Shown here piece after piece: positions 1-37,682 of a stretch of 37,682 nucleotides of DNA. The first letter of the stretch is position 1, and each line of letters starts with the position of its first letter. The notes below the pieces were generated by a model, which worked only from the letters and a program-made list of their open reading frames with translations, was not told the origin of the DNA and made no database searches. A program made the translations under genes and the position numbers. Source of the DNA: an uncultured Lachnospiraceae bacterium. Lineage in GTDB: Bacteria > Bacillota > Clostridia > Lachnospirales > Lachnospiraceae. The stretch covers positions 1-37,682 of the forward strand of contig CAMSTM010000012.1 of NCBI GenBank assembly GCA_947063675.1, given 5' to 3'.

Positions 1-2
1 AT

Positions 3-869
3 TGCGGATGTAAAGTGGGCCCTGATTTTATGGTGGGATATAGGCAAGGGCTGAATGAAAGGACATTGCTTTCCAACCCGGAAAACCCTGTGTATGAAGT
101 GGCCGACGGAAGTATAGAGTTTAAGGATGTTTCCTTTAAATACCATGCGGACGCAAAGGAGCCGGTGCTGAAAGGGATTACCCTGAAAATTGCCTCCGGC
201 GAAACCATAGGAATTCTGGGCGGGACGGGAAGCGCAAAGTCAAGTCTGGTGAATCTGATAAGCCGTCTTTATGATGTGACCTCCGGCAGCCTTTTTGTGG
301 GCGGCAGAAACGTAAAAGAATATGATTTGGAAACGCTGCGCAGCGAGGTGGCGGTGGTGCTTCAAAATAACGTTCTTTTCAGCGGAACGATTCTGGAGAA
401 TTTAAGGTGGGGCAAAAAGGACGCCAGCCCTGAGGAATGCCGTTATGCCTGCGAACTGGCGTGCGCCGATGAATTTATCAGAAAGCTTCCGGGCGGTTAT
501 GAAACCCACATTGAACAGGGAGGAACCAATGTTTCCGGCGGGCAGAGACAGCGTCTTTGTATTGCAAGGGCTTTGCTGAAACAGCCCAAAGTGCTGATTT
601 TAGACGATTCCACCAGCGCCGTTGATACGGCCACGGACGCTAAAATAAGGAAAGCCTTTAAGGAGTCGATTCCCGGAACCACGAAGCTGATTATTGCCCA
701 GAGGATTTCCAGCATTCAGGATGCGGACAAAATCATTGTCATGGACGAGGGGAAGGTGACGGGCTTTGGCGCCCATGAGGAGCTTCTTGAAAATAATGAA
801 ATTTACCGCGAGGTTTATGAATCACAGACATCGGGAAGCGGCGATTTTGACGAGAAAGGAGAGCTGTAA
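3..869 (+). CDS. ABC exporter half-transporter, C-terminal ATPase part (5' truncated)
   Basis: Only the nucleotide-binding domain and a short linker of a type IV (MdlB/BmrC-like) multidrug or lipid exporter half are in view; the membrane domain lies before the window. Walker A reads GGTGSAKSS, the Q-loop is VLQNN, the signature is VSGGQ and Walker B is LILDDSTSAVD. The catalytic Glu after Walker B is Asp (codon 606-608), the hallmark of the degenerate ATP site in heterodimeric exporters. The stop lies 2 bases before the next half-transporter, so the two are translationally linked. The frame is open to base 3. The GTG at 15 and ATG at 30 have no convincing ribosome site and are unlikely starts. 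The residues before about position 50 do not look like the family linker, and a frameshift may lie there (see findings). Substrate unknown. Confidence 0.9.
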   Translation, partial: CGCKVGPDFMVGYRQGLNERTLLSNPENPVYEVADGSIEFKDVSFKYHADAKEPVLKGITLKIASGETIGILGGTGSAKSSLVNLISRLYDVTSGSLFVGGRNVKEYDLETLRSEVAVVLQNNVLFSGTILENLRWGKKDASPEECRYACELACADEFIRKLPGGYETHIEQGGTNVSGGQRQRLCIARALLKQPKVLILDDSTSAVDTATDAKIRKAFKESIPGTTKLIIAQRISSIQDADKIIVMDEGKVTGFGAHEELLENNEIYREVYESQTSGSGDFDEKGEL

Positions 870-871
870 TT

Positions 872-2821
872 ATGGCGCAGGAAAGAAAACCTAAAGTAAA
901 CCAGGGACCGGGGGCCAGAAGGGCAATGGGGCCGCGGCCGGCCATCAAAAACCCGGGAAAACTGTTTAAGCGTCTCATGGCCTACATATTGAAAGGCTAC
1001 GCGCCCCACTGCATCATCGCGGTAGTCTGCATTGCGGCCAGTGTATTTGCAAGTACCCAGGGAACCATGTTTATGCGGACGCTGATTGACGGCTATATTG
1101 AGCCTATGCTTGGCGCCCTTGCATCGGGGAAGGCAGCGCCGGATTTTTCACCGCTGGCAGCGGCAATCATAAAAATGGCATGTATTTATGCAGGAGGCGT
1201 TCTTGCGGCTTTTATCCAGGCAAGGATAATGGTGGTGATTACCCAGGGAGTCATGATGAAGCTGCGCAACGATATGTTTGAAAAGATGGAGAGCCTTCCG
1301 ATTAAATACTTTGACACCCACGCCCACGGTGATATTATGTCCATGTATACCAATGATGTGGATACTCTGCGGCAGATGGTCAGCCAGAGCATTCCCCAGC
1401 TCATAAGCAGCGCCATTACGGTGGTTACCGTGCTTTCCTACATGTTTATCCTGAGCGTCCCCCTGACCCTTGTGACGCTGGTTATGGTGACGGTTATGAT
1501 GGTTTCCGCCAAAAAGGTGGGGGGACTTAGCAGCCGCTTTTTCCTTTCCCAGCAGATAGATATCGGCGCCGTGAACGGATATGTGGAAGAAATGATGAAC
1601 GGCCAGAAGGTTGTTAAGGTATTCTGTCATGAAGACGAGGCGACGGAGAAATTCAATGAACTGAATGACAGGCTTTTTGACAGCGCTTACCATGCCAATC
1701 TGTTCGCCAATATCATGGGGCCCATTAACGCCCAGCTCGGGAACCTGAGCTATGTGGTGTGTACGGTGGCGGGCGGGCTCCTTGCACTTACAGGGATTTC
1801 AGGGCTGACCCTTGGCTCCCTTGCCAGCTTTCTCAATTTCAACCGCTCTTTCAATATGCCCATCAATCAGGTAAGCCAGCAGCTTAACAGCATTATCATG
1901 GCCCTTGCGGGGGCGGAGCGTATTTTCAGGCTCCTTGACGAGAAGCCTGAGACGGACGACGGCTATGTGGAACTGGTGAATGCAAAGGAAGCGGCGGACG
2001 GAACGCTTACGGAAAGCGAAAAAAGAACGGGACTCTGGGCATGGAAGCATTATCATAAGAGCGAGGGAGCCACTACCTATCAGAAGCTGGAAGGAAATGT
2101 GGTATTCGACCACGTGGATTTCGGTTATAATGACGAAAAGATAATTCTCCACGACGTGGAGCTGTACGCGAAGCCGGGGCAGAAAATTGCCTTTGTGGGC
2201 GCTACCGGCGCGGGCAAAACCACAATCACCAACCTGATAAACCGCTTTTACGATATCCAGGACGGGAAAATCCGTTACGACGGCATTAACGTGAATAAGA
2301 TTAAAAAAGCGGATTTGCGGCGTTCTCTGGGGATTGTGCTGCAGGATACCCATTTGTTTACGGGAACCGTGATGGAGAATATCAGATACGGAAAACTGGA
2401 TGCCACGGACGAGGAAGTAAAGGCGGCGGCAAGGCTCGTAAACGCAGACGGCTTTATCCAGAGACTGCCCAGGGGGTATGAGACGATGCTGACCGGGGAC
2501 GGCGCCAATTTAAGCCAGGGGCAGAGACAGCTTCTTGCTATTGCAAGAGCCGCCGTCGCGGACCCGCCTGTACTTATTCTGGACGAGGCAACAAGCTCTA
2601 TCGATACCAGGACGGAGCGGCTGGTGCAGAAGGGGATGGACGCCCTGATGGAGGGAAGGACCACCTTTGTGATTGCCCACAGGCTTTCCACGGTGAAAAA
2701 CAGCAACTGTATCATGGTATTGGAACAGGGAAGGGTGATTGAGCGGGGAACCCACGACCAGCTCATAGCGGAAAAGGGAAAATATTATCAGCTCTATACC
2801 GGCAATGCGGTGACGGCGTGA
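872..2821 (+). CDS. ABC exporter half-transporter, full-length membrane plus ATPase
   Basis: A 649-residue fused membrane and ATPase half-exporter. After a basic N-terminus with a GPRPAIKNPGKLFKRL motif, typical of the second partner of Firmicute heterodimers, come about six membrane helices (residues about 40-340). An insert follows, then the nucleotide-binding domain: Walker A GATGAGKTT, signature LSQGQ, Walker B LILDEATSSID with the canonical Glu, and an H-loop in IAHRLST. The signature has Gln in place of the first Gly of LSGGQ. Paired with the Asp-substituted Walker B of the upstream gene, this predicts one dead and one active ATP site, as established for TM287/288 and BmrCD. It probably exports drugs, lipids or peptides from the membrane; the substrate cannot be read from sequence. 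Confidence 0.94.
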   Translation: MAQERKPKVNQGPGARRAMGPRPAIKNPGKLFKRLMAYILKGYAPHCIIAVVCIAASVFASTQGTMFMRTLIDGYIEPMLGALASGKAAPDFSPLAAAIIKMACIYAGGVLAAFIQARIMVVITQGVMMKLRNDMFEKMESLPIKYFDTHAHGDIMSMYTNDVDTLRQMVSQSIPQLISSAITVVTVLSYMFILSVPLTLVTLVMVTVMMVSAKKVGGLSSRFFLSQQIDIGAVNGYVEEMMNGQKVVKVFCHEDEATEKFNELNDRLFDSAYHANLFANIMGPINAQLGNLSYVVCTVAGGLLALTGISGLTLGSLASFLNFNRSFNMPINQVSQQLNSIIMALAGAERIFRLLDEKPETDDGYVELVNAKEAADGTLTESEKRTGLWAWKHYHKSEGATTYQKLEGNVVFDHVDFGYNDEKIILHDVELYAKPGQKIAFVGATGAGKTTITNLINRFYDIQDGKIRYDGINVNKIKKADLRRSLGIVLQDTHLFTGTVMENIRYGKLDATDEEVKAAARLVNADGFIQRLPRGYETMLTGDGANLSQGQRQLLAIARAAVADPPVLILDEATSSIDTRTERLVQKGMDALMEGRTTFVIAHRLSTVKNSNCIMVLEQGRVIERGTHDQLIAEKGKYYQLYTGNAVTA

Positions 2822-2931
2822 GTACAGGGAGTAAGATTAAAAATTTAAATTTTCATTCGGCAGAGTTTTTGGATGCCATGCAGACACAAACTCTGTCACG
2901 CGCTTAAAAACAGCGCAGAAATGAGGGAAAA
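2822..2931. other. Intergenic spacer with inverted repeats
   Basis: The 110-base gap after the ABC exporter holds an AT palindrome, AAAATTTAAATTTT (2840-2853), an 8-base inverted repeat CAGAGTTT/AAACTCTG (2861-2868 and 2888-2895, 19-base loop) and a small GCGCT/AGCGC stem (2900-2904 and 2912-2916). None is followed by a T-run, so I do not call an intrinsic terminator. No clear ribosome site precedes the next ATG beyond a purine-rich GAGGGAAAA stretch. Confidence 0.35.
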
Positions 2932-3183
2932 ATGCAGGCGCAGAGAGTATGCAGAAAATGTCTGCTCCGGGAGGCGTTCCCGGAGGATTATGAGAAATAT
3001 GTGGCATCCCTTGTAAGACGGATGGCCCCGGAAGAAAAGGCAGGCGAAGAACAGTATAAAAAGCGCATGGATGCCTGCCGGGGATGCGAAAAGCTGGTAA
3101 ACGGCACCTGTATGGCCTGCGGATGTATGGTGGAAATCCGGGGGATGCAAAAGGATGGGAAGTGCCCCTGTAAAAAATGGTAG
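2932..3183 (+). CDS. DUF6171-type Cys-rich small protein
   Basis: An 83-residue protein with seven cysteines: CRKC near the start, then CRGC, CMACGC and CPC in the C-terminal half. This pattern (an acidic middle, then a C-x2-C/C-x2-C-x-C cluster ending in KW) matches from memory the DUF6171 family of Lachnospiraceae, which has no known function. Metal binding, probably zinc, is inferred from the cysteine spacing. The start ATG at 2932 follows the purine-rich GAGGGAAAA. No signal peptide or membrane segment, so cytoplasmic. It stands alone between an exporter and a solute-binding protein that has its own promoter, so context gives no functional hint. Confidence 0.8.
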   Translation: MQAQRVCRKCLLREAFPEDYEKYVASLVRRMAPEEKAGEEQYKKRMDACRGCEKLVNGTCMACGCMVEIRGMQKDGKCPCKKW

Positions 3184-3215
3184 GAGCAGAAGATTTTTTG
3201 CCTGCAACGGCTTCA

Positions 3216-3244
3216 TTGACATGTAGGAAACTGTGTGATACAGT
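3216..3244 (+). promoter_or_regulatory. Sigma-A-type promoter for the solute-binding protein/kinase unit
   Basis: TTGACA (3216-3221, perfect -35), a 17-base spacer and TACAGT (3239-3244, 4/6 to -10). Transcription should begin near 3251. This rules out the upstream in-frame GTG at 3235 and supports ATG 3274 with the GGGAGGG ribosome site at about 3260-3266 as the real start of the next gene. Confidence 0.6.
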
Positions 3245-3273
3245 GGTCTAATAATAACAGGGAGGGAAAAGAA

Positions 3274-4734
3274 ATGAAGTATTCAGGCAAAATCACAAAA
3301 AGTATATGTATATTGATTACATTGGCGTTTATTCTGCCGGGATGCGGCAGCAAAGGGCCTTTAGACCCCAAAAATCCGGTGACACTGACGGTATGGCATT
3401 ATTATAACGGTTCTCAGCAGTCGGCGTTTGACGCGCTGGTGAAAGAATTTAACGACACCGAAGGCCGGGAAAAGGGGATTTATGTGGAAGGCTTCAGCCA
3501 GGGCTCTGTTTCCGATTTGGAAACTGCCATAAGGGCTTCCATCAACGGCGACGTAGGGGCGGATTCCATGCCGGATATTTTTTCTTCCTATGCGGATACC
3601 GCTTATGAAATCGAACAGTTGGGCGCGCTTGCAAACCTGTCGGAGTATTTTAATGAAAAGGAACTGGAACAGTATGTGGACTCTTACATAGAGGAAGGCC
3701 GTATAGCGGACGACGGCACGCTTCGGATTTTCCCGGTGGCAAAATCCACTGAGATTATGATGCTGAACGAAACGGACTGGGAGACCTTCGCAAAGGATAC
3801 GGGCGCGTCGTTAGATGATTTGGCAACCATAGAAGGGGTTGTCTCCACGGCGAAGGCTTACTATGAATGGACGGACGGCCTGACGCCTGACGTTCCGGGA
3901 GACGGACGGGCGTTTTACGGCAGGGATGCGCTGGCAAACTATTTCATTATCGGGATGCAGCAGTTAGGCGTGGAGATTTTTCAGGTAGAGAACGGAAAAA
4001 TGACGTTAAATGTGCCGAAAGAAGAGCTGCGCCGGCTTTGGGAAAATTATTACGTGCCGATGGTAAAAGGATATTTCGGGGCTTACGGTTCATTCCGCTC
4101 TGATGATGTCAAAACAGGGGAGCTTCTCGCTTATACGGGCTCTACCACTTCCGCCATGTACTTTCCGAATCAGGTGGAACAGGACGATAATACCTACAGT
4201 ATTGATTATATGATATTGGAAGCGCCGGTATTTGAGGGCGGGCAGCGTTGTGCCGTACAGCAGGGCGCCGGCATGGTGGTCAGCAAGTCGGATGAGCAGC
4301 GCGAATATGCCGCCGTGGAATTTTTAAAATGGTTTACGCAGGCGGATAAAAATCTGCAGTTTGGCTGCGTGTCCGGTTATCTTCCTGTATTAAAGGAAGC
4401 GAACAGCATAGAAAAGCTGGACCAGGTGATTGCGGAAAAGCAGCTTGAGGTAGCGCCAAAGACATATGACTGCCTTGTTTCCGTGTTTGGGGAAATGGAA
4501 CAGATTTCCCTGTACACAAATAAGAGCTTCCAGAACGGCTCGGCAGCGAGAAAAGTGCTTGAGTACCACCTTTCAGATAAAGCCGTGCAGGACAGGGAAG
4601 CGGTAGGGACAGCAGTTAGAGAAGGGAAGGATTTGGAGGAGGCCTCCGCGCCTTTTGTGTCGGAGGAGGCTTTTGAAAACTGGTATGCGTCATTTTGTGA
4701 GGCATTAAATAAGGCAGTTGGTGAGCAGGGATAA
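3274..4734 (+). CDS. Extracellular solute-binding lipoprotein (family 1), no adjacent permeases
   Basis: A 486-residue lipoprotein of the ABC sugar-binding family 1. The N-terminus is a lipoprotein signal: KITK, a hydrophobic stretch, then lipobox LPGC with the lipidated Cys at residue 24. The mature part begins with a typical TLTVWHYY strand and ends with FCEALNKAV. The start was chosen from the promoter at 3216-3244 and the ribosome site before 3274. No transport permeases flank it. Its stop is followed after 2 bases by a transmembrane hybrid histidine kinase, so this protein more likely presents a ligand to that sensor, or shares permeases encoded elsewhere. Ligand unknown; a saccharide is the usual guess for the family. 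Confidence 0.9.
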   Translation: MKYSGKITKSICILITLAFILPGCGSKGPLDPKNPVTLTVWHYYNGSQQSAFDALVKEFNDTEGREKGIYVEGFSQGSVSDLETAIRASINGDVGADSMPDIFSSYADTAYEIEQLGALANLSEYFNEKELEQYVDSYIEEGRIADDGTLRIFPVAKSTEIMMLNETDWETFAKDTGASLDDLATIEGVVSTAKAYYEWTDGLTPDVPGDGRAFYGRDALANYFIIGMQQLGVEIFQVENGKMTLNVPKEELRRLWENYYVPMVKGYFGAYGSFRSDDVKTGELLAYTGSTTSAMYFPNQVEQDDNTYSIDYMILEAPVFEGGQRCAVQQGAGMVVSKSDEQREYAAVEFLKWFTQADKNLQFGCVSGYLPVLKEANSIEKLDQVIAEKQLEVAPKTYDCLVSVFGEMEQISLYTNKSFQNGSAARKVLEYHLSDKAVQDREAVGTAVREGKDLEEASAPFVSEEAFENWYASFCEALNKAVGEQG

Positions 4735-4736
4735 TA

Positions 4737-7700
4737 ATGGAAAGCGAACGTCAAAGAAGGAAAAAAACAACCATATTCAGGATGTTCCTGATTCCTTTAA
4801 TCGCCATTATGCTGATACAGAGCATGATTACCATCGGCACTTTGGTGGTAAGGAGAATCGCCGGTACTTTGCAGGAATATTCGGGCAGCATGATGAGCCG
4901 GTTAGTGGAAAACAGGAAAGTTATCCTGCAAAATGATATGAATCAGCGCTGGGCATCCATTTATGAGCAGGAACCGGCTATAACAGAGGCACTGCAGCAG
5001 TTTCTGGACGGGGAAGGCATGGAGCTTTCAGAATTTCTGGCTTCAGGAGAACAAAAAAACAGGTTTATGGAACAGATTTTTCCGGAATGCCTTGCAGTCC
5101 TCCAAAACAGCTACACAACAGGGCTTTTCTTCATGTTCACCGGAGAAGAGCCGGAGGCGGCGTGTGAGTACGACGGTTTTTTTGTCCGGGATTCCGACCC
5201 GGCTAAAAGTCCTGCCAACTATTCGGATTTACTTTTGGAGCGCGGAAGCAAGAATCTTTCGAGGCAGTGGAGCATTCCCTTTGACACCAACTGGACGACC
5301 AGATTCCATATGGCGGGGGAAGGGAAGGATGACAGCGAGTATTCTTTCTATGAACCGTGGAGAGCGGGAAGAGAATACGCGGATGCAGCGACAAAGGATT
5401 TGGGCTACTGGTCGCTTCCTTTTTCGCTGGAAAAAGGGACAGCAGGCTCTTATGAAATGATTACATACTCTCTGCCGCTCCGGTATGAAGGCACTGTTTA
5501 TGGAGTGCTTGGAGTGGAGATTTCTTCAAAGGTTTTACGCAGCTATCTGCCGGCCAAGGAGCTGAACGCCGCAAGCCAGTCGGGGTATATGCTGGCTGTG
5601 AAGGAGGAGGACGGCAGCTACAGGCCGTTGCTTGGAGAGGGACTCCTCTCAAATACGGTGCATTCCGCCAAAGATACGTTTTTCCTTAAGGAAACGGGAT
5701 ACAGCAGTCTGTCGGAAGTGGTTTCGGTGAAGCAAAACGGAGAGGGGATTTATGCCGTCGTCTGTCCGCTCAAGCTTTACAGTAATAACGTGCCCTATGA
5801 AGATACGGAGTGGGTGCTTTTAGGGCTCGATACGGAAGAAGATTTGTTTGGAATGAGCCGCCGGCTTTACCTGTGGGTGGTTGTGGCGGTCTTTTTCGGC
5901 CTGGGATTTGGCGTGCTTGGGATTTACTTTCTGGTACGGTATCTGACAAAGCCGGTGGGGCGGCTGATGGAATGTATCAGCAGAGGAAGCGCAGGACTTT
6001 CGGACTTTAAGCTTTCCAATATCTTTGAAATAGACGCTCTGTATGATGTGGTCAGGGATTTGACGAACAGGCAGAAGGAAGCGGAAAATACTTTATTGGA
6101 AGAAAAAGAGCGGTACCGGGTCGCCCTGGAGTCATCCAACGATATCTTTTTTTCCTATGATTTGGATAGCCATGTGCTGGATATTGTGAACCATAAAACG
6201 ATGAGCGGCCAGTGGCAGTGCGGGGAATATGGGGACAGCTTTCTTAACCCGGAGTGTATTTGTGAGACAGAGCGCGGGGAAGTTATGACAGCTTTGCGGG
6301 GGCAGGATGATAAGCTGTCTGTGGAGTTTCGTCTGGAATGGCCCGAGAATACGGATTTCAGGTGGGTTGCCCTCACAGGAAACGCGGTATACGATACAGA
6401 TGGCAAAAAGCGGAAGCTGATAGGAAGCATCCGGAATATTCAGGAACAGAAAGAAAGAGAAGCCAGACAGCTCCGGGAAAACGAAATTGACAGCGTTACC
6501 GGGCTTTATGTCTTTAGCGCCGGAATGAAACATGTAAGGGAACGGCGGGGGACTTTGCCGGAAGGCATTATAGTAAATCTGTACTTTGCCGGGATAAAAG
6601 AGTCCGGCCAAAAATGCGGGATTGTCTTTTCGGATATGATACTGGAGGAAATTGGATGCCTGATAAAAAGCTGCTGTGAAAAATCACGGGGCGGGACGCT
6701 CTTACAACCCCTGGCATTCCGTCTGAATACGGATGAATTTGTCCTGTGGCTGGGCGGCTATACGAAGGAGGAAGCTGGGCGCCTGGTAAGGGAATTGTCT
6801 GCAAATATCGCGGTATGCTTTGATTCCGAACTCTTTTGCGTGGATACCTATGCGGGTTTTGCCTGCGCGGAAGCAGGATTGGACACAGAGGAGCTTATCC
6901 GAAGGGCCAGGCTGGCGCGCCGGATTGCGTTTTCCGGCGATAAAGGGACAGACAATTTTTACCGGGATATTCCGGCGGATAAGAGGAAAGAACTGCCCGC
7001 TCTGAACGGGAAGGATATCCGTTCAGCAGGCTACGGAGAGGATATCGGGCTGGTATCCGTGGCTTTAAACCTGTTTGGCAAGGGAGGCGGATTCGCTGCC
7101 CAGATGATGCTTATGTGCCGTAAGATTGGCAGGTTTTACCAGGCGGAAGGCGTACTGATATCTTTGCTGCGGCCGGATTTTAATTCAAATTATCTGAGCT
7201 GCCAGTGGCACAGGGACGGAAGCGTTTCCGGAGAAACTGTCAGGAAATACAAGGAAGAAGAAAAAGAGGAGTTTTACCGGTGGCTGGGGAAGAAGGAGGT
7301 CCGTTATGTTTCGGAAAAAGACAGCGGTGGAGACACCATCCGGCGTTTTCTGGCCATAGACGAAGGGGATTTTGGCGTCGTCCTGCCTATGTATGACAGC
7401 GGGAGCTATATGGGAAATATCTGTATCCTGGGCATTTTGCCGGAATTTCTGGAAGATGCGGAGAACTACCAGGAGCTTGCAGAGCTTGGCAGAGTAGCGG
7501 AAAGCCAGATAAACCAGCAGCAGTCCGATATTGCAAGCAAGGCAAAATCCGAGTTTTTATCCCGAATGAGCCACGAGATACGTACACCGATGAACGGCAT
7601 TATCGGTATGACGGCAATTGCACTGCAGCAGAACCAGAGCAAAGAGCGGGCAATAGACTGTCTGCAAAAAATACAGTCCTCCTCGGAATATCTGTTGGGA

Positions 7701-8663
7701 CTGATTAACGATATTCTGGATATGTCCAAAATTGAAAGCGGCAAGATGAAGCTGGAGCCGTGCAATTTTAATATCTATGAAATGCTGGATACCATAGGGG
7801 AGCTGATTGTGCCCCAGGCGGAGGCAAAGCGGATTGACCTTGTAAAGGATATCAGGATGAACCATAAATGGTTTATGGCGGACCGGATGCGGATAAGCCA
7901 GGTGCTGATTAATCTGCTCGGCAATGCGGTGAAATTTACGCCTGCCGGAGGAAAGGTCGTCTTTTCGGTAGAAGAGCTTGAGAGCGATGAGGAACAGGCG
8001 CAGGTTTCTTTTGCAGTATCAGATACAGGCATCGGGATTGCGCCTGAGGACCAGGAAAGAGTGTTCCGCTCCTTTGAGCAGGCATCCTCGAATCCGTCAA
8101 AGCAGCAGGGGACAGGACTTGGGCTTTCCATCAGCAGCCGTCTGGTTCAGCTTATGGGAAGCAATATCCAGATTGAAAGCACCCCGGGGGAGGGCAGTAC
8201 GTTCCGATTTGCAATTCCCATTAATCTCGGAGAAGATATGGAAACGGAAGTTTCACAGGAGGAGGTTTCCTTTGAGGGCCGCCGTGTGCTTGTGGTGGAG
8301 GATAATGAACTGAATTCGGAAATTGCCCAGTGCCTTCTTGAAGAACGCGGCTTTGAAGTAGACTGTGTATTTAACGGAGCCGAGGCGGTAGAGCGGGTGA
8401 AGAACATGCCGCCGGGGACATATGATGTGATTCTGATGGATATTATGATGCCGGTGATGGACGGACTTTCGGCGACGCGGGCAATTCGGGGCATGGAGCG
8501 GGAGGACTGCCATACCATCCCGATTGTGGCAATGTCGGCGAACGCCTTTGACGACGATTTGAAGAAGTCGGTGGAGTGCGGGATGAACGGGCATTTATCC
8601 AAACCGGTGGATGTGGAGAAGCTGTATCAGACGCTGGGAGAGATTATTTTTAAAAACTCGTGA
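4737..8663 (+). CDS. Hybrid sensor histidine kinase (Cache, PAS, degenerate GGDEF, GAF, HisKA, HATPase, REC)
   Basis: A 1308-residue membrane sensor kinase with its own receiver domain. Visible order: membrane helix at about 13-36; a large extracellular Cache-like domain to about 375; a second helix at about 378-402 (LWVVVAVFFGLGFGVLGIYF); a short HAMP-like KPVGRL linker; PAS at about 460-575; a GGDEF-like domain from DSVTGLY (about 585), whose signature is degenerate (RLNTDEF, 662-668); a GAF-like region at about 770-925; HisKA with SHEIRTP, phospho-His H946; HATPase with NAVKFTP, DTGIGI and GTGLGL; and a receiver with VVEDNE, phospho-Asp D1235 in ILMDIMMP and a C-terminal KPVD. It lies 2 bases after the solute-binding lipoprotein gene and shares its promoter. 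No DNA-binding output is attached, so a separate regulator or Hpt protein should lie elsewhere. Domain limits are approximate. Confidence 0.93.
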   Translation: MESERQRRKKTTIFRMFLIPLIAIMLIQSMITIGTLVVRRIAGTLQEYSGSMMSRLVENRKVILQNDMNQRWASIYEQEPAITEALQQFLDGEGMELSEFLASGEQKNRFMEQIFPECLAVLQNSYTTGLFFMFTGEEPEAACEYDGFFVRDSDPAKSPANYSDLLLERGSKNLSRQWSIPFDTNWTTRFHMAGEGKDDSEYSFYEPWRAGREYADAATKDLGYWSLPFSLEKGTAGSYEMITYSLPLRYEGTVYGVLGVEISSKVLRSYLPAKELNAASQSGYMLAVKEEDGSYRPLLGEGLLSNTVHSAKDTFFLKETGYSSLSEVVSVKQNGEGIYAVVCPLKLYSNNVPYEDTEWVLLGLDTEEDLFGMSRRLYLWVVVAVFFGLGFGVLGIYFLVRYLTKPVGRLMECISRGSAGLSDFKLSNIFEIDALYDVVRDLTNRQKEAENTLLEEKERYRVALESSNDIFFSYDLDSHVLDIVNHKTMSGQWQCGEYGDSFLNPECICETERGEVMTALRGQDDKLSVEFRLEWPENTDFRWVALTGNAVYDTDGKKRKLIGSIRNIQEQKEREARQLRENEIDSVTGLYVFSAGMKHVRERRGTLPEGIIVNLYFAGIKESGQKCGIVFSDMILEEIGCLIKSCCEKSRGGTLLQPLAFRLNTDEFVLWLGGYTKEEAGRLVRELSANIAVCFDSELFCVDTYAGFACAEAGLDTEELIRRARLARRIAFSGDKGTDNFYRDIPADKRKELPALNGKDIRSAGYGEDIGLVSVALNLFGKGGGFAAQMMLMCRKIGRFYQAEGVLISLLRPDFNSNYLSCQWHRDGSVSGETVRKYKEEEKEEFYRWLGKKEVRYVSEKDSGGDTIRRFLAIDEGDFGVVLPMYDSGSYMGNICILGILPEFLEDAENYQELAELGRVAESQINQQQSDIASKAKSEFLSRMSHEIRTPMNGIIGMTAIALQQNQSKERAIDCLQKIQSSSEYLLGLINDILDMSKIESGKMKLEPCNFNIYEMLDTIGELIVPQAEAKRIDLVKDIRMNHKWFMADRMRISQVLINLLGNAVKFTPAGGKVVFSVEELESDEEQAQVSFAVSDTGIGIAPEDQERVFRSFEQASSNPSKQQGTGLGLSISSRLVQLMGSNIQIESTPGEGSTFRFAIPINLGEDMETEVSQEEVSFEGRRVLVVEDNELNSEIAQCLLEERGFEVDCVFNGAEAVERVKNMPPGTYDVILMDIMMPVMDGLSATRAIRGMEREDCHTIPIVAMSANAFDDDLKKSVECGMNGHLSKPVDVEKLYQTLGEIIFKNS

Positions 8664-8699
8664 ACCGTGTGAACCGACCTGTGTGAATCGCCTGAACCG
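8661..8699. repeat. Four direct copies of TGAA(C/T)CG at the kinase stop codon
   Basis: TGAACCG at 8661-8667 (its TGA is the kinase stop), TGAACCG at 8670-8676, TGAATCG at 8684-8690 and TGAACCG at 8693-8699. Start-to-start spacing is 9, 14 and 9, so it reads as two 9-base pairs. It may be a small expanded repeat or a cluster of protein sites. No function is assigned. Confidence 0.6.
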
Positions 8700-8729
8700 C
8701 AATAAGAAAAATTTATGTCATTAAACAGG

Positions 8730-8758
8730 TTGTTTGTGTAACTGCAGTTAAATATATT
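8730..8758 (+). promoter_or_regulatory. Promoter with palindromic spacer, candidate operator
   Basis: TTGTTT (8730-8735), a 17-base spacer and TATATT (8753-8758, one mismatch to -10). The spacer contains the perfect 12-base palindrome TAACTGCAGTTA (8739-8750), exactly where a repressor dimer would block RNA polymerase. It would drive the small gene at 8821. The -35 is only 3/6 to consensus. Confidence 0.45.
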
Positions 8759-8820
8759 TTTAATTTTCCGATATTATTACCAGAGGCAAAATACATAAGG
8801 ACAGGGCGGGAGGGATAATA

Positions 8821-9123
8821 ATGCAAATCGGGAATATGCAGGAATTCAGGCAGCAGCAGCTTGACAAGGTGAGAAAACGCAAGGAAGAGGAAAAGAAGAT
8901 AAAAAAAGGCATTTACCAGATGCATGCCATGGTTGACAGCCAGTGCATGGAGACCTTTGATAAGGAACATAAGAAGGTTGAGGAGAATGCCGGGAACGCA
9001 AAGAACGAAACCGGCTCCGAGGGAAAGACAAAAGAGAACAAAAAGAAGGATATCCAGACAGAAATTGAAAAAATGCTGGCTGCGGGGAGAAAGGCCATCA
9101 ATTTAAGCCAGATGCAGGTATAA
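8821..9123 (+). CDS. Small highly charged protein, unknown function
   Basis: A 100-residue protein I do not recognise. It is rich in Lys, Glu and Gln, predicted mostly helical and coiled-coil-like (EFRQQQLDKVRKRKEEEKKIKK early; then a low-complexity KNETGSEGKTKENKKKD stretch), and ends in EKMLAAGRKAINLSQMQV. No signal peptide or membrane helix. The ribosome site GGCGGGAGGG precedes ATG 8821 at good spacing, and a strong terminator follows 18 bases after the stop, which supports a real, separately transcribed gene. It could be an adaptor or a nucleic-acid-binding protein, but nothing in the sequence decides this. Confidence 0.72.
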   Translation: MQIGNMQEFRQQQLDKVRKRKEEEKKIKKGIYQMHAMVDSQCMETFDKEHKKVEENAGNAKNETGSEGKTKENKKKDIQTEIEKMLAAGRKAINLSQMQV

Positions 9124-9141
9124 CAGCGAAAGATTGCGGGA

Positions 9142-9173
9142 GGGAAGAAAATGTTCAGTTTTCTTCCCTTTTT
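9142..9173 (+). terminator. Intrinsic terminator after the small charged protein
   Basis: Perfect 10-base stem GGGAAGAAAA / TTTTCTTCCC (9142-9151 and 9159-9168) with a 7-base loop TGTTCAG, followed by TTTTT. It closes the unit that includes 8821-9123 and separates it from the carbohydrate locus. Confidence 0.85.
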
Positions 9174-9433
9174 GCATTTTACAGGAAATGACACCAAAAT
9201 TATTTCAGGAACGGGGGAATATTTCATGTCTGGCGGGAATAATAAAAATGAACATGGATATCGTTGAAAATGACAAATAATAATTAGTATGAGCAAAGAC
9301 AAACAGTATAAAGTGTAATAAAATAAGACCAGAAACAACAAAAAAATGTCTATTATGTCGATAAAAGTCGGTATTTTACTGAAAATGATTCGATAGAAGT
9401 AGACAAAACAAAAAGAAAGACAGGAGGTTTTTT
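9174..9433 (+). promoter_or_regulatory. Upstream region of the carbohydrate operon
   Basis: The remaining 260 bases of this 310-base gap are AT-rich and hold no gene. A weak promoter candidate is TTGAAA (9264-9269) with TATGAG 18 bases on (9288-9293). Closer to the gene, three short direct repeats GTCTAT, GTCGAT and GTCGGT start at 9348, 9357 and 9367, about one helical turn apart. They could be activator half-sites for the AraC-type regulator encoded downstream, but this is a guess. I see no clear cre site. The gene itself has a strong AGGAGG at 9422-9427. Confidence 0.35.
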
Positions 9434-10855
9434 ATGAGAAAGAAATACTTGGCTTATCTTTTGGCGGCAGCTATGACGTTGTCTTTGGCAGGATGCGGCG
9501 GTGCGTCAAAGGAAAACGATTCAAAGACACAGGAAGAAAATACGACGGAACAAAACGACGGTTCCGGTGACAGCCAGGAAGCGGGAGACAATTCCGGTCC
9601 GGCAGACGAGGGCGCGGAAGCATCGGGAAGCGATACGGGATTGTCAGGTTCCTTCTCCATTTACCACATGCATGGCGAGGATGACACGACAGGAACTGCG
9701 GCGGCTTTCTGGAAAGCGGCTAACAAATTCATGGAAGAAAATCCAAATGTAAATATTGAATTTGTTTTTTCGGCGCATGACGGCTATCAGCAAAAGCTCA
9801 CTGCGATGATGGCAGGGGACGAGCTTACGGATGTCTGGCTGACAAAAGGCGATATGCTTCCTTCCTTTGCGGATACCGGAACCATTCAGGCGGCTGACCA
9901 GTATATTAAGCAGGATTCGGAATGGGCGAACGCGTATCTGGACGGCGCGTTTGGAGACTGTACCTATAATGGAACCGAGTGGGGGATACCCATGCAGATG
10001 CAGGCCAATACAATCGGTATTTACAACAAGGCGATTTTTGAGGAATGCGGAATTGACAAATGGCCGGAAACATGGACGGAGCTTTTAGAGGACTGTGAAA
10101 AAATCAAGGCAAAAGGCTATATACCGATTGCAATGGGAAATAAGGAACAGTGGGTTGCGGAGTCAACGGTTTTCAACACCTATGCTTATAAGTACGTTGA
10201 CCAGGAATGGTTCAACAGCCTTGCAAACAATCAGGGGGCAAAGTTTACGGACGAGGCTTTTGTCAGAGCGCTGGCAGGATTCCAGAACATTGCACAGTAC
10301 TTTAATGAGGACATGAACTCTCTCGACCAGAACGAAATGTATGCTCTTTACTATAATAAACAGGCAGCCATGTTTTTCAACGGAGCCTGGGGCGTGGGCA
10401 ATATGATTGGCAACTGTCCTGAAGATGTGCTTGCGGATACCCATGTGGGTCTGATGCCGGCAGTGGAAGGAGAAGCGGGAACCAAGTACGATACGGCGGC
10501 AGGGGCAGGTTGGAATTATGTGATTCACAGCAGATTGCAGGGAGATGACTTAACTGCGTGTCTTGCCTTCCTGAAAGCGGTATCTACCGGGGACTACGCG
10601 AACAGCGCGCTGGAGCTTGGGTTTATTTCTTCGGGAAAAACGACGGACGTGGACCTTTCCGCACTGCATCCGCTTTTTGCAGAGTATTACGAGCTGGCGG
10701 CAACGATGAATAACTGCTCCATTTTCGACGTCGTTCTTCCGGCGGAGGTTGGTTCGGGCGTTCTCTACGCAGATACACAGCAGCTCATTGCCGGGACGAT
10801 GACCCCGGAGGAAATGGCGGCTGATTGTCAGGCAGTTATGGAAGCAAACTATTAA
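9434..10855 (+). CDS. Sugar ABC transporter substrate-binding lipoprotein
   Basis: A 473-residue family 1 solute-binding protein. It has a lipoprotein signal with lipobox LAGC (Cys at residue 21), then a long Ser/Asn/Glu/Asp-rich linker (about 22-70) tethering the binding domain to the membrane. The mature fold starts at GSFSIYHMHG and includes the conserved VWLTKGDM, AMGNKEQWV and FNGAWG segments of the oligosaccharide-binding group. It is the first gene of a sugar locus, followed by two matching permeases after an attenuator-like hairpin. No ATPase gene is present, as is common in Firmicutes where one MsmK-type ATPase serves many importers. Sugar specificity unknown. Confidence 0.94.
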   Translation: MRKKYLAYLLAAAMTLSLAGCGGASKENDSKTQEENTTEQNDGSGDSQEAGDNSGPADEGAEASGSDTGLSGSFSIYHMHGEDDTTGTAAAFWKAANKFMEENPNVNIEFVFSAHDGYQQKLTAMMAGDELTDVWLTKGDMLPSFADTGTIQAADQYIKQDSEWANAYLDGAFGDCTYNGTEWGIPMQMQANTIGIYNKAIFEECGIDKWPETWTELLEDCEKIKAKGYIPIAMGNKEQWVAESTVFNTYAYKYVDQEWFNSLANNQGAKFTDEAFVRALAGFQNIAQYFNEDMNSLDQNEMYALYYNKQAAMFFNGAWGVGNMIGNCPEDVLADTHVGLMPAVEGEAGTKYDTAAGAGWNYVIHSRLQGDDLTACLAFLKAVSTGDYANSALELGFISSGKTTDVDLSALHPLFAEYYELAATMNNCSIFDVVLPAEVGSGVLYADTQQLIAGTMTPEEMAADCQAVMEANY

Positions 10856-10880
10856 TCTCGGAAAATATCAGGTTGTTAAG

Positions 10881-10936
10881 CCGGTGAGCCATTGCGAATC
10901 TGCTGAAAAACAGTAGGGGCAATGGCTCCGGTTTTT
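10881..10936 (+). terminator. Read-through terminator between binding protein and permeases
   Basis: Stem CCGGTGAGCCATTGC (10881-10895) with GCAATGGCTCCGG (10919-10931): 10 perfect pairs plus CCG/CGG across a 2-base bulge, then TTTTT. A hairpin here is usually a partial terminator that makes the binding protein more abundant than the permeases. Confidence 0.75.
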
Positions 10937-10957
10937 ACAGACGGCAGGAGGGATTGA

Positions 10958-11854
10958 ATGAATATTCGGGAAATTCGGAATAAGAAACAGAAGATTGGAA
11001 TTTATCTGCTTATTATGGTTCCATTTATCTATTTTGTATATATCATGGTTTATCCTCTGTTTACTTCCGTTTATTACAGTCTGACGAAGTGGAAAGGAAT
11101 CGGGGAGGCGCAGTTTGTAGGGCTTGGCAATTATGCCACGCTGCTTAAAACAGGGGATTTCTGGCTGGTAACAAAAAACACATTGTTTTTGAGTCTGGTA
11201 TGCACGATTGGCCAGGTGGGAATTGCATTAGTGATTGCGTTTCTTATGACAATCCGCAGGCTGCGGCTGAAAGCCTTTCACCGGGCGGTCATCTTTTTCC
11301 CGGTGGTAATGGCCCCTATCGTTGTGGGATATGTCTGGCGTTTTATTTATAATTCAAATTACGGATTGCTGAATGCTTTTTTACGGGCAGTGGGGCGGGA
11401 AGACTGGATTCGGTTCTGGCTGGATGACCAGAATATTGTTCTTCGCGTGGTGTCGATTCCGGTTATCTGGCAGTATATCGGTCTGTATATGGTGATTCTT
11501 ATGAGCGCGATTTCGGCTATTCCACAGGAGGTTTTTGAATGCGCGGAGATTGACGGGGCGACGGGCCTTAAAAAGTCGATTTACATTACGCTTCCCATGG
11601 TGTGGGATACCTTAAAAATCTGTATTATTCTGTGTGCGGGCGGGACAATGAAAATATACGACCACCTTGTTGCGCTGACAAACGGAGGGCCGGGAAGGGC
11701 CACGGAATCGCTGGCGATGTACTGCTATGAGAACACTTTTAAGTTTGGCAATTTTGGGATGGGGGCGACAATTGCCGTTTCTATTCTGGTGTTCGCGCTG
11801 TTAATCAGCGGATTTGTGCAGGTTATGATGGGAAGGAGGAACAGGGATGAATAA
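10958..11854 (+). CDS. Sugar ABC transporter permease (MalF/UgpA type)
   Basis: A 298-residue inner-membrane permease with about six helices, beginning YLLIMVPFIYFVYIMVYPLF. It has the usual WKGIGEAQFVGLGNY opening and the EAA coupling loop near residue 200 (ECAEIDGATGLKKSIYITLP), which docks on the ATPase. A strong AGGAGGG precedes ATG 10958. It overlaps the next permease by 8 bases (ATG at 11847, stop ending 11854), typical of a co-translated pair. With the upstream lipoprotein it makes an importer for a mono- or oligosaccharide. Confidence 0.95.
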   Translation: MNIREIRNKKQKIGIYLLIMVPFIYFVYIMVYPLFTSVYYSLTKWKGIGEAQFVGLGNYATLLKTGDFWLVTKNTLFLSLVCTIGQVGIALVIAFLMTIRRLRLKAFHRAVIFFPVVMAPIVVGYVWRFIYNSNYGLLNAFLRAVGREDWIRFWLDDQNIVLRVVSIPVIWQYIGLYMVILMSAISAIPQEVFECAEIDGATGLKKSIYITLPMVWDTLKICIILCAGGTMKIYDHLVALTNGGPGRATESLAMYCYENTFKFGNFGMGATIAVSILVFALLISGFVQVMMGRRNRDE

Positions 11855-12680
11855 GATAAAAAAATTTGTAACCGGCTTTTTTGTAAATGTTCCGATTATG
11901 CTGCTGTCCCTGACCTGTATTTTCCCGGTAATCTGGCTTTTGTATTCTTCGGTGAAAACAGACGTTGAGTTTAACAGAAGCCCGGTCAGCCTTCCGGCGC
12001 AAATCCATCTGGATAACTATGTGGCGGCGTTTAAGAAAGCGAGCTTTGGGACATTTACATTTAACAGCGCTTTTAACAGCGTGGTTTCATTATTGCTGGT
12101 GCTTCTCATTTCATTTGTCATGGGATATCTTTTGTCAAGATACCGGTTTAAAGGAAGAAATTTAATATACGGGGCATTGATGGCAGCAATGATGATTCCG
12201 GTTTATGCGCTGCTTGTCCCGATATTTATCCAGGAAAAGCAGATGGGGCTTTTGAACACGCATTTTTCTCTGATACCGGTTTATGTGGCGCTTGAGCTGC
12301 CTACGTCCGTGTTTTTGATAGACGGTTATATACGGGGGATTTCCGTTGATATGGAGGACGCGGCTTCCATTGACGGGGCAAGTCTTCCCAGAATCATGTT
12401 TACAATTATTATGCCGATTTGCAAGCCGATTTTGTCTACCATTGTGATTCTGACTTTTATGCATGTATGGAACGAGTTTGCATTTGCGCAGGTACTGATT
12501 TCAAAGGAGAGCCTTAAGACAATTCCAATTGGACTTACTTATTTTACCACACAGTATTCTACCAGCTATACGCTCCTTTTGGCGGCCCTGGCAATGGCTA
12601 CGATACCGGTGCTGGTTATTTATCTTTTCTTTTATAACAAAATTATGGAAGGAATGATGGCGGGAGCGATAAAAGGTTAG
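11847..12680 (+). CDS. Sugar ABC transporter permease (MalG/UgpE type)
   Basis: A 277-residue permease, partner of the preceding gene. It opens with a membrane helix ending in the characteristic CIFPVIWLLYSSVKT. The EAA loop is DMEDAASIDGASLPRIMFTIIMP, and the C-terminus is MEGMMAGAIKG, a standard ending of this family. It has its own GGAAGGAGGA ribosome site inside the upstream gene. The AraC-type regulator starts 20 bases later, so transport and regulation lie in one transcription unit. Confidence 0.95.
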   Translation: MNKIKKFVTGFFVNVPIMLLSLTCIFPVIWLLYSSVKTDVEFNRSPVSLPAQIHLDNYVAAFKKASFGTFTFNSAFNSVVSLLLVLLISFVMGYLLSRYRFKGRNLIYGALMAAMMIPVYALLVPIFIQEKQMGLLNTHFSLIPVYVALELPTSVFLIDGYIRGISVDMEDAASIDGASLPRIMFTIIMPICKPILSTIVILTFMHVWNEFAFAQVLISKESLKTIPIGLTYFTTQYSTSYTLLLAALAMATIPVLVIYLFFYNKIMEGMMAGAIKG

Positions 12681-12700
12681 TTTGCAGGAGAGCATACAGC

Positions 12701-13609
12701 ATGATTGACATATCCCGACTTTCTCAGATAAATCCTTATATCAGGATGATGAAACTGCAAAAAGAAGCGTCTTATTCAGGAAAATGGGAAGATATTGATA
12801 ATGTGTTCACGTATATTGCTGTGGGAAACGCCGATTTTGTTGTAAACGGAATCAGCTACCGTCTTCACGCGGGCAGCATCATTATCATACCTCCCTATAT
12901 GACGCATGTAATTATATCAAACAGCGCGGAGCCTTTTGTCCAGTATATCATGCACTTTGATTTTTATGAATCAGAGGAGAGAAAAGAACTGGCGCATAAA
13001 AATATGCTGGAAGAAGAACAGCCGGTGATTCCTGAAAGAGAATGTGTTCTGGACGACAGCGTAATTGTTTCCGAGATACCGGAGGCGGAACGCAATCAGG
13101 TGGTTCTGCGCTATTTGAACCTGATTCAGGAATTCAATGAGAACAAGCCGGGAAGAAACCTGATTCTGAAAGCCGGATGTACAGAACTGCTGGTAAACGC
13201 CTTAAGAAACTGTGTGGAGGTTAAGGAAAAGAGCAGCAGGAAAAAAACAAAATCATGGATTCATATTGAAAATGCAATGGAATATATTATGAACTGTGAT
13301 TTGGCCGGAGATTTGACCAACGAGGGAGTGGCTAAAGGAATCGGAGTGTCGGCAAATTATCTTACCAGTATCTTCCAGATGTACCTGGGAATTTCTCTGC
13401 ACAAGTATATAATGAATGTAAGGATTGAGCATGCCCAGCAGTTACTTTTATCCGGTAAGGTAAATGTGACGGAAGCGGCTGACATGACGGGTTTTTCCAG
13501 CATTCATGTATTCAGCAAGACTTTTAAAAATATTATGGGCATTTCGCCCAGTCAATTTATGAATGAAACTGTAACCAGAAAAAAGGAGGTAAAATTTTAT
13601 GTGGATTGA
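12701..13609 (+). CDS. AraC-family transcriptional regulator
   Basis: A 302-residue regulator with an N-terminal cupin-like ligand domain (about 20-110; FVVNGISYRLHAGSIIIIPP is the typical beta-roll) and a C-terminal pair of helix-turn-helix motifs (about 195-295; GVSANYLTSIFQ and AADMTGFSSIHVFSKTFK, ending GISPSQF). Located inside the sugar locus, it most likely senses the sugar and activates the locus. A ribosome site (GCAGGAGAG) lies before ATG 12701. Its stop overlaps the next gene by 11 bases. The effector cannot be deduced. Confidence 0.94.
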   Translation: MIDISRLSQINPYIRMMKLQKEASYSGKWEDIDNVFTYIAVGNADFVVNGISYRLHAGSIIIIPPYMTHVIISNSAEPFVQYIMHFDFYESEERKELAHKNMLEEEQPVIPERECVLDDSVIVSEIPEAERNQVVLRYLNLIQEFNENKPGRNLILKAGCTELLVNALRNCVEVKEKSSRKKTKSWIHIENAMEYIMNCDLAGDLTNEGVAKGIGVSANYLTSIFQMYLGISLHKYIMNVRIEHAQQLLLSGKVNVTEAADMTGFSSIHVFSKTFKNIMGISPSQFMNETVTRKKEVKFYVD

Positions 13610-15644
13610 GGGAAATTACAGACGCAATCTGATGGACATGCACATTGACGACTGGAACCCGGAGTTTTTGAGCCGTCTTAATGTGGATGAATATGTGGAG
13701 GCGTTAAAGGATGCCGGTATCCAGGCAGCCATGGTAAAAGGCAGGCCCCACACAGGACTGGCTTATTATCCGACCAGAGTAGGAAGGATGCACAAAGGAC
13801 TGAAAGGCTTTGATTTTCTTGGAACAATGGTTCAGAAATGTCACGAAAACGGGATTGCGGTGGTGGCGTACTTTACCCAGATTTTTGACAACTGGGCGTA
13901 TGAAAATCACCCCGAATGGCGGCTTGTCACTTCGGACGGAATGGGAATGAGGGAGCTTCACGAGAAGAAAGACATGAAGACAGGGCGGTACGGAATCGTG
14001 TGCCCCAACAACGAAGGATATCGGGCGTATGTGAAAGCCTGCCTGACGGAAATGAATGAGCTGTACGATTTTGAGGGAATGTTCCTGGATATGACGTTTT
14101 TCCCGGAGGTTTGTTATTGTCCGAGCTGTCGGAAAAGGTATAAGGATGAAACCGGAAAAGAACTGCCGAGAAAGATAGACTGGAAAGACCCGGACTGGCT
14201 GGAATATGCCTATAAGAGGGACGAATGGATAGCGGATTATGCGAAATTCGCCACAGACTGCGTAAAGAAAATCAAGCCCCATGTAACCATTGAACATCAG
14301 CTTTCCAATATTGCGGGTTCCTGGATTGTGGCTGATTCGGAATTGCTTCTGGACGCCATTGACTGCGCCAGCGGCGATTATTACGGCGGCTTTCTGCAGC
14401 AGACGTTTATCAACAAGTATTATAAAAATATTTCTCCGAATCTTCCCTTTGTGTACCATACCTCCCGGTGCGACCCGGAGCTGGCCTATCATACCACGAC
14501 GAAAACAGAGGAAGAGATGCTTTTGCATGTAATCACCTCTCTCGTACATAACGGAGCGTTCCTTTTAGTGGACGCCATCAACCCCGACGGAAGCATAGTG
14601 CCCGAGGTTTACCATGGCCTGATGAAACGTGTCTATGGAGTTACAAGACAATACGAAAAATACGTTGGCGGGGAAACATACCGGGACGCGGCGGTGTGGT
14701 TTGCCACCCATGCCAAATTTGACCCGAATGAAACGGATATAGACGTGATGGAGAAGACTTTTTCGCCCGCTTATTATATGAAATCGCCGGTAGCGGCATC
14801 TTCCGTTCTCCGCGAATATAACGTGCCCTTTGAAGTCATAGGGACAAAGAATATAAAGGACGAGAAAGCAAAGGTAATGATTTTGTCTCATGTTGCCAAC
14901 ATACGTGACGAAGAGATGGATGAGATAGAAGCGTATCTGGCAAAGGGCGGTAACCTGCTTGTAAGCGGCCCTGTGGGAAACGAAAGACTGCAGAAGCTTA
15001 TTGGCATTAAAATTACGGGGCGCACGGAACATGATTTTACCTATATGAGCCCTACAGAGGCGGGAGCGGACTTCTTCGAGGGATTTTCCCGTCTGGCGCC
15101 CCTTACCATCGACGGCCACCAGATGGAGGCGGAAATCACGGACGAAAGTAATCTTACCGTGCTCGCCACGAAAACCCTGCCCTATACCATGACGGGATGC
15201 TGTGAGTTTTCGGCTATTCATTCCAATCCGCCCGGCATTTATACAGAGGCTCCCTGCGCCGTGCTAAAGGAAACGGGAGAGGGCAAAATTATCTGGACGG
15301 CCGCCCCTGTTGAAATGTCAAGGCCCTATATGAGCCGTAAGGTATTTTTCCGTATGGTCGATTTTTTGCGGGGAGAAGCCTCCTTTACCTCCAACGCGCC
15401 GAAGTTCGTGGAGGTTCTTGCATGGAAAAAGGATGGGGAAGATTATTTTGCGGTCATTAACCAGCAGGAGGAATCTCCCATTGCGCCTATGTATGATATT
15501 ATAATCGAAGTAAAGGGAAAGGCGGACAAAAAGGCTTATCTCCTGCCGGAAAATACGGAGCTTAAGACGGAAATTACGGGAGAGGATTCGTTGAAGATTT
15601 ATCTGCCGAAGCTGGAGATTTTCCACATACTTCGTTTAGGCTGA
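13599..15644 (+). CDS. Putative glycoside hydrolase, GHL6-like TIM barrel with trimerisation-type domain
   Basis: A 681-residue protein resembling hypothetical glycosyl hydrolase family GHL6 (Pfam PF14871, from memory). The N-terminal barrel (about 1-350) has MDMHIDDW, AYFTQIFDNWAYE and YDFEGMFLDM, with D164 in a position typical of a catalytic or substrate-binding Asp after a barrel strand. A CYCPSC motif follows. Residues about 370-470 (KVMILSHVANIRDEEMDEIEAYL, GGNLLVSG) resemble the beta-galactosidase trimerisation domain, and the C-terminus looks like a small beta domain. There is no signal peptide, so it should act in the cytoplasm on imported saccharide. It overlaps araC by 11 bases with AAGGAGG as ribosome site. 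Substrate and mechanism are not established; activity as a glycosidase is inferred from fold and context. Confidence 0.82.
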   Translation: MWIEGNYRRNLMDMHIDDWNPEFLSRLNVDEYVEALKDAGIQAAMVKGRPHTGLAYYPTRVGRMHKGLKGFDFLGTMVQKCHENGIAVVAYFTQIFDNWAYENHPEWRLVTSDGMGMRELHEKKDMKTGRYGIVCPNNEGYRAYVKACLTEMNELYDFEGMFLDMTFFPEVCYCPSCRKRYKDETGKELPRKIDWKDPDWLEYAYKRDEWIADYAKFATDCVKKIKPHVTIEHQLSNIAGSWIVADSELLLDAIDCASGDYYGGFLQQTFINKYYKNISPNLPFVYHTSRCDPELAYHTTTKTEEEMLLHVITSLVHNGAFLLVDAINPDGSIVPEVYHGLMKRVYGVTRQYEKYVGGETYRDAAVWFATHAKFDPNETDIDVMEKTFSPAYYMKSPVAASSVLREYNVPFEVIGTKNIKDEKAKVMILSHVANIRDEEMDEIEAYLAKGGNLLVSGPVGNERLQKLIGIKITGRTEHDFTYMSPTEAGADFFEGFSRLAPLTIDGHQMEAEITDESNLTVLATKTLPYTMTGCCEFSAIHSNPPGIYTEAPCAVLKETGEGKIIWTAAPVEMSRPYMSRKVFFRMVDFLRGEASFTSNAPKFVEVLAWKKDGEDYFAVINQQEESPIAPMYDIIIEVKGKADKKAYLLPENTELKTEITGEDSLKIYLPKLEIFHILRLG

Positions 15645-15661
15645 AAGGAGAGGGCGCTGTT

Positions 15662-16561
15662 ATGAAATACGGAATTTATTTTGCTTATTGGGAAAAAGAG
15701 TGGAATGCGGACCAGAAACGGTATATTGAGAAGGTGAAGGAGCTGGGGTTTGACGTTCTGGAAATTTCCTGCGCCATGCTGAAAAATACCGGTAAAGAAG
15801 AATTGCTGGAAATGAGAAAAAGAGCGGCAGATGCCGGAATTACGCTTACCGCCGGATACGGCCCGGCGGCGGGGGAAAATCTCGGAAGCCCCGATTCGGA
15901 AGTGGTAAAAAACGCAGTGGCTTTTTATACGGACATATTAAAAAAACTGGAAATTCTTGATATTCACACCCTGGGAGGCGGAATTTATTCCTACTGGCCG
16001 GTGGACTACAGTAAGCCTGTTGACAAAGCGGGAGACTGGGCGCGGAGCGTTTTAAATGTGCGGAAAGTAGGGAAGATTGCCAAAGAATGCGGCGTGGACT
16101 ACTGCCTGGAGGTCTTAAACCGGTTTGAGGGCTATCTGCTCAATACCTGTGCGGAGTGTAAAAGTTTTGTGGAGGAGGTGGATGTGGACGCAGTAAAGAT
16201 TATGCTGGATACTTTTCATATGAACATTGAGGAGGACAGTATGCCGGAGGCGATTTTGCTGGCAGGAGATAAGCTGGGACATTTCCATGTGGGAGAAAAT
16301 AACCGACGCCTGCCGGGGAAAGGCGGCCTGCCCTGGTATGAAATCGGCATGGCGCTTCGGGCCGTGGGTTATAACAAAAACGTAGTGATGGAGCCTTTTG
16401 TGAGAAGCGGAGGAGGCGTGGGCAGCGATATTAAAATATGGCGGGATTTAAGCAGGGGAGCATCGGACGCCCGGCTTGACGCGGATGCAAAAAATTCGGT
16501 GGCGTATCTGCGTTATGTTTTCAGCGGGCCTGATTCCGATTACGGAAGCGTTATTTTGTAA
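15662..16561 (+). CDS. D-psicose/D-tagatose 3-epimerase family protein
   Basis: A 299-residue TIM-barrel ketose 3-epimerase. The opening KYGIYFAYWEKEWNAD, GGGIYSYWPVDYSKP and VMEPFVRSGGGVG are hallmark segments of D-psicose (allulose) 3-epimerases. The four metal-binding and catalytic residues known from the Clostridium cellulolyticum enzyme fall at identical numbers: E150 (CLEVLNRFE), D183 (LDTFHMNIEED), H209 (FHVGENNR) and E244 (MEPF). The family swaps configuration at C3 of free ketoses (fructose/psicose, tagatose/sorbose, ribulose/xylulose) using Mn or Co, in the cytoplasm. It lies between a glycosidase and an aldose isomerase, so it should act on the ketose made by that isomerase. The natural substrate is open. 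Confidence 0.93.
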   Translation: MKYGIYFAYWEKEWNADQKRYIEKVKELGFDVLEISCAMLKNTGKEELLEMRKRAADAGITLTAGYGPAAGENLGSPDSEVVKNAVAFYTDILKKLEILDIHTLGGGIYSYWPVDYSKPVDKAGDWARSVLNVRKVGKIAKECGVDYCLEVLNRFEGYLLNTCAECKSFVEEVDVDAVKIMLDTFHMNIEEDSMPEAILLAGDKLGHFHVGENNRRLPGKGGLPWYEIGMALRAVGYNKNVVMEPFVRSGGGVGSDIKIWRDLSRGASDARLDADAKNSVAYLRYVFSGPDSDYGSVIL

Positions 16562-16590
16562 GTGATGTAAATGAAAGGAAAGAGCTAAAG

Positions 16591-18360
16591 ATGAAAAATT
16601 ATCCGGTAATAGGAATACGTCCTGTTGTGGATTCCAGACGTCTTGGCATTCGGGATGCATTAGAGGGCAAGGTAAGACAGATGGCGGAAGCGGCCGGTAC
16701 GCTGATTCGGGAAAATGTATTTTATGCAGACGGTACGCCGGCCCGCACAGTGATTTTTTCCGGCAGCATTGCCGGCGGGGAAGAGGCGGCAAGGTGTGAA
16801 GCGGAATTTGCGTCTCAGCACGTGACCGCCACCTTAAGCGTGACGCCAAGCTGGTGCTATCCGCTTGAGACAATTGACATGAACCCCATGACGACAAAAG
16901 CAATATGGGGATTTAACGGAACGGAGCGTCCGGGAGCCGTGTACCTTGCGGCGGCGATGGCGGCTCATAACCAGATGCACAGGCCCTGTTTTTCCATTTA
17001 CGGAAAGGATGTGCAGGATATGGACGAAGAGGAAATTCCAGCCGATGTGCAGGAGAAAATTCTGCGGTTCGCAAGATGTGCCATTGCGGTAGGCGAAATG
17101 CAGAACAAAGCGTATGTGGGATTCGGCTCTGTTTCCATGGGGATTATGGGTTCTTTCTTAGACCCTTCTTTCTACATAAGATATCTGGGAATGCGGCCTG
17201 AATGGGTAGATATGACAGAGATTCTCCGGCGAATGGAGCAGGGGATTTATGACGGGGAAGAATTTGAAGCAGCTCTTTTGTGGGTGAAAGAAAACTGTAA
17301 GGAGGGCTTTGACCCGAATCCGGACACAAAAGCTCACGGACGGGAAGAAAAGGATAAGGAATGGGAATTTGTGGTGAAGCTCACCATGATTATCAGGGAC
17401 ATAATGCTGGGAAGCGAAAAACTGGCGGAGCTTGGTTTTGCCGAGGAAGCCTTAGGGCGCAACGGCCTGTTCGGCGGCTTTCAGGGACAGCGCATGTGGA
17501 CGGATTATAAACCGAACGGGGATTTTACGGAAGCGATTTTGAACTCATCCTTTGACTGGAACGGAAAACGCCAGCCGATAGTATTTGCCACGGAAAACGA
17601 TAATCTGAACGGGCTTTCCATGCTGTTTGGCAATCTGTTGACGGGAAAGGCCAGCGGTTTTTCCGATATCCGATGCTATTGGAGTCCCGACGCGGTAAAA
17701 AGAGTGAGCGGATGGCAGCCAAAGGGAAAGGCGGCAGGCGGATTCATCCATCTGATTAATTCCGGTTCCACCTGTCTGGACGCCACGGGGAAATCGGCGG
17801 ATAAGGAGGGGATGGGGGTTATGAAACCATGGTGGGAGATGACTCCAAAAGACATAAATGCCTGCCTTGAAGCTGCTGTTTTTTGCCCGGCGGAGCTGTG
17901 CCAGTTCAGAGGCGGAGGTTTTTCCTCCCATTTTGTGACGGAAGCGGAAATGCCCCTCACATTAGTAAGGGTAAATCTGATAAACGGTGCAGAACCGGTA
18001 ATGCAAATTGCGGAGGGCTGGAGCGTAGTGCTTCCGGAGGAGGTACATCGTATCATTGACAGCAGGACTGACCCCACGTGGCCTACTACGTGGTTCGTGC
18101 CAAGGACGGGAGAAAAGAAGGCTTTCCGGGACGTTTACAGTGTGATGGCAAACTGGGGGGCAAATCATGGCGCGTTTATCCATGGCCATGTAGGAGCGGA
18201 TTTGATTACCCTGGCTTCCATGCTGCGGATACCGGTGACCATGCATAATGTGGCGGAGGAACAGATATTCCGCCCTCATGTATGGCTGTCTTACGGGACG
18301 CAGGAGTCCGAGGCGGCGGATTTGGCGGCTTGCAGGGCATTCGGGCCTTTATACAGATAA
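16591..18360 (+). CDS. fucI: L-fucose/D-arabinose isomerase family protein (FucI-like)
   Basis: A 589-residue FucI-type isomerase, close to the 591 residues of the Escherichia coli enzyme. The N-terminus KNYPVIGIRPVVDSRRLGIR, TPSWCYPLETIDMNP and IWGFNGTERPGAV are family hallmarks. The metal and catalytic residues are present: E335 (FATEND), D359 (GFSDIR) and H526 (NWGANHGA), each two below E. coli numbering. The family converts aldoses with the C2-C4 arrangement of L-fucose (L-fucose, D-arabinose, and by known side activity L-galactose and D-altrose) to ketoses. No fuculokinase or fuculose-phosphate aldolase is nearby, which argues against a standard fucose pathway. The gene symbol describes the family, not a proven substrate. 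Ribosome site GAAAGGAAAGAG lies before ATG 16591. Confidence 0.93.
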   Translation: MKNYPVIGIRPVVDSRRLGIRDALEGKVRQMAEAAGTLIRENVFYADGTPARTVIFSGSIAGGEEAARCEAEFASQHVTATLSVTPSWCYPLETIDMNPMTTKAIWGFNGTERPGAVYLAAAMAAHNQMHRPCFSIYGKDVQDMDEEEIPADVQEKILRFARCAIAVGEMQNKAYVGFGSVSMGIMGSFLDPSFYIRYLGMRPEWVDMTEILRRMEQGIYDGEEFEAALLWVKENCKEGFDPNPDTKAHGREEKDKEWEFVVKLTMIIRDIMLGSEKLAELGFAEEALGRNGLFGGFQGQRMWTDYKPNGDFTEAILNSSFDWNGKRQPIVFATENDNLNGLSMLFGNLLTGKASGFSDIRCYWSPDAVKRVSGWQPKGKAAGGFIHLINSGSTCLDATGKSADKEGMGVMKPWWEMTPKDINACLEAAVFCPAELCQFRGGGFSSHFVTEAEMPLTLVRVNLINGAEPVMQIAEGWSVVLPEEVHRIIDSRTDPTWPTTWFVPRTGEKKAFRDVYSVMANWGANHGAFIHGHVGADLITLASMLRIPVTMHNVAEEQIFRPHVWLSYGTQESEAADLAACRAFGPLYR

Positions 18361-18379
18361 TGACAGTGGCAGAATCGTC

Positions 18380-18408
18380 TTTCATCCGGCCGGTATTCAT
18401 GTTATAAT
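18380..18408 (+). promoter_or_regulatory. Extended -10 promoter for the beta-glucuronidase
   Basis: TGTTATAAT at 18400-18408 contains a perfect TATAAT with the TG extension one base upstream; the -35 (TTTCAT, 18380-18385) is poor, as extended -10 promoters allow. It lies 20 bases after the isomerase stop and predicts a start near 18415, with a 110-base leader before the beta-glucuronidase. Confidence 0.5.
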
Positions 18409-18437
18409 GAATTGCATCAAAACACAGGCGGAATGTG

Positions 18438-18468
18438 GGGAATGGGCCCGTCTCTGGCGGGCTTTCCC
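18438..18468 (+). other. Leader hairpin before the beta-glucuronidase
   Basis: GGGAA-TGG-GCCCG (18438-18450), a 7-base loop, then CGGGC-T-TTCCC (18458-18468): two 5-pair stems separated by a small internal loop. There is no T-run, so it is not a standard terminator. It sits in the predicted leader and may affect mRNA stability or ease of translation. Confidence 0.4.
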
Positions 18469-18524
18469 TGCAGGTAATGATAGCGAAAAATAACAGCGGA
18501 GTATGAAAGAAAAGGAGGACGATT

Positions 18525-20324
18525 ATGCTATATCCCAAAGTGAATCAGGCGCGTTCCGTTATTGACTTGTCAGGCGTGTGGGGATTCCGGCTGGGCACGG
18601 ACGAAGAGCCGGGAGAGCACATTGAAAAGCTGGAGAAACCGGAAGTCATTGCGGTTCCCGCGTCCTACAACGACCAGAAGGACGACCCGGCTTACCGGCA
18701 CCATTACGGCTGGGCCTGTTATCAGAGAGAAATCGTGGTGCCCGCGTACATGAAAGACGAGAGGAGAGTGCTGCGTTTTGACGCCGTCACCCACAATGCG
18801 AAGATTTATCTGAATCAGCGGCTTGTTATGACCCACAAAGGCGGCTTCCTGCCCTTTGAAATCGACATTACGGATTTGATACCGGCGGGGGAAAAGGCGC
18901 TTCTCAGCGTTGCGGTGGATAACCGGGTAAATCACGGCACGCTGCCGGTGGGAAATGAGGATGTGGCCTTTTTCGGCTCGGACAATCCGGGGATTCCCAG
19001 TGTGGAGAGCGCCAAGCAGGCGAGAAAAAAACAGAATTTCCCGAACTTCGATTTCTTCAACTTTTCGGGAATCCATCGTCCTGTCCGCATATATACGACG
19101 CCGGCGTCTTACATTGAAGACATTGTGCTGGTTCCGGACATTTCCGGGACAGACGGAATCGTCAGCTATGAGGTGCGTACCGGCGGGGTGCATTCGGATA
19201 AGGAGGTTGCCGTAAAAATTCTGGATGAAGATGGAAATTGCGTGGCGTCGGCAGCAGGCAGAGAGGGAACCGTAACGATTCCCGATGCCAGACTGTGGTG
19301 GCCCTTTCCGGGTACGCCCTATCTGTACAAAGCGGAGGTTACCTACGGCGGGGATATCTATGAGGAAAGCTTTGGCATCCGCACGGTGAAGGTGGAGGGA
19401 AGCTCTTTTCTGATTAACGGAGAGCCTTTTTACTTCAAAGGCTTTGGAAAGCACGAGGATTCGCCTTTCCACGGGAGAGGACTGGATGTGTGTCTGGACG
19501 TGAAGGACGTCAACCTGATACACTGGCTGAACGCCAATTCTTTCCGCACCAGCCATTATCCTTATGCGGAGGAAATGTACGCACTCTGCGACAGGGAAGG
19601 GATTGTTATCATCGACGAAACCCCGGCTGTTGGCATCAACGGCGGGGGAGCCCATGACCCTTATCAGACTTACGGCGTGAAAGAACATCACGAGGAGGTT
19701 ATCAGGGATTTGGTGGCAAGGGATAAAAATCACCCCTGCGTGGTAATGTGGTCCATGGGAAACGAGCCGGACACGGAGCATTTTCCACAGTCGGCCTATG
19801 ACTACTGGCATTCCCTGTATGAGCTTACCCACAGCGTTGACCCGCAGAAAAGACCCGTTACCTTTGTGTGCTGTCAGAATCATTATGAAAATGACATTGT
19901 CACCCGAACCATGGACGTGGTGTGTCTGAACCGGTACTATGGGTGGTACAATCTTTCGGGGGACTTGGAGGCGGCCTCCTATGCCCTTAACATGGAGCTG
20001 GATTTCTGGGAAAAAATCGGCAAGCCGGTGATGATGACGGAATACGGCGCCGACGCGATTCCGGGCGTTCACAACTGCGTGCCGGAAATGTTCAGCGAAG
20101 AATACCAGATGGATTATTACAAAATGCACAGCGACGCCTTTGATAAGAGAGGATTTTTTATCGGGGAGCAGGTTTGGAATTTTGCGGATTTCGCTACCAT
20201 TCAGGGATGCATGAGAGCGGACGGCAACAAAAAGGGCCTGCTTACCAGAGACAGACGGCCCAAGCTGGCGGCTCACTATTTCAGAAAACGGTGGGGTGAG
20301 ATTTCGAATTTTGGGTATAAATAG
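18525..20324 (+). CDS. uidA: Beta-glucuronidase, GH2
   Basis: A 599-residue GH2 enzyme matching the length of E. coli beta-glucuronidase (603). Domains: a sugar-binding jelly roll (about 1-180), an immunoglobulin-like sandwich (about 180-275) and a TIM barrel (about 275-599). Catalytic acid/base is E414 (SMGNEPD) and nucleophile E506 (MMTEYGAD). The uronate-recognising N-x-K motif is N568-K569-K570 (DGNKKG), which distinguishes glucuronidases from galactosidases. The segment between VGINGGG and the next helix is shorter than the E. coli active-site loop, suggesting a no-loop or mini-loop gut enzyme that accepts larger glucuronides; that is an inference. No signal peptide, so cytoplasmic. It has its own promoter and an AAAGGAGG ribosome site, and ends the carbohydrate locus. 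Confidence 0.93.
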   Translation: MLYPKVNQARSVIDLSGVWGFRLGTDEEPGEHIEKLEKPEVIAVPASYNDQKDDPAYRHHYGWACYQREIVVPAYMKDERRVLRFDAVTHNAKIYLNQRLVMTHKGGFLPFEIDITDLIPAGEKALLSVAVDNRVNHGTLPVGNEDVAFFGSDNPGIPSVESAKQARKKQNFPNFDFFNFSGIHRPVRIYTTPASYIEDIVLVPDISGTDGIVSYEVRTGGVHSDKEVAVKILDEDGNCVASAAGREGTVTIPDARLWWPFPGTPYLYKAEVTYGGDIYEESFGIRTVKVEGSSFLINGEPFYFKGFGKHEDSPFHGRGLDVCLDVKDVNLIHWLNANSFRTSHYPYAEEMYALCDREGIVIIDETPAVGINGGGAHDPYQTYGVKEHHEEVIRDLVARDKNHPCVVMWSMGNEPDTEHFPQSAYDYWHSLYELTHSVDPQKRPVTFVCCQNHYENDIVTRTMDVVCLNRYYGWYNLSGDLEAASYALNMELDFWEKIGKPVMMTEYGADAIPGVHNCVPEMFSEEYQMDYYKMHSDAFDKRGFFIGEQVWNFADFATIQGCMRADGNKKGLLTRDRRPKLAAHYFRKRWGEISNFGYK

Positions 20325-20342
20325 ATAGCGTAAAAAGAAAAA

Positions 20343-20419
20343 TTCCCTGCGGAAAAATGTTTTGGGATTGCAGTTTCCGCAGGGAAAAGCAGCTGCGAAA
20401 TTATTCCGCAACTGCTTTT
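20343..20419. terminator. Back-to-back terminators between convergent units
   Basis: Two adjacent hairpins. The first has a perfect 13-pair stem TTCCCTGCGGAAA / TTTCCGCAGGGAA (20343-20355 and 20374-20386). Read on the minus strand it is followed by a T-rich tract, so it should stop the anti-sigma transcript. The second, AAAAGCAG-C-TGCG / CGCA-A-CTGCTTTT (20385-20397 and 20407-20419), ends in T on the plus strand and suits the beta-glucuronidase transcript. The stems share two bases, so only one may fold at a time. Confidence 0.75.
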
Positions 20420-20462
20420 CTCGATATACCGTAGTAAAACTGCTTCCTGACCCGATAGAATT

Positions 20463-21503
20463 TTACTGTAATATAATCTCATCCTTACTGCTTCCAAGCA
20501 GCAGCGAGCTGACCTTGTCCGGTTCGATTACCCGGTCAAAACGTATAACCTTCACATACTCTGTATCTTCATCAAAGTGCTCCCGAAGGCCCGTACAGGA
20601 TTCTTCAAGGGAGGAACCGTCCTGATACTTCACGCCGGTGGGCATTGTGGAGGAGAGGACATCGGCCTGGTCCAGATTAATTCCCTCTTTCTCTTCCAGA
20701 ACTCTTATATCTGCTCCGCTGCACACAAGCTTTGCCGTAAGGGGAGACAGCTCCACGGATTCCACGTATATTTCGCAGCCGTTAATCTGGCATTTGCGGT
20801 TTAAGTCAAAACGGACAGACCTTGCAGGATGAACGGTAAGAGAAAAATTCCAGTTTCCTTCAATGAGAGCTTCCCCTTCCACTGCCTTTTGACCGAGGCC
20901 AGTCAAGGCGGTAAAGTTCAGATTCATATTCAGGTCTTCCATACTTTCCTCATTTTTAGTTCCGTAAATTTCGAAGTATCTGCTGTTTCCCGGTTCCTGC
21001 CTGCTGCTTTCAATAAAGCCCCACCCCATGTAGCCGAAGGGGTTCTGTGCCCCCGGAAAATCTATCTGATAGGATAGGCCGCAGTCGGCATCGATTACAA
21101 GGCCGGTGTCCTGTGCCGTGACTTCAAACAGAGCGTAGAAGCAGTTGGAATCCTGTATAGTCTGAATGGCAGTGATGGTAAGGCCGTTGTCAGTTACGGA
21201 CTGGCCGCTTTCCTGGGCAACCTGCTCCATTACCAGTTTATCCTGCTGCTCAGGGTCTGCAACAAAAATGTCCGTTGCCTTTTCATTCCATTTGAACAGT
21301 TCCGCCGCCACCGCGGTTGTTCCAAGCAGAATGACCAGAGCCGCGGCTAAAATGATAAGGGGTCGTGTTTTCATTGTCTGTGTTTTTATATTTTTCATTT
21401 TTTTATCCTCCTGATTTTCAAAATCGGCAAGGGCGCTTAACACCTTCTGATGCACAAGGTCCGGTACTTCGGGGAAATCATGGCTCCATTTGTTATTTTT
21501 CAT
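20463..21503 (-). CDS. DUF4179 anti-sigma factor-like membrane protein
   Basis: A 346-residue single-pass membrane protein of the DUF4179 type. A cytoplasmic N-terminal segment (KNNKWSHDFPEVPDLVHQKVLSALADFE) would bind the sigma factor; a membrane helix (about residues 49-68, LIILAAALVILLGTTAVAA) is followed by a large extracellular beta-rich domain. The start is placed at the second ATG (21503), 7 bases after AGGAGGG; the ATG at 21509 is only one base from it. The gene overlaps the end of the ECF sigma gene by 11 bases, so sigma and partner are co-translated. It probably holds the sigma inactive until an envelope or extracellular signal; the signal is not evident. Confidence 0.88.
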   Translation of the reverse strand: MKNNKWSHDFPEVPDLVHQKVLSALADFENQEDKKMKNIKTQTMKTRPLIILAAALVILLGTTAVAAELFKWNEKATDIFVADPEQQDKLVMEQVAQESGQSVTDNGLTITAIQTIQDSNCFYALFEVTAQDTGLVIDADCGLSYQIDFPGAQNPFGYMGWGFIESSRQEPGNSRYFEIYGTKNEESMEDLNMNLNFTALTGLGQKAVEGEALIEGNWNFSLTVHPARSVRFDLNRKCQINGCEIYVESVELSPLTAKLVCSGADIRVLEEKEGINLDQADVLSSTMPTGVKYQDGSSLEESCTGLREHFDEDTEYVKVIRFDRVIEPDKVSSLLLGSSKDEIILQ

Positions 21504-21975
21504 TACCATACCCTCCTGTCAAATTTTCTTTTACAAGATTCCGCCCCCTGAAAAGCCGCGTTTTCACCGCCCCCTGGGAAATGTCCAGCATACGGCTGAT
21601 TTCCTTTACGGAAAAGCCCTCCACATAGAACAGGACAAAAGGAATCCTGTAATTTTTTTCCAGCTCCATTATTGCGCTGAAAACATCCGTATCAGTATCT
21701 TCCTGCGTCTGTGTATGTGTTTCAAAATAATCCTCATAGGAAACCAGCGGCTTTTTTGACCGGATAATCTGATAGCATTCATTTATCAGTATCCGGGTAA
21801 GCCAGGTCTTAAAATAAGCCTCTTTGCGGAGCGTGTGCAGTTTTTCATAGGCATGTAAAATTGCATTTTGCATTGCATCCGCACAGTCCTCATCATTTGT
21901 CAAAATGGATTTGGCGATATGATAGAGGCTTCTTTCTGCCTTTAATACCTCTGCCGTAAATATTTCTTTTGTCAT
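21493..21975 (-). CDS. ECF RNA polymerase sigma factor
   Basis: A 160-residue ECF-type sigma factor. Region 2 contains AERSLYHIAKSIL, DCADAMQNAILHAYEKLHTLR and FKTWLTRILINECYQIIR; region 4 contains YVEGFSVKEISRMLDISQGAVKTRLFRGR, the helix-turn-helix that reads the -35. The acidic linker (ETHTQTQEDTDTD) is typical. Start is at 21975, 7 bases after GGAAGGA, rather than at the ATG at 21996, which lacks a ribosome site. It is followed with overlap by the DUF4179 protein. Targets are unknown; autoregulation is common in the family, and a palindrome lies upstream (see next entry). Confidence 0.92.
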   Translation of the reverse strand: MTKEIFTAEVLKAERSLYHIAKSILTNDEDCADAMQNAILHAYEKLHTLRKEAYFKTWLTRILINECYQIIRSKKPLVSYEDYFETHTQTQEDTDTDVFSAIMELEKNYRIPFVLFYVEGFSVKEISRMLDISQGAVKTRLFRGRNLVKENLTGGYGNEK

Positions 21976-22035
21976 TTTGATGTCCTTCCATGCCACGGAA
22001 GATTTTCCACGAAAAAATTCCGAAAGCTTTCTCGT

Positions 22036-22054
22036 ATGAAACGGCCGTTTTCAT
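22036..22054 (-). promoter_or_regulatory. Palindrome upstream of the ECF sigma gene
   Basis: ATGAAACGG CCGTTTTCAT (plus strand): 9-base arms ATGAAACGG / CCGTTTCAT with one extra T, about 60 bases before the sigma start. On the minus strand it contains TGAAAAC, which resembles an ECF -35, but I could not find a -10 at the right distance. It may be an operator or part of an autoregulated promoter. Confidence 0.4.
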
Positions 22055-22140
22055 ATTACAACAATTAGATGAAAAGGGAGGCGGAAGGTTACAGGAAAAT
22101 AAAAAAATTTTGCAAGGAGAACAGTCATGAATAATCTAAA

Positions 22141-22293
22141 ATGATACCGGAACCGCTGAATTATACTGCGGTTCGAAAGCATTATATGGATATTTTCGGA
22201 CTGGAAAGAGAAAAGGTGTATACCGGTAAATATGGAGAAATCTCTTTTGCCCTGCCGAGATTTGATGAATTTGTCATGTCGAAGATGATTTAA
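22141..22293 (+). pseudogene. Possible gene remnant, 50 codons
   Basis: The stretch from the sigma gene start to pyrE (21976-22388) holds no full gene. An open frame at 22141-22293 encodes 50 residues beginning MIPEPLNYTAVRKHY and ending RFDEFVMSKMI, with protein-like composition. A ribosome-like AAGGAG at 22114-22119 precedes a different ATG (22127) that stops after five codons (MNNLK) in another frame, so one frameshift would join the two. This looks like a decayed gene. I do not recognise the family, and a chance frame is possible. Confidence 0.3.
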
Positions 22294-22317
22294 ACAGAAA
22301 CGGAAGCCCGAAATCAA

Positions 22318-22346
22318 TTGAAAATCCCCCGGTTTTATGGTAGACT
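22318..22346 (+). promoter_or_regulatory. Promoter for pyrE
   Basis: TTGAAA (22318-22323), a 17-base spacer and TAGACT (22341-22346). The start should be near 22353, giving a leader of about 36 bases to ATG 22389. This makes the in-frame ATG at 22347 an unlikely start. Confidence 0.55.
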
Positions 22347-22388
22347 ATGGAAGAAATTCAAAAGCATACACAGGAGGTTTCAACGATT

Positions 22389-23063
22389 ATGGAAGCATAC
22401 AAACAGGAATTTATCGAATTCATGGTGGACAGCCAGGTGCTTAAATTCGGCGAGTTTACGCTAAAGAGCGGAAGGAAATCTCCTTTTTTTATGAATGCCG
22501 GGGGATATGTGACCGGTATGCAGCTCCGTAAGCTGGGAGAATATTATGCAAAGGCGATTCATGACAGCTACGGCCTTGATTTTGACGTGCTTTTCGGGCC
22601 GGCCTACAAGGGAATCCCTCTTGCCGTAGCGGCTACCATGGCCATCAGCGAGCTTTACGGAAAGGAAATCCGCTACTGCTCCAACCGCAAGGAGGTAAAG
22701 GACCACGGCGATACCGGAATTCTGCTGGGCAGTAAGCTGAAGGACGGGGACAGGGTAGTGATAATCGAGGACGTGACAACCTCCGGCAAGTCCATTGAAG
22801 AGACTTATCCGATTATTAAGGCCCAGGCCGACGTGGAGGTAAGGGGGCTTATGGTATCCCTGAACCGGATGGAAAAGGGACAGAGCGACAAGAGCGCCCT
22901 TGCGGAAATCAAAGAGAAGTACGGCTTTGAGGCGAACGCCATTGTAAATATGAGCGAAGTGGTGGAATATCTGTATAATAAGCCTTACAAGGGGCAAATT
23001 TATATTAATGACGAGATTAAGAAGTGTATTGACGAGTATTATGAGAAGTACGGCGCCAGGTAA
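22389..23063 (+). CDS. pyrE: Orotate phosphoribosyltransferase
   Basis: A 224-residue PyrE that joins orotate and PRPP to make orotidine 5'-phosphate in UMP synthesis. Visible are LKFGEFTLKSGRKSPFF (orotate and phosphate loop), FGPAYKGIPLA, the CSNRKEVKDHGD flexible loop with catalytic basic residues, and the PRPP motif VVIIEDVTTSGKS. The ATG at 22389 follows AGGAGG at 22371-22376 and lies downstream of the predicted promoter; it gives the length usual in this clade. No other pyrimidine gene is nearby, so pyrE is uncoupled here from the pyr operon. Confidence 0.96.
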   Translation: MEAYKQEFIEFMVDSQVLKFGEFTLKSGRKSPFFMNAGGYVTGMQLRKLGEYYAKAIHDSYGLDFDVLFGPAYKGIPLAVAATMAISELYGKEIRYCSNRKEVKDHGDTGILLGSKLKDGDRVVIIEDVTTSGKSIEETYPIIKAQADVEVRGLMVSLNRMEKGQSDKSALAEIKEKYGFEANAIVNMSEVVEYLYNKPYKGQIYINDEIKKCIDEYYEKYGAR

Positions 23064-23106
23064 AGTACCTGACAGCGGCGAGGGAGCCGCGGAAAGGAGA
23101 GGCAGT

Positions 23107-23259
23107 ATGGAAGAAAAGGTTTATAAGACGATGAGCGGGGCAGGCGCAATGAGCATTGCGGTGGGCGTTGTGGCGCTGGTGACAGGGATTGTCTGCGGGA
23201 TATTAATGATTATCGGGGGCTCTAAGCTGTTGGCGCACAGGTCAAAAATATTGTTTTGA
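23107..23259 (+). CDS. Small single-helix membrane protein
   Basis: A 50-residue protein: short N-terminal MEEKVYKTMSGAGAMS, one long hydrophobic helix (about 14-38, IAVGVVALVTGIVCGILMIIGG) and a basic tail with HRSK. A good GGAGAGG ribosome site precedes ATG 23107. I recall similar short proteins in Lachnospiraceae beside the next gene, with no known function. A hairpin with T-run follows directly. Confidence 0.78.
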   Translation: MEEKVYKTMSGAGAMSIAVGVVALVTGIVCGILMIIGGSKLLAHRSKILF

Positions 23260-23292
23260 AAAAAGGGCATTCCCTGAGCGGGGTGCCTTTTT
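23260..23292 (+). terminator. Terminator-like hairpin after the small membrane protein
   Basis: AAAAAGG / CCTTTTT outer stem (23260-23266 and 23286-23292) with an inner CA/TG and CCC/GGG part around a short loop, ending in TTTTT. The stem has bulges. Read-through into the next gene is possible. Confidence 0.55.
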
Positions 23293-23311
23293 CTGACAGG
23301 GGTAGGAAAGC

Positions 23312-23635
23312 ATGCTGAGAGATAAGGGATTTATTTTTACCAATAAAAAGCATACGGAAAAAGGGATTATGTCAACAATTCTCGGGGTGCTGGCCGCCAT
23401 TACGCTGGGTCTTGCGGTTTATTTCTCCTACAGCACAGGAGGCAATGCCACGAGCAGGGACGCTGCGGCTGCGCTTCTGGCGGTTGTTTTTATGACCGTA
23501 GGGCTTACGCTGGGAATCTGGTCCACCTCGGAAAAGGATAAATATAAGCTTTTTACGTTGCTGGGGATTGTTGCTAATGTCCTGGCATTTGCTATGCTTA
23601 GTCTGATATTATTTGCGGGAGCGTATGTGAAATGA
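23312..23635 (+). CDS. DUF6142-type small membrane protein
   Basis: A 107-residue protein with three predicted helices (about 20-40, 52-72 and 82-104) and a charged SEKDKYK loop between the second and third. The N-terminus FIFTNKKHTEKGIMSTILG matches, from memory, DUF6142 of Lachnospiraceae, function unknown. GGGTAGGAAAG is a fair ribosome site before ATG 23312. The stop overlaps the aminopeptidase start (ATGA, 4 bases), so the two are translationally coupled. Confidence 0.78.
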   Translation: MLRDKGFIFTNKKHTEKGIMSTILGVLAAITLGLAVYFSYSTGGNATSRDAAAALLAVVFMTVGLTLGIWSTSEKDKYKLFTLLGIVANVLAFAMLSLILFAGAYVK

Positions 23636-25686
23636 TGATTGAAGAAAGATTTTTGCTTGCAAAGGACAGAATTAAGGAGATAAAGAGTGAAACCGGTCTG
23701 CGGCCGGAATTCCAGGAATATTTTGTGAAAACAGCGGGCTTTCTGGAATTGATAATGGAGAATTATGCCTTTATCATGGACGGCGGTCTTGAAAAAAGTC
23801 CTGTGGAGGAGCTGAAAGAGAGAAATTACAGGCTGTATGAGGATATTCTTCCCGAAAATTACGGGAAAAGCTATGGGAATCCGCGAGTCTGCGGGGAGCT
23901 TTTCGGAAAGGAATACGGGCAGATACTTTGTTTTTTGTATGCGGAGCTGCGCAGCCTTATTCCGCTTATTTTCGAGAGAAGGCTTTCGGATATGGTTATC
24001 CGCATGGAGCTGTTTCTGGAAATCTACGGTTCTTTTGTCTGTGAGCAGGAGGAAAGCGGAGGGCTTCCGGAGAGGGAGGCTTTGCGGGATATTATTTATT
24101 TTTATGTGAGCGACTATACAAGGGAAGCCACAGAGCAGAAAATACGGGATATGGTTGTGCCGGAGTCGGATTTTGCCCTGCGCATTATAGAATCGGATTT
24201 GACGGATTGCCGGTATCTGTACCGGTTCGGGGAATATGTTACCGACAACGAGATAGAGACCTGGAAGCATCTGAATACTCTTTCGGAGGAAACTCTGCAG
24301 AAAATGGCGGATACCTACACGGAGGGCTACCGGATTGGTTTTGAGGTGGGAAATAAGGACATCACCAGAAAAAAGACGGTGAATATCCGGTATTGTCTTG
24401 GTTTTGAGCCCGTGATAAAAAAGGCAGTGGATAATTTTATGAAAATAGGGCTGCGTCCCACGATTTACCGCGCGGCTGCCAGTGTTTTACAGGGAAGGGG
24501 CATGAGCCGGGTGGGCTATTACGGCGCGGTGCCCAACAAGCAGTATGATTTTGACCATAAGGACGACCATGCCCTTGTGTTTGACAGAAGGCTGATGCAG
24601 GTACATCTGGAAGCCTTAAAAGAAGGATATGAGAAATACAAAAAAGAGGCGGCGGTTTTCGGCGGTCCGGCAGTAATGGAAATATTCGGAGAAAAGCCGG
24701 TAAATCTGGAGGAAAAGCCGGAAGCGCTGCACTTATCCGGGGAGCAGCAAAAGCTCATGGTGGAATATATGTCGGCGTCCGGGGAGCTGGTGAATCAGTA
24801 TATCAGGGGCGAGGAGAGAAGCTTTACCATTATCGCCTTTCCCGTACCCGAAATCGGAGAGGACTTTTCCGCGATTTTTGATGAAACAATAAAGCTTAAC
24901 ACTCTGGATTACGCGCTGTATCAGAGAATGCAGCAGGTAATCATTGACACGCTGGATAAGGGAAAATATGTGATTGTCAAGGGAATGAAAGGGAACAGGA
25001 CAAACTTAAAGGTGATGCTCCATCCGCTTGAAAATCCCGATAAACAGACGAACTTTGAAAACTGTGTGGCGGATGTGAATATTCCTGTGGGCGAGGTGTT
25101 TACTTCACCGGTTCTCGCAGGGACGGAAGGGGTTCTCCATGTGAGCAGAGTCTATCTGCGGGAGCTTGAGTTTAAGAATCTTTCCCTTACCTTTGAGGAC
25201 GGAATGGTGACGGACTATGACTGCGGCAATTTTGAGGACAGGGAGCAGAACCGGAAATTTGTCAGGGATAACGTATTGTTCCATCATGACAGTGTGCCCC
25301 TTGGAGAGTTTGCCATCGGCACGAATACCACAGCCTATGTGATGGCGAAAAAGTATGGGATAGAAGATAAGCTTCCTATATTAATAGCGGAAAAGACAGG
25401 TCCCCATTTTGCTGTAGGAGACACCTGTTATTCCCATGCGGAGGATGTCGCGGTATTCAATCCCGACGGAAAGGAAATTATCGCAAGGGATAACGAGTGT
25501 TCTTTAAAGAGAAAGGATAAGGACGCGTCGGCATATTTTAACTGTCACACGGATATCACCATTCCCTATGACGAATTGGGCGAGGTCAGCGTGGTGACTT
25601 ATGATGAGGAAGTGATTCCGGTGATTGTGGAGGGAAGATTTGCGCTGGCAGGCTGTGAGGAGCTGAACCGGCCGTTAGAGGTTTAG
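23632..25686 (+). CDS. M29-family aminopeptidase with long N-terminal extension
   Basis: A 684-residue metallo-aminopeptidase. The C-terminal half carries the M29 (AmpS/AmpT) metal ligands: E488 (PVGEVFTSP), E559 (GEFAIGTN), H592 (TGPHFAVGD), H639 and D641 (NCHTDITI). M29 enzymes are usually about 410 residues. Here about 270 extra helical residues precede the catalytic part (rich in EYGQILCFLYAELRS-type helices), a form I recall from other Lachnospiraceae. It should remove N-terminal residues from peptides in the cytoplasm using two Zn or Co ions. Coupled by ATGA overlap to the DUF6142 protein. The role of the extension is unknown. Confidence 0.88.
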   Translation: MMIEERFLLAKDRIKEIKSETGLRPEFQEYFVKTAGFLELIMENYAFIMDGGLEKSPVEELKERNYRLYEDILPENYGKSYGNPRVCGELFGKEYGQILCFLYAELRSLIPLIFERRLSDMVIRMELFLEIYGSFVCEQEESGGLPEREALRDIIYFYVSDYTREATEQKIRDMVVPESDFALRIIESDLTDCRYLYRFGEYVTDNEIETWKHLNTLSEETLQKMADTYTEGYRIGFEVGNKDITRKKTVNIRYCLGFEPVIKKAVDNFMKIGLRPTIYRAAASVLQGRGMSRVGYYGAVPNKQYDFDHKDDHALVFDRRLMQVHLEALKEGYEKYKKEAAVFGGPAVMEIFGEKPVNLEEKPEALHLSGEQQKLMVEYMSASGELVNQYIRGEERSFTIIAFPVPEIGEDFSAIFDETIKLNTLDYALYQRMQQVIIDTLDKGKYVIVKGMKGNRTNLKVMLHPLENPDKQTNFENCVADVNIPVGEVFTSPVLAGTEGVLHVSRVYLRELEFKNLSLTFEDGMVTDYDCGNFEDREQNRKFVRDNVLFHHDSVPLGEFAIGTNTTAYVMAKKYGIEDKLPILIAEKTGPHFAVGDTCYSHAEDVAVFNPDGKEIIARDNECSLKRKDKDASAYFNCHTDITIPYDELGEVSVVTYDEEVIPVIVEGRFALAGCEELNRPLEV

Positions 25687-25744
25687 GGGGATTTGGCAGG
25701 GAGGCCGTTTATTTGGTGAAGTGGCCGCCGGGCGGGAAATATTC

Positions 25745-25789
25745 CGTTCGTCGCCGCGCTTTCGCTCTATGAAAGCGCGGCGACGAACG
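25745..25789. repeat. 19-base-pair perfect hairpin before purE
   Basis: Arms CGTTCGTCGCCGCGCTTTC (25745-25763) and its exact complement (25771-25789) around the 7-base loop GCTCTAT, flanked by a further GGGAA/TTCCC pair. It is GC-rich, unlike the surroundings, and has no T-run. The 240-base gap 25687-25926 otherwise holds the purE promoter. It could be a transcription barrier or one copy of a dispersed palindromic repeat. Confidence 0.7.
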
Positions 25790-25847
25790 ACTGTTCCCGG
25801 CTCTGAGCGTCCCCTTCCCACATTTATCATTCCTTAAGAAAATATAG

Positions 25848-25877
25848 TTGCAGTCCCCCCACCTTTTATAGTATGAT
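25848..25877 (+). promoter_or_regulatory. Candidate promoter of the purE operon
   Basis: TTGCAG (25848-25853), an 18-base spacer and TATGAT (25872-25877). The leader would be about 40 bases. I looked for a purine riboswitch and saw none of its conserved core, so regulation must be by another means. Confidence 0.45.
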
Positions 25878-25926
25878 GTTATAGAATATAAGGCACAGTA
25901 AACAGAAATTTGCAGGAGGATTATTT

Positions 25927-26427
25927 ATGGCACAGGTAGGAATTGTAATGGGCAGCGACTCGGATATGCCGGTGATGGCGAAAGCAGCCGATGTCCTTAA
26001 TGAGCTTGGGATTTCCTTTGAGATGAGAATCATTTCAGCGCACAGGGAGCCGGATGTGTTTTTTGAATATGCAAAAACCGCCGAAGAAAAGGGCTTTAAG
26101 GTAATTATTGCCGGGGCGGGGATGGCAGCTCACCTGCCGGGTATGTGCGCGGCCATTTTTCCCATGCCGGTAATTGGCATTCCCATGCATACCACATCCT
26201 TAGGCGGAAGGGATTCTCTGTATTCCATTGTGCAGATGCCTCAGGGAATACCGGTGGCAACTGTGGCCATAAACGGGGGAGCAAATGCGGGGATTTTGGC
26301 GGCAAAGATACTTGCAACCTCCGACGGGGAGCTTCTTAAGAGGCTGAAGGATTACAGCCTGAAGATGAAAGAAAGCGTCCAGAAAAAGGATGACAGACTG
26401 CAAAGCGAAGGTTATAAGAATTATTGA
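25927..26427 (+). CDS. purE: N5-carboxyaminoimidazole ribonucleotide mutase
   Basis: A 166-residue class I PurE, which moves the carboxyl of N5-CAIR to C4 in purine synthesis. Conserved segments are GIVMGSDSDMPVM, ISAHREPD (catalytic His) and AGAGMAAHLPGM, and the length is typical. AGGAGG lies 7 bases before ATG 25927. It is first in purE-purM-purN-purD. No purK follows, and purC, purF, purL and purH are not in the window. Confidence 0.97.
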   Translation: MAQVGIVMGSDSDMPVMAKAADVLNELGISFEMRIISAHREPDVFFEYAKTAEEKGFKVIIAGAGMAAHLPGMCAAIFPMPVIGIPMHTTSLGGRDSLYSIVQMPQGIPVATVAINGGANAGILAAKILATSDGELLKRLKDYSLKMKESVQKKDDRLQSEGYKNY

Positions 26428-26529
26428 AAGTGTGAGTTCACAGGGTGAAAATCAGTAGGGGAAGTGAAAGCGAAAGCTTGCGCTCTCCCCGATTTGTACG
26501 CGTGCAGGGCGCGCAGATGGGAGCAAAAC

Positions 26530-27555
26530 ATGGATTACAAAAAATCAGGAGTGGATATTGAAGCCGGTTACCGCAGCGTGGAGCTGATGAAAGAATATGT
26601 AAAGGAAACCTTAAGGCCGGAAGTGCTGGGAGGCCTGGGGGGATTTTCGGGGGCGTTTTCCCTTTCTTCTATTAAAAATATGGAAAAACCCGCGCTGGTT
26701 TCGGGAACCGACGGAGTGGGAACCAAATTGAAGCTGGCGTTTCTTATGGATAAGCATGACACGGTGGGAATCGACTGTGTTGCCATGTGTGTAAACGACA
26801 TTGCATGCGCAGGAGGGGAACCGTTGTTTTTCCTGGATTACATAGCATGCGGCAAAAATTATCCCGAAAAAATCGCGGCAATTGTAAAAGGCGTGGCAGA
26901 GGGCTGTAAGCAGGCAGGCGCTGCGTTAATCGGCGGCGAGACGGCGGAGCACCCGGGGCTTATGCCGGCGGAGGAATATGACCTGGCCGGTTTTGCCGTA
27001 GGCGTGGTGGACGAGAAAAATCTGATTACCGGAGCGGCAATTAAGCCGGGAGACGTTCTTATAGGAATTGCATCCTCGGGCGTTCACAGCAACGGTTTTT
27101 CCCTGATAAGAAAAGTATTTGACATGACAGAGGAAAGCCTTGACACTTATTATGACGAGCTGGGGAGTACCTTAGGTGAGACACTGCTTACGCCAACCAT
27201 TATCTATGTAAAGGCGTTAAAGAGCATTCAGGAGGCAGGCATTGTCATTAAAGGCTGCAGCCATATCACAGGCGGCGGTTTCTACGAGAATATTCCCAGA
27301 ATGCTCCCGGAGAATATCCACGCCGTTGTGGAGAAGGACAGCTATCCTCTGCCGCCCATCTTTAAGCTGCTTGCGCAGAAGGGACAGTTAGAGGAAAGGA
27401 TGATGTATAATACCTACAATATGGGGCTTGGAATGGTTCTGGCAGTTGCGCCAATGGATGCGGATAAGACATTGGCCGCCGTATCGGCCGCCGGGCAGAA
27501 GGCCTATGTGGTGGGCTCCGTGAAGGCCGGGGAAAAGGGAGTGACAATATGCTGA
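26530..27555 (+). CDS. purM: Phosphoribosylformylglycinamidine cyclo-ligase
   Basis: A 341-residue PurM that closes FGAM to AIR with ATP. Recognised by [38 protein letters not shown] and GGETAEHPG. The start at 26530 was chosen because it gives the standard N-terminus and has TGGGAG 6 bases before it; an in-frame GTG at 26464 would add 22 residues of non-family sequence. The purE-purM gap (about 100 bases) holds an imperfect hairpin (GGGGA...AGCG / CGCT...TCCCC, 26458-26490) without a T-run. The stop overlaps purN by 7 bases. Confidence 0.97.
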
Positions 27556-28157
27556 ACATTGTAGTCTGTGTTTCGGGCGGCGGAACCAATCTCCAGGCAA
27601 TCATTGACGGCATCAAAAACGGAATTATCAGAAACACAAAAATAACAGGCGTTATAAGTAATAATGCAGGGGCATATGCCTTAAAAAGAGCGGAAAACGA
27701 GGGGATTCCGGCATTTTGCATTTCTCCTAAAAGCTATGAAAGCAGGGAAGAGTTTAATCAGGCTTTCCTGGCAAAGCTTAAAGAGTTAAATCCTGATTTA
27801 ATTGTGCTTGCCGGTTTCCTTGTAATTTTGCCGGAAGAGATGACCGAAATTTATCAAAACAGAATTATCAATATTCATCCTTCCCTGATTCCTTCTTTCT
27901 GCGGGACGGGTTTTTACGGATTGAAGGTTCATGAGGCAGTTCTTGCAAGAGGGGTGAAAATAACCGGCGCCACGGTGCATTTTGTGGATGCGGGGACGGA
28001 TACGGGAAAGATTATTTCCCAGAAGGCGGTGGAAGTACTTGACGGCGACACACCGGAGATTCTTCAGCGCAGAGTGATGGAGCAGGCGGAATGGGTGATA
28101 CTGCCCGGGGCGATAGATGAAATTGCCATGGCGGAGATTGCCGGCGGCAAAGGCTGA
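27549..28157 (+). CDS. purN: Phosphoribosylglycinamide formyltransferase
   Basis: A 202-residue PurN, which transfers a formyl group from 10-formyl-tetrahydrofolate to GAR. The opening [15 protein letters not shown] is the phosphate-binding loop. The active-site N108 and H110 are in [11 protein letters not shown], and the catalytic Asp is in DAGTDTG (D151). It starts inside the end of purM. Purine gene order and spacing indicate one operon. Confidence 0.96.
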
Positions 28158-28231
28158 CAATGGGAGGCCCTGCAAATAACGAAACCGGCCAATAACAGGG
28201 TTTGCCGGTAAAAATAAAGGGGAGGAAAAAC

Positions 28232-29503
28232 ATGAAGGTATTGATTGTAGGCAGCGGCGGCAGAGAACATGCAATTGCCATGAGCGTGGCAAAGAGCCCT
28301 GCAGTAGATAAAATATACTGCGCTCCGGGCAATGCGGGCATCGGCATGATTGCGGAATGCGTTCCCATCGGCGCAATGGAATTTGAAAAAATTACGGCAT
28401 TTGCAAAGGAAAAGGAAATTGATTTAACCATTGTGGGAATGGACGACCCTCTGGTGGGCGGTCTTGTAGACGAGTTGGAAAAGGAGGGGCTTCGCGCTTT
28501 CGGGCCCAGGAAAAATGCGGCGATTCTCGAGGGAAGCAAGGCGTTTTCCAAGGATTTGATGAAGAAGTACCGAATTCCCACAGCAGGCTACGAAACCTTT
28601 GACTCGGCGGAAGCGGCGCTTACATATCTGGAGGGGGCGGATTTTCCTGTTGTGCTTAAGGCGGACGGCCTTGCATTGGGGAAGGGCGTGCTTATCTGCC
28701 AGAATCTGGAAGAGGCCAGAGAAGGGGTGCGGACAATTATGCTGGAGCATCAGTTCGGCAGCGCCGGAAACCGTCTTGTAATAGAAGAATTTCTTACAGG
28801 CCGGGAGGTGTCGGTACTTTCCTTTGTGGACGGAAGGACCATCAAAACCATGACTTCCGCTCAGGACCACAAGCGGGCGGGGGACGGCGATACGGGCCTT
28901 AATACCGGCGGGATGGGAACCTTTTCACCCAGTCCTTTCTATACGGAGGAAGTGGAGGATTTCTGTAAGAAATATATTTATCAGTCAACCGTTGACGCCA
29001 TGGCGGCGGAGGGCAGAGAGTTTAAGGGGATTATCTTTTTCGGGCTGATGCTGACAGAAAAGGGCCCCCGGGTGCTTGAATATAATGCAAGGTTCGGAGA
29101 CCCGGAGGCGCAGGTGGTGCTGCCCCGGATGAAGAACGATATCATTGAGGTGATGGATGCCTGTATTGACGGGCGTCTCGATGAGATTGACCTTCAGTTC
29201 GAGGACAACGCGGCGGTTTGCGTGGTGCTGGCGTCCGAGGGATATCCGGTAAAATATGAGAAAGGCCTTGTGATAAAGGGACTGGAGAAGTTTGAAGGGC
29301 AGGATTCTTATTTCTGCTTCCATGCAGGAACGAAGAGGACGGAGCAGGGGATTGTAACAAACGGAGGCAGAGTGCTTGGAATCACAGCCAAGGGAAAGGA
29401 TTTGAAGGAAGCCAGGGCAAACGCTTACAAGGCTGCCGAATGGGTGTCCTTTGATAATAAATATATGCGTCATGACATCGGAAAAGCGATTGACGAGGCA
29501 TAG
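28232..29503 (+). CDS. purD: Phosphoribosylamine-glycine ligase
   Basis: A 423-residue ATP-grasp ligase joining glycine to phosphoribosylamine. It begins KVLIVGSGGREHAIA, then CAPGNAGIG; the ATP-grasp part has VVLKADGLALGKGVL and later LEYNARFGDPEAQVVLPR. The ATG at 28232 follows GGGGAGGAA; an upstream in-frame ATG at 28202 adds residues outside the family. A zinc-ribbon gene starts 20 bases after the stop, so the operon probably continues. Confidence 0.97.
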   Translation: MKVLIVGSGGREHAIAMSVAKSPAVDKIYCAPGNAGIGMIAECVPIGAMEFEKITAFAKEKEIDLTIVGMDDPLVGGLVDELEKEGLRAFGPRKNAAILEGSKAFSKDLMKKYRIPTAGYETFDSAEAALTYLEGADFPVVLKADGLALGKGVLICQNLEEAREGVRTIMLEHQFGSAGNRLVIEEFLTGREVSVLSFVDGRTIKTMTSAQDHKRAGDGDTGLNTGGMGTFSPSPFYTEEVEDFCKKYIYQSTVDAMAAEGREFKGIIFFGLMLTEKGPRVLEYNARFGDPEAQVVLPRMKNDIIEVMDACIDGRLDEIDLQFEDNAAVCVVLASEGYPVKYEKGLVIKGLEKFEGQDSYFCFHAGTKRTEQGIVTNGGRVLGITAKGKDLKEARANAYKAAEWVSFDNKYMRHDIGKAIDEA

Positions 29504-29523
29504 AGAGGGGATGAAGAAAAAAT

Positions 29524-29994
29524 ATGGCTGAAAAGATGAGAATGCTGCAGTTGTCAGAAGACCAGCAAAGACCTGTTATATGCGAAAAATGCGGGGGAGT
29601 GCTGGTTTATAAGGGGCTTGGGGAATACCGCTGCGAGGAATGCGGCGAGTCCGAGTACGATGATTACGGCAAGGTCAGAAGTTATCTGGAAAAGCATAAA
29701 GGGGCCAATGTTTCCGATATATCGATTGAAACAGGCGTTTCGCGCAAGTCCATTCGGCAGATGGTAAAGGAAAACCGTTTCGAGGTAATCGAAAACAGAG
29801 GCGGATTCCTGAAATGTGAAATGTGCGGAGTTGCAATCAAAAGCGGGCATTTTTGTCCGAAATGCGAGGAGGCTTTCCATAAGAATGTGGAGGCCGAGGC
29901 CAGAAATGAAAGACAGAGAAACATGGCCATGGCCGGTTACGGAAAAGAACGTACAGGAGATGATGGAAGTAAACGTTATACACGGGAAAGATGA
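29524..29994 (+). CDS. Zinc-ribbon and helix-turn-helix protein, putative regulator
   Basis: A 156-residue protein with two four-Cys zinc ribbons: C20, C23, C37, C40 and C98, C101, C111, C114. Between them is a winged-helix-like stretch (about 50-90) with VSDISIETGVSRKSIRQMVKENRF, a helix-turn-helix. The tail is basic and disordered. This arrangement recalls the flagellar-operon protein family TIGR03826 (YvyF), but no flagellar genes are near, so I give no symbol. DNA or RNA binding is an inference. It follows purD by 20 bases and precedes an SH3 protein by 13, and so is probably co-transcribed. Confidence 0.8.
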   Translation: MAEKMRMLQLSEDQQRPVICEKCGGVLVYKGLGEYRCEECGESEYDDYGKVRSYLEKHKGANVSDISIETGVSRKSIRQMVKENRFEVIENRGGFLKCEMCGVAIKSGHFCPKCEEAFHKNVEAEARNERQRNMAMAGYGKERTGDDGSKRYTRER

Positions 29995-30007
29995 GGGAAT
30001 AATAGAA

Positions 30008-31351
30008 ATGAAAAGGTTAAATGTGACAAGGCGCCTGGCTGGTCTTTTTCTGTTTCTGGCGGTATTTTGCATGACGGCGATTACCGGCTTTGCGGCGGAG
30101 GGAAAAGTGGTTGCAAAGACCGCAAACATACGCGCGCAGGCAAGCTCGGACAGCGAGGTTATTGCCGGCACCACTCAGGGCAAGACAATAGACATTCAGG
30201 GGGCGGTTAAGGATGCTTCGGGGACGGTATGGTATCAGGTTCCCATATCCGGAGGCGGCCACGGTTATATCAGAAGCGATTTGGTGCAGACAAACGAGAC
30301 AATTAAGGTGAGCGAGAGCGCGCCCGCATCTTCCGGTTCATCGTCCTCCGGCAGTCTGGAGGAAACGGTGCCCACCGCAATCGGGGAAACCCAGGCGGTG
30401 ATTAAATCAGAAAAGAACGTGAGAGTGCGTTCCGGCGCGTCCACTCAGCACAGCGCTGTGGGCTCTCTGCCGAACGGTACCGGAATCACATTGATTGGAG
30501 AGGCAACTGATAATGCAGGTAAGAAGTGGTATCAGATAACCTGTAACTATGACGGAAAGACCGTAGAGGGCTATGTGCGTTCGGATTTGCTGGAAGTGGG
30601 CGCGGCCGGAGAGGGTGAAGGCGGCGAGACGCCTCCCGAGGGCGAAGGAGAAGGCGGCGAGAACCCTGAGGGCGAAGCGCCTGAGGGTGAAGGCGGAGAA
30701 AATCCCGGGGGAGAGACCGGGGAGCCGGAGCCGGCTCCCGAACCTGAGCACAACGACTATGAGGTAGTTTATGCCCAGAACGATACCGGAGAGTACGAGT
30801 ATTATCTTTACAACAATGTTGAAGGAAACAGACAGAAGTTAAACGAGCTTTTATCGGCAGTGGGCGTTGCAAACGAAAACAACCAGAAGCTTCAGAAACA
30901 GGTGGACAACAGCAAGATTATCATTATTGTCCTTGCCGTGGTTATTGTCCTGCTTTTTATAGCCGTTACGGTTCTCATCTTCAAGGTGCGTTCTCTCTCC
31001 TACGATTACGAGTATGAGGAAGACGAGGAGGAGGAAGAAGAGGAGGAAGCTGACGAAGAGGAAGAAGAAGTTCCCGTAAGAAAGCGGGGGAGAAGAAAAA
31101 CCCAGGAGGAAGACGAAGGGCAGGAGGAGGCTCCCGTAAGGAGAAGGAGGACATCTTCGGAGCCGCAGGAACGCCCGGCAAAATCCGGGGACAGGCAGGC
31201 CCGTTCCAGAGCAAAAGGAGAAAGGGAGCTTTATGCGGCGGAAGATGCGCAGCCGGCAAGAAAGCCGGCCTCCAGAAAGCCTCAGAATTTCCTGATAGAC
31301 GACGATGAATTCGAATTTGAATTCCTCAATATGGATGATAAGGATTTATAA
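30008..31351 (+). CDS. Membrane-anchored bacterial SH3-domain protein with acidic cytoplasmic tail
   Basis: A 447-residue protein. Residues 1-28 are a signal peptide ending at GFAAEG. Two bacterial SH3 domains (about 30-98 and 128-196; both have the NIRAQASS/NVRVRSGAS strand) probably bind cell wall. A Gly/Glu/Pro repeat linker (about 198-248) follows, then a membrane helix (about 304-327, IIIIVLAVVIVLLFIAVTVL). The tail inside the cell opens with a run of Asp/Glu (about 336-358), continues with mixed Arg/Glu and ends DDDEFEFEFLNMDDKDL. The start at 30008 was chosen for the signal peptide; the frame upstream overlaps the previous gene. It may link wall status to cytoplasmic proteins; the partner is unknown. 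Confidence 0.85.
   Translation: MKRLNVTRRLAGLFLFLAVFCMTAITGFAAEGKVVAKTANIRAQASSDSEVIAGTTQGKTIDIQGAVKDASGTVWYQVPISGGGHGYIRSDLVQTNETIKVSESAPASSGSSSSGSLEETVPTAIGETQAVIKSEKNVRVRSGASTQHSAVGSLPNGTGITLIGEATDNAGKKWYQITCNYDGKTVEGYVRSDLLEVGAAGEGEGGETPPEGEGEGGENPEGEAPEGEGGENPGGETGEPEPAPEPEHNDYEVVYAQNDTGEYEYYLYNNVEGNRQKLNELLSAVGVANENNQKLQKQVDNSKIIIIVLAVVIVLLFIAVTVLIFKVRSLSYDYEYEEDEEEEEEEEADEEEEEVPVRKRGRRKTQEEDEGQEEAPVRRRRTSSEPQERPAKSGDRQARSRAKGERELYAAEDAQPARKPASRKPQNFLIDDDEFEFEFLNMDDKDL
30601..31070 (+). repeat. In-gene low-complexity tracts
   Basis: Two simple-sequence stretches inside the SH3 protein gene: GAGGGCGAAGG-type repeats at about 30601-30735 (encoding Gly-Glu-Gly-Gly and Pro) and GAGGAAGA-type repeats at about 31015-31070 (encoding a run of Glu). 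These are prone to slippage and copy-number change between strains. Confidence 0.7.
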
Positions 31352-31386
31352 ATGCATGACCATTTAGTGACGGGAAGGATGTGCAT

Positions 31387-31761
31387 ATGGTTATTGAGAT
31401 AGATTTCAGCAGTGAGGAGGCGCTTTATCTGCAGCTTCGCAATCAAATCATTCTTGGAATTGCATCGGCCCGGTTTCAGGAGGGAGATGCGCTTCCTTCT
31501 GTGCGGCAGCTTGCGGATGATATCGGCATCAATATGCACACCGTAAATAAAGCCTACACGGTATTGAAGCAGGAAGGCTTTTTGAAGGTGGACAGAAGAA
31601 AGGGCGCCGTTATTGCTTTGGACGCAGATAAGCTTACCTCTCTGCATGAGATGGATGAAAATCTGCGGGTAATCCTTGCAAAAGGAATCTGCAAAGGCGT
31701 TTCTAAGGATGAAGTGCATCAGATGATTGATGAAATATATGAAGAATTTGGAGGAGCCTAA
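31387..31761 (+). CDS. GntR-family (YtrA-like) transcriptional regulator
   Basis: A 124-residue regulator with an N-terminal winged helix of the GntR type (EALYLQLRNQIILGIASARFQEGDALPSVRQLADDIGINMHTVNKAYTVLKQEGF) and a short helical C-terminus (about 80-124), the size of YtrA-type members. The start at 31387 has GGAAGG 8 bases upstream; the GTG at 31381 is too close to it. It is followed after one base by clpC. YtrA-type regulators normally sit with ABC exporter genes, so its pairing with clpC is unusual and suggests it may control clpC or the operon. Confidence 0.88.
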   Translation: MVIEIDFSSEEALYLQLRNQIILGIASARFQEGDALPSVRQLADDIGINMHTVNKAYTVLKQEGFLKVDRRKGAVIALDADKLTSLHEMDENLRVILAKGICKGVSKDEVHQMIDEIYEEFGGA

Positions 31762-31762
31762 T

Positions 31763-34225
31763 ATGCAGTCAGGTGGTTTTACGGACAGGGCAAAGGCGGC
31801 GCTGTCCCTTGCGGAGAAAATGGCGTCCAGAATGAGTGCCGGGTACGTGGGTACGGAACATATTCTGGTGGGCCTTCTTCGGGAGAAGGAGGGAGTGGCG
31901 GCCAGGGTTCTGAAAGGAAACGGCGCAGATGAAGAAAAAATCGTGGAAATGATACAGGAGCTTATCATGCCGGAGGTTACGGTTGCGCTTCGGGAGAGGC
32001 AGGGATATTCCCCGCGGGCAAAATTTGTCCTTGAGGAGGCGCACAGGCAGGCGGACCGTTTCGGGTCGAACGCTACCGGCACGGAGCATATTCTTCTTGC
32101 AATGCTTAAGGAAGGGGAAAACGTGGCAGTTCGGCTGCTCAATACCCTTGGGATTTCCGTGCAGAAGCTGTATGCGGACACTTTAATTTCCATGGGAGAG
32201 GACGGCAATTTATATAAAGAGGATTTAGGGAGAAAGCAGGCAAGGAGGGGCCGGGCAGGCTCCGCCTTAGAGCAGTACAGCCGGGATTTGACGGCGTTAG
32301 CCGCCGCCGGAGCCCTTGACCCCGTGATTGGCAGAGAGAGGGAAATCAGGAGGGTTATCGAAATATTAAGCCGCCGGACCAAGAATAATCCCTGTCTTAT
32401 CGGGGAGCCGGGAGTGGGAAAGACGGCGGTGGTGGAAGGGCTTGCCCTGCGCATTGTGGCGGGAGAGGTGCCCTTTACCGTACAGAACAAAAGGCTGCTT
32501 ACCCTGGATTTGTCGGGAATGGTGGCCGGTTCCAAATACAGAGGCGAGTTTGAGGAGAGAATCAAGAAGGTTATCCGGGAGGTGGAGGAGGACGGCAACG
32601 TCATCCTTTTCCTGGACGAGATGCATACGATTATCGGCGCGGGCGGAGCGGAAGGCGCCATCGACGCTTCCAACATCTTAAAGCCCTCCCTTGCAAGAGG
32701 AGAACTGCAGATGATTGGCGCGACCACCGTGGCGGAATATCACAAATATGTCGAGAAGGACGCCGCCCTGGAGAGACGTTTCCAGTCGGTTTACGTGGAG
32801 GAGCCCACCATTGAAGAGGCGGTGGAAATCTTAAAGGGGGTGGCCCCCAAATATGAGGAGCATCACCGAGTTACCATCACGGAGGGCGCCATTACGGCGG
32901 CGGTACAGCTTTCGGAGCGCTATATTAACGACAGGAACCTTCCCGACAAGGCCATTGATTTGATTGACGAGGCAGCAGCGGCGGTCCGGCTGAACAATAC
33001 CCGGACGCCGGAAAATTTAAAGGAAATGCTTCTTCGGATTCAGGATATGGACGCCCAGGTGGAGGATTGCCTGAAAAGGCAGGAGTTTGAAAAGGCCGGC
33101 GAGGTCCGAAGGGAGCAGGAAAAGCTCATCAGAAATTATGAGAGAGCCCGGGAACGCAAGCGCAGGCAGCAGACGGAGAGCAGCCTTGCGGTAAGTGAAA
33201 ATGAAATTGCCGAGGTGGTTTCCTCCTGGACAAAGGTGCCGGTGAAAAAGCTTACGGAAAAGGAGAGCGAGCGGCTGCTTCGGCTGGAAAACGTGCTGCA
33301 CAGGCGTGTAATCGGCCAGAAGGCGGCGGTAAGCGCCGTTTCCAGAGCCATAAGGAGAGGCAGAGTGGGTCTGCAGGACCCGGGGAGGCCCATCGGTTCG
33401 TTCCTGTTTTTGGGACCTACCGGCGTGGGAAAAACAGAGCTGTCAAAGGCGCTTGCGGAGGCCATGTTCGGAACGGAAAGCGCGTTAATCAGGGTGGACA
33501 TGTCAGAGTATATGGAGGGACATTCCGTATCGAAGATGATAGGTTCGCCTCCGGGATACGTGGGCTTTGAGGAGGGCGGACAGCTCAGCGAGAAGATAAG
33601 GAAAAACCCTTACTCCGTGGTGCTCTTTGATGAAATCGAGAAAGCCCATCCTGATGTGTTCAACGTGCTTTTGCAGGTTCTTGACGACGGTCATATCACG
33701 GATTCAAAAGGGCGCAAAGTGAGCTTTAAAAACACCATATTAATCATGACCTCCAATGCCGGCGCACAGAGGATTGTGGCTCCGAAAAATCTCGGGTTTT
33801 CCATGGAAACCTCTAAGGAGCAGGATTATGAAAAAATGAAGGCCGGAGTGATGGAGGAGGTCAAAAAGCTTTTCAAGCCGGAGTTCATCAACCGTATTGA
33901 CGAGATTATGGTATTCCAGCCTCTTGACAAAAAGGAAATGCATGAAATTATCAATCTTCTTGGCGGCAGCCTGGCAAAAAGGTGCAGGGAGCAGATGCAG
34001 ATTAAGCTCTCGGTGAGCAGCGCCTTAAAGGAACACATTCTGACAAAGTATTCCGACGACAAGATGGGAGCCAGACCCTTAAAGCGCGCGCTCCAGAACG
34101 TGGTGGAGGATAAGCTCGCCGAAGAGATACTGGCAGGCCGGGTAAAGGCGGGAGATACCGTGACGGCGGGCTTTCGGAAGGGCCAGGTGGTTTTCCAGAC
34201 GGCGGAGGAAAAGCATACCGGATAA
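31763..34225 (+). CDS. clpC: ATP-dependent Clp protease ATPase subunit ClpC
   Basis: An 820-residue Hsp100 unfoldase that feeds proteins to ClpP. It has a paired N-domain repeat (about 1-145; YVGTEHILVGLLREKEG and GTEHILLAMLKEGENVA), AAA1 with Walker A GEPGVGKT (214-221) and FLDEMH, a coiled middle region with a UVR-like segment (about 430-465; QVEDCLKRQEFEKAGEVRREQE), then AAA2 with Walker A GPTGVGKT (551-558) and FDEIEKAH. The start at 31763 follows GAGGAG by 6 bases. The usual ctsR-mcsA-mcsB neighbours are absent, and a GntR gene takes their place. I see no CtsR or CIRCE site before it. Confidence 0.95.
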   Translation: MQSGGFTDRAKAALSLAEKMASRMSAGYVGTEHILVGLLREKEGVAARVLKGNGADEEKIVEMIQELIMPEVTVALRERQGYSPRAKFVLEEAHRQADRFGSNATGTEHILLAMLKEGENVAVRLLNTLGISVQKLYADTLISMGEDGNLYKEDLGRKQARRGRAGSALEQYSRDLTALAAAGALDPVIGREREIRRVIEILSRRTKNNPCLIGEPGVGKTAVVEGLALRIVAGEVPFTVQNKRLLTLDLSGMVAGSKYRGEFEERIKKVIREVEEDGNVILFLDEMHTIIGAGGAEGAIDASNILKPSLARGELQMIGATTVAEYHKYVEKDAALERRFQSVYVEEPTIEEAVEILKGVAPKYEEHHRVTITEGAITAAVQLSERYINDRNLPDKAIDLIDEAAAAVRLNNTRTPENLKEMLLRIQDMDAQVEDCLKRQEFEKAGEVRREQEKLIRNYERARERKRRQQTESSLAVSENEIAEVVSSWTKVPVKKLTEKESERLLRLENVLHRRVIGQKAAVSAVSRAIRRGRVGLQDPGRPIGSFLFLGPTGVGKTELSKALAEAMFGTESALIRVDMSEYMEGHSVSKMIGSPPGYVGFEEGGQLSEKIRKNPYSVVLFDEIEKAHPDVFNVLLQVLDDGHITDSKGRKVSFKNTILIMTSNAGAQRIVAPKNLGFSMETSKEQDYEKMKAGVMEEVKKLFKPEFINRIDEIMVFQPLDKKEMHEIINLLGGSLAKRCREQMQIKLSVSSALKEHILTKYSDDKMGARPLKRALQNVVEDKLAEEILAGRVKAGDTVTAGFRKGQVVFQTAEEKHTG

Positions 34226-34370
34226 GGAGATGCCGGGCGGAGGCGGCGCTTTTACGGGGCGCTCCAAAAACACAAAAATTTTAGAATTTTCCGGTGGATA
34301 TCGGCGCAAAAATATATTATACTGACATTAACCTGATAAACATAAGGGGATAGCAGGAGGACATAAGAAA

Positions 34371-34781
34371 ATGGCAGTTGTAGAGGAATTATTACGGTCA
34401 GAAGCAGACGGAACTATCAGTTTTGGCAACCATATGCTGGAAGGAAAGGCCAAGCTGGAAGACTTTGAGCATTGCGGGGATTTATATAAGGTGAAAACCT
34501 ATAAAACCATGACAAAGCTGGAAAAAAACGGAATGTTCGCTTATGAATCGGTGCCGGGAACCAGCGTTTCCCATTTTTCGGAGACAGCGGACGAGGTGAA
34601 ATTTACCGTGGAAGGCGGAGAGGATGCGCAGCTTACCTTAGGACTCAATGAAGACACTGAGTACGAGGTTTTTGTGGATGGCAAGAGCATCGGCAAAATG
34701 AAGACCAATTTAGGCGGTAAGCTGAATTTAAGCGTGGAGTTTTCCGAAACAGGGAAAGCTGATGTGACAATAAAAAAATAA
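34371..34781 (+). CDS. Conserved small Lachnospiraceae protein (often labelled endosialidase)
   Basis: A 136-residue acidic protein with no signal peptide: SEADGTISFGNHMLEGKAKLEDF, then VKTYKTMTKLEKNGMFAYESVPGT, then a beta-rich end with NEDTEYEVFVDGKSIGKMKTNLGGKLNLSVE. From memory, close relatives carry the automatic label endosialidase, but true endosialidases are far longer phage-type enzymes and nothing here resembles a catalytic site, so the label should not be used. GCAGGAGG lies before ATG 34371. It is monocistronic, closed by a strong terminator. Function unknown. Confidence 0.82.
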   Translation: MAVVEELLRSEADGTISFGNHMLEGKAKLEDFEHCGDLYKVKTYKTMTKLEKNGMFAYESVPGTSVSHFSETADEVKFTVEGGEDAQLTLGLNEDTEYEVFVDGKSIGKMKTNLGGKLNLSVEFSETGKADVTIKK

Positions 34782-34805
34782 AGAAATAAGGACAACAAAA
34801 CGGAG

Positions 34806-34848
34806 GCTGCTGCAAAATGATAAAAGGTTTTGCGGCGGCTTTTGTTTT
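34806..34848 (+). terminator. Intrinsic terminator before radA
   Basis: GCTGCTGCAAAA / TTTTGCGGCGGC (34806-34817 and 34828-34839): 12 pairs including two G-T wobbles, 10-base loop, followed by TTTTGTTTT. A further AACAAAA on the left could extend it. Confidence 0.8.
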
Positions 34849-34895
34849 ATACGAGGGAAAGAAAATCTTCCCTGTTTAAACGGAGAGTATTTTTT

Positions 34896-36281
34896 ATGGC
34901 AAAAGGAAAGAATACAACTATATTCTTCTGTCAAAGCTGCGGCTATGAATCTTCAAAATGGATGGGACAATGCCCGGGATGCAGAGAATGGAACACATTT
35001 GTGGAAGAAACGGCGGTTACAGGCGGCCGTATGGCGGGAATTCATGACAAAAACAGAAAATTGGCGGGAAGGGAGCGGCCGGCTCCGGCGGCGCTTTCGG
35101 AGATATCCTTAGAAGAGGAAGACAGGATGACCACCCGGATGCAGGAGCTTGACAGGGTGCTTGGCGGCGGGCTGGTGCGAGGCTCCCTTACCCTGGTGGG
35201 CGGCGACCCGGGCATCGGCAAATCCACTCTTCTTTTGCAGGTATGCAGGAATCTGGCTCTTGACGGGCGGGAGGTTCTCTATGTCTCGGGAGAGGAATCC
35301 TTAAAACAGATAAAAATCCGCGCAAACCGTGTGGGAGAATTTAACGGAAATTTAAAGCTTTTGTGTGAAAACGGGCTTGGCCTCATAGAAGAAATCATCA
35401 GACATTCGCAGCCTGACGTTGTGGTAATTGATTCCATCCAGACCATGTTCCATGAGGACGTTTCCTCCGCGCCGGGCAGCGTGTCTCAGGTCCGGGAGGC
35501 CACAGGCGTTCTTTTGCAGCTTGCAAAGGGCCTTAATATCGCCGTTTTCATCGTGGGCCATGTGACAAAGGAAGGCACAGTGGCGGGACCAAGGGTACTG
35601 GAGCATATGGTTGACACGGTGCTTTATTTTGAAGGGGACAGGCATGCCTCCTACCGGATTTTGCGGGGCGTAAAGAACCGGTTCGGCTCCACCAATGAGA
35701 TTGGCGTTTTTGAAATGGAAGCCTCAGGGCTTAAGGAGGTTTTAAACCCCTCGGAGTTTATGCTGAGCGGTAAGCCCGAGGAGGCAAGCGGCTCTGTTGT
35801 GGTGTGCTCCATGGAGGGGACCAGGCCTATGCTGGTGGAAATCCAGGCGCTGGTGAGCCATTCCAGCTTCGGGATTCCCAGAAGGCAGACCATAGGGACG
35901 GATTTTAACAGAGTCAATCTTCTTATTGCCGTGCTTGAAAAAAGGCTGGGGCTTTCTCTTGGCAACTGCGACGCCTATGTAAATATTGCGGGGGGAATCA
36001 GGATTATGGAGCCTGCCATTGATTTGGGCATTGCCCTGGCGGTGGTTTCCAGCTTTAAAAACAGAGTGATTGACAGCAGGCTTATCGCCATGGGAGAGGT
36101 GGGACTCAGCGGGGAAGTGCGCGGAATCAGCATGATTCAGGCCAGGGTACAGGAGGCAAAAAAGCTGGGATTTTCCACCTGTATCATACCATCCGTCTGC
36201 GTTGACAGCGTGAAGGAGATTTCCGGAATCAAGGTGATTGGAGTCAAAACAGTGGCGGAGGCTGTGGCTGCGCTTTCATAG
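34896..36281 (+). CDS. radA: DNA repair protein RadA
   Basis: A 461-residue RadA, a DnaB-like helicase acting in recombination with RecA. The N-terminal zinc finger is C12, C15, C26, C29; Walker A is GGDPGIGKS with K109; the RadA-specific KNRFG motif is at 260-264; and a C-terminal Lon-type domain ends near EAVAALS. The start at 34896 gives the standard MAKGKN N-terminus and follows GGAGAG; the upstream frame start at 34830 lies in the terminator. The gene lies directly after a terminator, so its promoter must be in the short AT-rich gap or depend on read-through. Confidence 0.96.
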   Translation: MAKGKNTTIFFCQSCGYESSKWMGQCPGCREWNTFVEETAVTGGRMAGIHDKNRKLAGRERPAPAALSEISLEEEDRMTTRMQELDRVLGGGLVRGSLTLVGGDPGIGKSTLLLQVCRNLALDGREVLYVSGEESLKQIKIRANRVGEFNGNLKLLCENGLGLIEEIIRHSQPDVVVIDSIQTMFHEDVSSAPGSVSQVREATGVLLQLAKGLNIAVFIVGHVTKEGTVAGPRVLEHMVDTVLYFEGDRHASYRILRGVKNRFGSTNEIGVFEMEASGLKEVLNPSEFMLSGKPEEASGSVVVCSMEGTRPMLVEIQALVSHSSFGIPRRQTIGTDFNRVNLLIAVLEKRLGLSLGNCDAYVNIAGGIRIMEPAIDLGIALAVVSSFKNRVIDSRLIAMGEVGLSGEVRGISMIQARVQEAKKLGFSTCIIPSVCVDSVKEISGIKVIGVKTVAEAVAALS

Positions 36282-36364
36282 GCCGTACCGGAAAGCAGTC
36301 CTGAATCGTGCGCGGGATATTATGACAGAAATATTACAAAACTGACAAAAAAATGAAATTATAG

Positions 36365-36393
36365 TGTTCAAACCAGTCGGTTTGTGGTAAGAT
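36365..36393 (+). promoter_or_regulatory. Promoter with inverted repeat before the LCP gene
   Basis: TGTTCA (36365-36370), a 17-base spacer and TAAGAT (36388-36393). The 6-base inverted repeat CAAACC-AGTC-GGTTTG (36369-36384) fills the spacer, a layout typical of a repressor operator. The promoter elements themselves are only fair. Confidence 0.4.
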
Positions 36394-36434
36394 ATATCAG
36401 AGTTTTATCATGGAAGCTGCAAAAGGAGTCAGGA

Positions 36435-37517
36435 ATGGATAAGAAAAAGTGGGTAAAGCACATTCCATTATTTATTTTAGAGGCTGTGGTTTTAGTGGCA
36501 GCCCTGGGATTTTTGTATATTACGCTGCGTGCTACCGACAGTGAAACCGGCGCGGAAAAGGATGTTATAAAGGAAGAAAACATTGCGGTTAATCCGGAGG
36601 TTAAGGAAAAAATCGTGGAAATTTCTCAGACTAAGGAGGAAAGCAAGTACACAGGAATATATAACGTTGCGTTTTTCGGCGTGGACGCCAGAGACGGGAG
36701 CCTGGGGAAGGGCAACAGAAGCGACACGATTATGATTTGTTCCATCGACATGGATAATCACGAGATACGCCTTGTTTCTATCTACAGGGATACTTATTTA
36801 AATCTGGGCAACGACGTTTATAAGAAGTGCAATACCGCTTATGCGTTAGGAGGCCCGGAGCAGGCAATCGGCATGATAAACATGAATACCGATTTGTTTT
36901 TGACAGACTATATTACAGTGGGATTTGAAGGGCTGATGAAGGCTGTGGATGCTCTCGGGGGCATTGAAATGGAAGTAACCGAAACGGAGGTTTCCCATTT
37001 AAACAATTACCAGAGCACTATGGCCCAGGAGATGGACATTGAATATACCCCTGTGACCCAGGCGGGGAAACAGACCCTGAACGGCCTGCAGGCCACGGCG
37101 TACTGCCGTATCCGTTATGGCGGCGGGGATGATTTCAGGCGGACCCAGAGACAGAGGGACGTGCTGGTTGCCATGATGGAAAAGGGAAAGAAATCCTCCA
37201 TAGGAGCCCTCACGGAAGCGGTTTACGGCGTGCTTCCCAGCGTCCGAACCTCACTGGACGTACAGGATATCATACCTGTGCTTGGCATGATAGGCGAATA
37301 TGAAGTGACGGTAAGCGACGGTTTTCCGTTTGAAGGAATGCGAAACGGAGGCATTATCGGTTCGAAGGGAAACTGCGTGGTGCCTGTCAATCTGGAAGAA
37401 AATGTAATAAAACTCCATGAGCTTCTTTACGCGGAGGAGGCCTATGAGCCCTCTAAGGACATTAAGGAGTTCAGTAAAATAATCGAAGAAGATACAAAGG
37501 ACCATCTGATGTATTAA
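36435..37517 (+). CDS. LCP (LytR-CpsA-Psr) family cell-wall glycopolymer transferase
   Basis: A 360-residue LCP protein. One N-terminal membrane helix (about 10-32) anchors an extracellular catalytic domain that attaches teichoic-acid-like or capsular polymers to peptidoglycan. Family signatures: FFGVDARDG, KGNRSDTIM, VSIYRDTYL, GGIEMEV, then YCRIRYGGGDDFRRTQRQRDVL, with the Arg and Asp residues that bind the pyrophosphate lipid. AAGGAG lies before ATG 36435; the earlier in-frame ATG at 36384 lies inside the predicted promoter. The C-terminus ends in a short charged tail. Confidence 0.93.
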   Translation: MDKKKWVKHIPLFILEAVVLVAALGFLYITLRATDSETGAEKDVIKEENIAVNPEVKEKIVEISQTKEESKYTGIYNVAFFGVDARDGSLGKGNRSDTIMICSIDMDNHEIRLVSIYRDTYLNLGNDVYKKCNTAYALGGPEQAIGMINMNTDLFLTDYITVGFEGLMKAVDALGGIEMEVTETEVSHLNNYQSTMAQEMDIEYTPVTQAGKQTLNGLQATAYCRIRYGGGDDFRRTQRQRDVLVAMMEKGKKSSIGALTEAVYGVLPSVRTSLDVQDIIPVLGMIGEYEVTVSDGFPFEGMRNGGIIGSKGNCVVPVNLEENVIKLHELLYAEEAYEPSKDIKEFSKIIEEDTKDHLMY

Positions 37518-37536
37518 AGAAAAATAAATCAAGTTG

Positions 37537-37566
37537 TTGACAGATGATACTTAGGTGAGTTATAAT
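37537..37566 (+). promoter_or_regulatory. Near-consensus promoter of tRNA-Trp
   Basis: TTGACA (37537-37542) and TATAAT (37561-37566), both perfect, with an 18-base spacer. Transcription would begin about 55 bases before the tRNA and is expected to be strong and constitutive. Confidence 0.8.
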
Positions 37567-37629
37567 ACCGAAGTGTGCTGATGAACACAGAAGCAGTTAA
37601 TACTATTCAGCGATTCAAACCGCTGAGAT

Positions 37630-37682
37630 AGGGGCATAGTTCAAAGGTAGAACAGCGGTCTCCAAAACCGTCGATGTGGGTT
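37630..37682 (+). tRNA. tRNA-Trp (CCA anticodon), truncated by window end
   Basis: Begins AGGGGCAT (acceptor), then the D arm AGTTCAAAGGTAGAACA, then the anticodon stem GCGGT/ACCGT with loop CTCCAAA; the anticodon CCA is at 37662-37664. The T arm and 3' end lie past the window. In Firmicutes tRNA-Trp often precedes secE and nusG, which may be next. Confidence 0.93.

Follow-up and report, generated by a model that had tools for sequence, protein, structure and literature searches.

The window, a stretch of 37,682 nucleotides from an uncultured Lachnospiraceae bacterium of the gut (GCA_947063675.1, contig CAMSTM010000012.1, positions 1–37,682), encodes a FucI-family isomerase beside a D-psicose 3-epimerase (DPE), and comparison with relatives supports an altered substrate pocket in the isomerase. 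Positions 9434–18360 form one operon encoding a CUT1 importer, an AraC regulator, a GH151-like glycosidase, the DPE and the isomerase (Table 1). The proposal of the sequence-only reading, a two-step module of isomerase and epimerase lacking a kinase and aldolase of its own, is supported in part, with the pair conserved and the isomerase pocket changed. As for the aldose that enters the module, the evidence leans toward D-altrose, converted to D-fructose, on account of a fructokinase-like gene in a sister locus.

Table 1. Features of the operon and its flanks in the window.
Feature	Positions	Strand	Basis
Distal operator half-site (candidate)	9266–9277	+	pattern GAARNNGACAAA
Proximal operator half-site (candidate)	9396–9407	+	pattern GAARNNGACAAA
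Solute-binding lipoprotein, CUT1-type importer	9434–10855	+	PF01547, 112.6 bits
Importer permease A	10958–11854	+	UgpA/GlcT-like; top NCBIfam match E 4e-24, under cut-off
Importer permease B	11847–12680	+	PF00528, 52.6 bits
AraC-family regulator	12701–13609	+	HTH_18 and AraC_binding
GH151-like glycosidase, 681 aa (conserved glycosidase of the operon)	13599–15644	+	Pfam GHL6, 81.5 bits
D-psicose 3-epimerase (DPE)	15662–16561	+	NF051856, 468 bits; top PDB match 7x7w, E 3e-118
FucI-family aldose isomerase, pocket probably altered (S87, P91, C362, Q438)	16591–18360	+	NF008220, TIGR01089
GH2 beta-glucuronidase	18525–20324	+	NF007538, 709.8 bits (cut-off 544); top PDB match 6u7i

Gene content and regulation of the operon

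The open reading frames lie where the sequence-only reading had placed them. That reading's operon with an importer and a glycosidase also stood, except that conservation singles out the GH151-like protein as the glycosidase of the unit rather than the GH2 beta-glucuronidase, which follows the isomerase gene after a 164-bp gap. The beta-glucuronidase was rejected as a member of the unit because no relative above 23% identity was present in the best 80 of 558 DPE loci, and it probably lies outside the conserved unit; 16 of the 21 FucI-linked loci carried at least 1.9 kb of sequence downstream of FucI. The hairpin between the two genes (z −2.25) was no clear terminator, and scans for promoters and terminators gave results at chance level. 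Profile searches returned no FGGY or PfkB match on the contig, no ROK kinase was found among its scanned genes (15–29500), and Aldolase_II matches in the genome were confined to contigs C95 and C56. The absence of fuculokinase and fuculose-phosphate aldolase from the locus, as originally claimed, is thereby confirmed, and the locus lacks the kinase and aldolase of an L-fucose catabolic operon.

A profile built from 15 homologues of the glycosidase aligned end to end with the GH151 alpha-L-fucosidase ALfuk2 (6tvk; residues 6–679 with 31–685, E 4e-28), and the nucleophile Asp of 6tvk fell on the invariant D164 in an alignment read by hand. Full-length similarity and the nucleophile thus agree with GH151. 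The match is nonetheless distant, and the residue in the acid/base Glu column is not Glu (hand mapping, register uncertain; invariant D255 and D260 lie nearby). GH151 enzymes cleave alpha-L-fucosides, according to the available part of PMC10154630.

The pattern GAARNNGACAAA matched the window twice, with 0.30 matches expected and two of 100 shuffles reaching this count. Upstream of the importer, the pair of half-sites recurred at a spacing of 130–132 bp in L021, L022, L028, L035, L037 and L216 (L035 and L216 being one contig), and no exact pair was present in L025, L034, L046 or L214. These paired candidate half-sites may be bound by the AraC-family regulator. With its flanks the pattern had three matches in the genome; such counts carry no weight, because a reversed control pattern matched four times. 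A search for a regulon kinase by means of this motif was abandoned, as the only other genome match lay inside a ligase-like open reading frame.

Active sites of the two enzymes and the isomerase pocket

The active sites of both enzymes, described as intact before these comparisons, proved conserved across the rows compared. In the isomerase, the metal ligands E335, D359 and H526 were invariant in 47 of 47 rows. The protein passed both L-fucose isomerase models (NF008220, 937.6 bits, cut-off 775; TIGR01089, 870.8 bits, cut-off 850) and was 56–58% identical to 3a9r, 4c21 and 6k1f. It shares three Pfam domains and the metal ligands with known L-fucose/D-arabinose isomerases (FucI; 3a9r, 4c20–4c22, 6k1f, 1fui) and belongs to the FucI sequence family. 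It differs from them in having Gln for a recognition Tyr, Ser for the Cys beside a recognition Trp, a separate clade, and an epimerase rather than a kinase as its partner. The substrate-recognition residues of FucI are given as Arg16, Trp88, Gln300, Tyr437, Trp496 and Asn524 in the available part of PMC6894278. Mapped through the 4c21 alignment (offset 17, expected residue at six of six positions), five of the six are kept here and Tyr437 is replaced by Gln438, a departure from the canonical L-fucose isomerase pocket.

The DPE-linked FucIs formed one clade with support of 100/100. At the recognition-Tyr position they carried Gln in 17 of 18 cases (Glu in one), whereas 28 of the 29 others had Tyr and the last one Asn; Ser87 was found in all 18, compared with Cys in all 29 others, and S87, P91 and Q438 were present in all 13 copies from the genus. 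The linked side comprised the window's isomerase and, of the 19 linked FucIs that clustered, the 17 left after the fragments L035 and L039 were dropped; the other side comprised 25 family loci from the best 30 of 113 FucI matches, the genome's own paralogue and three PDB chains. L123–L126 were kept apart; L022 and L034 are identical in sequence to L123 and L124, respectively. The change from Tyr to Gln would offer more room and polarity and may fit a C6 hydroxyl better than a pentose.

The epimerase, which exceeded the NF051856 cut-off of 300 bits, matches the Clostridia-type D-psicose (D-allulose) 3-epimerases (7x7w, 3vni–3vnm) in family model and catalytic residues. E150, D183, H186, H209 and R215 did not vary across the 21 rows linked to FucI or the 46 remaining rows; E244 was present in all 21 of the former and in 45 of the 46 latter, the exception being a gap. 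Unlike those enzymes, it shares an operon with an isomerase, and it has Tyr at position 66 in place of the His of 7x7w and 3vnk, so that its ketose specificity is not certain. Tyr66 was fixed in all 21 linked copies and was also found in 24 of the 46 others. The two sets otherwise differed little, with one group-specific position (18) by the thresholds used, and a group-specific change in the DPE was rejected. Of the 80 loci, this comparison covered the 66 with a clustered DPE, with the linked locus L039 counted as not linked.

Conservation of the pair and kinases elsewhere

Of the 37 genus genomes, 13 carried both a close DPE (≥81%) and a FucI of the window's type (≥77%), and the remaining 24 had neither gene at those levels. 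The two genes lay less than 300 bp apart in 12 of the 13 and 2.7 kb apart in G412. The pairing in the genus exceeds chance, and the conservation of the pair across genomes, suggested beforehand as a check, was thus found. Across 397 family genomes, all four FucIs of at least 65% identity adjoined a DPE. Among the 113 family FucIs, no copy had a DPE and a listed kinase as neighbours at once; at least 31 lay beside a listed kinase, a lower bound because the 49 kinase rows were hand-picked among the matches listed. These genus and family searches provide the fair counts of pairing. Among the best 80 of 558 DPE loci, 59 had no FucI within the available stretch, and the linkage rate there is no frequency because the loci were found through the DPE. 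The 22 plasmid records with a FucI were all below 60% identity. A fold model of c32 had low confidence (pLDDT 57, pTM 0.66) and was set aside. That the pair travels together in relatives suggests natural use of an unusual sugar such as altrose.

On whether kinases ever join the pair, the answer was divided: no listed kinase lay beside any of the four DPE-linked family FucIs, and a fructokinase-like gene accompanied the unit in one of 25 linked loci (two of them repeats, L213 of L023 and L216 of L035), as judged by a non-exhaustive scan with one FGGY profile and four PfkB/ROK probes. In this locus, L029, the importer operon ends in the gene, which lies behind the permease. Its product scored 271 bits against ScrK, under the cut-off of 400 yet by far the best family, and matched the putative fructokinase 1xc3 with E 1.8e-101, which suggests D-fructose as the end product. 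In the operon's own genome, the fructokinase search covered the PfkB family; six of its seven proteins, all but the one on C209, were scanned and comprised a 1-phosphofructokinase, a ribokinase-like protein, three KDG-kinase-like proteins and a pyridoxamine kinase. With no fructokinase among these six, a PfkB fructokinase of the genome was rejected as the final kinase. A xylulokinase on C20 (TIGR01312, 589 bits, cut-off 380) keeps a D-arabinose branch alive, and a C136 protein scored just above the same cut-off.

A further FucI, of the canonical kind and accompanied by a monosaccharide importer, is encoded elsewhere in the same genome, on contig C179. A fuculokinase and aldolase of the same regulon elsewhere, induced by L-fucose, had been named in advance as evidence against the module. 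This applies in part: candidate L-fucose genes are present outside the locus, but they have their own canonical FucI and therefore no need for that of the operon. Similar genes make up the fucose/rhamnose microcompartment pathway of Clostridium phytofermentans, which also uses FucI; its mutarotase, kinase and aldolase steps, as described in the available part of PMC3557285, are missing from the FucI/DPE operon.

A proposed route for an unusual aldose and its alternatives

We propose that the AraC-regulated operon would take up a small glycoside, from which the GH151-like hydrolase would release a sugar whose C2–C4 configuration matches that of L-fucose. The specialised isomerase would convert this aldose to a ketose, and the DPE would convert that ketose to a common one. 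The likeliest sugar would be D-altrose (or 6-deoxy-D-altrose), passing through D-psicose to D-fructose, which a kinase encoded elsewhere may phosphorylate (in L029, the fructokinase-like gene of the neighbouring importer operon). Beta-D-altrosides share C1–C4 stereochemistry with alpha-L-fucosides. Against this route, little free D-altrose occurs in nature. The sequences show which genes are present, that the pair is conserved, that the catalytic sites are intact and that the pocket has changed, and they also show the second canonical FucI with its candidate L-fucose genes and the L029 gene; we infer import, hydrolysis, substrate identity, regulation and final phosphorylation. We give the whole pathway, from release of a D-altro hexose through its isomerisation to D-psicose to the epimerisation that yields D-fructose, just short of an even chance. 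That it represents a natural D-altro catabolism, with a D-altrose isomerase clade marked by Tyr-to-Gln, a GH151-like beta-D-altrosidase and a DPE bridging to D-fructose, is a more tentative proposal.

Also against the D-altrose route, the available part of PMC6894278 states that characterised FucIs favour L-fucose/L-fuculose and D-arabinose/D-ribulose, with the Raoultella enzyme reaching just 0.0–10.8 U/mg on its remaining substrates; in favour of the route, titles cited there report FucI-type enzymes active on D-altrose and forming it from D-psicose. The good performance of FucIs on D-arabinose/D-ribulose described there, the xylulokinase and the C136 protein, and a nearest solved relative deposited as a D-arabinose isomerase would suit cleavage of a D-arabinoside, with FucI yielding D-ribulose, the DPE D-xylulose and xylulokinase feeding the pentose phosphate pathway. 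We consider this unlikely: canonical FucIs already handle D-arabinose, which leaves the altered pocket without explanation, Gln in place of Tyr would suit a C6 hydroxyl better than a pentose, and the L029 kinase is fructokinase-like. The same kinase speaks against L-galactose, an improbable substrate in our view, released from alpha-L-galactosides by the GH151-like enzyme and this strain's beta-glucuronidase and converted to L-tagatose and L-sorbose. One example source is rhamnogalacturonan II, with its alpha-L-Gal-(1-2)-beta-D-GlcA end. L-galactose is L-fucose with a C6 hydroxyl, which could match the Tyr-to-Gln change, the beta-glucuronidase gene lies downstream, and a title cited in PMC6894278 reports a FucI isomerising L-galactose. 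L-sorbose, however, is not a common end product, the scanned operon genes showed no additional sorbose enzyme, and the beta-glucuronidase is not conserved with the unit.

Ordinary L-fucose use, with a duplicate L-fucose isomerase and the epimerase as a bystander, would agree with the two isomerase models and the GH151-like neighbour. It is very improbable given the canonical FucI and monosaccharide importer elsewhere, the pocket residue changed throughout the DPE-linked clade, the strict pairing in the genus and the contrast in kinase neighbours (none of four, against at least 31 of 113). The altered pocket may also take another aldose of like configuration (6-substituted, a heptose or an amino sugar), or the module may serve a secondary purpose, for example the removal of rare sugars; none of the scanned operon genes was recognisable as encoding a further processing enzyme, and we regard this, too, as rather unlikely.

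For the D-altrose route, the 6-deoxy sugar is documented in the O-antigen of Dickeya (available part of PMC6336734). The in vitro Izumoring cascades use the same types of step in reverse (available part of PMC9601914; D-altrose from D-psicose, a title cited in PMC6894278), although they are bench cascades for rare-sugar production and not a natural catabolic operon. In the open literature, apart from subscription papers and preprints, no paper was found that brings together psicose 3-epimerase, fucose isomerase and operon, and no title or abstract opening examined described an altrose catabolic operon. The parts of the literature examined describe no natural pathway for D-psicose 3-epimerases, enzymes that serve as industrial makers of allulose. 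Pairing with an isomerase whose pocket has changed would place them in such a pathway. It would also mark out a probable subfamily of D-altrose isomerases and would predict that gut Lachnospiraceae use a sugar considered rare.

Gene order and putative regulation of the operon

The window spanned an entire contig (C12) of a draft genome of 3.74 Mb in 272 contigs, 95% complete. Family searches placed a CUT1-type solute-binding protein, two permeases, and an AraC regulator at the operon start. Downstream lay genes for a 681 aa glycosidase matching Pfam GHL6, a D-psicose 3-epimerase (DPE; 468 bits vs. a cut-off of 300), a FucI-family isomerase (937.6 bits vs. 775), and a GH2 beta-glucuronidase (709.8 bits vs. 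544), separated by gaps of 17, 29, and 164 bp, respectively. After the operon, the opposite strand carried genes for a DUF4179 protein and an ECF sigma factor; pyrE and purine genes came next. The active-site residues that the sequence-only reading assigned to the epimerase and isomerase were present in the alignments.

Two GAARNNGACAAA half-sites were located 130 bp apart upstream of the importer gene; 0.30 hits were expected in the window, and two of 100 shuffles reached two. The pair, spaced 130–132 bp, recurred before the importer in six loci of relatives (two being one contig); loci L025 and L214 held one half-site each, and L034 and L046 none. Across 59 unlinked loci (909 kb), the pattern occurred 10 times. 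This looks like a putative local AraC-type operator pair.

Coordinates of features in the window and in DPE or kinase loci (L, locus)
Locus	Coordinates	Feature	Context
Window	4737–8663	Sensor-kinase gene	Precedes operon
Window	9434–20324	Eight genes	All on the same strand
L029	8796–9968	c32 family gene	Ahead of DPE-FucI, in the GH151-like gene's place
L049	8618–9763	c32 family gene	Ahead of DPE-FucI, in the GH151-like gene's place
L051	5567–6781	c32 family gene	Ahead of DPE-FucI, in the GH151-like gene's place
L047	6945–8909	Nucleoside-hydrolase family gene and DPE	DPE directly downstream
L104	3578–7567	Xylulokinase (contig C20) and a nearby protein	Nearby protein has a FucI C-terminal domain and is distantly sulfoquinovose isomerase-like
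L212	7929–10508	Three genes; by eye SDR, spore photoproduct lyase-like, nucleosidase-like	Between DPE and FucI in genome G412
L062, L066, L068, L075, L076, L081, L083, L086, L087, L090		ARMT1-like (DUF89) protein	DPE loci

Conservation of the epimerase–isomerase pair

From 558 DPE loci in a species-genome collection, the best 80 were sampled. A FucI of at least 65% identity in the covered stretch was encoded in 21, of which 16 also carried a GH151-like gene. Nine of the 21 had the importer and regulator too, although in one of these the solute-binding gene was partial; in three, a c32 family gene replaced the GH151-like gene. No beta-glucuronidase was found in the best 80 loci, with two matches of 22–23% only. 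Of the locus as originally drawn, the isomerase–epimerase pairing recurs in relatives, but the beta-glucuronidase is not conserved with it.

Conservation of the pair across genomes, the check proposed earlier, was borne out among 37 genomes of the genus: a close DPE (≥81%) and a window-type FucI (≥77%, one truncated at a contig end) co-occurred in the same 13, less than 300 bp apart in 12. The other 24 had neither at this level, with a distant DPE (48–56%) in six and a distant FucI (51–60%) in 10. Across 397 family genomes, all four FucIs of at least 65% adjoined a DPE, as did none of the other 109.

Other contexts were also seen among the best 80 DPE loci. An ARMT1-like cluster protein occurred in 10, mostly labelled Kiritimatiellae/Verrucomicrobia (one member, in L083, was scanned), and an MFS-like protein, named by eye, in eight.

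Altered isomerase, little-altered epimerase

In a FucI tree of 51 rows (49 different), with linked rows mostly obtained via their DPE, a 100/100 branch separated the 21 DPE-linked rows from the rest, and none of 500 label shuffles scored as low. The substrate-recognising residues listed in PMC6894278 (Arg16, Trp88, Gln300, Tyr437, Trp496, and Asn524) mapped through the 4c21 alignment (offset 17) to R16, W88, Q300, Q438, W497, and N525. Five of the six were invariant across 47 rows, and the sixth differed by group: of the 18 DPE-linked rows, 17 had Gln at position 438 and one had Glu, against 28 with Tyr and one with Asn among the 29 others. Residue 87 was Ser in 18/18 vs. Cys in 29/29, residue 91 Pro in 15/18 vs. 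Gly in 29/29, and residue 362 Cys in 15/18 vs. Thr in 29/29. All 13 genus copies carried S87, P91, and Q438. Two canonical FucIs examined in context (L215, L217) had Cys, Gly, and Tyr at these sites and an adjoining kinase gene. The Tyr-to-Gln change would suit a substrate with a C6 hydroxyl.

Linked (21) and other (46) DPEs agreed at 17 of 19 inspected sites, single exceptions aside, indicating that the DPE is little altered where FucI is clearly altered. Position 248 varied in both groups, and position 18 was the sole one meeting our thresholds for a group difference. Position 66 was Tyr in all 21 linked DPEs and Tyr/His/Phe in 24/21/1 others, while the structures 7x7w and 3vnk both have His there; this Tyr66 puts some doubt on the exact ketose.

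Candidate sugars and end product

Beta-D-altrosides, beta-D-arabinopyranosides, and alpha-L-fucosides share the absolute configuration at C1–C4, so the hydrolase and isomerase would indicate one sugar set, with L-fucose, L-galactose, D-arabinose, D-altrose, and 6-deoxy-D-altrose as candidates. A profile of 15 GH151-like homologues aligned along its length with 6tvk, a GH151 alpha-L-fucosidase (E 4e-28). By our alignment reading, with residues from PMC10154630, the nucleophile Asp corresponds to D164, which is invariant, whereas the column of the acid/base Glu appears not to be conserved; alpha-L-fucosides are GH151 substrates (PMC10154630). Polymers of 6-deoxy-beta-D-altrose occur in O-antigens of Dickeya and Lelliottia (PMC6336734). 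The c32 proteins (381–404 aa) had no Pfam match up to E 5 and no convincing PDB relative; the low-confidence predicted model was mostly helical, and c32 is possibly an unrecognised glycosidase. Separately, a GH38 alpha-mannosidase gene followed c32 in L051, and a GH29-like gene lay behind FucI on the opposite strand in L049.

Kinases were sought in 25 DPE-FucI loci (two being repeats) with an FGGY profile and PfkB and ROK probes. Besides one FGGY fragment at the L046 edge, 2.8 kb upstream of the importer gene, this yielded four ROK proteins, of which three were regulators and the fourth was encoded in L029. The L029 gene lies 47 bp downstream of that for importer permease B, and their operon diverges from c32-DPE-FucI; the top family for its product was fructokinase ScrK (271 bits, below the cut-off of 400), and the closest solved relative was the putative fructokinase 1xc3 (E 1.8e-101). 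Elsewhere, a rhamnulokinase-like gene lay 18–101 bp from a DPE (42–57% identity) in at least four genomes (G085, G296, G323, G384), so DPE does have kinase partners in other contexts. The window's genome had a xylulokinase on contig C20 and no fructokinase among the six scanned of its seven PfkB proteins.

Other contigs of this genome carried a second FucI (C179; 1055 bits) whose neighbours were a ribose-type importer and what by eye looked like a truncated AraC-like regulator; a FucU-like mutarotase (C206; 128 bits vs. a cut-off of 141) near a rhamnulokinase-family kinase; and microcompartment, glycyl-radical, and class II aldolase genes (C56). The aldolase scored below every curated cut-off, with L-fuculose-phosphate aldolase models among its better matches. 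A comparable microcompartment gene set serves fucose and rhamnose in Clostridium phytofermentans (PMC3557285). We infer that these genes on the three contigs serve L-fucose.

The strongest rival to D-altrose is D-arabinose. The enzyme of PMC6894278 itself showed weak activity except on L-fuculose and D-ribulose, and titles cited there report FucI activity on D-altrose and L-galactose and D-altrose production from D-psicose. The L029 gene, at a single locus, would favour D-fructose over D-xylulose or L-sorbose as the end product. The enzymes fall into sequence families already known; in a literature search with preprints and most subscription papers outside its scope, psicose 3-epimerase, fucose isomerase, and operon were not found together, nor was an altrose catabolic operon. 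The simplest reading is that FucI feeds DPE with D-psicose from D-altrose: FucI would be adapted to supply D-psicose, the usual DPE substrate, and D-altrose is the aldose from which a FucI-type enzyme would make it.
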